The notes under the pieces: generated by a model | What the model was told of the DNA's origin: nothing | The model's database searches: none | Seen by the model: only the letters and a program-made list of their open reading frames with translations | Position numbers and translations under genes: made by a program | DNA from: Tranzscheliella williamsii | Lineage: Eukaryota; Basidiomycota; Ustilaginomycetes; Ustilaginales; Ustilaginaceae | Reading direction: 5' to 3' | NCBI GenBank assembly: GCA_023212725.1 | Contig: JALBYF010000002.1 | Coordinates: forward strand, 186,001 to 250,000 | DNA length: 64,000 bases | In this document: in pieces, positions 1 to 64,000 of the stretch | How positions within the stretch are numbered: position 1 is the first letter of the stretch | How the letters are laid out: each line of letters starts with the position of its first letter

Positions 1-1
1 C

Positions 2-667
2 CCTTCCCCCGTTCCGGCACCTTTGCGTCACCCTAATGGCATGAGTCACAGTCATGTGCCGGGAGGGTTTCCAGGTGTCGGTCCCCATATGGGCCCTGGT
101 GGAGGACCGATGCACTCTCCGCCTGCCCATGGATATCCAGCGCCTCGCCCTGGGTATGCAGGTTATCTACTGCCCCCACAGGCACGGCCACCGGCTGTCC
201 GGCCGGCGGCTGACGCGCTCGATGCCGAGACGGAAGGTGCCAGGATGTCGGACGTGCCGCCCAACTACCAGGACGCGAGCAATGTGCCGCAGGACGAACG
301 TCTGCCGTCTCAGTATGTGCCGCCAGCCGCGCCTCCTCCTGGTGCGGGTCCGCCGGCGCATCATTACGGGCCACCGCACGCGGCGTATTCTCCGCCCGCC
401 CCCGCCGCCTACCACCACCACGCTGGCGCTTACGTTCATCCACCGCCACATGGACCCGGCCCGTTCAGCCCCGGCGGCCCAAACCTCAACATCACCGTCT
501 CCGGCTTCGGCAGACGCCCCCCACCCGGAGCCCTTGTCGTCATGCCCGGCGACCCCAGAATCGGCGGACGCCTCTGCTTCGAATGCGCCGGCAGAGGCAT
601 CACCGAAAGCTTCTGGTTCGGCGACGAAACCTGCCTCCGTTGCCGAGGCAGCGGCAGAATCTTCTAG
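2..667 (+). CDS. HUA1: HUA1-like zinc-finger protein, 5' end cut by the window
   Basis: The reading frame is open from the first bases of the window, so the true start lies upstream; no ATG with good context is seen before a run of Pro/Gly/His-rich sequence. About 150 residues of low-complexity proline-rich sequence with many PP and HY motifs are followed by a compact C-terminal domain with two CxxC-type pairs (CFECAGRG and CLRCRGSGRIF) preceded by MPGDPRIGGRLC. This spacing and the GRG/GRIF endings match the C-terminus of the yeast cytoplasmic protein Hua1, whose zinc finger resembles that of type I J-proteins; Hua1 has been linked to actin patch and ubiquitin-related functions. The protein ends at a TAG at 665-667. 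The coding strand becomes notably C-rich over the last 200 bases. The family call is good; the function is only by analogy. Confidence 0.75.
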   Translation, partial: PSPVPAPLRHPNGMSHSHVPGGFPGVGPHMGPGGGPMHSPPAHGYPAPRPGYAGYLLPPQARPPAVRPAADALDAETEGARMSDVPPNYQDASNVPQDERLPSQYVPPAAPPPGAGPPAHHYGPPHAAYSPPAPAAYHHHAGAYVHPPPHGPGPFSPGGPNLNITVSGFGRRPPPGALVVMPGDPRIGGRLCFECAGRGITESFWFGDETCLRCRGSGRIF

Positions 668-1139
668 GCCTGTCGAGCCACCTGTAGTCCGCCTGACCGC
701 AGCCAGCCCGGGCGGTGGGCGTCCCAGCACATTATACCACCGCATTGTGATATACAGTCATTGTTTCGTGACATTGTTTCGTGACATTGCTGGCATGTGC
801 AGAGGCAGACAGAGGAGAAGACAAGTGCGACAGATTCTAGCGAGGGCGAAGCGATCGATAAGCGGCGTGTGTGCGGGAACAGCCGCTGGCAATGCTAATG
901 AGGATGCTCGTGCGGTCGAGAATGGGACAAGACTGAGAGTGTGGAGAGCGCAAGACAGGGGGGGAGACAGTTGGATACAGAAAGGGGCCAGATGCAAAGG
1001 TGCTAGGACAGAAACAGGATCTAGATCAAGGTGCGCAGTGCGCGGGCAGGCCTGCCTGCCTGACGAGCTAGGGCCGGTGGCCGTTGCTTGTCCGCATCCG
1101 ACTGATCGTCAGCGAGTGAAGAGAAGGATAGGAATACAT
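668..1139. other. Intergenic, convergent 3' ends
   Basis: No gene is supported. At 759-788 a 13-14 base unit containing tttcgtgacattg is duplicated in tandem. The rest is the shared downstream region of two converging genes. Confidence 0.6.
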
Positions 1140-2342
1140 TTACATGTCTCGAGTGGGAGGGGAACTGATGGAGGTCGACAGCGCAGCGACACCGGGAAAG
1201 CCGTAACTGGTGCTCGCCGGACTATAAGCCGGAGACTCGGGCAGAGGCGGTCCGAAGCTGCCGTCGGGCGACTGGGACACTCCGAATCTGCCCAAGCTTT
1301 CAACTGAGCTGAGAAAACATAGCTGTTGCGCTGTCAGTCCTCGCTTGGGATACGAATACTGCGACTTGACCAGTGTCCAGCTGAGAGGCTCGGAAATGGA
1401 GCGGCCGCCCACAGTCGCTTCGAAGGGCCGGGGAGCACTCGAAGAGGCTCTAGCCCGTCGAAAAAATGGCGTCGGCCGAGAGTTGAGCTCCGAGTGGGGC
1501 CCAGGAGAAACTTGGGGGAAAGGAGTCGACGAGTGTCTTGTCATGGCTGTGCCGTGAGAAAAGTCTGGAGTGGAAGAACCTGAGATTTGCGCGGACGCTG
1601 ATGACGGGTTCCTGCGATGGCGCAGATGTGTGAGAGTGTATGACTGTACTGTTCCGGACGAACCGGATGCACCAACAGCAGCCAACGGATCGTCCCTTTC
1701 ATATCTCGGTGACGGACCGACCTCGGCGCTGAGGACAGGGAAGGGGCGGTCGCTGCTCGGTGGTGTTCGTGGCCAGAACGACAAGGAATGCTCCCCTTCC
1801 GAGTCACTCTCTGCGTCCCCATCTGAGCTGCTGTCTACCGTCTCTAAGTGATTGTGCGGTTCGTGGGCCGACTGCATGTCTCCTGCTTCCTGGGCTTCCT
1901 GTTCTAGCGTCCCGGCAGCGATGGACAATTCGTCGACGGCGGCGAGGGTTGCAGCTGCTACTTGTTGTTGGGCTTTGAAAAGGATCATTTCATCGTCGCC
2001 TACCTGATCGGTATAAGTTGGGCAGGGCCAGCATCGCAGGTTGTGAAGGCCGTCCTCTGCTGCCCAAGGATAAGCTCTTCTCGCCCTGAGCTCTGCCCTG
2101 TAGGTCTGACCTGGAGGTTGCAAGTAGTACTGCCTGATGGGCAGCGCAAAGAAGTCTATGAACGACTTCCACTTGCCTCTTCTTGGGCTTCGGCGATCAA
2201 CCCGAGGGGGAGAATCTGCTTCGCTAGGCGGCGGTATGGGCTCGTGAAGCTGTGTGATCGCGGTAGGGGTGCTGACATCGGAAGAAACTCTCTGCTGAAG
2301 ATGCTGGGCGGCATGGGTTGGGAAGGCGGTGACGGCCACCAT
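1140..2342 (-). CDS. Uncharacterised fungal protein, 400 aa
   Basis: A single open frame of 400 codons with ordinary composition for this genome. I do not recognise a named domain. Visible features: an N-terminal basic stretch (RRSPRRGKWKSFIDFFALP) followed by a Trp/Cys/Pro-rich patch (YPWAAEDGLHNLRCWPCPTY, about residues 90-110), an acidic-serine region near residue 170, then Ser/Pro/Arg-rich disorder. The last 120 residues carry a less repetitive block (RSISEPLSWTLVKSQYSYPK, then LTAQQLCFLSSVESLGRFG) that looks constrained. There is no signal peptide or membrane segment. The 5' flank on this strand is a long pyrimidine-rich leader, typical of fungal promoters, which supports it being a real gene. 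It could be a regulator or scaffold; nothing in the sequence decides. Confidence 0.6.
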   Translation of the reverse strand: MVAVTAFPTHAAQHLQQRVSSDVSTPTAITQLHEPIPPPSEADSPPRVDRRSPRRGKWKSFIDFFALPIRQYYLQPPGQTYRAELRARRAYPWAAEDGLHNLRCWPCPTYTDQVGDDEMILFKAQQQVAAATLAAVDELSIAAGTLEQEAQEAGDMQSAHEPHNHLETVDSSSDGDAESDSEGEHSLSFWPRTPPSSDRPFPVLSAEVGPSPRYERDDPLAAVGASGSSGTVQSYTLTHLRHRRNPSSASAQISGSSTPDFSHGTAMTRHSSTPFPQVSPGPHSELNSRPTPFFRRARASSSAPRPFEATVGGRSISEPLSWTLVKSQYSYPKRGLTAQQLCFLSSVESLGRFGVSQSPDGSFGPPLPESPAYSPASTSYGFPGVAALSTSISSPPTRDM

Positions 2343-3730
2343 CGGAGCTCGATTGGCCAGCTAGCAGGGCTGCAGTGCAATAGGACTGGGAAGGCAAAGG
2401 CAGCAGAAAGGCGGGTAGGAGAAAAGGAAACGATAGCAACAGCGGGACTATGCGGCCTCAAGCAAGGAAGTCGACGAGCACATTGGATTGAATCTGAGCA
2501 GGAAAACGGGGCTGGTAGCTGGCTGGACGTCGTATAAGAATCTAAAGGGAAGGGGTTGTTGTAGAGGAGAGGGTGGGCTGGGCTAGGAGACAAACACAGC
2601 GAAGCGGAATCCGAGGAATAGCCACAGAGGCGAGGGGCAGGAGCGGGCTGGGCAGGCCGAGTTGGAGGGCTCGCAGCGGAAGAACTGAGGCCGCAAAGAA
2701 GAGCGACCTGGCACCGGCTATCTTTGGACTTCAATCATTTCGTTCAGGCAATGGCCGGTGGGGATAAGGGTTGAGCTTAACATATGCGATGGTCGGAGCG
2801 TGAGCCGCGATGACCCTGCATAAGATTCAAAAGTTCAGAGGTTCAAAGGTTCACTAAAGGTTCAAAGGTTCAAAGGGTCTTGAGAGTATAAGGTCTCGTG
2901 GGGTTCCGAACTAACTATATGTGTATATATGCTGGTAGGCTTGCTCGGGAGCTTCCGCGGTAAGCTAGTCCTTGCGTTGCTCAGAATTACAATTCGCAAC
3001 TAACTCTATACGTGGCGAGCAACAAGCTGGTGGGACTGCGGCAGCGATTAGCTTCCGTGAATCAAGACCGCTGACCAGGCTCCGGGCGCGCTTGATCGAT
3101 GAACCCATCAGGCATCGACCTTCGCGTTGCGGACGGCCATCTTAATGACAGTGGAACAATTGAATAGCCCACAGACTGATTGTAGTAAAGCCTTTGTTAG
3201 ATTTGGCTACGGCCCAGGCCACGTTTTGCCCTGTTGCACGCCAGTCATGTGCATGTGCATATGTCACTTTCAGCTGGGCATTGCTACTCTCATTGAGAGC
3301 AGGCCTTAGCAGCGAGGCCGATCATAAACACGAGCTTGTTTAGATGCTGGTTTAGCGCTTGTGATCAGCTAGGCACCATAGATCCTCTGCGGACAAACTA
3401 AGCGAGGCTGTGGCAGAGCGAACGTGCCTACTCTCATGCCGCTCAACACTTGCTCGAGCACTAGCCTTGCAATATCCTCCTTTTGCTCTCTCTCACGTTG
3501 CTTCACTGCACGCGGAATAGCAGTGTTTGCGCAGCGCAGACAAGTTGCTGCCTTAGTTTCATTAGCTCGCAGGCCACGGCAAGCGAACTGAGGTCTAGCG
3601 TGCTAGAGCCTGACGCAGCGAGACTGTGTTTCTGTCCGCCCATACAGACGATGGCGTATTGATAATCCTCCGGCTCAGCTTGGTTCCCAGGTCCAGCCCT
3701 CCTGTGGCGTCCATCTGGTGATTTTTGTTT
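2343..3730. other. Intergenic, promoter side of the 400-aa gene
   Basis: The first 400 bases are C/T-rich on the minus strand and probably hold the promoter and leader of the upstream-facing gene. A short tandem array of ggttcaaa units follows at 2826-2880. The remainder is relatively AT-richer with only short random frames; I see no gene in it. Confidence 0.55.
2826..2880. repeat. Short tandem array of ggttcaaa-type units
   Basis: The unit ggttcaaa or close variants (gttcagag, ggttcact, ggttcaaag) recurs about five times in succession over roughly 55 bases. No protein or RNA role is evident. It looks like a simple minisatellite in noncoding DNA. Confidence 0.7.
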
Positions 3731-4120
3731 GGGATCACCGTGATTGATGGCAACGCCGGCACATTGTCATGACAATACCCTTTCCGGCAGATATGACATC
3801 CATGCACGAATGTAGTCTTTGTTGGAGTAAACGGACTTTTATGGCAACTACGACAAGGGGCTCTGCCCTCATGATGGTATATATGTACGCCGTGAAAGGA
3901 ATGTCGGATGTGAGCCACTGTGGGGACTGCATGCATGTCATATCGACCCTTCTCATAACAACGTGCCGGCGTTGCCGTCCGTCACGGTGGGCCACCCAAC
4001 AGCCGGTATACCGCTGACCCGCTAGATCCACTGTTCCCACCATCACTTGCACAAGTACATTCCTTTCACGATGTACATATATACCGTCATGAGGGCAGAG
4101 CCCCTTGTCGTAGTTGCCAT
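3731..4120. repeat. Nested inverted-repeat element upstream of the acid phosphatase
   Basis: Two inverted pairs overlap here. Arms 3841-3904 and 4057-4120 are reverse complements with 61 of 64 bases identical, separated by 152 bases. A second, more diverged pair lies at about 3731-3808 and 3926-3995, sharing blocks such as gtgccggcgttgcc and atgtcatat in inverted orientation. No transposase frame or obvious target-site duplication is visible. The right arm ends only 16 bases before the phosphatase ATG that I prefer, so the element forms part of that gene's leader. It may be a MITE-like relic or a local inverted duplication. Confidence 0.8.
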
Positions 4121-4136
4121 CCTATCCGCATCCAGT

Positions 4137-5672
4137 ATGTTGAGGGTATTTACAGCAGCAGGTGTCGCGGCACTGTTCGCTGCCGTTGTCAGTGCCTACG
4201 AATATTCACCGATTCCTGCTGACAAGACAACGCCAACGCAGACTCGACTCGCCTTCCAGTCGCTCAACGCCGTCTCGGTGGCGTGGAACACATACCAAAA
4301 GATCGACAAGCCCTGTGTGGCGTATGGTCTCTCCGCCGACTCGCTCTCACGCCGCGCTTGCTCGGCCACTTCGTCGACCTACCCGACCTCCAGGACATGG
4401 TTCAACACGGTGATTCTTGGCGATCTTAAACCCGGCATCACCTACTATTACCGTATCGACTCGAGCAACAGCACCACTCACTCGTTCAAAAGCGCTCGTG
4501 AGCCAGGCGACACCACCTCTTTCAGCGTCAATGCCGTTATCGACATGGGTGTCTATGGTGCCGATGGCTACGCTACAACCATGAAGAAGCGCGACATCCC
4601 TGACATCCCGCCCAGCTTGAGCCACTCTACCATCGAGCAACTGGTCAGGTCCGAGGCAGACTATGACTTTGTGGTGCATCCAGGAGACTTTGCCTATGCC
4701 GATGACTGGTTCCTCAGGCCCCACAATCTTCTCCATGGCAAAAAGGCCTATGCGGCCATCACAGAACTGTTTTTCAACCAGCTTGCTTCTGTTTCCGCCT
4801 ACAAGCCCTACATGGCCGGACCTGGCAACCACGAAGTCGCGTGTAGAGAAGTTGCCTACATTAAAGGCACTTGTCCCGAAGGCCAGTACAACTTTACCGA
4901 TTTTAGGGAGAGATTCGGGCCCAACTTGCCCACCGTCTTTGCTTCCAGGAGCGCCAACAAGGCTGCCCAGGCGGATGCCACCGCAGCCGCCAAGCTGGCT
5001 CTGCCACCATTCTGGTACTCGTGGGACTACGGAATGGTCCACTTTATCTCTATCAACACCGAGACTGACTTCGCCAACGCGCCCGACACGGCCGACCTTG
5101 GGGCTGGACCGTACGGTGCGACCAACCAGCAGCTGCAATTCATCGAGGCAGACTTGAGCTCGGTCGACCGAAGCGTCACTCCCTGGGTCATCGTTATGGG
5201 CCATCGGCCCTGGTACTCCTCCGGCGGCAGCGGCCATATTTGTGCCGAGTGCCAGCTCGCGTTCGAAGACCTCCTCTATAAGTATGGTGTAGATCTGTAC
5301 GTGGCGGGCCACGTGCACAACCTGCAACGCCAGCAGCCCATCTACAAGAACAAGGTAGATGCTGCCGGTCTCAACAACCCCAAGGCTACGTGGCACATTG
5401 TCGCTGGCGCTGCTGGCAACATTGAGGGCTTCAGCTCGGCAGGCGAGACGCCCAGTTACACCGCCTTTGTCGACGACAGCCACAACGGCTATGCCAGGCT
5501 GACATTCCAGGATCCAAACCACCTCAAGGTTGAGATGATCCATTCGACCGACGGGCGCGTCCTCGACTCCGCTACCCTTTACAAATCGCATGATCAGCAA
5601 TTTGTCCGGCAGGCGCCAACCTCTGTGGCCAAGAGAGGCTTGTCGTCGTTTGCAAGGTTGTTACGACCTTGA
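4137..5672 (+). CDS. Secreted purple acid phosphatase (metallophosphatase)
   Basis: This 511-residue protein hydrolyses phosphate monoesters outside the cell or in the vacuole. All seven dinuclear-metal ligands of the purple acid phosphatase fold are present: D136 (VIDMGVYG), D184 and Y187 (GDFAYADD), N231 with H232 (GPGNHE), H356 (GHRPWY), H392 and H394 (AGHVHNLQR). An N-terminal fibronectin-like segment (about residues 35-125) precedes the catalytic domain, as usual in plant/fungal members. I chose the ATG at 4137 because it begins a clear signal peptide (MLRVFTAAGVAALFAAVVSA) directly followed by the mature start. The frame stays open upstream to 4047, but those extra 30 codons fall inside an inverted repeat and do not look like a leader. 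Likely induced by phosphate starvation, by family analogy only. Confidence 0.93.
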   Translation: MLRVFTAAGVAALFAAVVSAYEYSPIPADKTTPTQTRLAFQSLNAVSVAWNTYQKIDKPCVAYGLSADSLSRRACSATSSTYPTSRTWFNTVILGDLKPGITYYYRIDSSNSTTHSFKSAREPGDTTSFSVNAVIDMGVYGADGYATTMKKRDIPDIPPSLSHSTIEQLVRSEADYDFVVHPGDFAYADDWFLRPHNLLHGKKAYAAITELFFNQLASVSAYKPYMAGPGNHEVACREVAYIKGTCPEGQYNFTDFRERFGPNLPTVFASRSANKAAQADATAAAKLALPPFWYSWDYGMVHFISINTETDFANAPDTADLGAGPYGATNQQLQFIEADLSSVDRSVTPWVIVMGHRPWYSSGGSGHICAECQLAFEDLLYKYGVDLYVAGHVHNLQRQQPIYKNKVDAAGLNNPKATWHIVAGAAGNIEGFSSAGETPSYTAFVDDSHNGYARLTFQDPNHLKVEMIHSTDGRVLDSATLYKSHDQQFVRQAPTSVAKRGLSSFARLLRP

Positions 5673-6069
5673 CGAGTAGAACCCACGGGACCGCCTGTTG
5701 CCTTGTCGCTCGTCCAGATTGCCAGCGATCCCTTACCTACAGATACAAGATTTTTCTTAATTTTGTTGAATTTGTGAGATGCTACAGATCGTCAATGATT
5801 GAGCCTCCTCTATGCAAGTTGTCCAGCTGCGTTATGGAGGACGAGGTCTGTGGCCGAGTAGTAGACGGAATAACTGGTCAGGTCTGTCGGCTATAGTCTA
5901 TACACCGATGTTGTCAACCTACTAGGTGTATGTGAGCTTCGATCTGTGCAAGCTTATCCAATGCTCGGTCTCTCTTTCTTCAGGCAGTAGAAGGTACAAT
6001 GGATTGTCAGCTCATATGCTCCATGGCCTTGTTCGTTCGGTATCCGGACTGTTCCTGAAAGAGGAAGAC
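5673..6069. other. Intergenic, convergent 3' region
   Basis: Downstream of the phosphatase and downstream of the UXT-like gene on the opposite strand. AT-richer than its surroundings; no gene or structure supported. Confidence 0.5.
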
Positions 6070-6541
6070 TTACTTTTCAAGGATGTCGAGTTTCTTGGTG
6101 ATGAAGGCTCGTGCTTCTCTGTTGGTGAGCTGGGCGTAGAAGTTGGCAAGACCTAGCGATATGATGGGATCTTCCGTCTGGATGCTGCAGGCGAAAGCAG
6201 AAGAGAGGTGACTCAGCTTCTCGAAAGCTAGACGGGCGCCGGTTCGGATCCACTTACAGTTGCGTCTGGACAGCCAAGCCGCTGCCGATATCCGCAAGCG
6301 TATTTGGAGGTGCCGTACGCGCGGCTCTGTTGGGCGCGGTATCTGGGTCGAGGGAGCGCAAAGTATCCCTGAGTTTGCGATACTCTTCGAGCTGCGCTTG
6401 CAGGCTTTGCTCATCCGTGCTGGCCTGCTCAAGGTCCGGCAGCAGGCGCTGTGTGAGGAATTGGCGCGACCGGTCGAGCGCCGCTGCGGTTTCACTCTTG
6501 GTCGCCTCATCCAGCTGCGTCTCCTGCTGGAAGCGGTCCAT
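6070..6541 (-). CDS. UXT: UXT-like prefoldin-family protein, two exons
   Basis: Exons 6541-6258 and 6184-6070 join to 132 codons; the 73-nt intron has a gtaagt donor and ctgcag acceptor and restores the frame exactly. The predicted protein has an N-terminal coiled-coil helix, a short turn with DIGSGLAVQTQ, then SLGLANFYAQLTNREA and a C-terminal helix. This helix-hairpin-helix order and the spacing resemble UXT (alpha-type prefoldin-like protein), where the equivalent segment reads as a beta hairpin ending in a GYGFFLELT-like motif. UXT works with the R2TP/prefoldin-like complex and in transcription. The start at 6541 is inferred from the first ATG before the coiled coil; a GTG-led extension is open upstream. 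Divergent from ETFRF1 with 282 bases between the starts. Confidence 0.7.
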
Positions 6542-6823
6542 ACCGTCCTTGCGTGCTTGGTACACGGCAGCGTCGCACAGCTGAGCTACACGGGTTGTGC
6601 TGTTCTGCTGGGAACGTCCAAGAGCAGGACGAGTGACTTGGAAAAGCTTCAGAATTCGTCAAAGCTGAATCAGAGTCACTGTCAAAGTGGAGGCACAAAG
6701 CTGCACGGCACAGATGCGGGGTGCACTCGAGGAAGCCTGCCTCTTACGGCACTACACTTGCCTTGCCGCCACCCTCACCGCTAACGATCACCTATACGCG
6801 GCGCAAAGGGCATCCGTCTCACC
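6542..6823. promoter_or_regulatory. Shared divergent promoter, UXT-like / ETFRF1
   Basis: The two start codons face away from each other across 282 bases, so one region must carry both promoters. No clear TATA element is seen. Confidence 0.45.
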
Positions 6824-7259
6824 ATGCCCCCTCTCGGCCACCCTCTGAGATCTAGGGCGATAGGGCTTTACAAAGAGGTAGCTACCCTTGACGCGCAAGT
6901 GCCGACGCGGATCCTATGTTGCTGACAGTCGCTGAACCCGCTCTGTCTGGCTGTCTCACAGCTGCATCGCCTGGGCAGGGAGTATCCTGACCCGAACTAC
7001 AACTTCCTGGGCAAGCTCAGAGGAATGTTTGCCAAAAATGCGCACTTGACCGACGAAAAGGAAATCAAGGCCAAGCTCGACCTCGGCGAGTTTGTCAAGA
7101 AGGGTGATTGTCGTCCTGGCTCTAGTGGTGCAAACGACCATGATATCCTTGCTGACCACGTAGTAGTCCCGTTACCTTATCTTGACCACAGAGACCGAAA
7201 CACTGTACTCTCTCAAAAAGTACCGCACCATGAGGCGCAGATACATTGGTGACAAGTGA
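6824..7259 (+). CDS. ETFRF1: ETFRF1/LYRM5-like LYR protein, three exons
   Basis: Exons 6824-6877, 6962-7103 and 7192-7259 give 87 codons plus stop; introns of 84 and 88 nt have gtagct and gtgatt donors and cacag acceptors. The product carries the LYR-type signature as IGLYKELHRLGREYP, then a central FLGKLRGMFAKN segment, GEFVKKE, and the C-terminal ETLYSLKKYRTMRRRYIGD. Human ETFRF1 (LYRM5) is about 90 residues with LYK in the same place and a similar KYRAMKQRY end. That protein binds electron transfer flavoprotein in the mitochondrial matrix and removes its FAD. The first intron falls immediately after the LYKE codons. The gene is easy to miss because no single exon holds more than 48 codons. 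Confidence 0.88.
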
Positions 7260-7457
7260 TCATGAGCCTCGGCATCGGTCATACTAGCGCCACGTACTGT
7301 ACATATTCATCATACCCGTTCCGTATCTTTATCTCTATTCGACAAGCGGCACACCTGTCACCCCGCCAGAAGTACTATCACGCAAGCTAAAGCAGATCGA
7401 ATGACAGTTTCTGCGGCACTTGAGATAAGAAGGGCGTGAGGGGAAGGGGAGAGAGCA

Positions 7458-8428
7458 TTACAGACGGGGCTGGAACTGGATGCTCTGGCCGCCATCGACT
7501 ACAATGCCGGTGCCGGTGCAGTGTGCACCCGCCCTGGAGGCGAAGAACATGGCAACGCCGCCGATGTCCTCGGGGGTGCCAATGCGGCCCGTAGGTTGAA
7601 CGCCTTCGAGAACGTCCCTGTTCTCTTCCAGTCCATACGCGGTCATGCGCGAGGGGAAGACGCCCGGGCAGATAGCGTTGACCATGATAAACCGCTCTGC
7701 GAGTGAGTTGGCAAGGGTCTTTGTCAGGTGCAGAGACGCCGCCTTGGACGGTTGGTCTATCATCGCGCGATAGGGAAGAAAGAGGGTCGCCGGGACATCA
7801 GTCAGATGAGAACAGGATGGGGCGGATGCGAAGCGAGTCTGAACTTACAAGAAAATGTTCCGGTGCCGGGGGCCGCCAGGCCAGTCTCAGCAAGAGGCAC
7901 AATCGCTGCGGTCGAAGCGATGTTGAGGACGGCAGCATGGTTGATGTTGCTCTTATCCTTCTCAAGCAGGGGGAGGAGCGCGACGGTGAGATAAAACTGG
8001 CTCTTGACGTTGAGGTCAAACACCTTGTCCCAACCCTTCTGTTCTGGGAAGTCATCCATGGGAGCGCCCCACGTCAGGCCAGAGTTGTTGACCAGGATGT
8101 CGAGCTTGGTTTCAGCCTTCTTGATCTGGTCGGCGAGCGCATCGCAGCCGGCCTTGCTTCCGACATCCGCCTGTAGGGCCACGCAAAGGCCCTTTCCGCC
8201 TTCCGGGTCCTGAGGCGCCAGCTTGGACAGCTGCGTCGCTACTTTCTGCAGGTCAGAAAGCTTTCGGCTGGCAATGTAGACCTTGGCTCCGTTGCGGATG
8301 AACGTGGCCGCAATCATCTTGCCGATGCCGGTCCCGCCGCCGGTTACCAACGCCACCTTTCCCTCGAGAGAGAAGAGCCTCTGAGCGGAAAGCTCGGGCA
8401 TCACTTCTGGCGCTGCGTCTTTCGGCAT
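7458..8428 (-). CDS. Short-chain dehydrogenase/reductase, two exons
   Basis: Exons 8428-7849 and 7756-7458 (intron 92 nt, gtaagt donor, gatag acceptor) join to 292 residues. Motifs of a classical SDR are complete: the nucleotide-binding TGGGTGIG (residues 29-36), NNSG, a catalytic serine in LNIAST, and YQPSK. The catalytic tyrosine codon is split by the intron, so neither exon alone shows YxxxK. The following CPGVFPSRM and a C-terminal VDGGQS are typical of 3-oxoacyl-reductase-like fungal members, sometimes named RhlG-like after a bacterial rhamnolipid enzyme. The true substrate cannot be read from the sequence. No targeting signal is obvious. Confidence 0.9.
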
Positions 8429-8932
8429 TGTCGGTGCTCTATAGTTTCTTGAGATAGTAAACGGTGACAGCGAAAAGTGGAAGAAGAAGCTCGGCAGGTA
8501 GGGATGGGGCCCACTTGCGAATCTTGTTACCGGCTTCTTGAACCGCCCCCACAGAACCGGTCCATTTGCCCCAACTTGCGCCGGCCCGAGCTTATGGAAT
8601 CGGACTCGCCCTTACTCGCCCGATAAAACGAGTTCACGATCATCACCGATCCCGTGAATATAGACTCCACTCGCCCGTTGCACGGTCCAACACCTCGATT
8701 CCGCATTGACGGCCAGTGGAGAGCATCTGATGATGTGGTTGACAGCGGATGTCCTCAGCATCTTCTAGGCTTCCTGTTTTCTGTTTCGCTCATCATCTTC
8801 CCGTGTTCCCGGACAGGCACAACTCAGCAACCTCCGTCGCACTGTTTTCAGCTCAGATCAGTTCTTCCTTTCTGCTGTTGACGGACAACTCGTTGGTGCA
8901 GCCTACTTACTGATTCATATCAGGCCTCCGCA
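8429..8932. promoter_or_regulatory. Divergent intergenic region, SDR / twinfilin
   Basis: Holds both promoters of two genes that face away from each other. The twinfilin side has a T/C-rich leader (ttcttcctttctgctg at about 8863-8878). No further feature is supported. Confidence 0.45.
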
Positions 8933-10987
8933 ATGTCGAACATCCCCATCGCCGATGAGCTTTTGCAAGCGTTCCAAGATGCTGATGAGTCGGTCCGAGC
9001 CATTTTGGTTCAGAACGATGGCGGATTTCTAAAGCTGGTCGAGACAGCAGGCCCTTCTGCGCCTGGCGTGAGTGACAAGGAAGATTTCCTTCCGGTGCTG
9101 GCTAGACTCTTTTCCAACGACCCACAGCGGAGCGGCTATGCGCTATACAGGCTGGATAGCCAGTCTGCAGCTGGCGACTGGGAGTGGCTGTGCTGCTCAT
9201 ACCAGCCTGATGGTGCTAAGATCAAGGAAAAGATGCAGTATGCCATTACGCGCTCATCCCTGATGACCGGCCTGACCGAGCGCAGTTTTCTGGAGACCAT
9301 CTTCGGCGCTACGCCCAAGGACTTTTACTGGCCCACTAAGCTCCGGAACAGCCGTAAGCATGACTACCAGAACCCGCAAGTCAAGACGGCAGGTGTGCCG
9401 GCGTCGGAGGCTGCTGGAGCTGGTGTCGGCGGTGCTCGTAGAAACTTTGGCAGTAACAAGGTCGGGTCAAAGAGCGGCTCACAGAGCCCAGGCTCCTCTG
9501 ACCCATCGAGCAACACAGATGCTCGAACAATCCGAGAGGGACCGGCGCAACCTACGGATGATCAGCCCCCCCGACCTGAACTGATTGCGCAACCCGAGCT
9601 GCCACTTCTATCTAAACCACCGCCTCCGAAGAGGTACAATTCTCATGAAGTGACGTCAGCTTTCAAGAGCCTCAGCTCACCTAGCGCAGAACGAGATCAA
9701 GATCAACAGTTCGAAACAGAACCCGACGGTGCTTTGGCCACTAGCCAAGATGACCAGGTCACGTCTGAACACAACGAGCCGCGCAACACGGCTTCATTGG
9801 AGTCTGCTTCGTCTTTGCATGCGTCAGTATCGGATAATGAGAAGCAGCTTGTCTCGGAATCAAAAGCGCCAGAAGAGTCCGTGACGCCGGCTCTGTCGGT
9901 CGGGGACGACACTGGCCTGTCACAGTCCACCATACCATCCGAGTCGACATTGAAAGCTGCTGCCAGAGTAACTCCTAGCAGCGCCGACGAAGCTTCCGTG
10001 CCAAGCCTGGCCGAACAGGAATACGACGAAGCGAAAGCTCCCCAGAAATCTACATCGCCTCTCGCCCAGCCATCGTCTTTGTCCATGTCACAGCCCACTT
10101 TGTCCGCTTCCCCTGACGGCACGTCGCAGACAACTCCTTTGCCAGACTCCAGCAACAAGGAGGATGGCAGCGCCGGCGGTTCCAACGCCGAACTCTCTAA
10201 GACTGCTTCCACACAGAGGGAAGAAGAGTCGGCCGAGCTACAGAAGCTCCAACCGACTGAGCGAGATGCCGCAGGCACCGGACATGCTCCTACAGGCGGC
10301 CCCACTATCGGCTTTCAGTGGGGCGACGGCGTACAGGAAGCCATACAGGGGTTAGCCTCGACGGCGTCCGGCACATCGGAGTGGAATTTGGTAGTGATCT
10401 CGCTGGATCTATCCCGAGAAACAGTGGAGCTGGACTCGCCGCCGCGCTTTGTGCCGCCTGCTGACCTGAGCTCGGCGCTAAGCCAGACCGAGCCGCGCAT
10501 GGCGTTCTACAGGCTGGACGGCCTCGCACAGCCCACAGCAGAAGAGAGCGTCGTAGCTATGCTCTACTGCTGTCCGGCTTCGAGCGGCGTCAAGGCTCGC
10601 ATGATCTATACTTCCAACGTGCTCGTCATCAAGAACCACGTGAATTCCTTTTCCGGGATGCGCATTGTCAAAAAGGCAAGTCCGCACGCTGCATCACATG
10701 CGACTCTGTGTTTCCATTTGTCTTCTGGCTTCTTGACTGACATTCTGACCCGCCTCGTCTCTGCTGCCTACTCGCTACAGGTGGAAGCGTCGGATCCCAA
10801 CGATCTGACGCACGCTCACGTTGTCTCTGAGATTGAAGAAGCGCTGATGCGGGAGAAGCACCCGCCAGCTGGAACCGAGATCAAGGCTGTCGACTCTACG
10901 ACTAGGAGTCCAGAACTGATCACCAAGTTGGAACCCTCGGCCTTCTCTCGACCTCGCAAGGCGGGTACATCCAACAGCAGGCGTTAG
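8933..10987 (+). CDS. TWF1: Twinfilin with long linker; GC-AG intron near the 3' end
   Basis: Actin-monomer-binding protein with two ADF-H domains. The first spans about residues 1-145 (ALYRLDS, WEWLCCSYQPDGAKIKEKM, ending DFYWPTKL); the second begins near residue 454 (GFQWGDGVQEAIQ) and includes MAFYRLDG and KARMIYTSNV. They are separated by about 300 residues rich in Ser, Glu, Pro and Gln, far longer than the linker in animal twinfilins (whole protein about 350 residues). After MRIVKK the frame continues through 35 codons (10676-10780) that do not fit the family; these begin gcaagt and end ctacag, and removing them joins KK to VEASDPNDLT as in homologues. I therefore infer a 105-nt GC-AG intron and a 649-residue product. 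The basic C-terminus is also conserved in type. Confidence 0.9.
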   Translation: MSNIPIADELLQAFQDADESVRAILVQNDGGFLKLVETAGPSAPGVSDKEDFLPVLARLFSNDPQRSGYALYRLDSQSAAGDWEWLCCSYQPDGAKIKEKMQYAITRSSLMTGLTERSFLETIFGATPKDFYWPTKLRNSRKHDYQNPQVKTAGVPASEAAGAGVGGARRNFGSNKVGSKSGSQSPGSSDPSSNTDARTIREGPAQPTDDQPPRPELIAQPELPLLSKPPPPKRYNSHEVTSAFKSLSSPSAERDQDQQFETEPDGALATSQDDQVTSEHNEPRNTASLESASSLHASVSDNEKQLVSESKAPEESVTPALSVGDDTGLSQSTIPSESTLKAAARVTPSSADEASVPSLAEQEYDEAKAPQKSTSPLAQPSSLSMSQPTLSASPDGTSQTTPLPDSSNKEDGSAGGSNAELSKTASTQREEESAELQKLQPTERDAAGTGHAPTGGPTIGFQWGDGVQEAIQGLASTASGTSEWNLVVISLDLSRETVELDSPPRFVPPADLSSALSQTEPRMAFYRLDGLAQPTAEESVVAMLYCCPASSGVKARMIYTSNVLVIKNHVNSFSGMRIVKKASPHAASHATLCFHLSSGFLTDILTRLVSAAYSLQVEASDPNDLTHAHVVSEIEEALMREKHPPAGTEIKAVDSTTRSPELITKLEPSAFSRPRKAGTSNSRR
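10676..10780 (+). other. Probable GC-AG intron in twinfilin
   Basis: The donor is AAG|gcaagt and the acceptor ctacag|GTGG. The length is 105 bases, a multiple of three without a stop, so the unspliced message stays open. Homology across the junction supports removal. Confidence 0.8.
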
Positions 10988-11462
10988 ATCCGGCATAGGC
11001 CCAGCCTTGGCCGAATGTTCTCCGCATAGTAATAGCACGACACTGAACAAGCGATGCAGCTTTCCTTCACACAAGTTCGCACTCACTCCTGTCAGCAGAG
11101 ATGACTACTCTGATATCAGGCTAGTATGAAAAACGGTAGGTGTGATATTGAATGCGTCAGCAGATCGCCAGCCGGCGCGTGCCATTGAGTTAATTGTTTT
11201 GAGTGCAGGGGATATGGCTTGCGAGTTCGGAAATAGAAACAACAACGATCCATCTGGGGTTGATGGCTTCACCGTCTAGACAACTTCGACACGACCAATT
11301 TGCTCCTTACTGACCCATCACCACTAAAGAGGCCTGGATGCAAGAGGCCAGCAGGATGTTCTGCTGAAACAAAGGTTCCGGGCAAGGGTCTCTTTTGCAA
11401 TACATATACACGTTACGCGAACCGGCTTCTGCTCCGTTGGCGCTACTTTGCGCAGGTAGAAG
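10988..11462. other. Intergenic, twinfilin 3' / DUF2985 gene promoter
   Basis: No gene supported. Probably carries the promoter of the downstream membrane-protein gene. Confidence 0.45.
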
Positions 11463-13760
11463 ATGGTTCATCACCGCCATCGATCCATGAGGCTGAGGAA
11501 GCCCAAGCTTCCGCAGTCCTTTAGCAGACATCCTCCAGGACGTCCTCGCCCGCTGCCCTCGGTGGAGCCAGTCACCAGCTCCGATTCTGACTCTTCCGCC
11601 GATCAGCTCGATCCTTCCCATGCATCCGCCTTGTACCAACCGACAGAAACGCTAGAGGCACGACGACTGGCGGCCGAAGAGGCGAAGAAGCGGGAGAAGG
11701 CTGATCGGTTCCTCAACTCCGAGGTCAAGCGAGCCGGCGCCTCCAGCAGTGGTCTAGCAGGCGCCTCCAGCAGTGGTCCTTTGCTCAGCCCGTCCATCTC
11801 TGCCGGACTGACGACCGCCACAGAGCATCCGGGCAGTGTGGCCTCTGAGACTCCATCCTATCTGGCCCGACTTGCTCTACAAGCAGCGAACGAGCCGGAT
11901 GAACCCGATTCTATTGACGGAGATCGTTGGCGGCAGGGACCTCCGCCAAGGGGACCGACGACAGAAAGTTTGTATCAAGTTGGCGGGCGGGGCATCGGCC
12001 GAAGGCGCCCGCCCGGAGTGGTGCAACGCATGGCGGAAAAACATCGCAAAAAGACTCTGAAGCGGGAAAAGAGGCGAAGATTGGAGCGACTGAGGCGCAT
12101 TGCCGCTCTCGACCCACTGGAGGAAAGCAAGAGGCAGCAGGGGCAGGCGAAGGAAACCAAATTTATGGCACTCATCCGCAAATACGGGGGCATGGCTCAA
12201 GAGGAAGCGCGCAGAGCCAAGGCCTCGGAGCCTTCCAGGATCCAGGACCCGGACCTTCGTGCTGATCTGCTAGCCATCGCGGAGCCCAACCCTGCTGCCA
12301 TGACGGGAAACACAACTCCGAGCTCCGAATCATCGTCGATGGATGAGCACAGCGCCTATCTCATTGATACGCTGGATATCGTCGATCCCGGTGTAAGCGC
12401 CGCCGGCCACTTGTCCAATATCGGAAACTCGTTGATGTTCCCCAACATCCCGGCGTTGTACGATCGACGGCCTATGATAGATCTACCGGCTCAAGAAGTG
12501 GACGTTTCGGCTGCGCAGGAGGAGGCGCAATGGCAGCTGGAGGAAGGTCGATTCCCGTCCGCTGCCGGCGACACAAAGGGTCGCACGGCCGTCGGCGATG
12601 ATGACCTGCACCTGGACGCCTACGTTCATGAGCTGCTCACGAAAAGGCAGAAATTCAAGAGAGCGATGCAGGGGGTCTGGGCGTTCCTCAAGACGCCGGT
12701 AGGCGTGATTGCCGGGATCTACGGATTCCTGGTGGTGTTTGGCGGTGCTGCGCTCGTCCTGTTTCTGGTCGGCGCGATCGACAAGGGCCACAACAAAGAC
12801 TACTGGATCGAGCTCTTCTCACAATTCGAGAACGCGCTTTTCACCATCCCCGGCGTCGGGCTAATACCCTGGAGAGTCAGAGACACCTACCGCATGGCGA
12901 TGATTGCGTACTATCAGCATCTGACCTGGCGTCTGCGCAAGAAGCAAGGGCTTCCGGCATTGCCTGACAAGAACGACATTCCCGCCGTTCCTCTTCCCGA
13001 GCAAAAGGAGGCTCATGACAAAGCCAAGAATAACAGAAAGGCAGAAGCTTCCGATATCGAAATGCAAGAAGGCAATGGCACGCTAGCCGCCACAACCTTG
13101 CAGGAAGGGACGATTCAGACGGGCAGTCACGAAGACGAGCAGTCTATCATCTCGTCGACATGGGGCGAGCGAGACAAAGAAGAAGAAGCGCTTCCGGTAC
13201 CTCTTTCTGACCAGGTGTTGACGCCGAGACAAGCGGCGAGGTTGCACCACCTGCAGACGTTGTTTGCGGAATCGCAATCGTGGTACCGGCCTCACGAGAC
13301 GTTTACGCATCATGCGTTTTCGATCTCGTACGCGCTCTGGATCACGGTGATGAACGACCTGAATTCGCTCTTCCAATGTCTGCTGTGCGGCGTGATGTGG
13401 GGCTATGCTAGCCACTACCACGACCGACCAGCGTGGACGACGGGGACATTTATGCCGATTTCGTTCTTGGCCGGCATCGGGGCTGCCATCCTGATCTGGC
13501 AAGGAGGCGAAAAGTCGAAAAAGAAGCACGAGGTAGAAGAGAAGCTGCTCGAGGCATTTGCTAAGCAAGTCGACGAACAAGTCGAGCGCACCCGGCGCGC
13601 GGCTGTGCAGACAAGCAGTCGGGCAGAGCCGCCTAACGCGACCCTCGCGACCAACGACAGCCCCGCGCTGGCCCCGCTACACGAGCAGCCAGACCTCGAC
13701 CATCTGGCGCAGGATGTGACCGACGATGCGGAGAAGCGAGAGCGTGCTGCGCTGTCGTAA
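11463..13760 (+). CDS. DUF2985-like integral membrane protein, 765 aa
   Basis: A long basic, disordered N-terminus (about 400 residues, with a duplicated GASSSG unit around residues 93-105 and a Lys/Arg-rich helix near residue 190) leads to a membrane domain. The first hydrophobic segment is at about 416-442 (GVIAGIYGFLVVFGGAALVL). It is followed by the family-like motif WRVRDTYRMAMIAYYQHLTW and GLPALPDKNDIP, then after a variable loop SQSWYRPHETFTHHAF and two more hydrophobic segments around 620-680 (LFQCLLCGVMWGY, FLAGIGAAILIW). The pairing of an RDTYR...YQ...TWRLRKKQGLP block with SQSWYRPHET is what I associate with Pfam DUF2985, fungal membrane proteins of unknown function. The ATG at 11463 is the first in frame. 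Confidence 0.75.
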   Translation: MVHHRHRSMRLRKPKLPQSFSRHPPGRPRPLPSVEPVTSSDSDSSADQLDPSHASALYQPTETLEARRLAAEEAKKREKADRFLNSEVKRAGASSSGLAGASSSGPLLSPSISAGLTTATEHPGSVASETPSYLARLALQAANEPDEPDSIDGDRWRQGPPPRGPTTESLYQVGGRGIGRRRPPGVVQRMAEKHRKKTLKREKRRRLERLRRIAALDPLEESKRQQGQAKETKFMALIRKYGGMAQEEARRAKASEPSRIQDPDLRADLLAIAEPNPAAMTGNTTPSSESSSMDEHSAYLIDTLDIVDPGVSAAGHLSNIGNSLMFPNIPALYDRRPMIDLPAQEVDVSAAQEEAQWQLEEGRFPSAAGDTKGRTAVGDDDLHLDAYVHELLTKRQKFKRAMQGVWAFLKTPVGVIAGIYGFLVVFGGAALVLFLVGAIDKGHNKDYWIELFSQFENALFTIPGVGLIPWRVRDTYRMAMIAYYQHLTWRLRKKQGLPALPDKNDIPAVPLPEQKEAHDKAKNNRKAEASDIEMQEGNGTLAATTLQEGTIQTGSHEDEQSIISSTWGERDKEEEALPVPLSDQVLTPRQAARLHHLQTLFAESQSWYRPHETFTHHAFSISYALWITVMNDLNSLFQCLLCGVMWGYASHYHDRPAWTTGTFMPISFLAGIGAAILIWQGGEKSKKKHEVEEKLLEAFAKQVDEQVERTRRAAVQTSSRAEPPNATLATNDSPALAPLHEQPDLDHLAQDVTDDAEKRERAALS

Positions 13761-14626
13761 GAAGCAGCAACTCACACATCATACCCATGGCAAGGCTGAC
13801 AAAGCGTCGAACAACAGAGACTGAGAGAGATTTGTGCCGCCAATCTGTACCGCAGAAGTGTTAAGGGGATACAAGGAGTAGGTGACCGCCGTAGCTATCA
13901 GAATGTGGTATCGTGGCGCCCACCGTGCACAATGCGGAAAGTTTCGCTGTGTGGGGCGGGTCGAATCGAGATGTTGGGTCGATGCGCTATGCACCACATC
14001 GCATTTGTCCAGGCTGTAGTGGCGATCTCTGCATTTGTATCGGCACCCGACGGCGTATCGCGAGGTGAGCGCGATTCTCTCCTAAACTCGGACAAGGGGT
14101 CGACCTGCACGCGTGCATCAGGACGTTAATGAAACACGTAGAAGTCAAATGACGACCGTTTCCGAAATTGTACTTATCAAAATCAGCCGATTCTGCACAC
14201 AACGACGGCCCACGCCAACGCTGCTGAAGGCCCGCCTGCACCTGCCTTTTCTACTCTGCCTCGGCATATCGCTGCCGCCCTTTCCCTTCGACACCTTTCA
14301 CTAGACCCTCGCCATCGTTTCTTCTCTCTCTTCTCTCCGAGCTATACCCCCTGTGCGTGTGGCTACCCGATACCTGGCCGTTTGATACCCACCGCTTCAC
14401 GACGAAACGACACTGCCAACGACACCGACAACGAAATTATAACGACACCGCCACCCTCACCGCGCATGTGTACCTACAGCACAGCCGCCACACAAACACG
14501 AAAGTACAACGCAAATCCAGTAACAATGATCCTCACCCCCGCCTAAGCACCACGTCCTGCCACTCATCAGCGCCAATACACACGCAACATCGAGCGCAGC
14601 ACCGCACCTCGCACAAAGCCACCAGG
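13761..14626. other. Intergenic with pyrimidine-rich leader
   Basis: Contains the promoter of the next gene. A C/T tract around 14311-14340 (tttcttctctctcttctctc) suggests a transcription start region. The frame of the next gene stays open back to 14357, but that stretch is His/Thr/Arg-rich translation of CA-rich leader and is not counted as coding. Confidence 0.5.
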
Positions 14627-16300
14627 ATGGGCATTGTCTTCTCGCGCTCTTTTTTCGACCTGGTCGAAGATACTGTTCTGAAGTTCGCCCATCTGATCGA
14701 CACCATCTCACGCAGCATCAATCGCAGTCTCTCGACCGTCGGCTCCTTTTGCTTTTCCCGCCTGTTTGGCTACGGGGTCGTCTTTGGCGATGATACCGCC
14801 CGAGCCGAGCCACTGTATTGTGGGCCGGGCAATGTCTGTATCGTACCTGCCTCCAAGATGCAACAGCGTCAGCTGGATAAGAAACGCCGCTCCGAACGCA
14901 GGAAGCGTGCCGAAGCAGCGGCTATGGGTAAACACATGCTCCAGAAACACCGCGAACAGGAGCAGCTACAGCGGATCAACAGTCATGCCCAGAACATGGT
15001 TGAGCTCCATGGCCGCAACCCCAGTGAAGCTTCGGGTGGCATCGCGCTCAAGATCAAAACCAAAGCCATGCAAGGGTATGCCAGGGTAGCCGACTCGGCT
15101 TCTGCCCCTGGCTCGCCCCTGGATGAGAAAGCGATGGTGATGCAAAGTCTTGGGCCCGTCGCCCAGGCCCCCCCGCCGAGACCCGAGTATGAGCGCGAAA
15201 CAGCAGCCGAAAAGGCCAAAGGCAAGCTCTGGATTATGGGCAACGTGAAGCCCGCTAAACATTCCCCGGAGCGGGTCGAAATTCGACAGCCTCAAGGCCC
15301 TCTGTACTCACAGTCAGATTATGACAGTGCGGCTGCAGCCACAGCTCCTGGGCGGCCGTCCGCCGACGTGCTTATCGATGAAAAGGTAGCACAGAGGATG
15401 CGCGAGCAGAGGCAGACCGCCAATACTGTGGTGATCAGAAAGGCGATTCAGCCTAGGAAGTCGTCGCAAACACCGCACTTTGCCGTCAGCAACGCCTCTG
15501 CGCTGGTGAAAGGGAGCGAGACACATGCCGATGCCCAGTTCGAAGCCAGGCACTTGACGCTCCGCAAAGAAGAAACGCCCAAACAGCCGCAACGGCGTTT
15601 GTACCAGCCTGTACCGAGGCGAATGCCGGCTGGCGCGCTTGCGCTTGTGCCGCCTCCTCTAGAGGCCCCCTTTGGAAATTCCATGGCCGGCTCGATGCCA
15701 GGCGCTGATGCGATGCAGCCGCACGCGGCGGCGATGACGAGCAAGGCACGGCAGGAGCTGCGCAGATACCATCAGCCCAAGGCGTCGCTGGGGGCGCCGA
15801 TGGAGGAGTTTCCGCTCCTGTCTGCTGCGCCGGCGGCGTTCTTTGGTGCGCCTATCGCCGACGGGCTGCCTGGCGCGGGGGACGGGCTGGGGCCGCTCTC
15901 GATTTCGCGGCCGCCATCGGGAGCGGAGAGCCGCGCCAAGACGCCGTTGGGGCGGCGGTCGATGGACGCTGGATCGGTGCGGTCGGTGCGGTCCGACTCG
16001 GAGACACGCATCGACGTCAAGCTGCTGGCCACCAAGGCGTGCCGGCAGGGCCGCGAAAGCAAAGGCTGGAAGGACGAGGTCAACAAGGCGGCCCTCCAAC
16101 GCTGCCTCCAGCAGGCCGCCGACCCCCGCCGCCTCTCCACCGCCACCCTCGGCCCCCACTCCGCCCCCGCCCTCGACAAGACCCTCCACCGCATCCGCAC
16201 ACACGACACCCCCCAGCGCACCCCCTCCCCCCGCACCGTCTCTGGCCGCTCGTCCCCCCTCCTCCGCACCGCATCGCCCCTGGATTCCGCCCGCCCTTAG
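14627..16300 (+). CDS. Unknown basic protein with N-myristoylation-like start
   Basis: I start at 14627 because the context ccaggATGG is good and the protein then begins MGIVFSRSFFDLVEDTVLKF, with Gly2 and Ser6 fitting an N-myristoylation signal. The result is 557 residues. A hydrophobic/amphipathic N-terminus (about residues 1-50) is followed by a highly charged helix (KKRRSERRKRAEAAAMGKH) and by mostly disordered Pro/Ala/Ser/Arg-rich sequence with scattered less-random patches (GKLWIMGNVKPAKHSPERVE; RIDVKLLATKACRQGRESKG). I do not recognise a domain. It may be a membrane-associated, fungus-specific adaptor. Wobble positions turn from G-rich to strongly C-rich for the last 80 codons. Confidence 0.6.
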   Translation: MGIVFSRSFFDLVEDTVLKFAHLIDTISRSINRSLSTVGSFCFSRLFGYGVVFGDDTARAEPLYCGPGNVCIVPASKMQQRQLDKKRRSERRKRAEAAAMGKHMLQKHREQEQLQRINSHAQNMVELHGRNPSEASGGIALKIKTKAMQGYARVADSASAPGSPLDEKAMVMQSLGPVAQAPPPRPEYERETAAEKAKGKLWIMGNVKPAKHSPERVEIRQPQGPLYSQSDYDSAAAATAPGRPSADVLIDEKVAQRMREQRQTANTVVIRKAIQPRKSSQTPHFAVSNASALVKGSETHADAQFEARHLTLRKEETPKQPQRRLYQPVPRRMPAGALALVPPPLEAPFGNSMAGSMPGADAMQPHAAAMTSKARQELRRYHQPKASLGAPMEEFPLLSAAPAAFFGAPIADGLPGAGDGLGPLSISRPPSGAESRAKTPLGRRSMDAGSVRSVRSDSETRIDVKLLATKACRQGRESKGWKDEVNKAALQRCLQQAADPRRLSTATLGPHSAPALDKTLHRIRTHDTPQRTPSPRTVSGRSSPLLRTASPLDSARP

Positions 16301-16441
16301 CCCTTCTCACCCTGCTACGCTGTACATCTTTTTCGTCTTCTTACATCCTCCTACTTGTATGTCTAGACATCCTCCTACTTGCTCCTCAGATCAACACATT
16401 TTTGGTGTGGATCAGATTTTCGTGGCAACTATTCGTCATGA

Positions 16442-16447
16442 AATAAA
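16442..16447 (+). terminator. Candidate polyadenylation signal AATAAA
   Basis: An exact AATAAA lies 142 bases past the stop codon of the preceding gene in an AT-richer stretch. Fungal poly(A) signals are loose, so this is only a candidate. Confidence 0.35.
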
Positions 16448-16604
16448 GGGCCGTTAAATCATGAGAGATGTGGTGGTTAGCTGTAACGTACCGACTCGGC
16501 AAGCAGTATTGATGGTTCTTGACACTTTCATTGCCATGCGTGTCCAAGTCGAGTGCGGTTGTCTAAGGTGCAGGCGTTGCGAAGGGGAAGTCGTGGGTGG
16601 GGGG

Positions 16605-17963
16605 CTATAGAGCGAAGAGGAGGGCGAGAGCGGTGGTGGCGAGAGCAAGGGGGAGGGAGGCAGGGGAGCGGGGGAGGGTGGGAGTGGTGGAGCTGGCGGC
16701 GTTGACGGTGCGTGCGGTGGTGCCGGTGTTGAGGCCGTCGGCGAGGCTGGCAAAGCCGACGCGCGCGGAGGGGGTGGTGGTGAAGACGGTGTAGACGTTC
16801 TTGAGGAACGCGTCGCCGACGATCCACTGCAGGCTGGGGGAGGACGAGGAGCCGAGGCTGAAGAAGGCGCCGAGGCAGCGGCCCGAGCTGCCGAGGCGGC
16901 CGGCGGCGAAGTCGATGTCGGGGATCGAGTACTGTGTGGTGCCGAAGGTCATGGTGGCGTTGATGGTGGCGCTGCACGGGTACGAGTAGTAACCGCTCCC
17001 CTCGGTGCCTTCGGTGCGCGAGCCGGGGATGTTCGCATACAGCGCCGCAATCACCTCGTCCGGCCCGGCAATCAGCGTGGTGCCCGTGTCGATGGCGGCA
17101 CGGTCTAACCCGCCCAGGTCCAGCGCATTCCCCTGGGCGCTCACCCCCCCGAGCGCCAGCAACCAGTACAACTGCTCCAGCACCCGGTTGTACGAGATCT
17201 CGCCCTGGTACAGGCTCGTGTTGGTGCCCCCGAGCGTGAAGACCCCGCCCTCCTGCAGCGCGCTGTTCGACTGCAGCGACGCACGCTCCAGGTAGAACGA
17301 AAACGTGTCCTGCGCCGCCGCCACCCAGAACGGCGGCTCGCCAGACGCGGCGAGCCGCGGAAAGCCCAAGCCCATGATCCCCTCCATATTGGCGTTGGTC
17401 AGGCCCGCAGCCACCTGGTCCGCCACGGCAAAACCGAGGTGCGGCACCGTCGAGCCGGCCAGCGTGAACTGGTCCGTGGCCGTGAAGCCCGAGACATTGC
17501 CAGAGCCGTACTGGATGTTGAAGCCGGGAGGGCCCCTGCGGAACGTGCTGGACTCTGGCGTGTGGAAGTACTCGTTCGAGAGCCAGAAGTCGGACGAGCC
17601 CGTGTCGAGGACGACGCGGTAGTCCTTGGACGGCGTGCCGCCGCTGACGCTAGCCACCCAGGAGCTGTCGTACTGGAGGTTGGTGAGCGCCGCCGCCCCG
17701 GCACGCCTCCGCTTCGACGACATCGCCGAGCCCGACGCACCGAGGTGGTATTTGTTCTGGAGGTGCGCCTTTTGCTGTTGTGCCCACTCCAGCAGCTCGT
17801 CCGCCGAGCGCGCCTGCATCCGCCGCTTCTGGATCGGGATCTGGACAGCGCTCTCCCGCTTGCCGCTGGCTGCAACACCCCCAGACGCCGGATAGCCAAA
17901 CGCAGTCCAAGCGGACACCACCAGGACGCTCGACGCCCACAAGCTCACGTTTGCCACCTTCAT
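16605..17963 (-). CDS. Pepsin-like aspartic protease with GPI-type C-terminus
   Basis: Family A1 protease of 452 residues. Catalytic aspartates are D120 in VVLDTGSSDFW and D292 in AAIDTGTTLIAG; the flap tyrosine is Y152 in IQYGSG. I start at 17963, where the protein opens with a signal peptide (MKVANVSLWASSVLVVSAWT). The frame continues 38 codons upstream, but that would bury the leader. A basic propeptide with KR/RR sites (IPIQKRRMQ, SSKRRR) precedes the mature domain. The C-terminus has a Ser/Thr-rich stretch and then a hydrophobic tail (ASLPLALATTALALLFAL), as in GPI-anchored yapsin-like proteases. It probably acts at the cell surface. The downstream neighbour is convergent. Confidence 0.92.
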   Translation of the reverse strand: MKVANVSLWASSVLVVSAWTAFGYPASGGVAASGKRESAVQIPIQKRRMQARSADELLEWAQQQKAHLQNKYHLGASGSAMSSKRRRAGAAALTNLQYDSSWVASVSGGTPSKDYRVVLDTGSSDFWLSNEYFHTPESSTFRRGPPGFNIQYGSGNVSGFTATDQFTLAGSTVPHLGFAVADQVAAGLTNANMEGIMGLGFPRLAASGEPPFWVAAAQDTFSFYLERASLQSNSALQEGGVFTLGGTNTSLYQGEISYNRVLEQLYWLLALGGVSAQGNALDLGGLDRAAIDTGTTLIAGPDEVIAALYANIPGSRTEGTEGSGYYSYPCSATINATMTFGTTQYSIPDIDFAAGRLGSSGRCLGAFFSLGSSSSPSLQWIVGDAFLKNVYTVFTTTPSARVGFASLADGLNTGTTARTVNAASSTTPTLPRSPASLPLALATTALALLFAL

Positions 17964-18885
17964 CGCGGCTGCCCTAAGACCGAACTGGACCGAACTTTTC
18001 GGTGCGTCGATGTCGGTGTCGGGAGGAGGTAGCTGGAAAGAGCGATACCAGGATCGGAGGGCAAGGTGGCAAATCACACCAGACGCTCAAGCAATGCTTC
18101 TTATGGGAACAGACGAATGCGGTGCTATGGGTAACGCCGGAGATTCAGCAGCGGAGTCAGCCAAGCAGGCAGGGTCCCCGCCACTGGAGGACGGTGCAGA
18201 CGGATGCGACAAGCCAAAACCAGCCGACCAACTTGTCTTGGCGGCGGAGTTGGTTGGCTCCTTGGAGCCGGCTGAGCTGCTGCCGCTCTTCGAAACGCGC
18301 CCGTTTCATGCATCTATGCACCGATGGCACTGCGCCTGCTGCCGAACTTCCGTACATACGCACCGCAGGCGCAGATCCGTATCCGCCGCTTCTGCTATGC
18401 TAGCCCTTTGGGGCTGCGCAGGCGTCACTGTGATGGAGCAGGCTAAAGCGGATGCCTTTTCTTTCGGTCCACGGCGTAACGCAAGTGGCAGGGCCGCCAG
18501 ACGACGGGCCGGCCTGTCCCCACGCCCATGTTCCTCGAGATTCGCCCCGAATGACGCCATCTCGCAGCACAGCCATTGTCCGGCTGAGCGGCGATGGAGG
18601 GCCAGTCATGACGAAAATTCACTCAGCCACCACAGCAGCGACACTTGTTCAAGTTGCCTCGCCAGAAGACACTTGGATCGTACCCAGACCTGCCACAGCC
18701 CGCCAGGAACGTCGCAGCAGATCAAAGCAGTGTGAGTATGGCTGCTAGAACATCTAGTTTAGCGTGAGTGTGACTGATCTGATTTGCTGATCTGAAGCCG
18801 AGCTGGTCACACTTTCACAAGTTGAGCAGCCAGCACCCGATCCGGGATGTCAACGGTCCGGAGAAAGGTGGGTGGCAATGGCGTC
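17964..18885. other. Intergenic, promoter of the protease
   Basis: This 920-base gap lies upstream of the protease and downstream of the PUS-THUMP gene. Open frames exist on both strands (for example 18010-18735), but none has a domain, a plausible composition or a homologous look, and I do not call a gene. Confidence 0.5.
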
Positions 18886-21800
18886 TCATGTGGCTACCTT
18901 GCGCAGCAGAAAGACGTAGACATGGTATCCGATCTCGATTTTGCGCATCTTGTTGTTGCGCTGCGCTTCGAGCAAGCCCTGCTTTCGCACTTTGTCGTCC
19001 TCGACCTGTTCCAGAGCCGACAGGCTATGCTGTGTGGCGCTGGCGTGTGCGTCGATCTCGGTGGCGGCGTCGTTGGAAAGCATCCTGACGCGCTCCATGC
19101 TGAGTACCGCGCCGAACCTGTTTCGCCTGCATGTGGTTGCGAAGTTCGAGAGCGCGCACGAGAGCGTCTTGTGCTCGGCGGTGACGGCGACAATGTAGCC
19201 TCCGGTGCGCAGGACCGAGAACCAGCTGGCGAGGAAAGCGGTGTACAGCTTGGACAGCGACTGCGATGCCTTCTCGCGCTTGCCCCAGGGCAGGTCGGTG
19301 ATGATGGCGTCGATGCTGCGCGGTCCGCCGACAAAGTTCTCCAGCGCCTCTGGCTGGGTTGCGTCGACGGCGGCCAGGTGTAGCTGCACCGTACCGGCGT
19401 GTGGGAAGCCGGCGAGGGCGGCGATCTTCTGCGCACGTTCGATTGTCTCCTCGTCGATGTCGCAGCCGAAGACGTGGCACGGGAGGCCCTTGGCTTCCAT
19501 CATCGCGGCCGTCTCGAGGGCGAGCGAGCCGTGGCCGCAGCACGGCTCCAGCACGCGCAAGGGCTCTATCTCGGCGTGATGCTGGCTGCCGTCCGGGCTG
19601 GTGCGCTCGAGCGGCAGCGGCAGCGCCAGCGCCAGCGACGCCGCGCGGTACTCGGCCATCGCCGTGCCGCCCACCAGCAAAGCGTTCCTGCCCGCGGGCC
19701 GGCGCGCCGCCCGCCGCGTCGGCACCGGCAGCTTGAGCAGGAAGACAATCTGGCCCTCGGACTGCAGCCCCACATCGTCGTCCGGACCCAATGCCTTCTC
19801 CACCTCGTCGCCAATGCCGAAGCCGGGCAGGAGCTTGAGCGTCACATCCAGCAACGGCTCCTCCAGGTCGACGCGCCACTTGGCCGGCCGCGACGGATCC
19901 TGGTTGTCGTTGGTAGCCCCGTTGAGCCACGTCCACGCCAGCTCGCCCACGTAACGCTCCATTGTCTGCGACGTCAGGCTCGGCATATTGTACGTCGCCC
20001 GGTCCACGGATGCGCGGTAGTTGAGCTGGTCAGCCGTCGGCCTCTGCCCTGTCACCGACTCCACGGTCTCCATCCATTGCGCCAATGCCTTGTCCAGCTG
20101 AGCGGCCGAGGAGTCCCAGATCTGGCGCAGCAGCTCCAATAACTTGACCTCGGAAGGGAAGGCGGAGGCACTGTCGCCGGCGACATCCGGGGTTGCAGTA
20201 CCGGGCGTGCTACCTTCGGCTGCGCTGTCCTCCGCGGCGACAGGGCCGGTGGAAGGTAGCGGGGCCGCTGCGTCATGCGGCGCTTCTTGCGCTGCGGGCG
20301 AATCCGCCGGTGGGTCACGGAGGACGGCGGGCATCTCGACCATGCCGGGCGTGGGCTTTTGCGTTGGCTGCCGGCGCTTGCCTTTGGTGAGGGCCTTGTT
20401 TAGCTCTCTCGCCCGCCACTTGGCGCGCTTGCTCGCGCCGCCAATGTGCTTTTCGTGCTTGAGCTGCTGGGCCAAGTCTCGCGGGAAGTCGTGCTTCGCG
20501 GTGAGCAGGTACGCTGCCTTGGCGATGCCCAGCTGTGCGTCGAAGTACGCCGCCAGCGCTGCCGCCGCCAGCGTGGGGTCCTCGATCCGGACGTGGCCGG
20601 AATGGATGCTGGACGCTAGTGGCGCGTGGGCGCGGGCGGTGGGCAGGTCAGCTCGCAGCGCGATCTGTTGTGCCAGTTCGCGCTGAGCAAAGTCTTCGAA
20701 TCCGCCAAACACCTGGAACACCACAGGTGCTTGCAGGCGCCCAGCTCCGTAGATGGCCGCAGGGGTCTGCTGCCCGCTGGACTGCACAGGGTAGGCAAAG
20801 TCGGAGAGCTGGCGGACGCGGGTGATCTCGACGCCGCGGTCCGGTTGCGTGTATTTCTGGGGCTCTGCTAGGCGCGAAGCCTTCTCCTGGATCTCGCTCG
20901 TGATCACCGTGGAGAAAGCGTTGCTGGACAGCTCTGCCTCTGTTTTGTGCGCGACGTCGAGGTCGCGGGGCAGCGTGGCTTCCGCCGCGGCCGCAGTGCT
21001 GGTGCTGGTTGGCGAGACCGACATCCAGTCCTCCCGCGCCCACCACGGCAGGGCGTCCTCGAAGGACCACTCGTCGGTCCAGTACTTGATGGCGTGGAGG
21101 TAGATGTACAGCTCCTCCGGCGTGGGGTCCGGCAGGAGCGGGATCCTGCACTCCGGGCAGAACTCGGACGACTGCTCGCGCACGCGCTTCTGCCACGCCG
21201 TCTCGACGTCCTGCGGCCGGTTGAACCCCTTGGACGGCACCTCGCCGTTCTCCATCTCGAGCTTCTGCAGTGCGCGTTGCAGGAGCTCGTCAGACGGCCG
21301 GCTCGACCGGCCGTTGGGACCGGGCACAGAGACATTTTCGAGTCCTTCCTGCTGGATGATCTGCTTGAAGAGGACTTCGTCCTTCCACCTCGCCCAGTCC
21401 TCCTGGCCGTCCTGGTCTCCCTTGATGGCGTCGACGATCTGCTCGACCTCCTTCTGACCGATCTCGCCGCCGACCTTCTTCCACTCGCCGGGGACGACCT
21501 GGGCGAAGGCGGCGGGGTCGACCTTGGCCCATACGTCGTGGCCGTAGATGGGGTCGTTGCAGATGGGGTGGCCGAGGTGTTGGACGTGGACGCGGATCTG
21601 GTGGGTGCGGCCGGTGATGGGACGGCAAAAGACGACGCTGCTGTCGGTGGCGGCGTCGTACGAGAGGCGCACGAAGATGGTCTCGCACGGCTTGCCCTTG
21701 GGATGGACAATGTTGACGCCGCTCTGGCGGTCGATGGTGAGGATGGGTTGCTTGCACGCGACTTCGCCCGCGGGGAACTGGCCACGGACGCGGCAGACGT

Positions 21801-22368
21801 AGGCCTTGCTGACCTGTCCGGCGGCAAACTGCGCGCCGAGGCGCGACGCCATCTGCTTCTTGGTCGAGCAGACCATGACGCCGCTCGTGAGGCGGTCGAG
21901 GCGGTTGGTGGTGTAGACCATCTCGATGCCGTGCTCGGACTGCAGCAGGCCGGTGAGCGTGTGGCGCAGGTACCGCCCCGCCGCATGCACGGGGATACTG
22001 CCCGGCTTGACAATCACCAGCACACCCTGCTCGTCGTCGCGGTGCAGGATCTTGACCGCCTCGTCCGTCACCGGCGGCTCGTGCCGGTGGACACTGTTGC
22101 CGATCTTGTCGCCGTCGCGGATCACCTGGTGCAGCCCCGCCTTCTCGCCATTGACGCGGCAGATCCCCTTGTGGATCGCCCACACATAGTACTCCTTGGT
22201 CCGGTCGCGGAACTCGGTCGTCATAATCTCGATCAGCTCCCGCCCAAACCACCGCTGCTTGGCATACGTCTGAAACTCGTACCAGTACGGCGCCGTCTTC
22301 CGCAGCCCACCCTGCGCGCGCACGCCGCCGCTGCGGCTCGTCCCTGCTTCTCTCTCGGCACCCTCCAT
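18886..22368 (-). CDS. Fusion of Rib2/Pus9-type pseudouridine synthase and THUMP methyltransferase
   Basis: One uninterrupted 1160-codon frame. Residues 25-290 are an RluA-family pseudouridine synthase of the yeast Rib2(Pus8)/Pus9 type: RWFGRELIEIMTTEFRDR, an S4-like region, HRHEPPVT, catalytic D158 in NRLDRLTSGVM, and RPITGRTHQIRVH. The Pus9-type tail with FCPECRIPLLPDPTPEELY and a Trp-rich end reaches about residue 450. After a low-complexity joint, residues 550-850 show a THUMP-like region (FQVFGGFEDFAQREL; YRASVDRATYNM). Residues 930-1160 form a Rossmann methyltransferase with EPCCGHGSLALE and the amino-methyltransferase motif IITDLPWGKR (D1025-R1031), close to THUMPD2/THUMPD3 guanine-N2 enzymes. 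The first half is expected to make pseudouridine in tRNA (position 32 in yeast); the second should methylate guanosine in tRNA or U6. Separate genes in the model fungi and animals that I know. Confidence 0.9.
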   Translation of the reverse strand: MEGAEREAGTSRSGGVRAQGGLRKTAPYWYEFQTYAKQRWFGRELIEIMTTEFRDRTKEYYVWAIHKGICRVNGEKAGLHQVIRDGDKIGNSVHRHEPPVTDEAVKILHRDDEQGVLVIVKPGSIPVHAAGRYLRHTLTGLLQSEHGIEMVYTTNRLDRLTSGVMVCSTKKQMASRLGAQFAAGQVSKAYVCRVRGQFPAGEVACKQPILTIDRQSGVNIVHPKGKPCETIFVRLSYDAATDSSVVFCRPITGRTHQIRVHVQHLGHPICNDPIYGHDVWAKVDPAAFAQVVPGEWKKVGGEIGQKEVEQIVDAIKGDQDGQEDWARWKDEVLFKQIIQQEGLENVSVPGPNGRSSRPSDELLQRALQKLEMENGEVPSKGFNRPQDVETAWQKRVREQSSEFCPECRIPLLPDPTPEELYIYLHAIKYWTDEWSFEDALPWWAREDWMSVSPTSTSTAAAAEATLPRDLDVAHKTEAELSSNAFSTVITSEIQEKASRLAEPQKYTQPDRGVEITRVRQLSDFAYPVQSSGQQTPAAIYGAGRLQAPVVFQVFGGFEDFAQRELAQQIALRADLPTARAHAPLASSIHSGHVRIEDPTLAAAALAAYFDAQLGIAKAAYLLTAKHDFPRDLAQQLKHEKHIGGASKRAKWRARELNKALTKGKRRQPTQKPTPGMVEMPAVLRDPPADSPAAQEAPHDAAAPLPSTGPVAAEDSAAEGSTPGTATPDVAGDSASAFPSEVKLLELLRQIWDSSAAQLDKALAQWMETVESVTGQRPTADQLNYRASVDRATYNMPSLTSQTMERYVGELAWTWLNGATNDNQDPSRPAKWRVDLEEPLLDVTLKLLPGFGIGDEVEKALGPDDDVGLQSEGQIVFLLKLPVPTRRAARRPAGRNALLVGGTAMAEYRAASLALALPLPLERTSPDGSQHHAEIEPLRVLEPCCGHGSLALETAAMMEAKGLPCHVFGCDIDEETIERAQKIAALAGFPHAGTVQLHLAAVDATQPEALENFVGGPRSIDAIITDLPWGKREKASQSLSKLYTAFLASWFSVLRTGGYIVAVTAEHKTLSCALSNFATTCRRNRFGAVLSMERVRMLSNDAATEIDAHASATQHSLSALEQVEDDKVRKQGLLEAQRNNKMRKIEIGYHVYVFLLRKVAT

Positions 22369-22755
22369 TCTTACTGGCCTTAGTATTGGCCCCGATAGAT
22401 CAGGCAGTCGGTCGGATAGGTCTAGGCTACAGATGAACCTACACTCCCCATCATTTTCTCACCACCCAAATCACAGAATCGGACTTTCTTCGTGTGCCAC
22501 AAAAATAAAGAATTTCTAGGCTTGAGAAGGCCGATTTCCGTCAGGAAGAATCACAAACAGCGCCTCTGCAAGCGCACAAAAGCCAAGCCCTCCCAAGCCC
22601 TCCCGGGAGTAGTGGAAAGTCTTATCGAGCAGGTTCTGTCACGATATGCCGGTCTAGAAATACAGTACAATGATGCGTTGCAGATGGGAACACTGGAAAG
22701 GGAGAGCGGAGAAGGATCGCTGGACCGTGGGAACAGAGCGGAGCGGGGGTATCAT
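22369..22755. other. Intergenic between two minus-strand genes
   Basis: Carries the promoter of the PUS-THUMP gene and the 3' end of the SDHAF3 gene. An aaaaataaag at 22500-22509 is seen. No gene supported. Confidence 0.45.
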
Positions 22756-23301
22756 TTATTTGTCTTTTTTCACCGACATGCCAGCTTCAGCAGCGGCTTC
22801 TTCAGCCAAGGCGCGCTCATGAGGCGGTGTGCCTAGCGCCTTTTCTGAATACGCTTCTTGGGTGGCCTGCATGAGCTCGTGGATCTGGTAGATCTGTTCG
22901 TCCGACATCTTCTCCAACAGCTGCGGGTCGAGCCGCTGGCCGCGGAAGCCGCCGGGCTTGCCTTGCTGCACCTCGAGCTGGTCGAGATACATCTTCCACG
23001 AGCTAAGGAAGCCAATGATCTGGAGGGGGTTGTCGATCGACCGATGCCGGCGGAACTCGTCCTTGATGTAGTTGTCACCGACCGCTCGCATGTCGGCGTC
23101 CAGCTGACGATGCGCTCGGAGCAGACGGCGATAGAGCTGAACGGGGGGCAGGATGGTGGCAGTGGCCCGCTGCACCGCTGACCCTCCTGAGCCGGGAGGA
23201 ATGGGTTGTTGCGAAGCGGCCGCCCGCCAAGGTGATGAGGAGCGGACCCACAGTGCAGAAGTAGCTCGCATCATTTTGTGGCTACAGGGCGGACCGGGCA
23301 T
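22756..23301 (-). CDS. SDHAF3: SDHAF3/Acn9 succinate dehydrogenase assembly factor
   Basis: The protein has the LYR signature in VQLYRRLLRAHRQLDADMR, then GDNYIKDEFRRHRSIDNPLQ and IGFLSSWKMYLDQLEVQ, the hallmark order of Acn9/Sdh7/SDHAF3. This mitochondrial matrix factor protects and matures the iron-sulfur subunit of complex II; yeast acn9 mutants fail to use acetate. The N-terminus (MMRATSALWVRSSSPWRAAA) is a good mitochondrial presequence. Translation may start at the MM pair at 23274/23271 rather than the first in-frame ATG at 23301; the sequence does not settle it. The total of 181 residues is somewhat longer than yeast Acn9, because of an Ala/Glu-rich tail. Confidence 0.92.
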   Translation of the reverse strand: MPGPPCSHKMMRATSALWVRSSSPWRAAASQQPIPPGSGGSAVQRATATILPPVQLYRRLLRAHRQLDADMRAVGDNYIKDEFRRHRSIDNPLQIIGFLSSWKMYLDQLEVQQGKPGGFRGQRLDPQLLEKMSDEQIYQIHELMQATQEAYSEKALGTPPHERALAEEAAAEAGMSVKKDK

Positions 23302-23894
23302 TCATCCGAGGCAAGAGTTGAATCTATGGTCAGCTGAGATTCCCGGTGCACAAAAGCTTTGCTGTGATTGCATGGACGGCTCAGAATGAAGAGTTGCGGC
23401 ATCGACCAAGGCGAGCGCCGATCTGCCGTAAAGCAGACCGACGACTGCGACCAAGGGCTCGGCGAAGAGGTGCCAGATAATTGGGCGCATTTAAAACCTT
23501 GCGCGATCGCTCATTGCCGGTCATAGCTACCACAGCGGACGAGGAGTCGAAAACTTACCTTCACTGACGAAGCAGTTACATGACGGTTTGGAAAGAAGAA
23601 ACGGCGAGTGTTGCGCAGATTTTATTCCTTTCCTTTCTCGTGACGCAGAAAATGGCATCGCAGCAGGTGCGTACTCACAATTAGGCGAGCAAAATCGAAA
23701 GCGGATCCAGCGTCTGTTAGATTCCTTAGAATGAAGCGGTGAGCTCAAATCACAATTGGATCGTCTCGCACTTGCTCCAAAGGATCGCAGACCGGCGGAC
23801 AAGCAAGGTACGGTACAAAGAAGCTGTAGTTGATCTAGGGGATAGAGTAAGGGCAGACCATGTCATAGCAAAGGGAGTATTAGCGGAGCGAAAA
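23302..23894. other. Intergenic, nothing recognised
   Basis: Short frames only, none with a recognisable product. Serves as upstream region of SDHAF3 and downstream region of the histidine acid phosphatase. Confidence 0.5.
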
Positions 23895-25715
23895 CTACTT
23901 GGCGTAGCACTTGTTCCACTCAGCAGCCTTGTCCACCCAGGAAAGCTGCGTTAGGAAGGCGGGAAGCGGACAGAGGAAGGGATGTTCCAACTTCGAGCCT
24001 GCCGATGCGGGACACCAGGTTCCTTCGGAAAGCTCTGCAGGAGCATCGTTAACCAGGACACGGACCAGCTCGTCCGAATGGCCGCAGTTTACCTTTTCGA
24101 TGGTCAGTTTGCCAGAGAAGGGGGTCGTCTCTGAGGCTTTCCAGTCATGCTGCCTGTGCCACAGGTTCAAAGAGGCAATGATGGGCGCTAGTTGGTTGTC
24201 GTGAGTAAAGTCGATGAAAGCGTGGGGACCGTCATGGGAGGGCAGTGGGAACGTCATGGAGCTCTTGTCTAGGGTTGTATTTATGGACGTAGGTGGAGAA
24301 AGAACGGGCTTTCGGCCCTCCAGCCGGGCTCGCAGTTCGCGGAGCCACGGCGTCGCAAGCGCTTGGTGGAAGTTCTGATGTGCTGCAAAGCCATAGTCCT
24401 TTTCAAGATCTTGTGCGATCTCGTAGATCTCGCCAAATTCGCTGGGTTGGAACAGGCTACAGAAGGGGCTGACGACATCGGCGTTCCGCTCGGCATCACC
24501 CAGCAAGACACCGTATGGGTCGAGTCGGGAGACTGTGTCGAAGGCGCAGAGGCTAAACAGTTGAAGGATCTGCTGGGCGTTGAGGTGAAGCCTCTCACCT
24601 CTGCGGCCCTTACTTCCTCCTCGTCGAGCACCGAGCTGCTTGGCCAATCGTTTCTGGATGGGCTCGGTGGCTTTATGGGCAAAAGACAGGACTTTACGGG
24701 ATGCTTCGCTCTGCGCATTATCTCGCTGCGTTTTCTCAAAGGCTGGACAGGTATATACGTCCAGGGTGTTGTTACTCGCGCCTTGTCCGAGTTTGTCCGC
24801 CTTGCGAGCTTCAGAGATGATTACATCGGGTTGCGGAAGGCCCCGGATCGGCCGGTGTGGTTTGCGTCCCTTTTTCGCGTCGATGATCGATGGCCGACCT
24901 TTCTGCGGCCAAGGCGCTGACTCCGGCGCTGTATGCTGGAATTGCTTCCGTGGCTTGGAAAAGCCCTGCAGCCAGAACCTAGAGGAGGTAATCACTCTGT
25001 CCGCGCCCGAAGCTCTTACAAAGGGGCGGTCGGACCAGGGGTGGGTACTGTCTCGAAGCTCGCCGGATTTGGGCCAGAACAGTCGGCAGATTTGCGAGCG
25101 CATCCTTGCAAGCACTCTCTGTGGCAATGAACTGGACGGGAGGACTTCGGGTTGTGCTTGGCATACAAAGGACATCTTATACTTTGGGATGTGTGGAACG
25201 TCGTAATCGTCGTTAATGTCGATGTTCCCAGCCGAGAACAGGTGGGCATACTTGTCGGAGAAGCGCCTGCCGGAAGAGAAGGCTTCATACTGACCGTACG
25301 GAGTGAGCTCAGAGTTGCCGAGTCTGTTGCGCAATCCTCCGTCCTCATTCTTCTCTGTTGCGACCCATTTGCGAAGCCAGTCGAGCGAAGGGTCGAGACC
25401 ATCATGGGCCTTTGCTTGGTCTCCGACTTCAGGTACATGCTCCAAGTGCTTCGCAATTTGTCGCAACGTCTTGTGGAGCTCTCTGTACGCACCAGCGGTA
25501 GGATAGCGCGAGCCATGACGTTCTAGCTGGCTGACAAAGGTGACAGTACAATGCTTTGGCAGCTGATCCTCTGCCGAGGTGACATTGGCAGGGAACCAAG
25601 GGGAGTACTGCCCAAGATTGTGGAAGAGCGAGGCTGGCAGAACATCGGGTCCAGCCACCGGAGTGCCAATAGAGGCCGTGGAGAGCCCAAGCGGTGTGTC
25701 CGGGAGCATAGGCAT
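23895..25715 (-). CDS. Histidine acid phosphatase (phytase/MINPP-like)
   Basis: Branch-2 histidine phosphatase of 606 residues. The phosphoenzyme motif is QLERHGSRYP (RHGxRxP), with VRASGADRVITSSRFWLQGF and the C-terminal proton-donor region DFTHDNQLAPII. Two family blocks also fit: LTPYGQYEAFSSGRRF and CPAFEKTQRDN. It should hydrolyse phosphate esters such as inositol phosphates. About 40 residues precede SLFHNLGQYSPWFP without any signal peptide or membrane anchor, although relatives are normally secreted or anchored. An in-frame stop lies shortly upstream of the chosen ATG, so a missing 5' exon is possible; I could not find a convincing splice pair. An extra basic insertion (GARRGGSKGRRGE) sits in the middle. 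Confidence 0.85.
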   Translation of the reverse strand: MPMLPDTPLGLSTASIGTPVAGPDVLPASLFHNLGQYSPWFPANVTSAEDQLPKHCTVTFVSQLERHGSRYPTAGAYRELHKTLRQIAKHLEHVPEVGDQAKAHDGLDPSLDWLRKWVATEKNEDGGLRNRLGNSELTPYGQYEAFSSGRRFSDKYAHLFSAGNIDINDDYDVPHIPKYKMSFVCQAQPEVLPSSSLPQRVLARMRSQICRLFWPKSGELRDSTHPWSDRPFVRASGADRVITSSRFWLQGFSKPRKQFQHTAPESAPWPQKGRPSIIDAKKGRKPHRPIRGLPQPDVIISEARKADKLGQGASNNTLDVYTCPAFEKTQRDNAQSEASRKVLSFAHKATEPIQKRLAKQLGARRGGSKGRRGERLHLNAQQILQLFSLCAFDTVSRLDPYGVLLGDAERNADVVSPFCSLFQPSEFGEIYEIAQDLEKDYGFAAHQNFHQALATPWLRELRARLEGRKPVLSPPTSINTTLDKSSMTFPLPSHDGPHAFIDFTHDNQLAPIIASLNLWHRQHDWKASETTPFSGKLTIEKVNCGHSDELVRVLVNDAPAELSEGTWCPASAGSKLEHPFLCPLPAFLTQLSWVDKAAEWNKCYAK

Positions 25716-26583
25716 ATTCGCAAAGTCAACACTTTACGCGGAGTCGTTGTCGAGGAGAGGATGACGGTGTCGAATCGGTCTGGACGGAGAGCAAGCGGCG
25801 ATCCTCTCTTCGCAGCAGCAAGGCTATTTTCTAGCCAGCCGACACCCGTGCAGGCGGGTCGATGAGCTTCCATCGCATGCTGTTCTCCATCTGAGGAACG
25901 TGATGATACACGAGAACGTGACGGTCAACCTGCATGAAGATGGATGATTCAGCCTTCTATTGTACCCTTCCGGTTGTCTGCAGCGATTGATAGGAAGATG
26001 GGATCGGGAGAATCGGCACCCGATGAAAAGCCAGATTTGAGGACCGAAGGATGCCTTAAGACGAGCGAGAAGAGTAATGGACAATAATAGGTTCTTGGCA
26101 ACGCCGGAACAGATGACCGTCATAACGGAATACAAAATGTCGCTTGACTGCATGTAAGCGGCTACTGCGTTCTGATGTCTACCTACATCGGACGTTCGCC
26201 ACCATTTGAACACATTAAATTGCATGGCCCTTTCAGCATTTGGTCGGTTTGTATTCGCAAGAGTGGGCGGTAGGCTGGGATGATTACAGCGGAGTTCAAT
26301 CCCGTCTATTGGCCGAGCAGAAGATGGTTCAAGGCCGTGCGAGGCAGGTGTTCTCCTCGTCGTCCTTCTCTGCTCCTTCTAGACACCAGGCATTCGTTAT
26401 TATTCTACCAGCCGCTCTTCACCTCCGTCCTCATATGGCGCCTGCCCTTCCCCTCCCTACTCCCGCCAGCCTCGCGTAGCCAGCAGATCATCAGCCTGAT
26501 CGACACAGTCCTTCTCGAACGAGACACGAGCCTCTTCTTGTGTAGCATTCTCACAAGCAAGCGGCTAGACACATAGCAGCAGA
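25716..26583. promoter_or_regulatory. Divergent intergenic region, phosphatase / hexokinase
   Basis: 870 bases between two genes facing away from each other. The hexokinase side has C/T-rich leader sequence (26350-26530). A possible missing first exon of the phosphatase could lie here, but no splice pair is convincing. Confidence 0.45.
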
Positions 26584-28167
26584 ATGCCTGCCGTTCCAGC
26601 AGTCACGCGACAGGAGGCTGTCAAGGCTGTCTTAGACCAGTTTCACCTCGACAAGCCGTTGCTCGACAGTCTCATCAACCGATTTCACGAGCTCTACAGT
26701 TACGGCCTTTCGAATCATGGGGCAAACATGCAGATGATCCCATCCTTTGTCACCGGTGTACCGGACGGCACGGAAAAGGGCACCTACCTGGCCTTGGATC
26801 TGGGAGGGACCAACCTCCGCGTGTGTGAGGTAGCGTTGGACGGAAAGCAGGCCTTCACTATCAAGCAGGAAAAGTACAAGGTCTCGGATCAGCTCAAGCA
26901 GGGTCCCGTCCGTGATCTGTTCGACTACATGGCCACCAGCGTCGACAACTTCCTTACCGACTTTGGCACTGCCTCTACTGACGATGTGCTTCATCTCGGA
27001 TTTACGTTCAGCTTCCCAGTCGAACAGTCAGCTATCGACAGCGGCCGACTTATCCATTGGACCAAGGGATTCAACTGCCCTGATGCCCCCGGCAAGGACG
27101 TAGTAGAGCTTCTCCAAAACGCACTCGACCGAAAGCACATCAAGGTCAAGTGCAATGCTCTGGTCAATGATACCGTGGGGGCCCTTCTGGCGCACGCCTA
27201 CCACTCCAAGGGCGCTCAGATCAGCTGCATCTTTGGTACAGGTACCAACGGTGCCTATGTCGAAGATATCAGCAAAATCAAGAAGTTGAAAACAGCCGAG
27301 GGACCGGTCGAGCACATGGTGGTCAACACCGAATGGGGAGGATTTGACGATGAGAGAAAGGCACTACCGGTCACCATATTCGACAACCAGGTGGATCGCG
27401 AGTCCATTCGCCCGCGTAATCACGTCTACGAAAAGATGATCAGCGGCATGTACCTTGGTGAGGTGGCGAGGGTGGTTCTAATCCATCTCATTGACCAGCT
27501 GGTCCTTTTCCAAGGCTTTTCTTCCCGACTTATGAACACCCAGTATGCTTTCGACACTGCCTATATGTCGGCGATCGAAGCTGACGGCGAACCGGCAAGG
27601 TCAAAAACCAACGCAACCAGGAAGGTGTTGGTGGAGAAGATGCAGATCGAGGACGAGCACATTTCGGTGGAAGACATTGAGACGGTACGAACCATCTGCG
27701 AGGCGGTCGGGACGCGTGCGGCCAGGCTCAGTGCTGTCGCGATTGCTGCTACCATGATCCAGACGGGCAACGTGCAGAGCAGGGGTGCGAACGACGAGGG
27801 CGTCAAGGTGGGCATGGACGGCAGCGTCATTGAATTCTATCCCCGTAAGCAGCCCACCCTGTCTGCGCCGCCTCTCTTCAAGGGCCGAGGTGGCTGCCGA
27901 CTAACCACACGCTTCTTCTTCGCGGCTGGTTTGTGCAGATTTCGAAGAGAGGATGCGCGCTGCACTGCGCGAGCTTGTCGGCGAAGACGGCGAGAAGCGC
28001 ATCAAGATCGGCCTCGCCAAGGACGGCAGCGGGGTGGGAGGTAAGTCTTCTGCAGGGCGACGCCCTAGAGGCGACACACGCTGACATATGCATGCTTCCC
28101 ATTCTCAGCTGCTCTGGGCGCCCTCCAAGCCGCCAAGCAGGCGGCTGTCGGCCACCGAGTCAAGTAA
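26584..28167 (+). CDS. HXK: Hexokinase, three exons
   Basis: Exons 26584-27844, 27939-28040 and 28109-28167 make 473 residues; introns of 94 and 68 nt carry gtaagc and gtaagt donors and ttgtgcag and ctcag acceptors. Sugar kinase motifs are all present: LALDLGGTNLRV with D72, the hexokinase signature LGFTFSFPVEQ with W159 and TKGF after it, catalytic D196 in LVNDTVGA, and FGTGTNGAY. It phosphorylates glucose/fructose with ATP in the cytosol as the entry step of glycolysis. The C-terminal exons supply the helix with FEERMRAALRELVG and AALGALQAAKQAAVG. Reading straight through the first intron yields a wrong Cys/Arg-rich tail. Length matches fungal hexokinases. Whether it is the regulatory isozyme (Hxk2) or a plain one cannot be told. 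Confidence 0.97.
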
Positions 28168-28484
28168 GTCGATACATGTACCGTCCAGCGTCGCCAACTG
28201 CCTACTGACGCTATATCCACGTATCCTTGCTCTGCATGTACAACAGCACCTAGTCGCGCCAAATTCGCTCGCACACGGCTCAGTCACTGCAATGCGCCTG
28301 ACATGTCAACATGAAACTTGATACCAAGAGCGGGTATCAGTAGTGCTGATTTTGGCTGGTCTGGCCGCGAACAGTGCAGGCGTGTGACAGACGTGCCAGA
28401 CGGGGAACGTGAAAATAAGGTATTGAGCCGATCGCGCCTAGGAAGCGTACGGCCGTGGGTGCCACGAGGGGCGAGGTTGGGTAT
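28168..28484. other. Intergenic, convergent 3' region
   Basis: Downstream of hexokinase and of the Gre2-like gene. Nothing recognised. Confidence 0.5.
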
Positions 28485-29591
28485 CTACTTGGACCAGGAC
28501 TTCTCGATCTCCATGAAGCTGTACATGGAGCCTTTGATGACGCTCTCCTTCCAGTCGCGGAAGCGGATGCCGAGGATGTCGCGGGCTTTGCTAGTGTCGT
28601 ACTTGGCGAGCTTAGTGGGGCGGTGGTTGGCGCCGGGGTTGCCCTTGGGGATGTGGTCCTTGAGCTCTTGGGGGTACTCGGGGTTGGCGTGGATCTCGTC
28701 GGCGACCTCCTGCCAGGAGACGTCGCCGGCGCAGGCGATGAAGCGCTGGCGGGAGGCGTTGGGGTTGTCCAGGGCGGCGACGTGGATGCAGGCGACGTCG
28801 CGCACGTCGCAGAAGGCCCAGAAGTCTTCGACGGGGACCTTGCCGTCGCCGGCGGGGCCGCCGGCCTTGTACAGCTGCCAGGGGAGGGCGGAGGAGGTGT
28901 TGATCGCGGCTTCGGACGTGACCGGGTGAATAATCGGCCCGTAGATCTGCGGCGGATGGACCGTAACGGCGTCGAAGGCCGGGTCGTGGCGCGCGAGGAA
29001 CTCCCAGACTTGGCGCTCTGCGAGCGTCTTGCTGACCATGTAGGCGAGCGGCGTGTAGAAGCGACTCAGCAATGTCGATGTGATCGGCTGGAAGTCGCGG
29101 TCGCTGTACGTGTAGTCGCGCTTTTCGACACCCTTGAGCGGGTGCAGCACGGATGCAATCGACGAGGTGAAGACGATGCGCTTCAAGCGCGCCGTTTCGC
29201 CCGCCTGCTTGGCGGCCTGCTCCGCCTTGAGCGCCGCCTCGAGCACATTGCGTGTCATGTTGACCGCCGGGTCAATCAGCTCCTTCTTGTTGTCCTTGGC
29301 GGTCAGGGTGTACGGCGATGCGACGTGGATGACATAGTCCTTGCCCTGCACCACCTGGTCCAGGGCACCTGGAGTCAACAAATCTGCCACCTCGACCAGA
29401 GCAACGCGGCTGCCCAGCTCGCCGGGAAACTGCCTCTTCAGCCAAGGACCGGTCTTGGCTTCGGACCGTATGACACAGGTGACAAAGTAGTGGCGGTCCG
29501 ACTGGAGCAGTTCATTCAAAACGTGCGACCCAACAAAGCCAGACACACCCGTGAGCAGAACATGCGGCCCCTGCTGGTCCAAACTCGACAT
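28485..29591 (-). CDS. Gre2/dihydroflavonol-reductase-like NAD(P)H oxidoreductase
   Basis: Extended short-chain dehydrogenase of 368 residues. The Rossmann motif TGVSGFVG is at residues 14-21, FTSSIAS near 141, and the catalytic YMVSK at Y184/K188. VIHVASPY and VTVHPPQIYGPI are typical of the DFR/Gre2 group. Yeast Gre2 reduces methylglyoxal, isovaleraldehyde and many ketones and is stress-induced. The substrate here is unknown. There is no targeting signal. The gene faces away from the RTA1 gene over about 1.8 kb. Confidence 0.9.
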   Translation of the reverse strand: MSSLDQQGPHVLLTGVSGFVGSHVLNELLQSDRHYFVTCVIRSEAKTGPWLKRQFPGELGSRVALVEVADLLTPGALDQVVQGKDYVIHVASPYTLTAKDNKKELIDPAVNMTRNVLEAALKAEQAAKQAGETARLKRIVFTSSIASVLHPLKGVEKRDYTYSDRDFQPITSTLLSRFYTPLAYMVSKTLAERQVWEFLARHDPAFDAVTVHPPQIYGPIIHPVTSEAAINTSSALPWQLYKAGGPAGDGKVPVEDFWAFCDVRDVACIHVAALDNPNASRQRFIACAGDVSWQEVADEIHANPEYPQELKDHIPKGNPGANHRPTKLAKYDTSKARDILGIRFRDWKESVIKGSMYSFMEIEKSWSK

Positions 29592-31153
29592 GTTCGCGGC
29601 GGTTTATTCGATGGAAGTCCTGCGATGAGAAAACGTCGTTCGGTTCTGCTGTATCGGAATCGAGAGCCGTACGTGGTTGGCAGAATGGAGGTTGTGTCGC
29701 ATTGAGGATCGACGGTGCACGACGGGCAAAAAGGCTAGCGGAAATTTCGGTGTGAGAAGCGTTGAGGTACGTCATGCAGCGCATGGTGGATCTCGCTTCC
29801 TGACGAAGAGGGGTGTGGTGACGCTCTAACAAAATCGCACACTGGGCCTAACTTACTTTCTCGTACGATATGTACGAGTATCTGGAATGTCGTCCGCGCG
29901 CGCGAGTCTAACACCGCGGAGGGCGGTCACGAAAACCGCCGATGCAAGTCCATGGACATGAAGCGGGCACTACGACGGCGTCGATGCGGCGCTCGGAAGT
30001 TCTTCCCGACGGAGCTTTGCTGTCCGGTCCACACACACGGCCGCGTATTGGCGAGTCATAGATTACCTCTGTGGAGCCGACACCCGCACGCCCACGAGCA
30101 AGAACGTGGCTCTTGCAACAACGCCGTGGACGCCGTGGACGCTTGCGACGGTACAGTACGCCTAAGCGAGTGCTTCTACGCTCATGCCCAAACAGGACAT
30201 CGATGGCTGTGTCGGCTCATGTGCGTGGGCGGACTTGTAGATTGAATCATGCAACGTCCGTCATCGTCGCTGCGGATGGCAGTAATGCTGACCCTCGCAC
30301 GTATGCGTTAAGCAGGCCTATCGCTTACCTGAGCCTTCTCTGCAAGGATGGCTGCCTTTTGCTGGGCGAGCTAAGACTGCCTAGTTTGGCAAGTCGGAAA
30401 CCGAGGAAGGATCTGGTGTGCTCGCGCTAAGACATAGGAACCGGCAAAACAGCGAGGCAGGTTGGGCTGTTACGCCGTATGGCTCAGACTAATGCATGCT
30501 CCAAAGGCACTCACACTCGTAGCTGTGCGTTGAGCCGCAGCTAGTTGAACTGCAAAAATCAGAATTTCCACTAAGCCGACCAAGAAAAACTGCCGAGGCG
30601 AGACGCGGAACTATTCAAGTCGACAATGGCGCAGCTCGTAATCAAAGCCGTTGCTTAGTGCAGCGCGCAGCACAGTCGCAGTCGTGTACAGCCTTTCTTC
30701 CCCCATGATTACTATCGGTAGCTTGGCTTTCCACAGCGACATGGGCATACCCAAGATTCATCTTGGCTTGTGTACAGCGTTGCTGCGTGCACCCGACGAT
30801 CGCATCGCAAAGCATATCGAGCAACAGATCTACAAGCTTGCCATGCTTGGATACAGGCTTAAGCTCCGTCTGTGTCCATTGTTGAAGCGCGCGCGTCCTG
30901 TGACAGCAGCGCGATAGCTGGTCAACGAACGCTGTCAGCCCTGACGGTGAAAATCTGGCTGCTTCTTCGGCGGTTCTGGGCGATATCGTGGCGAGGGCGT
31001 AGGCTTTACTTTCACACTGGCCAAGCTCCTTACAGACGACGCTGTTGCAGATGTGGCGCCCAAATGAAAAAAAAATGGCCGCCCTGTCGTAGGACCCTTC
31101 TTTCTCCGTCCCTCCGAGGATGTCTGCGTAGATTCCACTTCGTAGTGCGCTGT

Positions 31154-31180
31154 TCCGACCCGAACGCTTTGCGGGTCGGA
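31154..31180. promoter_or_regulatory. Perfect 8-bp inverted repeat upstream of RTA1
   Basis: tccgaccc and gggtcgga flank an 11-base centre, about 80 bases before the TATA box. The outer CCG...CGG triplets are the kind of everted pair bound by fungal Zn2Cys6 regulators, so it may be an operator. A bound factor is not known. Confidence 0.4.
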
Positions 31181-31260
31181 CGCTGCGCTCTTCTCTAGGC
31201 TCGCTGCAAACTTACTCGCTAGCCTCCGCTGGCCGCGAACGATCCTCTGCGATCGGACCT

Positions 31261-31266
31261 TATAAA
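31261..31266 (+). promoter_or_regulatory. TATA box of the RTA1 gene
   Basis: TATAAA in ccttataaaggg, about 150 bases before the ATG at 31410. It places the transcript start downstream of the GTG that opens the frame at 31281 and so supports the later ATG. Confidence 0.55.
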
Positions 31267-31409
31267 GGGCAGCTCTGTCCGTGGCCACCGTGCATCCCTC
31301 CCCGGCCACTACACGCGGACCCTATACCCCTGCCCACTTCCGCACGTCCTTCGCCCTCCCTATACCCTCTGCCCCACCCGTGCTTGACAGCTTGCCGAGT
31401 GGATTCACG

Positions 31410-32474
31410 ATGAGCAAGCTTACGCCCCATTGCCCGCATGTCGACCCCAATCCCGGTTCTCTCTGCAGTATCGAGAACTCGTCATATGGATTCCAACCAG
31501 GTGAGTACAAGTTTCCTACCTTGCCTACCATGTCCGCGGCCCCTCAGTCTCAGCGACTAATGAATTGTTGCTCCTGTCGTCCGGTCGTCACAGTTCTTTG
31601 GGTCGGTATCGTCTACAGCGCTTTGTTTGGTCTTTTGGCGTTAGCCCACATAGGTCTAATGGCCTATCATAGGCTCTTCCCCAAGTTCATGTTTATCGCT
31701 GTTATTGGCGCTGCCGGCGAGTTCGCGGGCTGGGTAGCGCGTGCGTATGGTGGAAAGGACCCCTTCGACCGCAATGCCTACCTGGCCCAAATCATTTGCC
31801 TGATTCTCAGCCCCGCTTTCATTAGCGCGGTCAACTACGTTGCCTTCCAGCAGGTTATGGACGTCTTTGGCCACAAATGGTCCCGCATTCCGCGCAAGTG
31901 GTATGTGCTCGGCTTCGTTGCCGGAGACATCTGCTCGCTCGTTGTGCAGGCCGCCGGCGGTGCGATTTCCGCCGAGGCGGAAACCGTGGACTCTATTGAT
32001 GCTGGTAAGGCCATCATGATCGCAGGTGTTACCATCCAGGTCGCCGTCACTGCGCCCTTCCTCGCCCTGTACGTCGACTACAACCTCCGTCGTCTTCGCC
32101 AATGGTCCAAAGCCGCGACCCCCAAGAGCGAACGACCGCACGCCAAGGTTGAAATTTTCACTCTGATGATCGGCGTCAGCACGCTCTTTGTTCTGACCCG
32201 ATGCATCTACCGTATTGTCGAGATGTGCCAAGGCTGGAAGGGCTACCTGGCCACGACCGAGGTGTACTTTGCCATCCTCGATGGCTTGATGATGGTCATC
32301 GCCATCGCCGTCTTTGTCCCCTTCCACCCCGGCTTCTACCTTCCCAAGCACATCAGCCGCCCCGACCAAGACAACAGTGTCTCGGACGACAACAGCGAGA
32401 AACAATACCAGGCCGTCTCGGCTGCCCACGGATCGTCCTCCGTCAAGGGAACCGAGCACAGCAGCATGGCCTAA
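31410..32474 (+). CDS. RTA1: RTA1-family membrane protein, two exons
   Basis: Exons 31410-31500 and 31594-32474 give 323 residues. The 93-nt intron (gtgagt ... gtcacag) is in frame without a stop, so it would read through as 31 foreign residues; removing it joins YGFQP to VLWVGIVYSALFGLLALAH, as expected in the family. Seven hydrophobic segments are visible, with the RTA1 hallmarks EFAGWVARAYGG, LAQIICLILSPAFISAVNY and GDICSLVVQAAGG. The family includes Rta1, Rsb1 and related proteins connected with lipid translocation and resistance to sterol-active or sphingoid compounds; it sits in plasma membrane or ER. The short N-terminus has four cysteines or histidines (CPHVDPN...C). The C-terminus is a soluble Ser-rich tail. 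Confidence 0.93.
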   Translation: MSKLTPHCPHVDPNPGSLCSIENSSYGFQPGEYKFPTLPTMSAAPQSQRLMNCCSCRPVVTVLWVGIVYSALFGLLALAHIGLMAYHRLFPKFMFIAVIGAAGEFAGWVARAYGGKDPFDRNAYLAQIICLILSPAFISAVNYVAFQQVMDVFGHKWSRIPRKWYVLGFVAGDICSLVVQAAGGAISAEAETVDSIDAGKAIMIAGVTIQVAVTAPFLALYVDYNLRRLRQWSKAATPKSERPHAKVEIFTLMIGVSTLFVLTRCIYRIVEMCQGWKGYLATTEVYFAILDGLMMVIAIAVFVPFHPGFYLPKHISRPDQDNSVSDDNSEKQYQAVSAAHGSSSVKGTEHSSMA

Positions 32475-33078
32475 GCTATCAAGACTGCCTCTTCGACACT
32501 CTCTGCACACTCTCTGAAACTGTCCCGCTTCTGTATTCTTGTAAATCCTCTGCCCGCGCGCAGTGTTTCGCCGTTTCCTTGCTTCATCTGCAACAGCCTC
32601 TGCATTTTGTAGCCGGACAATCGAATGTAACTATACCTGGCGGTCTCCTACACGCTGCTCGGCAATCCATACTTCCAGCTGTGTAAAACTGGGCGTGTCT
32701 GCAGCAAACTTCCAACCGCTGTACCCACCCTGGCTCGGTGCAAAGTTGCTGAAACGCCCCGACGGCAATCCATCTCACCACCATGCATGTCCGCCCGAGC
32801 GGCAGCAAGGCAAGCGGGCAGAGGCGGACAGCCGAGACGCTTGACCGACTCGGCACACACTAATGCACGCTTAGTGCCCGCCGCGGATCAAACTTCTCTT
32901 CATTTTCAGCTTCGTCGCCTTCGGTCGAGTGGCGGAGCAGGGCGTTGTTAGAGCGGGCGTCTAAACTCCCACTTGTTCGTTTTTTTCTCGGCCGGCTTCG
33001 GAGAAGGCCTGGCTGGAATGTCAGCCGCCTCGTCGATAGGCGCAGCTAGCTCATGCTGCCGCAGTCCACCACCCCCCG
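32475..33078. other. Intergenic, RTA1 3' / SET gene promoter
   Basis: No gene supported. Mixed composition with short frames only. Confidence 0.5.
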
Positions 33079-34689
33079 ATGACCTGCGCCAATGACGATG
33101 GAGTGGAAGAGCAGAATCGGCTGCTGAAGAGCCTGCTGGCGCTGCAGACGCCGTCGAAACGCACTCCGAGGCCGTCTGAATGTCCCCTTCGGGTCGCCGT
33201 CTCGCATGACGTCCCGGCCGGGCGCGGCCTGGTTTATACACAGCATGTCTCCCCTGGCCTAGCTGTGCTGACCTTGTCGCCGAGCGCCTTGATCAACGTG
33301 AAGACGTTCAAGGATTTCTTCCATCCGGATCTTCTGCCGCCTGCCAAGCGTGTGGCTGGCAGTGCCGAGGTAGGCCCTGCTCGCCTCTCGTCGCCCCAGG
33401 CGCTTTCGCTCCTCGTAGCACGCGCGTCCCTCAAGGCCTGCAGCGAGGTCGCCAGTACCGAGCTGAGCCGGCAGGATCGCATGCTGCAACTCTTCGTGCA
33501 GACACTTCCGCGCCACTTCCTGACCACCCCGCTTTTCTGGTCGGTCTACGCATACAACTCTCCCACGGCAGAAGAGCTGGGTACACTTCTGGGCGATGAC
33601 CAAGAGACACGCCAGTGGAAGCAGCGTTTCTACCGCCGGCTCATCGAAGCGCTGCCTCGCCGCAGCCGGCAGCTTCTTCGGTCTGTTCGTGAGCGCTTCG
33701 ACAGGGACTGGAACAGGATTGTCCGCCTGCGCGCAGACAATGTCGACCGGCTTGCGCAGCCCGCCGATCTGGTCGCCGATGCCGCGGGCGCGCGCCGGGT
33801 TGTGCGGGCGATCCAGCTCGACGTCTTTCTGTGGGCGTGGCTGTGCGTCAATTCGCGCTGTGTCTTCCTGCCGCTGGGGCTGGCGGAGCATGGCGACAAT
33901 TTTACGCTGGTCCCGCTGCTGGACATGGCGAACCACACGCCGAACGAGGCGCTTGCGTGCACGGTGCGCTATACCGACGACGGGGGGATGGAGCTGTGCG
34001 CGCCCGGTGGCGCGAGCCGTACGGACGGGGCGCCCGCTGGGCTGTGCCCTGGCAACGAGTGCTTCATCACGTACGGGCCGCACTCGAACGAGAGCCTTCT
34101 TTCCGAGTACGGTTTTGTGCTGGGTAGCGGGCCCGCGCGTGCGGGCGCCGCGGCGGTGTGGGAGGGGAATCGGTATGCGGAGGTGCTGGTGGACGACGAG
34201 GTGGAGGCGGTCCTGCGCGGGCAGGGGCGCGCGGGGGCGCACAAGATCGAGCTGCTTCAGGAGCGTGGCTACTGGGGCGACTTCTCGCTCCATCCGCACC
34301 CGCCGCCGGCGCATCCTTCGCACCGCGTCGTCCCCGCGCTGCGCCTGATCGCCCTCGACCTCCCCGCCCCCTCGCCGCCACCCGCCCCGCTTCGCCGTTG
34401 GGAAACGACCCTCACCGGCCACGCCGACCGCGTCTCCGACGAGAATGAGCATGCCGCCCGCCAGGCCCTCCTCGCCCTCTGCGACCACCGCCTGCGCGCC
34501 TCCGAAGCCGCACACCCCCCGCTCGCCGACGCCGCCGCCCAGCTCACCGCACCACCACCACCATCCCTCCAACACCACACCCTCGCCGCCTGCCGCGACA
34601 GCGTCACCCTCGTACGCCAGCTCCTCGACGAGGAGGCCTGCATCATCGCCCTCGTCAGCGACGCCACCCGCGCCGCGACTGACTGGTAG
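33079..34689 (+). CDS. SET-domain protein lysine methyltransferase (SETD/Rkm-like)
   Basis: 536 residues. The SET core is split in the way of SETD3/SETD4/Rkm-type non-histone methyltransferases: an N-terminal half beginning RVAVSHDVPAGRGLVYTQ, a long helical insertion (about residues 90-250), then WLCVNSRCVFLP, the cofactor motif LLDMANHTPNEA, and ECFITYGPHSNESLLSEYGF. These enzymes usually methylate ribosomal proteins, elongation factors or actin. The substrate is not predictable here. There is no targeting signal. The C-terminal Rubisco-LSMT-type substrate domain seems short and Pro/Ala-rich. Codons change from G-ending to C-ending over the last 130 residues. Confidence 0.88.
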   Translation: MTCANDDGVEEQNRLLKSLLALQTPSKRTPRPSECPLRVAVSHDVPAGRGLVYTQHVSPGLAVLTLSPSALINVKTFKDFFHPDLLPPAKRVAGSAEVGPARLSSPQALSLLVARASLKACSEVASTELSRQDRMLQLFVQTLPRHFLTTPLFWSVYAYNSPTAEELGTLLGDDQETRQWKQRFYRRLIEALPRRSRQLLRSVRERFDRDWNRIVRLRADNVDRLAQPADLVADAAGARRVVRAIQLDVFLWAWLCVNSRCVFLPLGLAEHGDNFTLVPLLDMANHTPNEALACTVRYTDDGGMELCAPGGASRTDGAPAGLCPGNECFITYGPHSNESLLSEYGFVLGSGPARAGAAAVWEGNRYAEVLVDDEVEAVLRGQGRAGAHKIELLQERGYWGDFSLHPHPPPAHPSHRVVPALRLIALDLPAPSPPPAPLRRWETTLTGHADRVSDENEHAARQALLALCDHRLRASEAAHPPLADAAAQLTAPPPPSLQHHTLAACRDSVTLVRQLLDEEACIIALVSDATRAATDW

Positions 34690-34929
34690 CGCCCAACCAC
34701 CCCGCTCTACTTACTACCCAGCGTTGCAAACACACTACCACCCGCGCGATCGGGACCGCAATTCGACAGTGACCGGGAATCAGTTGTATACCATTTGATC
34801 TTCTTCATCGTGACACGGAACGGTGGGAGGAGGTAAACTATACACGGACACGGAAAGCACGAGAGACGGAGTGGGAGAGATGGCCCGGGAAGAGGAAGAG
34901 AGGTTGCTGCATGGGCCGCGCGTCGGGGA

Positions 34930-36117
34930 CTAGAAGTTTTTGGCACTGAGGTTGGTGCGTTTCTTCTGGAGGATGGAGGGGTCGCCGCCGCGGCTGATGG
35001 TCTGAGCGATCTTCTGGTCGAGCAGGTCGGCATGGAGGGTTTCGGCGCGCTCGACGGACTTGATGTGCTCTTCATGGAGGTTGGCGAGGGCGACGTGAGC
35101 GGGGGGCCTGCGGGTGTTGGAGAGGAAGAAGGTGTAGATGCCGACGCCGATGATGGTGGCGGGGATGTTGGTGAGGGCGGCGATGGCGGAGTAGCCGGAG
35201 GGGAAGCACTCGGAGCCCCAGAACATGGCGCAGGTGAAGCGGGCGCCGAGGTCGCGCGCCGAGTTGGCGGCGACGTTGGACGACGAGAAGCACCAGACGA
35301 CGACGCCGAAGGCGAGGCCGATGGTGTACGGCGCGACCTGGGGGCCGGTGAACGGGTTGGCGGCGTCGAGGTTGGCCCAGACGACCATGGCGACGACCAT
35401 GCTAGCGAAGAACTCGTTGGCGAAGATGGCGCCGAGCGAGCGGCCCTGCGTGGGGAAGAGCGCGATGGCGCCCGCGGGGCCTTCGGCGGAAAAGATGGTG
35501 GCCGCCTTGCCCGTGGCGCGCAGCAGCGCTGTCACCTTCATCAGCTCGTCGTGCCAGCACGCCAGCACGATCAGACTGGCCACCATCGCGCCCACCAACT
35601 GCGCGCCGATGTACAGCGGCGCCAGCCGCACGGGGAACCCCTTGAAAATCACCTGCGCAATCGTGAACCCCGGATGGAACTGCCCACCAGACGTGGTCGC
35701 GCAGACGACAATGGCGAACGTGATGCCGAACGCATACGCAAAGCCGATCATCGTCAGATTCCCCTGTGGATTCTCCGCATACGTCGTCAGCAGGAAGCCC
35801 GCCGTCGCCATCTCCCCTGCCAGACAGTAGAACATGGTGCCGAAGAACTCGGCGACCAGCGCCGGCAGCAGCGCCGGCATCGCCTGCTCGAACCGCACCC
35901 GCCCCGACCATGCCGCCAGGCCGCGCGGCTCGGCCACCTGCCGCTGCACATCCGTTCGCCCCTCCAGGATCTCGGTCACACCGAGCTCCAACTCGCCATG
36001 CCTCCGCGACGCCCGCTGGAAGTGGTGACTCGACGCGCTTCCATCCTTGTCGCTGTGCTCCTGCGCAGTGAGGTGCTCCGCAGGGATATACGTCGGCGTC
36101 TGGCCCGGCTGTGACAT
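34930..36117 (-). CDS. Aquaporin-family protein with altered NPA boxes
   Basis: Major intrinsic protein of 395 residues with six hydrophobic segments between a soluble N-terminus of about 85 residues and a charged C-terminal tail of about 65. The MIP order is clear: ALVAEFFGTMFYCLAGE in helix 1, then loop B SGGQFHPGFTIAQ, then ANEFFASMVVAMVVW, then loop E NVAANSARDLGARF. In loop B the canonical NPA is replaced by HPG, and in loop E by NSA, while the conserved RD after it is kept. The transported solute (water, glycerol, other small molecules) cannot be assumed. Start chosen as the only ATG with the full N-terminus; a TATA box lies 104 bases upstream. Convergent with the SET gene. Confidence 0.88.
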   Translation of the reverse strand: MSQPGQTPTYIPAEHLTAQEHSDKDGSASSHHFQRASRRHGELELGVTEILEGRTDVQRQVAEPRGLAAWSGRVRFEQAMPALLPALVAEFFGTMFYCLAGEMATAGFLLTTYAENPQGNLTMIGFAYAFGITFAIVVCATTSGGQFHPGFTIAQVIFKGFPVRLAPLYIGAQLVGAMVASLIVLACWHDELMKVTALLRATGKAATIFSAEGPAGAIALFPTQGRSLGAIFANEFFASMVVAMVVWANLDAANPFTGPQVAPYTIGLAFGVVVWCFSSSNVAANSARDLGARFTCAMFWGSECFPSGYSAIAALTNIPATIIGVGIYTFFLSNTRRPPAHVALANLHEEHIKSVERAETLHADLLDQKIAQTISRGGDPSILQKKRTNLSAKNF

Positions 36118-37745
36118 GGTCAGAGTCGATGACGATGTTGCTGATAGAGGTGCGACGTGCAGACGAGAGAGATGGGCAAGCTGCTTGTACGAGGGCAGTA
36201 GCGCGAGCGACGCGCCTCTCTTTATACCAGATAAGGGCCGAAGCAGTGGGCGGCGTGGCGGGGTGCCAAGGCATGCAGTAGCTCGCCTAGGTCAGCGTGG
36301 CAACGTGGGGGCCCCGCAAAGAACAGTAGGGTCAGGAGGACATGCGCGGCGGGCATGCGGACCAACGAGCGGGTCAATGGCCGCAGGCAGGCGAGATGCC
36401 CACGGACTCGACCGAGGCGACCTGCGGCGGGATGCGCGCGCCTACGGCCACGCTCGGATGGCGATGTGCGGCGGGTCTCAGGCTGACGACGACGCAAAAT
36501 AGCACAGGCAAGCCAGCGGAGACACAAGCGCTCGACACTCTTCCAACCCAGCCGCGCGTTCCTGGCGGCCAAAACAGCCCGCCTGGCCTGCACGATTCCT
36601 CTCTGGTCTACGGCAAGACCTCGCCTGCGGATAATCAAACGCAGCCATTCTCCCTTCCCACTGCGGCGAAAGGAGAGGAGCAGACCGCTCGGAATTGGCG
36701 GCCGGGTAAATTTTCGAACTCCCTAACCCCGCGCCGTAGGGTTGGCCACAAACCGCTACTTGTAGGTCCGCCCTGGCCGTGGGACCGATTTGTGCTGGGT
36801 CTGCGCCAGTACGAGCTGACCGCGCCGCCGAGCGGGCTCCAAGGCTGGGATTGGCGTGGTTCGCGCTTCGCCCTCTCGCGCGGGGCAGGCAGCGGGCAGG
36901 GATGGGTGGACGCCACGGCGATGCTGCAGGGCAAGCGACGCTGTGCAGCGTCGTGGGATCGGCTCGACGGGCTGCGCACCTGTCTGTGAGGCGGGACAGC
37001 ACGCGATGGGGTTGAGTCATGGCCGTTGTGACTCACGGCCTGTGTCACGACGCGCAGGCAGGGGCGGATGCGGACGGGGGCCCCGCATTTGTGGCGAGCA
37101 CCCCTACTCGGCTGTGGCCTACCGCCGCCTCTCGTGGCACCGAAATCGCCGGCTACCTACAGCCGGCACCCTCCGGCCCAGCGCGCCGTCACCCGGACAA
37201 GCCCCCTCCCAAGAACGATCCGGCTTCTGCATGTCTTCCACCAGCTGCACTTGTTCTGCTGCTCGTTCGCAGGACCTCACGTTCGCTACCTTGGCATCCG
37301 TCGGAAGCACATACGACGCACCAGCTGCCGGCCATCTCCTCCCAAGCTATCCCTCCGAACGCCGGTTGTTACGTTCAGATTTACAAAGGGACGAGAACAC
37401 GGAAAGGATCACGACATTTTCCCGATAGCGATCTCCTCAAATGTAACATGAAGGCTGCCATTTTCTTGTCTTTCACACACAATATGAACAGGTAGCTGGT
37501 GATGATACGGCGAAGCTACTACTCAAAAGCCAAAACCTTGTTGCCTCCCAAAGTTGTGAAGGATATCAGCCCTCTCGTTCCCTGATGAGATACCGCCGGA
37601 TTGAGTGCTTGCAAGGACGTCTGGCGATTGGGCGGTGGGATGTCGAAGGTGTCGCTCTTCTTTTTTTCTTTTTTTCTTTTTGGACGGGCAACTACGGTTT
37701 CGGGGATCAGCGTGCGCAGGCTGGTAAGCGAGAGGTGGGAATGGG
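36118..37745. other. Long intergenic region upstream of the aquaporin gene
   Basis: 1.6 kb between the aquaporin start and the end of the secreted-protein gene. Frames such as 36342-36989 are open but compositionally random and overlap equally good frames on the other strand. A poly-T/C tract (37657-37682) lies just 3' of the secreted-protein gene. No gene called. Confidence 0.5.
36221..36226 (-). promoter_or_regulatory. TATA box of the aquaporin gene
   Basis: TATAAA on the minus strand (tttata on the plus), 104 bases before the start codon and in a GC-rich setting where AT hexamers are rare. Confidence 0.45.
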
Positions 37746-38210
37746 TTAGAGGTCTTGCCAGCCGTTTTTGGGACAAATGTCGTATTCCTTGTCTGTTTGG
37801 TAACTGCAGCAAGTGGTGACGCCGTCCATGTACCGGCCTAGGATCACGAGCTCGTCCGAGCCTCTTGTGAGCTTCACGCCGGGTTCGCAGGCGAGGGAGA
37901 AGACTGTGGTGCGCGGTGGGGAGGTGGGTCAGCTGTGTCCGCGGGCGGCGAGACGCAGGCCAGGCTTACAGTTTTGCTCGCCGGACCAGACCAGGTCACT
38001 GGCGCTGTCCACGTAGTAGGTCTCCACCGGATGCTTGCGGCGCGCGCACAGAAAACCCGGCTGCGCCGCCGGCGAGCAGTTCCGCTTCCATTCCACGTCG
38101 TAAACCACGCCATGTTCTGGGCGGACGTAGTCATCGCGCGGCTTGCCTTGCGCCCCGCCGACGAGCAGAACAGCGAGCAGCACCATCTTGAGGTCCATTT
38201 GGAGACTCAT
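37746..38210 (-). CDS. Small secreted six-cysteine protein, two exons
   Basis: Exons 38210-37970 and 37903-37746 join to 132 codons; the 66-nt intron has a gtaagc donor and a cacag acceptor, and the frame across it is exact. A textbook signal peptide (MDLKMVLLAVLLVGGAQG) is followed by about 110 residues with six cysteines: two in the first half (RNCSPAAQPGFLC), one at SLAC, a vicinal pair in GVTTCCSYQ, and a last in YDICPKNGW. An even cysteine number and small size suggest a disulfide-stabilised extracellular protein. I do not recognise the fold. In a plant-associated fungus this would be listed as a candidate effector; a cell-wall or defence role is equally possible. A TATA-like element lies 60 bases upstream. 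Confidence 0.72.
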
Positions 38211-38656
38211 CGTCGCAGTGGACGCGCACAGTTGCCGGGCGTTCGAGCCAGCACCCCTCCCCGTCCGCGTTTTATGCCTTTGCAGCCCGCGCCCGCACTC
38301 GCCGCGTCCCTTGTTCGCCCACTCGGACCCACTCGCGCCACACCCCACCTCATATTCACACCCGGACCCGCTCACGCCGAATTCACCTCATCAGCACGCG
38401 CGAGGGTTTCCCGTTTGGCCGTGTGTTAAGATTCATTGCCAAACTGGTCGAGACCTATGATCGCAATCGGGAAAAGGTGGTGCGCTGATCAATCCTTTTC
38501 GTGGTTTTATCAACTTACGGGCACAGGTGTCTGTATGGCGCTACTGTGAGATTCCATAATGCAGTTCTCTACGCAGAGCCGATTCGCACACGCTCGTCTC
38601 GCAAACCCCGTGCGCGGACAGCGGATAGCGGCGCTAGGTCAACGAGGGGATACATG
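38211..38656. promoter_or_regulatory. Upstream region of the secreted-protein gene
   Basis: Holds the promoter of the six-cysteine gene and the 3' flank of EMC5. A cataaaac element at about 38269-38276 on the minus strand is a possible TATA box. No gene supported. Confidence 0.4.
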
Positions 38657-39361
38657 CTATTCGGCAGCGAACAGGACCTGGCCGCGGTGGCGGAGGGAGG
38701 CGAAGCTGGGGCGCGAGTCTACCTCGTCTATGGACCTGTTGAGTGCGGCGGACGGGAAGAACAGCGGGGAGTGCGCGGCGAGGATCAGCACACATAGAGG
38801 AAGCTTGCCGTGCCGCAGGCGGGCAGGGGCGGACGGTGGGTGCTTACCTTTTGCGCATCTCGCTGGCCCAGGTGACCTCCTTGAGCGGCGCCGCTGTCAT
38901 CGAGATGCCGGCCATGAGCACGACGAACGCGACCAGCGTCTCCACCGTAATCTGCAGGCGGGCACCAAGCGCCGTCAGCTTCAATCGGCCTGTGGAAACA
39001 CGCGTCTTGTGGCAGCTTACATCGACAGGCATCAGCTTGGCCTCGGCGCCAACCAGGCCGAGCGCCTTCCGCAGCGAGAGGTCTAGACGCGTGCAGCCGA
39101 GCGTGTGACAACAAGGGCAGCACCAGTCAGCAATACCGCACCACACGCCGTGCAACCGCCACAGCTACTCACGCTCATACGTCGAATACGCGGCGTGCAG
39201 AAAGATCACTGTATGGAGCGAAATGCGCACACAGGCAGCAAGCAGAATGCATCCGTCAGTGGCGAGACCCGTTTACGCGCATACGCTTTCTGCCTCGACA
39301 GGTATATACGAGGCTTACCTGTACCGATAAGGAGAAGAAGGCGCCCAGTGGATGTCGCCAT
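38657..39361 (-). CDS. EMC5: EMC5 (ER membrane complex subunit 5), five exons
   Basis: Exons 39361-39319, 39208-39173, 39082-39021, 38951-38848 and 38735-38657 give 107 residues. All four introns (110, 90, 69, 112 nt) are GT-AG, and the frame is exact at each joint. Segments in order: a first membrane helix (GRLLLLIGTVIFLHAAYSTY), EHLSLRKALGL, PVDITVETLVAFVVLMAGI, the second helix, then APLKEVTWASEMRKRSIDEV and SFASLRHRGQVLF. This is the complete Emc5/MMGT1 pattern. EMC inserts tail-anchored and multipass proteins into the ER; Emc5 is a core membrane subunit. Exons are as small as 36 nt, so no single open frame reveals the gene. Confidence 0.9.
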
Positions 39362-40044
39362 TGTGTCTCGTTGCTGCTGGCCGGTTACCGTTGGGTCAAG
39401 ACGGTATGTTGTCAAACAAATTGGACGGGGAGCGTGGGATGGTCCCAGCGCCCGCTCATGATCCTCCGAAGTGCCGATTTCCGAAAGCGTAACCTAATCT
39501 AACATGATATTCGTTGCCAACTTCAGCTGCCCGATCCCATCCCAACAGGAAGAGGCGACGACGCTAAAGAGGAGGCAGACGAGAGCGAGCTTCCGCAAGG
39601 CATCCCGAGTGAGCGCAAAGGAGCGAGAGGAGAGGCAGCGGGCTGTACGGAGAGGAAAGCATCCGGCTCAAGCCGACTTGGTCATGTTAGAGCGCGCATA
39701 ATGCATCAAAGGTCTGCGATAGCTAGATGTGCCGCCCGTATCTGTGCAGACCATGCTGTGTGCTGTGTATGGTCGCTCAATAGTAGGCGACGGTCCGGGC
39801 GCGTGCTAGATAAAGCCACGGGACCCGGTGGTCGATCTTGGTCTAAAAGGTGGTGAGCTCGGGACCTGGTCGACGTGTACACCCCGCAGTCAGCAGGGGA
39901 GCAGCGTTGCACCTCCATTCCGAGCATCCCAGTACGACCGTGGGGAAGGGTGGGATCACGCTGCGCACAGGCTCGTCGCTCGCTCGGCACAATCGGTGAC
40001 CACAAGTACTGGTATAAGCGACGAGCAACTGGCCACGGCCGAGC
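39362..40044. other. Intergenic, EMC5 promoter / Tca17 3' region
   Basis: No gene supported; only short unconvincing frames. Confidence 0.5.
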
Positions 40045-40748
40045 TTATCTGGCTGCTGATACGGCCACAGGTGGATGCGGCTGGGCTGGGCGAGATGAGG
40101 CAGCGGCCGAATTCGACGGGCGACCAGGGCTGCGGCCCAAGACGATCTGCTCGATAGTGCGGTCAAAAATGGCGCTCCGTATCGGACGACAGTTGACGGC
40201 GAGGTGAGAGTCCTGTTGACGCTCCAACAGGGCGCGCGCGGCATCGGAACCGGCGTCCGGGGCGATTTGGCTCGCTAGCGCAGGACTCCACAGATGGAAC
40301 GGGTTGGCTGCGTACCTGAGGTAGGCGGTGTGGATGGCCCGGAACAGAGTCAGCACATCAATGTCCCGCACGACGTGGTCGGACAAGGTGAGCATGAGGA
40401 GAAAGCGCAGCCTCGTACTCGTCTGCAGCCCGTAGACGGCGAGGTCTTCAAGCGTGTACAGCAGCCCCAGATACTGCTCCGATGACTTGCTCGCCTGGCT
40501 GCGTTCATCGATGGCATCCAGGGCAGCGTGCGCGAAATAGTGGTATCGAAGGTCCGCAGCGTTCGAACCGGCGTTCTTGTCAAATTGCCGGACATAGATG
40601 GGACCATTGCTGGGCGAAACGATCGCCACAGCTTGCTGCCAGCCAGATAGCGCACGGGCGACACATCCGTTAGCCACTCAGCAAACAGAGGGTTCACCGC
40701 TCGCTCTTACTGCCTTCCACTCACGATGGTAGGGGTCGACGAGCTCAT
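40045..40748 (-). CDS. TCA17: TRAPPC2L/Tca17 sedlin-like protein, two exons
   Basis: Exon 1 (40748-40725) encodes only MSSSTPTI; an 89-nt intron (gtgagt ... ggcag) joins it to QAVAIVSPSNGPIYVRQF in exon 2 (40635-40045), giving 204 residues. The longin-type fold of TRAPPC2L/Tca17 follows: YHYFAHAALDAIDE, LGLLYTLEDLAVYGLQTS, FLLML, DIDVLTLFRAIHTAYLRYAANPF and the final helix RSAIFDRTIEQIV. Tca17 associates with TRAPPII at the Golgi and supports its assembly. A disordered Pro/Ser tail extends beyond the fold. The in-frame ATG inside the intron (40677) would give an odd N-terminus and is not used. Confidence 0.88.
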
Positions 40749-41315
40749 TATAGTGTCGATCGGGTATAAGGTCGGGCGTTGGTGAAAGGCAAGGTGTTAT
40801 ATCCTGCTCGGTCGGTCGTGGTGGTCGTTGGAGATGTCGCGAAGGCGTTCGGACCAACCCCTTGATTGTTAAGTCGGACTCCAGCGTGGGGCTAATCCGC
40901 CCATCGCGATTGGTGCCTTACTACCAAGAGTGGCTGATAGCTGGAAAGGCAGTCGACGCTGCCTGCAACATCAGGCGCTGCAAAGCCTTGCCGAGGGCTC
41001 GTTGATGTTTTCTGCTGCGGCGAAAAAGGCGCTGTCATACGACAGCTGGGCGGTCACGAATATAGTAGTACCAGCGGAGAAGGAAAGCCGCCTTAAGCGA
41101 TACGGTCAGGCCAACGCGCAAAAACTTTCGGGCAGCATGCCTAGGACCGACCGAAAGGATATGCAGGCTTATCTCTGCGGCTGCTTGCGTCTGTCTTCCT
41201 GCTTCGAATCTTTTAGCATATAACATCTTTGTCGCTGATCTTTGCCCATCGTCCTTGTCACCAGCGTCCATTGCAATTTGTCCTCTAGGATCACCCGGAT
41301 ATCGCACCCACCACA
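40749..41315. promoter_or_regulatory. Divergent intergenic region, Tca17 / DUG1
   Basis: Two genes facing away from each other share 567 bases. An AT-rich run agcatataacatc (41215-41227) is the nearest TATA-like element before DUG1. No gene supported. Confidence 0.45.
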
Positions 41316-42749
41316 ATGGCTACCGCCGAGCAGAAGAAGTTCATCTCTCAGATCGACGCCAACAAGGCGGCGTTGATCGACCGCCTGGCCGAGGCCGTCT
41401 CGATCCCCTCGGTTTCTGGTGATGCCTCCTACCGAAAGCACTGCTTCGAAATGGCTGACTGGCTCCTCGCCGAACTCAAAAAGCTTGGTGCCTCTGCTGA
41501 GCTCCGACCGCTGGGCAAGCACACCATGGAGGGTCAGGAGATCGAGCTGCCTCCCGTTATTCTTGGCGAGCTTGGCAAGGATGCTAACAAGAAGACAATT
41601 CTTGTGTACGGACATTTCGATGTGCAGCCTGCGCTCAAAGGCGATGGATGGGACACGGAGCCTTTCACGCTGGTAACTGACGAGAAGACGGGGCGTATGT
41701 ACGGACGTGGCTCCACCGACGACAAGGGGCCTATTCTCGGCTGGCTGAACGCCATCGAGGCTCACCAGCAGGCGGGCATCGAGATGCCGGTCAACCTCAA
41801 ATTCTGCTTTGAAGGCATGGAGGAGAGCGGCAGTGTCGGCCTGGACGACCTGATTGCCGCGGAAAAGGACTCGTTCTTTGTCGGAGTCGATGCTGTCTGT
41901 ATCTCTGACAACTACTGGCTCGGAACCAAGAAGCCCTGCCTTACCCACGGCCTCCGAGGTATCGCTTACTTCATGGTGACAGTCTCCGGCCCGGCTCGAG
42001 ATCTGCACTCGGGCGTCTTCGGCGGTGTCGTCCACGAACCCATGACGGATCTTTTCACGGTGATGTCCAAGCTGGTGAACGCCAAGGGCGAGATCCAGAT
42101 CCCTGGCATCAAGGAGCTGGTCGCACCCCTTACTGACGAAGAGCGAAAGCGATACGAGGTGATGGACTTTGCGCTGTCCGACATCGAGGGAGCCACGGGC
42201 AGCAAGACGACCGTGAGCGAGGACAAGTCAACCGTACTGATGGGTCGGATGCGATACCCTTCTCTTTCGCTGCACGGCATCGAAGGAGCCTTCTCCGGAC
42301 CTGGTGGAAAGACGGTGATTCCCGCCAAGGTGGTGGGCAAATTCTCTCTGCGACTGGTACCCGATATGACGCCCGAGAAGGTCCACGAGCTGGTGACCAA
42401 GTACGTCAACGACGAGTTTGCCAAGATCGGCAGCAAGAACACGCTCACTATCCACGGCGAGCCGGCTGGCAAGCCCTGGTTGGCTGACCCCAACCACTGG
42501 AACTACGAGGCGGCCATCAAGGCGACCGAGACCGTCTACGGTGTCACACCTGATCTGACCCGAGAGGGTGGATCGATCCCTGTGACGCTCACCTTTGCCG
42601 ACCTTCTGCAGAAGAACGTTTTGCTGTTGCCCATGGGCCGAAGCGACGACGGCGCCCACTCGACCAACGAGAAGCTGGACATCTCCAACTACATCGAAGG
42701 TACCAAGCTGCTCGGCCTCTACCTGCACGAGGTTGCCGCCATCAACTAG
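41316..42749 (+). CDS. DUG1: Dug1-type Cys-Gly metallodipeptidase (M20)
   Basis: 477 residues, the usual length of CNDP2/Dug1. Metal and catalytic residues are in place: H100 and D102 in YGHFDVQPA, D135 in GRGSTDDKGP, E169/E170 in FEGMEESGS, D198 in ISDNYWLG, and the distal DGAHSTNEKL. The dimerisation-domain motif DLHSGVFGGVVHEPM is also present. The enzyme cleaves Cys-Gly dipeptide and, in yeast, is the last step of the cytosolic Dug glutathione degradation pathway. There is no signal peptide, consistent with cytosol. Single exon. Context ccacaATGGC supports the start. Confidence 0.97.
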   Translation: MATAEQKKFISQIDANKAALIDRLAEAVSIPSVSGDASYRKHCFEMADWLLAELKKLGASAELRPLGKHTMEGQEIELPPVILGELGKDANKKTILVYGHFDVQPALKGDGWDTEPFTLVTDEKTGRMYGRGSTDDKGPILGWLNAIEAHQQAGIEMPVNLKFCFEGMEESGSVGLDDLIAAEKDSFFVGVDAVCISDNYWLGTKKPCLTHGLRGIAYFMVTVSGPARDLHSGVFGGVVHEPMTDLFTVMSKLVNAKGEIQIPGIKELVAPLTDEERKRYEVMDFALSDIEGATGSKTTVSEDKSTVLMGRMRYPSLSLHGIEGAFSGPGGKTVIPAKVVGKFSLRLVPDMTPEKVHELVTKYVNDEFAKIGSKNTLTIHGEPAGKPWLADPNHWNYEAAIKATETVYGVTPDLTREGGSIPVTLTFADLLQKNVLLLPMGRSDDGAHSTNEKLDISNYIEGTKLLGLYLHEVAAIN

Positions 42750-43821
42750 ACTGCCATGGCCTCGATGACATGCTCAGCCTTCAGGATCATAATCACGTAT
42801 TCTGGTGTAGCCAGGTGCTCTCTAAACTTCACCTTTCAGCTCCCATCCGATGAGGATGCAGGAGGGGCGTTTAGCTTTGCGCATGTTGAGTCGGACGTAG
42901 CGGTCAGCAGACGGCTCGCTTTCCGAATTGGATTGTTCAATATGCGCTCAAGCGGAAGCGAAGCGATGATTCGAAATCGCGTCGAAACTATGTTGAAGCT
43001 GTGCCTGACCATAAGGAGTGAGAAATGCAAGCCTAGCCTATATCGGCTGCCTGGACGCGGGATCTGGAAACACAACAGATAGTGTGAGTGTGAGTTAGGA
43101 GTCTAGCTCGACTCCATCGGGCTCCTGCCGCGAAAGAAGCTCTTCCTCCATCGTCACGTTGTGCTCGATCGCGGGATGCATGCGCCGTTGTCGGGCCAGC
43201 CACAATGTGTATGTGACTGTGGATGTGATTGTGCAGAGTGCAATCTCTTGACTGGACGAGAAAGGATGCCTAGAGCGATCACATAAAGAAGGTTTGTTGT
43301 TCACTTGTGCTGAGACCTAGCTTCTGTCACTTTTTACGATGGCGATGGCGGACGTGGAATCCGTCCTGTCTCTGGCGGCACTTCTGAGACAAGCTGCACC
43401 GTGACTGTAGGGAGCGGGAAGCTTCCACAGTTCGAGCTGCAGTCGGGAGAAATTTGAAAATCACAAGGAGGCCTTGTAGTCGAACCTTGTCGCGGTGACT
43501 TGAGTAAGGCTTTATCTAAGTCCAATCAAACCTATCGGGCGGATAAAATCATATTCCTTCACCCCGCCTTGCTGAACTGCGAGCTGCAGACGCAGATTAC
43601 AGAAGCAGCAGCAGCAGCTGCAGCAGTAACGTACTGCAGTCACTGCAGCAACTCAACCCAAATCACAATCTGAATCCATTCCAACACCAACCCGCTAACT
43701 CAACTCAAACATTCTGCGCGGTTCGGTGGGTTCTTCTTCTACCGACACTTGTCTTCCTGGATGATCCTTCATTTGTGATCTCACTCGTATCGTACGTTTC
43801 GCTGGACGCTCTGCTGGCAAC
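42750..43821. other. Intergenic, DUG1 3' / transporter promoter
   Basis: About 1.07 kb without a supported gene. It includes an AGC-triplet microsatellite at 43604-43626, followed by several ctgcag repeats to 43650. Confidence 0.5.
43604..43626. repeat. AGC-triplet microsatellite
   Basis: Four or more agc units followed by tgcagcag in the transporter's upstream region. A simple repeat, with no function implied. Confidence 0.7.
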
Positions 43822-46137
43822 ATGCCTGCCCGAACCAGCCGCAAGGGGATCCCTGTGCCGCGCGACCATCCCAACGCTGCCGGCCAGCGCCAGCAACAGC
43901 AGCAGCAGCAAGCGCCATGGCGAAGCAGCCTCGATCTTGTCTGGTCCTACTCTCGGTCCCAGGCGTTCTACGGCAACAACATAGCCACTTCGCCTTCGTT
44001 TGTAGAGCGCCATTGGGCAGGCAAGGACCTGGAGGAGGGAGACAGCATCGATGAAGATGATGAAGATGATCTTTCGGACGAAGACGATGACGACTACGAT
44101 GCTTGTCTCTCTCTTGATCCCTCGGCTTCCGAAGCCGAAACCGATTCCGCCTCCGTCAACAACGACGCTCGATTCGGACCAGCAGAAGCGGACTGGGAAC
44201 GCGAGAACCTGCCACGCAATGCCGTCTCTAGGCAACGTCGCCGGTCCAAGGCGAGAGATCGAAGAGTTGAGCGCCTGGGCAGTGCTGACGAGGATGAGAC
44301 CAGCAGAAGCCGCAGTCGCAGCCCAAAGCGTCTCTCTAGCTCTCGGCGAGACAACAGCCACCTCATTCCCACCAGCCAGTCGAACATCGAAGGGAGGCAA
44401 TCCCACCACTCAGGCACGCAATCCCATACGACCAGCGGAATGCTTCGAGACCCCTTCGCCGACGACCACGATGAAGAGACGGGAAGCAAGATCGCGACAG
44501 AGGCCTCTCCGCTGCTTGTTGGCAAACACACTCGTGACCCCAGTTCAAGCAAGAAGAGCAGCTACTATGGCGCATTGCGGCGCGCGTCTGATTCGGCCAC
44601 CAATCCCAACGCAGCGCAGTCCGATCATGCGATGAGCGGTTATGGCACTAGCACTTTCCTCCAGTCCTGGTTCAACACCGTCAACGCTCTTGTCGGCGTT
44701 GGAATTCTGGCCCTTCCGCTTGCTTTCTCGTACGCCGGTTGGATCGGCGGCATTTCGCTTTTCTTGGTCTGCGGGCTTCTGACAAACTACACTGGCAAAG
44801 TACTGGCCAAAATCATGGCCAAAGAGCCGTCGCTCCGAACCTATGCAGATATCGGAAGCTATGCCTTCGGGCCCTCGGCGCGTATTCTCATTAGCATCTT
44901 CTTCTGCCTCGAGCTATGGGCGGTCTCGGTCGCCCTCATCATTCTGTTTGGCGACTCGTTAGCTGCTATCTTTCCCGCCATTCCTTCAACAGCTTTCAAG
45001 GCCATCGGCTATGTGATTGTCCTGCCCACCGTATTCCTGCCCCCTCGGTTTCTATCGCCCATCTCGGTTGTCGGCATTGTCTCTACCTTTACCCTCGTTA
45101 TCGTGGTATTCAGCGATGGGCTCATCAAGAAGGAGGCGCCAGGCAGTCTTTGGACGCCGGCCGCGACCGCGCTCGGTCCGACATGGAACCGTGTGCCGCT
45201 AAGTTTTGGACTCATCATGTCCGGCTTTTCATCGCATCCAATCATTCCATCGCTGGTCAGGGATATGAAGGATCCCTCCCAATTCCCGCGCATGCTCAAC
45301 ATGGCCTACTTGGCCGCGACGTTTCTTTACGTCAGTATGGGCGTCATCGGCTACGCCATGTTTGGAAACTCAGTCTCGGACGAGATCACGAGAGATCTGG
45401 CGCGGACGCAGGGATACCCGGTTGCCCTCAACAGCCTAGCGATCTGGCTGATCGTTATCAATCCGCTCTCCAAATTCGCGCTCGCATCCCGGCCGATCCA
45501 GACCACCTTCGAGATTCTACTCGGCATCGATGATGTGACAGCGATGAAGGTGAGCCATCTCAAGCGCCGCAGAAGCTCGTCGGCACGTTCTGCCAGTAAG
45601 ATTCAATGTGCCAAGCAGGCGACAGTCCCACCAGCATCTTTGCCCGATGGCACAATGCCGCGACTGACGAGCGAGGCCACTAGTACGACGCTGTCGATTT
45701 CGCCGAGTCAGCGGGTGTCGTTCGCTCACCGGACGCCAAGCGGGCTAGGCGGCGAGCCGGGCGATAGCAACGCGGGCGACGGTGTGGGTCGGGAGCATCC
45801 TCTGGCGGGCTCGGCGGTGTCGATGCGGGCGGCCGAGGCGGCGGCGGGCCTGTCGCCGCGCACGCGCCGGCTGTGCCAGGCGGCGCTCAAGGTGACGCTC
45901 GCGGCGCTGATCACGGGAACCGCGATCCTGCTGCCGGGCTTCGAAAAGGTGATGGCTTTTCTCGGTGCGTTCCTCGCCTTTGCCACCTGCGTCTTCGGCC
46001 CGCTCCTCGCCAGCCTCAAGCTGTTCGGCGCCGCCATGTCTACCCGCCGCATCGCGCTCGACATTGCCATCCTCGCCATCTCAGCCATCATGGCCCTCCT
46101 CGGCACCGTATGGGCCTTCCTCCCCTCCCCGCGCTAG
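43822..46137 (+). CDS. AVT1: Avt1-like amino acid/auxin permease family transporter
   Basis: 771 residues. The first 280 are soluble: a poly-Gln run (residues 23-31), an acidic stretch (EDDEDDLSDEDDDD), then Ser/Arg-rich sequence. The transporter domain starts at about residue 283 with SWFNTVNALVGVGILALPLAF and YAGWIGGISLFLVCG, which is the AAAP family signature as in yeast Avt1. About eleven hydrophobic segments follow, including GLIMSGFSSHPIIPSLVRDM and NPLSKFALASRPI. A cytosolic Ser-rich loop interrupts before the last two or three segments. Yeast Avt1 imports neutral amino acids into the vacuole; family and topology support a vacuolar amino acid transporter here, by analogy. Single exon. 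Confidence 0.9.
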   Translation: MPARTSRKGIPVPRDHPNAAGQRQQQQQQQAPWRSSLDLVWSYSRSQAFYGNNIATSPSFVERHWAGKDLEEGDSIDEDDEDDLSDEDDDDYDACLSLDPSASEAETDSASVNNDARFGPAEADWERENLPRNAVSRQRRRSKARDRRVERLGSADEDETSRSRSRSPKRLSSSRRDNSHLIPTSQSNIEGRQSHHSGTQSHTTSGMLRDPFADDHDEETGSKIATEASPLLVGKHTRDPSSSKKSSYYGALRRASDSATNPNAAQSDHAMSGYGTSTFLQSWFNTVNALVGVGILALPLAFSYAGWIGGISLFLVCGLLTNYTGKVLAKIMAKEPSLRTYADIGSYAFGPSARILISIFFCLELWAVSVALIILFGDSLAAIFPAIPSTAFKAIGYVIVLPTVFLPPRFLSPISVVGIVSTFTLVIVVFSDGLIKKEAPGSLWTPAATALGPTWNRVPLSFGLIMSGFSSHPIIPSLVRDMKDPSQFPRMLNMAYLAATFLYVSMGVIGYAMFGNSVSDEITRDLARTQGYPVALNSLAIWLIVINPLSKFALASRPIQTTFEILLGIDDVTAMKVSHLKRRRSSSARSASKIQCAKQATVPPASLPDGTMPRLTSEATSTTLSISPSQRVSFAHRTPSGLGGEPGDSNAGDGVGREHPLAGSAVSMRAAEAAAGLSPRTRRLCQAALKVTLAALITGTAILLPGFEKVMAFLGAFLAFATCVFGPLLASLKLFGAAMSTRRIALDIAILAISAIMALLGTVWAFLPSPR

Positions 46138-46336
46138 CCGCCCCCGCCGCTCGCTTCCACCCGCTTCCCCTCGCACGCCCGCCCCTCCCCGCACGCATGA
46201 TACCAGTTCTCATCTACACACGCTCTTTCTGTATTGCACCGCTGCGCTCGACAGCAAGCATGACATACTTTGCACCTTAGTTGCGACGCTGCAGGAGCTG
46301 CATTGTGCGTCGTGTGCGGTGATGAGGGGTATTGTG

Positions 46337-48247
46337 TTATAGTTTGGTTTGTTCGAAGCCGGGCCAGCGGCGGAGGAGGGGTGGGGAGAGGAGGGGGAGG
46401 TTGTCGCGGGGGAAGGGAGGGGGGGGCGTGTCGGGGGGGTTGAGGAGGGCGTGGCGCTGGTGGAGGAGGAGCTGGTGGGAGTGGATGCGGAGGGCGTGGA
46501 GCGAGTGGTGGAGGGAGGCGATGTCGTCCTGGGAGCGCGCGCAGTCGAAGGCGGCCTGGGCGGCGGTGCGGTGGGTGTTGGCGGTGCGCTGGTCGAGGCG
46601 CGACACGCGCGTGCCGAGCGCGCGCACCGACGCTGCCAGCGACGCCACCGCCGCGTCCAGATGCGCGCTGTCTAGCACGCTCGCCCCCCGCCGCATCCAC
46701 TCCATCTCTGTCCCGCCATCCCCACGTCCTTCCACAGCCGACGTCGATGGCATCGACCGCGACGAGGACGCGCCGGACTGCAGAGCCGAACCCCCCGCGA
46801 CCGGCCCCATCCCCTCGTCCTGCAACGCCGAGGGATAGGTCGAAGTGGACCGACTGCCCAACGCCGACAATGCCGGGCTGCCTGCATAGCCGCCAGGAGC
46901 ATGGCTGGGATGGACCGCCATCCAGCTTTCAATCGGCGACGGATCGGCAGCAGAGGCACTGTGCGCACGCGCCTGGCGATGCGACGAGCCGGCCAGATCC
47001 AAGAGTCCCTCCCAGTTCTGCGCGTCCAGAGGGAACTCGTCCCATTCGCCGTCCACACCAAGCTGCGACCCGCCGGGCCCAGGACTCTCCTGCGTTTCAG
47101 ACCATCGTCGTTCGCCTGCAGACCGGTACCAGCTGCCAAGACTGTGGACGCAGTCATCCACCCTCCGGCTCTGCGATCGGCTGCGCCCCTCCAATTCTTC
47201 GACGCGCCGGCGCAAGCTTGTATTTTCGTCCTTAAGCTCGGCAGATTGCCGGGCAAAAACAGTGAAGAAGGCCTTGAGCGGTTCAAAGCGGCACTCGTCC
47301 AGGTGAAAAGCAGCCACAGAGGGCCTGTCTCCGGAGACTTTGCGATCGAGCTGCCGCCTTGGTCCGGTCCACGTGCAGCCATAGGCGAGATGATGGCAAG
47401 GGACGGGCGCCTCTTGGCACTCGGCTAGGTGGAGGGGTAGCCTGCTCTTGATTGTATCCAGATGGCAGTAGTCACAACGAGCTGGCTCGGGAGAGCACGT
47501 TTTACAGTGTTGCTCCATCTCGTCGAAAACCACCTCGCCATCGCACGTTGGACATGTCGCCTTCCGCTTAGGACACACTAGGCCGTGGGAAGCCCAGTCT
47601 TTGCGCATCACCTTGGCCGAACAGCCGCATTTCCGACCTTCATTGAGATGTTCATCCACGTATTCATATTCGCACTCTCGTGCTACATGGCTTCTTAGGA
47701 GATGGCGTTCGCAGACGTAATTGCAGCCCTTCTCCTTGTTTGGGCATCGGACCTGCAACGTGTCGACCATGTTCTTGATGAGCAGGGCGGTGGGCGTGAA
47801 GTCGGCCAGCTGGACCGCTGTACGGCACGTAGGGCATCTTGCTCTTGAGGGTGACAGGCCGTCTTCGTCCACGTCCGAACGTAGTGCGAGCGCTGTGGAT
47901 ATGCAGTGTTGGCAAAACGTATGGGAACAGCTCTGTGAAACGTATGGGTCGAGAAAAGGGCCGAGGCAGATGGGACAGTGTAGGAAGGTGCTGATCTTAC
48001 TGTCGCTGTCGACATAGTCATAGCAGCTTCCGGTTGTCCACGTGAGCCGCTTGGCACCGCTGCTGATATTGCTTGAGTCAGAGCGGACGCTGTGACTTGA
48101 TGTAGCGCGCGCATGGCTGCCACGGGATCGGACGGAACGGGTGCTCGAAGACCGGCGTCTCGACACCGTCAGGCTCGGTCTCTGTACTTGGCCATCGTCA
48201 GGGCTTGGTTCGGGCGCCCGGCTCGGGCCGCCTTCCGCATCAGCCAT
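46337..48247 (-). CDS. RING and TRAF-type zinc-finger protein
   Basis: Starting at 48247 (MADAEGGPSR, context ttcATGG) the protein has 636 residues. A complete RING finger lies at 91-141: C91, C94, C107, H109, C112, C115, C138, C141. It is followed by Cys/His-rich TRAF-type fingers to about 330 (CPNKEKGCNYVC, GRKCGCSAKVMRKDW, CPTCDGEVVF, CDYCHLDTI). Two helical, probably coiled-coil segments come next: SAELKDENTSLRRRVEELEG and, near the C-terminus, VSRLDQRTANTHRTAAQ. The RING-TRAF order indicates an E3 ubiquitin ligase. The target is unknown. The frame stays open 97 codons further upstream to 48538, but that part looks like leader. Convergent with the transporter at only 200 bases. Confidence 0.85.
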   Translation of the reverse strand: MADAEGGPSRAPEPSPDDGQVQRPSLTVSRRRSSSTRSVRSRGSHARATSSHSVRSDSSNISSGAKRLTWTTGSCYDYVDSDSKISTFLHCPICLGPFLDPYVSQSCSHTFCQHCISTALALRSDVDEDGLSPSRARCPTCRTAVQLADFTPTALLIKNMVDTLQVRCPNKEKGCNYVCERHLLRSHVARECEYEYVDEHLNEGRKCGCSAKVMRKDWASHGLVCPKRKATCPTCDGEVVFDEMEQHCKTCSPEPARCDYCHLDTIKSRLPLHLAECQEAPVPCHHLAYGCTWTGPRRQLDRKVSGDRPSVAAFHLDECRFEPLKAFFTVFARQSAELKDENTSLRRRVEELEGRSRSQSRRVDDCVHSLGSWYRSAGERRWSETQESPGPGGSQLGVDGEWDEFPLDAQNWEGLLDLAGSSHRQARAHSASAADPSPIESWMAVHPSHAPGGYAGSPALSALGSRSTSTYPSALQDEGMGPVAGGSALQSGASSSRSMPSTSAVEGRGDGGTEMEWMRRGASVLDSAHLDAAVASLAASVRALGTRVSRLDQRTANTHRTAAQAAFDCARSQDDIASLHHSLHALRIHSHQLLLHQRHALLNPPDTPPPPFPRDNLPLLSPPLLRRWPGFEQTKL

Positions 48248-49074
48248 GAAGCCGACGTAGACAGAGTGCTCGGACCACAATGGTGTTTGCTGCGATGTGG
48301 ATGAATGAAGTGACTTCACTTGAGTAGATGGACGTAAGGGTGACAGGCTAAGTGCGGGGCAAAAGCGCGCCGCCATGCCGTGTGGACCCTTGGCCGTGAA
48401 CGTGAAATCGCCAAGAATCACAATGCCAGATAAGGCTGTCCGGCTGAGCTGAACTGTGTTAGATCGGTTTACACTTAGAAAGTACTCTAACATACGGACG
48501 CTGTGGATGGCTGCCGTCACGTGGGGTGCATGGACCATATGCAGGTGCTGCAGGTTGACGTCGATGCCGAGACGTTGTCCGTCAGCAACTGCCAGACTGC
48601 CTATGGCTCCTCACCGCAATGTTCGAAGAGCGAGTAAAGACCCCGAGATCTTGGTCGCTTGGGGCGCCTTGCAGGTTTCTGAATGGAGCGGAGCTGTGAT
48701 GCGTGGGTAGAGGCCGGGTGCGTGCCCATCGAGCTCGCTGGGTTGTTCGCAATGACGGAATGCACCCCGAGACCCTCGATACTGGATCAGCTCGACATGC
48801 GCTCGCCTGGCGGTTGGTTCCGCGATTGGGAATCACAATTCCTGTGAGTTACTGCGCATGCTCATGTCAGCTCCCCATGGTAAAGCCGACCTCTCTTGGC
48901 TCTTGATGCCCCATCTTCTTTTTATTCTAGCCCTCCAGATCCGCTACCGTTACCGTGCTGTCCCACCTCCATCCCTTTGTCGGTGCACACCTTCTTCCTT
49001 TTTATTCTACAACGGCGTTGTGACGCACTTCCGCCAAAAGCTGCAGAGGACTACGCCCGAAAGTGTCGCCCAGC
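48248..49074. promoter_or_regulatory. Divergent intergenic region, RING protein / tricalbin
   Basis: Two promoters back to back. The tricalbin side has T/C-rich leader (cttctttttattctag at 48911-48926, which could also be a 3' splice site of a leader intron). No gene supported. Confidence 0.45.
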
Positions 49075-52000
49075 ATGTCTCATCATCCTGGTGAGGGCTG
49101 GTCAGAGAGGAACCCCGTTCCTACGGTCCAACAGTATCGAGAAGTGGAAGCAGAGAGGGCAGCTACGGCCCAGCAGAATGCTTCCAAGCTCGCCAGGACC
49201 GAATCTGACGAGGCGCCCCCTTCCACCACCACTGGCGCCACTTCTACCAACACCACTGGCGCCGCTCCTGCCATTGAAGGTTCGATGGATGGGCTCCGAC
49301 AGCGCAAGAGTCAACCGGCCTCAGAAAACAGCGCGGCAGCCAAGAAGCAGGACGACACGTCTAACCAGCCTGGCGGAGGCGCTGAGGAGAAGGAACGCAT
49401 CAAGAAAGCCTACGCGCCCAAAGGTAAAGCCAATGAGTTCGAGTCCCAGGGCGAACGCATCGTCACCGACCCCACCACCGGGGGCGACGTCCAGATCCGG
49501 GATGCCGCCGAAAATGCCAAAATTGACCCCAAGAAGCTCGACTCCCGATACGGACCTGGTTTTTCTTCCCATGTCCCTAAGGATTCCTCCAAGCACCAGC
49601 CGCTCCACACCTCACCCTACCCGGCCGAGCCTTCTAACATCCTGCTGCACCGCTTCCCGGAGCCCGTCCAGACGGATGCGATGAAGCGAATGCAAGCCGC
49701 TTTCGACCAGCTTGCCATGGGCTTAGCTGCAGCGCTTGCTATTGTCTGGTTTTTTGTCGCCTTTGGTTCAGGCTGGTGGCGATTCTTCCTCCGCACGGGT
49801 CTCCTCGTAGCCGTTGGCTTCGGCGGGTGGACCGGCCTCCATCTCCAGTCGCGCAAGATCGAAAAGGAACACGAAGCCGTCCGCGCCCAGATGCACAAGC
49901 AGCGAGGCGAACAGCTTTCGCCCCCCATGCCCGAGAGCGTCGAGTGGGTCAATGCCGCCATCGCCTGCATCTGGAAGCAGATCAACCCCGAGATGTTTGT
50001 TCCTATGGCAGACATGGTCGAAGACATTATGCAGCAGTCTCTGCCCGGTTTCATCGACGCTGTCAAGATTGACGACATCGGTATCGGTGACAATCCGTTC
50101 CGGCTCGTTGCCATGCGCGGTCTCGCCGACATGATGAGCGACAAAGAATACCCGCGAGAGGAGTGGATCACCGAGAGCAAGGTCATCTCCGAGGAGGAAG
50201 CCAACTCCAACGGCAAGGTCAAGGGCAAGGGCAAGGGGAAGCCCGACAGCGGTGACACTTCCGATGGGAAAAAGCCCCAAGACTCTGAAGATGCCGATGG
50301 CGATGGCATCCCTGACGATGATGAATCGGGCGACTTCCTCAACTACGAGGTCTCGTTCAGCTATTCAGCCAAGCCCGGTCAGTCGAACAAGGACAGGGCT
50401 GCCAACATCCATCTAATGATCCAGTTCTTTATCGGTGCCTACGACCTCTTCCAGATCCCTCTGCCGATCTGGATCCAGGTCGAGCACATTTCCGGTACCG
50501 TCCGTCTGCGAGCGCAGATCGTCCAGCAGCCTCCCTACATCCGAAACTTGACGTTTACCTTGATGGGCGTGCCCAAGGTCGAGATTTCGGCAATCCCCAT
50601 GGTCAAGGCGCTGCCCAACGTGCTCGATCTGCCGCTCATCTCGGGCTTTGTGCAATCCTCGATCGCTGCGGCGGCCAACATGTACGTGGCGCCGAAGAGC
50701 ATGACGCTCAACATGGCCCAGATGTTGTCGGGTGATGGCATCAAGAAGGACACGGATGCTGTCGGTGTGCTGGTGGTCGACATTGAGTGGGGAGAAGGCC
50801 TCAGCTCGCAAGATGCCAACGGCAAGAGCGACCCATACGTCGTCCTCTCGTTTGCCAAGTTTGGCAGGCCCCTGTACAGCTCCCGGATCATCTTCGAGGA
50901 TCTCAACCCCGTCTGGATGGAGACCGCCTTCTTGCTGGTCAGCAAGGACGACATCCGCGCCAATGAGTCGCTTTCGATTCAGCTTTGGGACTCGGATGCT
51001 CGCACGGCGGATGACATTGTGGGTCGTGTGAACAAACCACTTAAAGAACTCATCAAGGATGCCAACCACACGCAGGATCGAAAGGACAAGCTGATGGGCT
51101 TCGAAGACGCCGACGACATGCCCGGCACGCTCAAGTGGAAGGTTGCCTTCTACGAAAAAGCCGACTTCAACAAAGCGCTCGTGCCCAAAAAAGATGAGAA
51201 AGAGGTGACCAAGGTGGAGCAGGAGACGAAGCAGGAAGCAGCTCCCCCGGTCGACTCTGCTGACGAAAAGATTGCGCTGCACTGTCCCCCCGACCCGCAG
51301 TATCCGTCGGGTATCCTGAGCATCATCGTGCACCACATCTCTGGCCTCGAAAATCGAGACGTGGAGCGGGGAGTGATGGGCAAGGAGCGTGAGGGCACGC
51401 ACGGCCAGGACGTGGATGCCAAGGCCGGCGAAGGCAAGTCGCTGCCATCGGGCTATGTCGAGTTCATCGTCAATGACGACATCGTCTACAAGACACGCGT
51501 CAAGCAGTACTCCAACATGCCGTTCTTTGAGGCGGGGACGGAGGTCTTTATCCGCGACTGGACCAAGACGGAAGTGCGGCTGGCCGTCCGGGACGCGCGA
51601 CTGCGCGAGCACGACCCGCTGATGGGGATCGTGGCCATCGACCTGCCGACGCTCTTTAGCGAGTCCTCGCAGGTCTCGCAGTCCTTTTCGCTGCAGGACG
51701 GCGTTGGCTTCGGCAAGATCCACGCGAGTCTCGTCTACCGCAGCATCAAGGCGCAGCTGCCCAAGGAGCTGCGCGGCTGGGACACGGCCACGGTGGAGCT
51801 GCTCAGCGCGATCACAATCGAGGGCGACGAGCGACTGCAGAAGAAAAAAATCAAGGTCTCCACCGGCGACGACACACAAAAGATCTATCCGGGCCAGCCG
51901 GTCGCCGACGACTCGGAAACACTGGTGCGGCTCCCGGTCTACGACCGCTACAGTTCGCTGCTTACGTTCGACCTTGGCGGGGGCGGCCTGTCGGTGGGCC

Positions 52001-52536
52001 CGCTGGGGGGCAAGCCGGATGCGGTGGCGGTGTGCGCGCTGCGCGACCTCACGGACGGCGAGGTGGTGGACCTGGAGCTGGATATCATGAGCGGCGACAA
52101 CCTGGGGACATTGAAGCGGAACTACATGAACGAGCAGGCCAAGCGGACCCATCCGTTCGATGTCGTCGGCAAGCTGAGGGTGCAGGTGCGCGTCGATGCC
52201 GGGCTAGACGACGACCATCTGCGCGTGATCGAAAACGGCACGGGCCGCAAGGACCGCCACGAGTTTGAGGTGTACAACCGTCTCGAGGGCATGCCGAGCC
52301 GGGCCGAGCAGAACGCGCACGCCAACGACGACGGCGTCGTCGACAGGAAGGAGCAGAAGCAGATCAGCCGCGCCAAGACCGAGGCGCTCCACTCGCGCCA
52401 CCGCGGCGTCATGGGCTACGGCTCGGCCCGCAGCGCCGTCTGGGCCAAAGACGGCATGCGCGACCGCCTCCGCCGCACCTCGCAGAAACTCCGCGGCAAA
52501 CAGGGCCGCGACCAAACCATCAAGTCCGAAGCCTGA
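49075..52536 (+). CDS. TCB: Tricalbin (SMP and C2 domain ER-plasma membrane tether)
   Basis: The frame opens at a GTG at 49063, but the ATG at 49075 gives the natural start (MSHHPGEGW), 1153 residues. A disordered N-terminus is followed by a hydrophobic hairpin at about 208-255 (GLAAALAIVWFFVAFGSGWW, then TGLLVAVGFGGWTGL). The lipid-binding SMP domain covers about 285-540 (VEWVNAAIACIWKQINPEM; LPLISGFVQSSIAAAANMYV). C2 domains follow: one around 560-680 with DANGKSDPYVVL, one around 740-880 with SGLENRD and VEFIVNDDIVYKT, and a C-terminal region with further C2-like and basic sequence. Tricalbins tether cortical ER to the plasma membrane and move lipid between them; Ca2+ binding is plausible for the first C2 domain. 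Confidence 0.95.
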   Translation: MSHHPGEGWSERNPVPTVQQYREVEAERAATAQQNASKLARTESDEAPPSTTTGATSTNTTGAAPAIEGSMDGLRQRKSQPASENSAAAKKQDDTSNQPGGGAEEKERIKKAYAPKGKANEFESQGERIVTDPTTGGDVQIRDAAENAKIDPKKLDSRYGPGFSSHVPKDSSKHQPLHTSPYPAEPSNILLHRFPEPVQTDAMKRMQAAFDQLAMGLAAALAIVWFFVAFGSGWWRFFLRTGLLVAVGFGGWTGLHLQSRKIEKEHEAVRAQMHKQRGEQLSPPMPESVEWVNAAIACIWKQINPEMFVPMADMVEDIMQQSLPGFIDAVKIDDIGIGDNPFRLVAMRGLADMMSDKEYPREEWITESKVISEEEANSNGKVKGKGKGKPDSGDTSDGKKPQDSEDADGDGIPDDDESGDFLNYEVSFSYSAKPGQSNKDRAANIHLMIQFFIGAYDLFQIPLPIWIQVEHISGTVRLRAQIVQQPPYIRNLTFTLMGVPKVEISAIPMVKALPNVLDLPLISGFVQSSIAAAANMYVAPKSMTLNMAQMLSGDGIKKDTDAVGVLVVDIEWGEGLSSQDANGKSDPYVVLSFAKFGRPLYSSRIIFEDLNPVWMETAFLLVSKDDIRANESLSIQLWDSDARTADDIVGRVNKPLKELIKDANHTQDRKDKLMGFEDADDMPGTLKWKVAFYEKADFNKALVPKKDEKEVTKVEQETKQEAAPPVDSADEKIALHCPPDPQYPSGILSIIVHHISGLENRDVERGVMGKEREGTHGQDVDAKAGEGKSLPSGYVEFIVNDDIVYKTRVKQYSNMPFFEAGTEVFIRDWTKTEVRLAVRDARLREHDPLMGIVAIDLPTLFSESSQVSQSFSLQDGVGFGKIHASLVYRSIKAQLPKELRGWDTATVELLSAITIEGDERLQKKKIKVSTGDDTQKIYPGQPVADDSETLVRLPVYDRYSSLLTFDLGGGGLSVGPLGGKPDAVAVCALRDLTDGEVVDLELDIMSGDNLGTLKRNYMNEQAKRTHPFDVVGKLRVQVRVDAGLDDDHLRVIENGTGRKDRHEFEVYNRLEGMPSRAEQNAHANDDGVVDRKEQKQISRAKTEALHSRHRGVMGYGSARSAVWAKDGMRDRLRRTSQKLRGKQGRDQTIKSEA

Positions 52537-52914
52537 CCACCGCCACCAACCCCCCCGACCCCTCTCCGCGCTTTGTCCCACATGCACACTGTAGCTTCCC
52601 CCCACTTCTCCCTTTTCATTGTCTTGCAATCTGCCCCGTAGCACCGTGTTTTTATCGCGCTTGATCAATAGGTAGAGCTCTGTCGCCTGAGAAAAATGTT
52701 GCAGAAGGCTGAGCTCATGACGAACCGATGTTGCAACCCTGTTACAGTAGCGACGGTCCACAACGCGGGCGAGAAGCTGCTGGCAAGTCTGGGTCCGAAA
52801 GCAGAGTGCGCACGAGGCGGCGACGTGGTACGTGTTGCTCGTGTTGCAAGACCAGAATACAGATACAGATTAGCGGAGGTGGGGGAGAGCGTGTGTGCAG
52901 ATGCGAGGGGAGGG
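52537..52914. other. Intergenic, convergent 3' region
   Basis: Between converging tricalbin and NADH dehydrogenase genes. The first 60 bases continue the C-rich run of the tricalbin end. No gene supported. Confidence 0.5.
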
Positions 52915-54669
52915 CTACTCTCGGGAGACGTCTCTGCCGAAGAGGGAGACCTTGAGCCAGTCGGCGGCGACGAGGGAGCGGTTGCGGAGGGAAAAGAGCA
53001 TGGAGACGTAGGCGGAGCGCCAGAACATGAAGGTGACGACGCCTGCCGATGCGATCTGGTTGTTGCCGAGGAGGGGGATGTCGGCGATGGCCTTCTCGGA
53101 GCCGATGTAGGCGAGCGAGCCCTGGTGGGAGTACTTGAACGGGCGGATCTTGGCGGCCTTGTCGATCTGGCGCTCGAGGCCGCGCAGCTCGGCGGGCGCG
53201 GCATTGGCGCTGCGCGCCTCCGCCAGCTTGGCCTCCAGCACGCTCAGCCGCGCGAGCTGGTTGAAGACACGCGCCAAATACGCACCCTGCTGCGACGCCG
53301 CCTGCGCCGTCGGCGCAAAGTGCGTCGCCGTCGCATCGCCCAGCGCAAAGATGGAGTCCTCGGCTCCTTTCAACCGCATATGGTCGTCCACCTCCAATCC
53401 GCGGCGATTCTTCTGCGCCTCCGGCAGAGCCTCCATAAGCTGCCGTGTCAGCGGCCGCGCAGTATTCCCCGCCGCCCAGACCAGCAGCCCGTAAGGAATC
53501 TTCTTCTCCTCGCCAGAGGGCGTCTTGACAAGGACATCGCGGTCGTCCACGTCCTTGACCATATGCTTGGTCAGAATCTCGATCGAATTCTCCTTGAAAG
53601 TGGATTCGGTATACTTGATCAGCGTTTGCGAGAACATGGGCAAAATGTTGGGCAGCGCCTCGACCAGCGTCACCCGGAGCTTGTTGGCCACCTCTGGGTA
53701 CCAGCGGATGAGGTCGGACTCGACAAAGTCGCGCAGCTCGGCGGCGTACTCGATACCGGTGGGACCACCGCCGACGACGACCATATGCAGGAGGCGGTCG
53801 ATCTCCTCTTCGGATTGGCCCTTGAGGGATGCGCTTTCGACGCAGTCGATGAGACGCGAGCGGATCTGCTCGGCGTCATTGAGCTCCTTGAGGAAGCATG
53901 CGTGCTTCCGGACGCCCTCAATGCCAAACGTCTGATTCTCCGTGCCGACCGAGTAGACGAGATAGTCGTAGGGGATGGTAATCTTTGACACAGTGCCCTT
54001 GATCTCACTCTTGTCCTCAAAGGTGACGGTCTTGTTGACCGGGTCGACATGGTCGCAGTCGGCCTCGTAGACCTTGACCTCGCGGGTCTTGAAGCGGGTG
54101 GTGTGGCGCGTGGGCTGGACGATGCTGCGGCCGTCGAGCGTGCCGACGGTGACAGAGGGGAGCAGCGGGGTGAAGAGGAAGTAGTTGTGGGGAGAGATGA
54201 CGACGACGTTGTACTCCTCGGTGTCGATGCTTTTGAGCAGCGAGGTGGCGCCCCAGCCGCTGCCGAGGACGACAATGGTCTTTTTGGTGGGGTCCTGCGG
54301 CAGCTGGTCGGGGGGATGTCGGCCCTGGTAGACAAAGTAGGCGTATGTGCCGATGCTGGCGATCGAGACGATGTAGAGGGTGCGCCTGAGGCCGCGGAAG
54401 AAGCCTCCGCTTTTCTTGCCGCCTGGCGGCGGCGGGAGTGCCTGCTGGACAGGGCCCGCGACGGGCGTGGTGGCGACGGCCTTGTCGTTGCTCCATATCT
54501 TTGTCCGGAAGAGCCCGCGCGACTGCTGCGCGAGGCTCGAGCGCCGCAGCCCGGCCGCGCTGGCGCCAACGCCGCTGGGAGCAGCGAGACTCGAGCGCGC
54601 CGACGCCAGGCCTATTGGCTGGGTCGCAACCGCACGCAGCAAGCCCGCACGCATGGACGAAGAGATCAT
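52915..54669 (-). CDS. NDE1: External alternative (type II) NADH dehydrogenase
   Basis: 584 residues from the ATG at 54669, which begins a mitochondrial presequence (MISSSMRAGLLRAVATQPIG). The frame extends 22 codons upstream, without a leader-like character. A membrane-spanning segment near residue 100 (LYIVSIASIGTYAYFVYQ) precedes the FAD-binding fold VVLGSGWGATSLLK. The NADH-binding motif is VVVGGGPTGIEYAAELRDF, and ALGDATATHFAPTAQAASQQG is the second FAD contact. The C-terminus SLFGRDVSRE resembles the amphipathic membrane anchor of Nde/Ndi enzymes. The transmembrane start after the presequence suggests the catalytic part faces the intermembrane space, as in Nde1, oxidising cytosolic NADH to feed ubiquinone without proton pumping. 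No EF-hand insertion is present. Confidence 0.94.
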   Translation of the reverse strand: MISSSMRAGLLRAVATQPIGLASARSSLAAPSGVGASAAGLRRSSLAQQSRGLFRTKIWSNDKAVATTPVAGPVQQALPPPPGGKKSGGFFRGLRRTLYIVSIASIGTYAYFVYQGRHPPDQLPQDPTKKTIVVLGSGWGATSLLKSIDTEEYNVVVISPHNYFLFTPLLPSVTVGTLDGRSIVQPTRHTTRFKTREVKVYEADCDHVDPVNKTVTFEDKSEIKGTVSKITIPYDYLVYSVGTENQTFGIEGVRKHACFLKELNDAEQIRSRLIDCVESASLKGQSEEEIDRLLHMVVVGGGPTGIEYAAELRDFVESDLIRWYPEVANKLRVTLVEALPNILPMFSQTLIKYTESTFKENSIEILTKHMVKDVDDRDVLVKTPSGEEKKIPYGLLVWAAGNTARPLTRQLMEALPEAQKNRRGLEVDDHMRLKGAEDSIFALGDATATHFAPTAQAASQQGAYLARVFNQLARLSVLEAKLAEARSANAAPAELRGLERQIDKAAKIRPFKYSHQGSLAYIGSEKAIADIPLLGNNQIASAGVVTFMFWRSAYVSMLFSLRNRSLVAADWLKVSLFGRDVSRE

Positions 54670-55660
54670 GCCGTTATGCGTAGCGAGAGCGCAGGTGGGA
54701 GATGGGTGGTGGCAGGTCGAGGAGATGAGATCCAAGAAAGCGGCGCAAGACTTCCACAGACGGGCAGCAAAAGGGGCCCTATCTTGGCCAGCTCAAGGCG
54801 GTAGCGTACAGCGTTGGCCAGAAGAAATCCACAAATCGCAGCTTGCTGTTGCGGTAATCCGCCAATCAGCCGCAAAAATAGCAAAATTTGGCAAGCGTCG
54901 CATTCACCGAACATGCTGATTTCGGAAATTGGATCTCCCCGTCGTCAACACATTTCGAACATGCAGCTCCATTGAATACATATCCAATTAATAGCACCGC
55001 TGCGAATCTCTCCTCCTTCCGTTCTCATACACTTTCTCTGGTCTAAGTACAGGCTCACTGATTATACGCGCCGTCATCCGGATATGACGTTTTCAAATCC
55101 ACTATCGGAAAAAGGCACACGTACTAGTAAATGTGACTGAAGAACAATCAGATGAGGCAGATAATAATGCTGGGTGCATGACTCAGTCGTAGCCAAGGCC
55201 GTATGCCTACGGGAGCGCTGCAGCGGTGCAGCCTGGTCGCATTCCTCTAATGCATAGCGGGAGCCATTCAGGATGGTCCCGCGCGCCGCGAGCGGGAGAT
55301 TTGCGGCTGCAGCTCGATGTCGGCGGAACTCTAGCGACGGGACAAGAACTGGCTGCTCAGCGGTGGTCGACGGCGAGGCTGGCGACCGGCAAATCGATCT
55401 GCATTGATTGGTTCAGAGCGGCAGGACGCTTAGGTGGGTTGCGCGTGTGCTGCCGAATTGGAATTCGGTGATGCAGCCCTTATCGATGCAATCGCCACGC
55501 TGCCACCTCGCTGCTGATCCACGCGCGAGATACCGCAGATGTAAGATCGTTCCGCAGAAAGTGGCTTTGTCTCTCTCCCGGTCACGAGTCGACTCGTTGC
55601 AGAGAGGTTGCCAGTGATTTGACGGCAGGCCTTGATATTGTATTGGCCGTGGATAGCGAA
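54670..55660. other. Intergenic, nothing recognised
   Basis: About 990 bases: promoter of the NADH dehydrogenase and 3' flank of the RCC1 gene. AT-rich around 54940-55180; no frame with a plausible product. Confidence 0.5.
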
Positions 55661-57220
55661 TCAGGAAACGTCGGTGAGGATGAAGCTGGTGCCAAAACCG
55701 GCCCACACATCGACGGGCTGGTATGGTCGTCCGGCGCCGTGCCGCGACCCAGCGATGATGGGGACGGGTACGTGTCGGTCCGCTTCGTCGTGCGGGCCTT
55801 GCGCCAAGTTGCCGTGCTCGTTCCATCCGCAGCCCCAGACCTGCATCGGAGCGCCCCCCTGGCCGATGTCGGCCGCGATGCTCAATAGGATGAGCGAATG
55901 TTCGCTGCCGGATACGAGCTTGCGAATGTGCAGTGTATCCGAGTAGGGTGATGTGTCGCAATCAGTGCCCGCAGCGGGTGGCTCCGACGGGTGCTGACGC
56001 AGCTGCTTTGTAAGTGCCATCGGGACGAGGCCGCCGGTGCTGCTCAAGGCCCTTGGCAGCGAGGCTGCATCGCATCCCAGCTGGCCTTTGGCATTACTGC
56101 CGCAGCCCAGTACTGCCATCCTGTTGTCGCTCTGGCGCTTGACCACGACCAGCGTGCTGTTCCAGTTGCACGATAGGGAGACCACTTCCTCCGCAGAGGT
56201 CTGTTGAGCGGTGAGCGCTTCGTCTGACAACAGCTGGCCTTGGCGGTCGGAGCCAAAGCCGCGAACGGAGCTAGCGCCTTCTTCGGTTGGAATTACCGCA
56301 ATGGTGTGATCCCGGCCTGCTCGGAGTAGGGATGCTGCCGGTTCGCCCGCTCTGCACGTCCAGGAGACCATCGTCTGCGGCGCCTCGACGATAACAGCCG
56401 CAGGACCAGGCCGCTGCCGTCTCACAGGCGCGGCGCGGTCTGGACCTGGATGGGCACCAATCTGACCATGCCGTGCTGAGCCCCAGCCGACGATGGCATG
56501 GGTGGTGGGCGCGCCCGGCTTTGGGCCGATGCGAAGCTCCGTGACGGCATGTCGGAGACCAGCCGTTGTAGATGTGATGCGAAAAGGGGCAGCTGCATCG
56601 AAGCCGTGCTCTGCGAGGATGTGGCCGAAGGATACGATGTGACCGCAGCGTGCAGACACAGGCGCTTCACGACGCGGACATCCCAGCTCGCCGAACGTGT
56701 TCTGGCTATGCAGGCCGAGGGAGACCAGGACGTCCTGCTGTTGCGCCGCCGTGGCTCCGGGCAGCGGCGTCAAGACAAGATAGCTGCAGTTCCAGCCGCA
56801 TACGACGTCTTTGGGCTGGTAGCCATCCCAGCCTAGGCTGCGTCCGGGGCTGCTAGACAATGCTGGCAATTCGCGTCTCCAGTCGAGCCGCTGGAAAACC
56901 CGGAGCTGTGCGCAGGGCTGCGTGGCAACAGCGTCCCCCAGCTGTCCCTGCGCACCCGTCCCCGCTGCCCAGACCTCGCGCATTTCCGGGCGTTCGCCGC
57001 CATCGGACCCGCCCACCTCCTCCAGCAGGGCCAGCGTGTGGTTGGATCCAGACGACATCTTGCGGACAGTCCAGCCCGCGGGCGGAAAGAACGAGGGCGC
57101 AGCCGTGCCATCGCCAGCCACGTAGCAGCGCGCCTCCAGTAGCTGGTCGGCATCCTCAGCGTGGCCCACGCCTAGCTGCAAGCCAGAATTGCTCCCAGCT
57201 ACCAACAGTCTCAGCTCCAT
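55661..57220 (-). CDS. ATS1: RCC1-repeat protein, Ats1-like
   Basis: 519 residues made of degenerate RCC1 propeller repeats. The protein opens with LLVAGSNSGLQLGVGHAEDA, the usual first blade of Ats1-type proteins. Further blades contain SSGSNHTLALLE, AAGTGAQGQLGDA, GSARHGQIGAHPG, AGRDHTIAV, GFGSDRQGQLL, LGCGSNAKGQLGCD, GSEHSLILLS and GCGWNEHGNLAQG. Yeast Ats1 binds Kti11/Dph3 and supports tRNA wobble-uridine modification and diphthamide synthesis; that role is by analogy only. There is no membrane segment or signal. Alternatively it could be another small RCC1-family regulator. The start at 57220 has no competing upstream ATG in frame. Confidence 0.8.
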   Translation of the reverse strand: MELRLLVAGSNSGLQLGVGHAEDADQLLEARCYVAGDGTAAPSFFPPAGWTVRKMSSGSNHTLALLEEVGGSDGGERPEMREVWAAGTGAQGQLGDAVATQPCAQLRVFQRLDWRRELPALSSSPGRSLGWDGYQPKDVVCGWNCSYLVLTPLPGATAAQQQDVLVSLGLHSQNTFGELGCPRREAPVSARCGHIVSFGHILAEHGFDAAAPFRITSTTAGLRHAVTELRIGPKPGAPTTHAIVGWGSARHGQIGAHPGPDRAAPVRRQRPGPAAVIVEAPQTMVSWTCRAGEPAASLLRAGRDHTIAVIPTEEGASSVRGFGSDRQGQLLSDEALTAQQTSAEEVVSLSCNWNSTLVVVKRQSDNRMAVLGCGSNAKGQLGCDAASLPRALSSTGGLVPMALTKQLRQHPSEPPAAGTDCDTSPYSDTLHIRKLVSGSEHSLILLSIAADIGQGGAPMQVWGCGWNEHGNLAQGPHDEADRHVPVPIIAGSRHGAGRPYQPVDVWAGFGTSFILTDVS

Positions 57221-57506
57221 CCTCCTGCCGCTTGCCCCCGCTGCTCCTAGACGTTATTTGCCATCCTGCCAGATTTCGAGTTGTTGGAAGTATGAAGAGA
57301 GCGCGTAGCCATCTCAAGCGCTCTCCAAATTAAAGCTCTCTCCTCGTGTGACACTCGTGGCCCAAGTATTGGCGCTTGGACCTGCGAACCCTCTCCACGA
57401 CCGTCGACACTTCACAGTCCTTTACACGTCAATATCTCAGCGATGATGAAGAGGTTGCATAACGATGACTGATAATAATACTGATACAATGGTGTAGAAA
57501 GGAGGA

Positions 57507-58997
57507 TTAGAGCGTCAAGTCATGTTGGTCAAATTCTAGGTTGCGAGTGACGAGCCGGACCCAGTCCAGCGATCCTCTTTCAGGTATGCCAGGTGCTTCG
57601 GGGCGAGGCACCCTAGGTGCGCCTCCGAGCGAAGTGTCCACCTCCCACTCGTCCTGCGCATCGAGCGTCCTGGAGGGCGCTTCGGTGAAGTGTGCTGGTG
57701 GGTTGATGAGCACATCCCAAGCGGGTTTGCCTTCGACGCTCCGGTGCGCAAAGGGAAGTGAGTGGAAGCCTGTCTTAAGTTTGATGGGGACGATCTCGCT
57801 CGTTCCTGGCAGCATTAGAAACGGCTGCCGCCATCCGTAGCCGGTTTCGGTGCGGCCAGCGATGGCGTCGTCTTCGGCAGAGTAAGGAAAGTCCGGGCCA
57901 CTTTGTCCAGGCATGTCTTCGGAGGGAAATAGATCGTAGGATCCGACGTCGAAACCCGGGGCGTCGGCTACTTCGTCGGTACACACGTGATAGAAAGCGA
58001 TGGCGAAGGGCAGAGGTGCCATTTCGCGAATCTTTTCGATGTTGCTGTCCCAGAACGACCTCGGGTAAAGGCAGGGAAGGCCTGTCGAACTAGCTCGAGA
58101 GTAGTAATGCGGAGGAGCACCCGAGTAAATGTCGTTATCGGCGACGATACACTCGGCCAGTTCGAGGTGCGGAAAAAGACGGGCAGTCATAGCAATAATG
58201 CCCATAGTGATGCGGCTGGCGATCCGATCATTCTGGTAGCATTTGCTGCAACGCACAGACATGACCTTCTGCTGGGGCAATTGGCTGGCAAGCATCCGGC
58301 GGAAGAATCCTGCAGGCAGCCGACGAACGCTAGGGAGGCGACCTATCAGTCGGAGATCGTACAGCATGCGGCTGGCAGACTGGGCATCGGCGGCAACCAG
58401 ATCAGACCTTAGCAGGCTACGGGCATCGCGGCTGATGGAGAAATGGAAAGGCTTGAAGACCGACTCGACAAGTTCTTCGAACGCACGGAAGTCCGAGTCG
58501 TGCCATTTGAGACGAGCGAGAGCACCTTGGGGCACGGAAAGCAAGTAGGTATCGTCAGGATGTCGCGGACGTTGTAGGTTGCGAAGATAAATCAAATTGG
58601 AACAGTGGGTGAGAATGGCCAAGTACTGATCCTGATTGGCAATGCCAGTCTCTTCTCGACTGACGGCAAAGTCAAGGCCTTTGACGCTTTCTGCGAGCCT
58701 TTTGTTAGACGAAATGGTATCACAGAAGCGGCCAATGCGCCATGCGCCTTTGATGTCGTGGTCATGAGGTGAGAGGACGATGCAGCCGTACAGTGCTGCG
58801 CTGGCGATGCGGTACCATGTGCGGCTGACGAGACACCAGCGACAAAGCGTGCCTGGGGAGGCGAACCAGGCGGAGTTTTCCACGATGGACAAAACTAGCT
58901 CCACAGGAAGTTGGCGCCAGAGAGAGGCATGCATGAGAGGGTCAACATTATCGCGCGCTTCCCTGCGCCTAGCTCCCCTGCCACTCATTCGAATCAA
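57507..58997 (-). CDS. F-box protein
   Basis: 496 residues. An F-box-like motif lies at about 24-75: LWRQLPVELVLSIVENSAWF, then LCRWCLVSRTWYRIASAALY, with the usual LP..L..I and CLVSR.W pattern. After it comes HDHDIKGAWRIGRFCDTISS, seen in many basidiomycete F-box proteins, followed by about 350 residues without a named repeat but with stretches of Leu/Arg that could be irregular leucine-rich repeats. It probably recruits a substrate to an SCF ubiquitin ligase. Substrate unknown. The start may be at M1 (58997) or M4. Confidence 0.75.
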   Translation of the reverse strand: MIRMSGRGARRREARDNVDPLMHASLWRQLPVELVLSIVENSAWFASPGTLCRWCLVSRTWYRIASAALYGCIVLSPHDHDIKGAWRIGRFCDTISSNKRLAESVKGLDFAVSREETGIANQDQYLAILTHCSNLIYLRNLQRPRHPDDTYLLSVPQGALARLKWHDSDFRAFEELVESVFKPFHFSISRDARSLLRSDLVAADAQSASRMLYDLRLIGRLPSVRRLPAGFFRRMLASQLPQQKVMSVRCSKCYQNDRIASRITMGIIAMTARLFPHLELAECIVADNDIYSGAPPHYYSRASSTGLPCLYPRSFWDSNIEKIREMAPLPFAIAFYHVCTDEVADAPGFDVGSYDLFPSEDMPGQSGPDFPYSAEDDAIAGRTETGYGWRQPFLMLPGTSEIVPIKLKTGFHSLPFAHRSVEGKPAWDVLINPPAHFTEAPSRTLDAQDEWEVDTSLGGAPRVPRPEAPGIPERGSLDWVRLVTRNLEFDQHDLTL

Positions 58998-60060
58998 GCA
59001 GGCCGGAGGAAGGGCAAGTCGAGAGAGAATGGTAGGGGACCGAGCTCAGAGCGGGAGATGCTAGACGTCCATAGCGTACAACGCATCCATGGATGTGGCC
59101 AGAAGGGAGCAGTGGACAAGGCAGAGGAGCAGATGGAAGCGAGAGTCAAGGAAAAAGCGGAAAGGCAGCACCTTGGGAGCTGTTCCCTCTCCTTCTGGGT
59201 AGGCCCTCCGATTGCGAGTCTCAAAGCCAAAGCGGCAGCTTCGGGCAATTGCTCCGATCCGTTGCGAAGGACGGGGTTCAGCGTAAAGTCCGAACAGTGG
59301 CTTCCATATCGGCGCTTGGCGAGAGCGGCTGATGGTACCATGGTTTGTTGCGTGATCATGCTTTTTCATTCTAGGGCCACAGGCATATACGACGACCCAC
59401 GCCCACGCACGGACGGTTTCGGCGCGAACAGAAGGCGTGACGCCAGACAATGTCCCAAGCAGCAAACCCATGACTTATCTCTCTCCAACGCCTCGCAAGA
59501 AGACGACAGCCAACCCCGTTCGCCGGTTCTGAGCGGGAGGAGTAAACGTGGGCCGTTCCGTTGAGCAGCCTCGAAACTCAGGACTTGAGACCCTCGCTTG
59601 TACTGCACATCATCGCAGGGCCGTGGGAACCGTTCGCTTATGTATCAGTATCGCACATGATGGGAGCGGTGAATGGAAACCCGATCGGGGAGAACTTTTG
59701 CAGGTCTGAAGCACGAACGGAAACGGAAATGGCAATCACAGTTAAGCACGGCATATGGAAACACATACAGCATCGGAATCACATCACAATCACAATGGAA
59801 CTTAAAGTTTTATGGGAAATGCCAAGCGGGAGTGCCTTCTTTCAGCCACAAAGAGTATGCGTGCGTGCAGCCAAGCCAGCAAGCGCCAAACCCAAATCTA
59901 AAATGTGACTTATTAAGTATCACAATCATGATCGCTCCGCGCTTTCTCTCGGTCTCGTAAGATCATTTATAGGGGCAGAGTCCGTGCATTTACCCATCGG
60001 CATTGTGATGTCGAATACTGCTGAAGCTTCTGCCATCCCTTTCCCATCGAGAGTCGGGGG
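58998..60060. other. Intergenic between F-box gene and DUF202 gene
   Basis: 1.06 kb with both promoters of a divergent pair. Short overlapping frames on both strands are unconvincing. From 59640 onward it is AT-richer with several cacaatcac-like fragments. No gene supported. Confidence 0.5.
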
Positions 60061-60675
60061 ATGATGGCAATTAGCACCGGCGCTGTGCCGGCGCAAACGC
60101 ACATTGTCAAGCTCAACGAGCGCGACTTTGTCGACTATCGAGCGATCCAAAGGACGTTTGATGGCGCCTACGCACGCACAGCGCTGGGCCAGCTATGCTA
60201 TGCCATTGTCATTCTCCGCATGTTCCAGGACAAGTTCTTCTACGTTGGTCAGTCGCCATCCCCACTATGGCTAGCGTAGCACATCTACTGACGTCGCGGT
60301 TTCCACTGCTCGGCACCGTCGCGCCCTTCAGGTATCGTGTATGCGCTTCTCGGTATTGGCTTTGTTCCCGTCGCGGCCATCCGTTACCGCATGGCTGCCT
60401 TCAACGCGGACAGATACGTCGTCTTGCATTACATCCATCAGCAGCCGTCAGAACAGAGCGGAAACAGGGTCGCGGCTCAAGCGGCAGATGCAGGCGATGG
60501 TATGGCTCGGTCGGAAGACTCGCCGCGAGCTGTCTCCCCCGGCAGAAGCCCATCAGCTCCGATTCACACGGTTTTGCGTCGACAGTTCGTCACAGCCGGC
60601 TCCATCGTCGCGCTGACCACAGTCTTCGTCGTCTCGGTGGAAATCGCCCTTCTCGTCCTCACCTTGAAAGTCTAG
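60061..60675 (+). CDS. DUF202 small membrane protein, two exons
   Basis: Exons 60061-60247 and 60332-60675 (intron 84 nt, gtcagt donor, ttcag acceptor) encode 176 residues. The DUF202/YidH pattern is clear: LNERDFVDYRAIQRTFDGAY, ARTALGQLCYAIVILRMFQD, the second membrane helix GIVYALLGIGFVPVAAIRYR, and a third near the C-terminus (GSIVALTTVFVVSVEIALLV). A soluble Gln/Ser-rich loop of about 50 residues separates helices two and three. In fungi such proteins are found in vacuolar or plasma membranes; the biochemical role is unknown. The intron splits the glycine codon between helices one and two. Start at the first of two adjacent ATGs. Confidence 0.8.
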
Positions 60676-60863
60676 TCGGCAGAACCGTGGCGCAATTCGG
60701 CTTGGCCAGCTGGTACCTTGCCTCTTTTTGTGAAAACCCGTATCCTTCTTGGTACATTCTATCAGTCGCGAACTATGTACATGTACAGAACAGTGCGAAC
60801 GATGTACATATACAGTGCATGCAGTCTGTCCTCAGCCATTCGGCATGCAGACGATATACCCAC

Positions 60864-61808
60864 TCATGCTTGAAGCTTTTCCATGGTAAACTGCCAAAGC
60901 GCTGACAGATCTTCGTCCGGTTCGAGCTGATCCCAAAGATGGTCTTTCCCTGGAATCTCGTCGTAGACTACCGAAGAGCGGACAGCTTTAAGGGCCTTTT
61001 GCACCCTCCTGGCATGGTCAACGTCGACGGCCGTGTCTTTCTCGCCATGCACTATGTAGACGGGTGGCAAGCGCTGTCGCTGCTCTGGCGAGCACTTCTC
61101 GAGAAAAGCCACCACATCGGTCTTCTGCAGCCATCCCTGTGACCTCTGCTGATCAGAAAAGAGCAGCAAAGGGAAGAGTGCCTCCTGCTGAGCGTGCATG
61201 TAGAATTTCCTCCGATGCGCGACAGCGGCCGTGTTCGAAGAGACGGGCGCGTCTGGATTGCGAAAATCGGCGAATGTGGCGGGATCATCTGCCAACCAAC
61301 CGCCGAAGGGCACCTGCTTCTCCACGAAAAAGGGATGGTCCATAGTCGAGATCGGATAGATGGCCGCAATCGCTCTCACACGCTGCAAATGTGCCGATTT
61401 GGTGTTAGGGCACATGCCGAGGCCGAGCATCAGCGCTTGCCATCCTCCCGCGCTAGAGCCGCTTAGCACAATCCGGCTTGTATCCAAAGTCGCCGTCTCG
61501 GCCTCGGCGGCCAGTTCGGCCGGGAGCCTATCGATCACATAGGCAAGGCAGTCGACCATGTCATCCAGTATATCGGGCACCCTGACTTGCGGCGCCAGTC
61601 GGTAGTCGGTCGAGACGACTGCGATGCCGTATTTGTCCACGGCTCTCTTGAGGTGAGGTGCCATCACCTGTCTGGCGCCTTGGATCAGTCCACCGCCGTG
61701 CCACCAGATGAAGACAGGCAGGGGCTTGTCCGGGGTAGCATCGGGCAAGCACAGGTCCAACAGCACGGGAACTTGCCGCCTGGAGAATTCAAAGGTATAT
61801 GTCCTCAT
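60864..61808 (-). CDS. Alpha/beta hydrolase (esterase/lipase-like)
   Basis: From the ATG at 61808 the product is 314 residues. The oxyanion motif WWHGGG (residues 35-40), nucleophile S119 in SGSSAGGW, the acidic residue in HGEKDTAVDVDHA and the histidine in GKDHLWDQ make a complete catalytic triad of the HSL/esterase-like group. The motif YRLAPQ after VVSTD is typical. The substrate is unknown. The frame continues 21 codons to 61871, but a TATA-like tatata (about 61882) is then only 11 bases ahead, so the later ATG is more likely. There is no signal peptide from that start, suggesting cytosol. Confidence 0.88.
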   Translation of the reverse strand: MRTYTFEFSRRQVPVLLDLCLPDATPDKPLPVFIWWHGGGLIQGARQVMAPHLKRAVDKYGIAVVSTDYRLAPQVRVPDILDDMVDCLAYVIDRLPAELAAEAETATLDTSRIVLSGSSAGGWQALMLGLGMCPNTKSAHLQRVRAIAAIYPISTMDHPFFVEKQVPFGGWLADDPATFADFRNPDAPVSSNTAAVAHRRKFYMHAQQEALFPLLLFSDQQRSQGWLQKTDVVAFLEKCSPEQRQRLPPVYIVHGEKDTAVDVDHARRVQKALKAVRSSVVYDEIPGKDHLWDQLEPDEDLSALWQFTMEKLQA

Positions 61809-62249
61809 TGTTGGATCGAGGCAGTAGGGATGGCTACCTATCGTACAAACAAGCAGGCAGCTGGAAGCCATCTGTGCCCGGCTATATACTCTTGTTCTCT
61901 AGTCCATCAGCGCAAGGGGCCGTTGTGTTGCGCTGCGTTCACTCGTCCGGATGAAGGCCGCGGCGGCCGCGGCTTGGTCCGTGCTGCGCATGTGGGCTGT
62001 AAGAGCGTCACCGCGTGGCCTTTCACCGCGTTCTGGAATTTCGTTGTTGAATTCACGATATCGACTGGCCGAAGAACCGCAAGCAACACATCCAACATCA
62101 TCCTTGCATCACAAGAATAGTCGCAGGGTGTCACATTCCACCTCTGCAGAACGTTTGCTACAACACACCGTCACTCTCGGTCGGGACCCTTCAGTTCGGA
62201 GCAAACACGGAAGCGGCCGTACCAAAGGGCTGGCATCCATCAGCCAAGC
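61809..62249. promoter_or_regulatory. Divergent intergenic region, hydrolase / kinase
   Basis: Two promoters in 441 bases. A ctatatactc element at 61881-61890 is the likely TATA box of the minus-strand hydrolase. Nothing further recognised. Confidence 0.5.
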
Positions 62250-63694
62250 ATGCCGTCGCTTCAGAGCTCATCGTCCGGCTTGCTCGGAGGCCTGCTGGAG
62301 CGCGCGCAGGATGCCATCTTTGCTCTCTCGTCCTGCTTCCCTTGCATGCCCGAGACATCGGTTCTCAAACTCAATGGTCGCAACTTCCAGATCGTCAAGC
62401 TGCTCGGCGAAGGTGGATTCAGCTTTGTCTATCTCGTAAAGGACCAGGAGTCGGGACGCCTCTTTGCACTCAAAAAGATCCGGTGTTCCTCCTATGGGGC
62501 CGACTCGTTCCAGGAGGCCATGAAGGAGATCGAGGCCACAAAACGATTTCGATCTCCGTTCATCATCCCTATCTACGACAGCTGCGTGGTGCAGGATGAC
62601 GCTGGGTCCGGTACGCTCTTTGGCAACCTCCCCTCGCAGGACCAGGACAGTGGTGGTGGCAGGGGGTCGGATGGCGGCAAAGTGATTTATCTCTTCTTGC
62701 CGTTCTACGAAAAGGGGAATCTGCAGGATGCTATCAATGCGCATCTGGTCCGTGGCACCCGCTTCGGCGAGAGGGAGATGCTCCAGCTTTTCCTCGGCAC
62801 TTGTAAGGCGGTCAAGGAGATGCACCAGTATCGGCTTCCCGACGTTGGCGCCACGCGAAACCGGCGCACCGATGCAGCTATTCCGCGTATGGAAATCACG
62901 CCGCCTGACGATCCATTTGCCGACTCGCACACTGACGCTCACGATGAAGCACCTCTGATCTCTGGTTCAAACGACGCAGGCGCCCAGGCGTCTTACCCGC
63001 CCAAGCCGACACTGAACAAGGGCAAGGCGCGTGACTATGGCGCTAGCGACGCGGAAGAATTCGTCGCACAACCGGCCCTAGACGGCGGCATCGAGGCGGG
63101 CAAGGGCGGCGAGCACGTGCCCTACGCGCATCGCGACATCAAACCCGGCAATGTCATGGTGGCTGACGATGGCAGGACGCCGATACTGATGGACTTTGGC
63201 AGTACCATCAAGGCCCGCGTGATAATCAAGACAAGGCGGGATGCAGTGGCGCATCAGGTGCGTAGCTGCCGTGTTGGAGCTGTGTTCGCTGTGATATTGA
63301 GAATTCGCGCTGACGCTCTCTCGCTCCCCTCCGGCTCTAACAGGACATGGCTGCGGAGCGCTCGTCGATGCCGTACCGGGCGCCGGAACTGTTCGATGTA
63401 GCGACGGACGCGACGTTGACCGAGGCGGTGGACATCTGGTCGCTGGGCTGCCTGCTGTATGCGCTCGCCTATCTGCACTCGCCGTTCGAGACAACACAGA
63501 CCATCGAGCAGGGCGGCTCGATCGCCCTCGCCGTACTCAACGGATCGTACAAGATGCCGCTCAGCTCAGAGGATCCTTACTCGGAGAAGACGCGTGAGAT
63601 TATTAAGCGCTGCGTCGTCGTCAAGCCTGCTGAGCGCCCATCGATCGACCAGGTCATCGAGCTGACCGAAGCCGCGCTGCGTGGGCTCGAGTGA
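62250..63694 (+). CDS. ENV7: Env7/STK16-type serine/threonine kinase, two exons
   Basis: Exons 62250-63257 and 63344-63694 (86-nt intron, gtgcgt donor, taacag acceptor) encode 452 residues. Kinase motifs: GEGGFSFVYLV (glycine loop, from about 53), K75 in ALKKI, HRDIKPGN with D296, DFGS with D315, and YRAPELF with DIWSLGC. Yeast Env7 and mammalian STK16 are palmitoylated NAK-family kinases of the vacuole or Golgi; here CFPCMPETS (residues 29-37) offers cysteines for acylation in the same place just ahead of the kinase domain. A loop of nearly 100 Gly/Ala/Asp-rich residues (about 195-290) interrupts the domain before the catalytic loop. Without splicing the activation loop would be lost, so the intron is essential to the model. 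Confidence 0.92.
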
Positions 63695-64000
63695 CGCGCA
63701 CGCCCAACCCCGCAACAGAGACATTAGGACATTGTATAGCCATTTCGGACGTAGACCCAGCCCGACCGAAGGAAGACAAGCCCGTGAGAGGCGTGTCAAA
63801 CCCGCCTACTTGACTTACCAGAGGCTCAGAAACATGGTGGACACTGCGGGACAGCACGGCCGTGGAAGAGAGACGAGAAGTAAGGATGGCTGGATATACT
63901 GGTGTATGAGCTCGTACATGTACACATGCAGACATGGGCGATCGGGCGCAAGGCTGTTCACGCTGGCCGGTCTTTGGAGTCCGAGTCGTGGCTGGTGAGC
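63695..64000. other. 3' flank, window end
   Basis: Downstream of the kinase; no further gene can be supported before the window ends. Confidence 0.5.

What the first reader, a model, noticed from the sequence alone, without database searches (positions are those of the whole stretch)
18886..22368. One protein joins a Pus9/Rib2-type pseudouridine synthase to a THUMP guanosine methyltransferase
Both halves keep their active-site motifs (NRLDRLTSGVM with D158; EPCCGHGSLALE and IITDLPWGKR) in a single frame with no stop or obvious splice site. In yeast the closest synthase, Rib2, is instead fused to a riboflavin deaminase, and THUMP methyltransferases are separate proteins that in animals need a TRMT112 partner. 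A fused enzyme could make two modifications on the same RNA or couple them. I have not seen this architecture described, though I cannot search for it.
Basis: partly seen in the sequence, partly recalled or inferred. Interest (0 to 1): 0.75.

Follow-up and report, generated by a model that had tools for sequence, protein, structure and literature searches.

The report
Two tRNA-modifying enzymes fused in smuts
In this smut fungus one gene encodes a single protein with two RNA-modifying enzymes, a pseudouridine maker and a guanosine methylator, and the same fusion occurs in related fungi, while skin yeasts (Malassezia) keep the second half but appear to have lost its methylating chemistry.

The parts
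18886..22368 (-). whole gene: fused pseudouridine synthase + THUMP methyltransferase, 1160 aa
   Evidence: single ORF; coding-like composition through the joint; 28 of 46 listed homologues have both domains
22084..22305 (-). N-terminal S4-like region, residues 22-95
   Evidence: S4 (PF01479) matched in 4 of 43 aligned members, not in the window protein; RluD including its N-terminal domain aligns from residue 27
21514..22080 (-). RluA-type pseudouridine synthase catalytic domain, residues 97-285
21895..21897 (-). catalytic aspartate D158 (NRLDRLTSG)
   Evidence: present in 41 of 41 fused rows; invariant in A1, 43 rows
21019..21183 (-). C-terminal tail of the synthase with CxxC and LHA-x-x-Y (residues 396-450); the stand-alone relative P0044 ends just past here
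   Evidence: alignment; end of P0044
20731..21018 (-). fusion joint, residues 451-546
   Evidence: pLDDT under 50 at 455-460 and 478-511, but 82-88 at 511-530; mean identity 0.48 within Ustilaginomycetes rows, 0.13-0.16 to the other two groups
20434..20730 (-). N-terminal ferredoxin-like domain of the methyltransferase half, residues 547-645
   Evidence: TrmN/Trm14 align from residue 546/547; GLED or GxED motif, incl. 12 of 12 Malassezia-type rows
20164..20433 (-). charged, partly low-confidence linker, residues 646-735
   Evidence: pLDDT under 50 at 665-678 and 689-733
19729..20163 (-). THUMP domain, residues 736-880
   Evidence: hhalign to frog THUMPD3, FRVTCNR with YRASVDR; fold match; not found by PF02926
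18889..19686 (-). Rossmann methyltransferase domain, residues 895-1160
   Evidence: PF01170 2.5e-16; fold match to TrmN/Trm14
19525..19548 (-). methyltransferase motif I EPCCGHGS (residues 941-948)
   Evidence: EPC in 28 of 29 non-Malassezia fused rows (P0008 has EAC), in 0 of 12 Malassezia-type rows
19276..19299 (-). catalytic motif IV TDLPWGKR (residues 1024-1031)
   Evidence: P1027, W1028 and G1029 in 29 of 29 non-Malassezia fused rows; in Malassezia-type rows P1027 in 11 of 12, W1028 and G1029 in 0 of 12

Best explanation
The gene encodes one bifunctional tRNA-modifying protein. Shown by sequence and predicted fold: an RluA-family synthase joined through a partly disordered linker to an NFLD-THUMP-methyltransferase of the Trm14/TrmN/THUMPD3 kind, both with their motifs. 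Inferred: the first half isomerises uridine, most likely U32 of tRNA as Rib2/Pus9 do; the second half, with Trm112, makes m2G at position 6 of tRNA; and the THUMP/NFLD unit holds the acceptor end of tRNA and serves the attached synthase too, which would explain why Malassezia kept it after the methyltransferase motifs were lost. The fusion was present in the common ancestor of the Ustilaginomycotina sampled here (inferred from its distribution).
Against: No activity, RNA target, transcript or Trm112 contact was tested. PF02926 is not matched. AviRa (PF11599, an rRNA methyltransferase) is slightly over its Pfam cut-off (27.6 against 25.7 bits) and is the second solved-structure profile hit (E 1e-7, above Trm14 at 1e-3), so sequence alone does not single out the m2G6 group. 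NCBIfam Trm14_Arch scores 29.5 bits against a cut-off of 280. THUMPD2 (U6 snRNA) could not be compared: no sequence of it came from any call. The U32 assignment rests on names of relatives and recalled knowledge of Rib2/Pus9. The binding-module role is inferred from conservation; the C half diverges faster than the synthase half in all groups, and parts around the methyltransferase core other than the motifs have also drifted in Malassezia-type rows.
Confidence: 0.6

Rival explanations
1. Dual marking: the fusion exists so that Psi32 and m2G6 are placed on the same tRNA molecule in one binding event.
For: Both halves resemble tRNA enzymes; 3 of 27 distinct parsed nuclear tRNAs have both G6 and U32, two of them tRNA-Leu.
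Against: 3 of 27 is close to the 2.6 expected from 7 G6 and 10 U32 taken independently; 1 of 16 on the mitochondrial-like contig. The tRNA list is incomplete. Malassezia-type proteins keep the fusion without the methyltransferase motifs.
Confidence: 0.12
2. The fusion is neutral in mechanism: two independent enzymes sharing a promoter and abundance, held together by a flexible linker.
For: Low-confidence stretches at 478-511 and 665-733 with low identity between groups.
Against: The halves stay joined in all sampled orders, and in Malassezia-type proteins the second half persists after loss of its motifs with the THUMP core DRxxYxxP in 12 of 12 rows, which suggests a use in cis.
Confidence: 0.2
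3. The methyltransferase half is THUMPD2-like and methylates U6 snRNA (m2G72 in humans), with the synthase acting elsewhere.
For: THUMPD2 and THUMPD3 are both THUMP methyltransferases with TRMT112 (PMC10415138, passages); one U6 candidate is in the genome, 41.2 bits against an Rfam cut-off of 44.
Against: Of the 5 proteins found by the profile search, the one animal protein is named THUMPD3 and a bacterial one tRNA (guanine6-N2)-methyltransferase; the best fold matches are the tRNA G6 enzymes, but no THUMPD2 structure was listed. The conserved human THUMPD2 loop VSLGKT (PMC13109388, passages) has no exact counterpart near the C-terminus, compared by eye only.
Confidence: 0.12
4. Artefact: two neighbouring genes joined by a sequencing error or gene model.
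For: None found.
Against: 28 two-domain homologues from many records and genera; coding-like composition through the joint.
Confidence: 0.01

Closest known systems
Saccharomyces Rib2 (pseudouridine synthase + riboflavin deaminase)
   Same: A pseudouridine synthase with a second enzyme at its C-terminus (PMC8256712, passages); several relatives of the window protein are named 'related to DRAP deaminase RIB2'
   Different: Second half is a THUMP methyltransferase; no deaminase family matched in the protein; six PF00383 places lie elsewhere in the genome
Trm14 / TrmN / THUMPD3 (tRNA m2G6 methyltransferases)
   Same: NFLD-THUMP-linker-Rossmann order and fold over nearly the full length; SAM and D-x-P-aromatic-G motifs
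   Different: Those solved or described are stand-alone; here fused behind a synthase. THUMPD3 has no yeast orthologue (PMC10415138, passages)
Bacterial RlmKL / YcbY
   Different: Both of its activities are methyltransferases (entry title; rRNA as substrate is named in the NCBIfam line); here one half is a synthase
Vibrio TrcP (C-to-Psi editor)
   Same: A pseudouridine-forming enzyme with a second tRNA-modifying activity (PMC9553926, start of abstract in the listing)
   Different: The second activity there deaminates the same base; here it is a methyltransferase
Thermococcus TK1257
   Same: A tRNA position-6 methyltransferase with unusual domain composition (PMC12255305, title and start of abstract)
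   Different: It makes 2'-O-methylcytidine; its domains were not read

Membership tests
RluA family of pseudouridine synthases | PF00849 / TIGR00005 above curated cut-off | tested here: met
   92.4 bits over 26.8; 215.4 over 192.7
RluA family of pseudouridine synthases | catalytic aspartate in R-L-D | tested here: met
   D158 in 41 of 41 fused rows
RluA family of pseudouridine synthases | catalytic fold | tested here: met
Rib2/Pus9 (Psi32) subgroup | Psi formation at U32 of tRNA | not testable with these tools
   only names of relatives point this way
Rib2 (bifunctional yeast form) | C-terminal deaminase domain | tested here: not met
   PF00383 not among matches at E up to 1
Trm14/TrmN/THUMPD3 | NFLD + THUMP + linker + Rossmann MTase in that order | tested here: met
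   predicted model: TrmN 330 of 332 and Trm14 348 of 368 residues aligned from 546/547 to 1158/1159; frog THUMPD3 aligns through THUMP; PF02926 itself gives no match
Trm14/TrmN/THUMPD3 | SAM motif I and [ND]-x-P-aromatic-G motif | tested here: met
   the motif pattern is recalled
Trm14/TrmN/THUMPD3 | m2G at tRNA position 6 | not testable with these tools
   no activity data
THUMPD3 | dependence on Trm112 | not testable with these tools
   a Trm112 gene is in the genome; contact not tested
archaeal Trm14 equivalog (NF040721) | score over curated cut-off | tested here: not met
   29.5 bits against 280
Trm11 | Trm11-type arrangement of THUMP and MTase | tested here: inconclusive
AviRa (rRNA methyltransferase) | PF11599 over cut-off | tested here: met
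THUMPD2 | closest kin to THUMPD2 | not tested
   no THUMPD2 sequence was obtained in any call

The most novel reading that the evidence does not exclude
The fused methyltransferase half has been turned into an RNA-binding arm of a pseudouridine synthase: in the Malassezia lineage the SAM and catalytic motifs are gone while the ferredoxin-like and THUMP parts and a Trm14-like fold remain, so a former tRNA methyltransferase now serves only to bring tRNA to the attached synthase. The active smut enzyme would be the ancestral stage, in fungi where m2G6 writing survived only as part of a synthase.
Probability: 0.35. Interest if true: 0.65.

Novelty: new variant of a known kind. Interest (0 to 1): 0.5.

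Why it matters
It puts a Trm14/THUMPD3-type methyltransferase, a kind with no orthologue in baker's yeast (THUMPD3; PMC10415138), into fungi, and in an unexpected place: behind a pseudouridine synthase. The named records among the relatives are filed as pseudouridine synthase, hypothetical protein or 'related to DRAP deaminase RIB2', so the methyltransferase is easily overlooked. The contrast between smuts and Malassezia is a natural experiment: the same fusion with and without methyltransferase motifs, which makes it testable whether a THUMP domain can serve a synthase in cis.

Tried and rejected
Merger by sequencing error or gene model: rejected. Same-RNA coupling: tested with tRNA positions 6 and 32; no excess of tRNAs with both. 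That test used the 62 tRNA matches listed; 391 candidates existed and 63 were scored. 46 matches lie outside contig C3, which I take to be mitochondrial; 2 of them had no ARAGORN call and 3 had an anticodon that did not verify, leaving 41 (27 distinct). Some intron-containing calls may be wrong.

Stand-alone relatives of the methyltransferase half: the search with the 634-aa half gave 5 proteins: Violaceomyces, three short smut-type records and a truncated environmental one. The 9-row profile gave 5: three smut-type pieces, a frog THUMPD3 and a bacterial protein named tRNA (guanine6-N2)-methyltransferase. Only about 8000 candidates sharing most words were scored each time, so the origin of the half within fungi stays open. 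A tenth row (P0032), printed, was left out of the profile by oversight. No fungal genome collection was used, so neighbours and introns of the relatives, Trm112 in Malassezia, and Pucciniomycotina or Wallemia were not examined.

Trees: 33 rows for the synthase half (query, 8 of 17 Ustilaginomycetes rows, 8 of 11 Exobasidiomycetes-type rows, 12 of 12 Malassezia-type, 4 of 4 Agaricomycotina-type) and 29 for the second half, which has no outgroup. The synthase tree puts the Malassezia-type rows beside the Ustilaginomycetes (93/96, not starred), inside the fused group, with Exobasidiomycetes-type rows branching earlier; the tool warns of long branches. Group labels of rows without an organism name (sources ena, lgn) are my reading; only 4 of the 12 Malassezia-type rows are named Malassezia. 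In one search the rows for residues 934-969 do not hit motif I (my numbering was off) and are not used; motif I is taken.

Paper searches: 64 papers, 20 listed; 15, 12; 3, 3; 2, 2; 90, 12; 27, 12; 3, 3; 10, 10. Rows beyond those listed were not seen.

Full report
Observation. The frame at 18886-22368 on the minus strand runs from ATG to TGA over 1160 codons without a stop. GC at the third codon position is 0.73-0.93 in the eight segments computed, 0.81 in the joint (codons 451-546), while the 400 bases on either side have 0.50 and 0.585 GC overall. One other frame of the same strand is also open over codons 440-560, so openness of the joint alone is weak evidence; conservation is the strong one. 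The window lies on contig C48 of an 18.18 Mb assembly; the best homologue is from Sporisorium graminicola at 71% identity, so this is a smut of the Ustilaginales by inference.

Other players in the genome. PF01170 has two places at E <= 0.001 (4 candidates scored): this one and a 611-aa frame with DPPYG that I read as Trm11. PF02926 has one place, a 437-aa frame that I read as Tan1. A Trm112 gene with one intron is at C35; its joined reading is over the PF03966 cut-off. So, as far as these searches reach, the fused half is the only candidate for an m2G6-type enzyme.

Distribution. One search listed 46 homologues. By precomputed Pfam, 28 have PF00849 and PF01170; the 18 with PF00849 only are 12 Malassezia-type, 2 shorter environmental records (P0018, P0019) and 4 from Tetrapyrgos, Phellopilus, Calocera and Mycena (Agaricomycotina, recalled). 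Named genera with both domains are Sporisorium, Pseudozyma, Ustilago, Kalmanozyma, Testicularia, Melanopsichium, Thecaphora, Violaceomyces, Tilletiaria, Ceraceosorus, Microstroma and Parajaminaea, plus one record under a fern's name. Look-ups place Tilletiaria, Ceraceosorus and Microstroma in Exobasidiomycetes, Violaceomyces in Ustilaginomycetes and Malassezia in Malasseziomycetes, all Ustilaginomycotina; the other genera are placed from memory. Of 43 aligned rows scanned, 43 match PF00849 and 29 match PF01170. The stand-alone P0044 ends just past the CxxC/LHA tail, at about residue 450 of the window protein, which marks the joint; P0045 has a further tail without a match to PF01170.

Mechanism. 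I think the protein makes pseudouridine, probably at U32, with its first half and m2G6 with its second, and that the THUMP unit is the tRNA-holding part for both. Shown: architecture, motifs, predicted fold, distribution, loss of motifs in Malassezia-type rows. Inferred: RNA targets, Trm112 use, and help in cis. If the two marks had to be on the same tRNA, one would expect an excess of tRNAs with G6 and U32. Among 27 distinct parsed nuclear tRNAs, 7 have G6, 10 have U32 and 3 both (2.6 expected if independent); on contig C3, which looks mitochondrial, 1 of 16 has both. That speaks against same-molecule marking as the general purpose, within the limits of an incomplete tRNA list.

Literature. 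The rows listed by the paper searches include no title or abstract start that describes a pseudouridine synthase fused to a THUMP methyltransferase; four of the lists were capped. I read passages of four papers and no whole text; the library lacks most subscription papers. Rib2 of yeast usually carries a synthase and a deaminase, that of moulds only the deaminase (PMC8256712, passages).

Verdict. A real, conserved and apparently undescribed fusion of two known enzyme families, with a telling loss in one lineage. New variant of a known kind.

Noticed in passing
P0022 (1010 aa): A two-domain protein of this fungal type is filed under the fern Adiantum nelumboides; in the synthase tree it falls, on a long branch, inside the fused fungal group, so the record probably holds fungal contamination.
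   Followed up: partly
P0043 and P0046: Mushroom records join the same synthase to WD40 domains with the name YTM1 (Tetrapyrgos) and to a P450 domain PF00067 (Mycena); these may be merged gene models.
   Followed up: no
P0036: The Malassezia cuniculi record (1302 aa) continues past the fused protein into a DUF6533 stretch, probably a merged gene model.
   Followed up: no
window 22756-23301 (-): The next ORF upstream is a LYR protein (Complex1_LYR_2 E 3e-23), perhaps an SDHAF3/Sdh7-type assembly factor (recalled).
   Followed up: partly
window 16605-18077 (-): Aspartyl protease (PF00026 E 6e-52).
   Followed up: partly
window 23895-25715 (-): Histidine phosphatase branch 2 protein (PF00328 E 4e-37).
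   Followed up: partly
genome G000: The six-frame search found a single RluA-family place in 18.18 Mb; if true, this one protein would serve all RluA-type sites, cytosolic and mitochondrial.
   Followed up: partly
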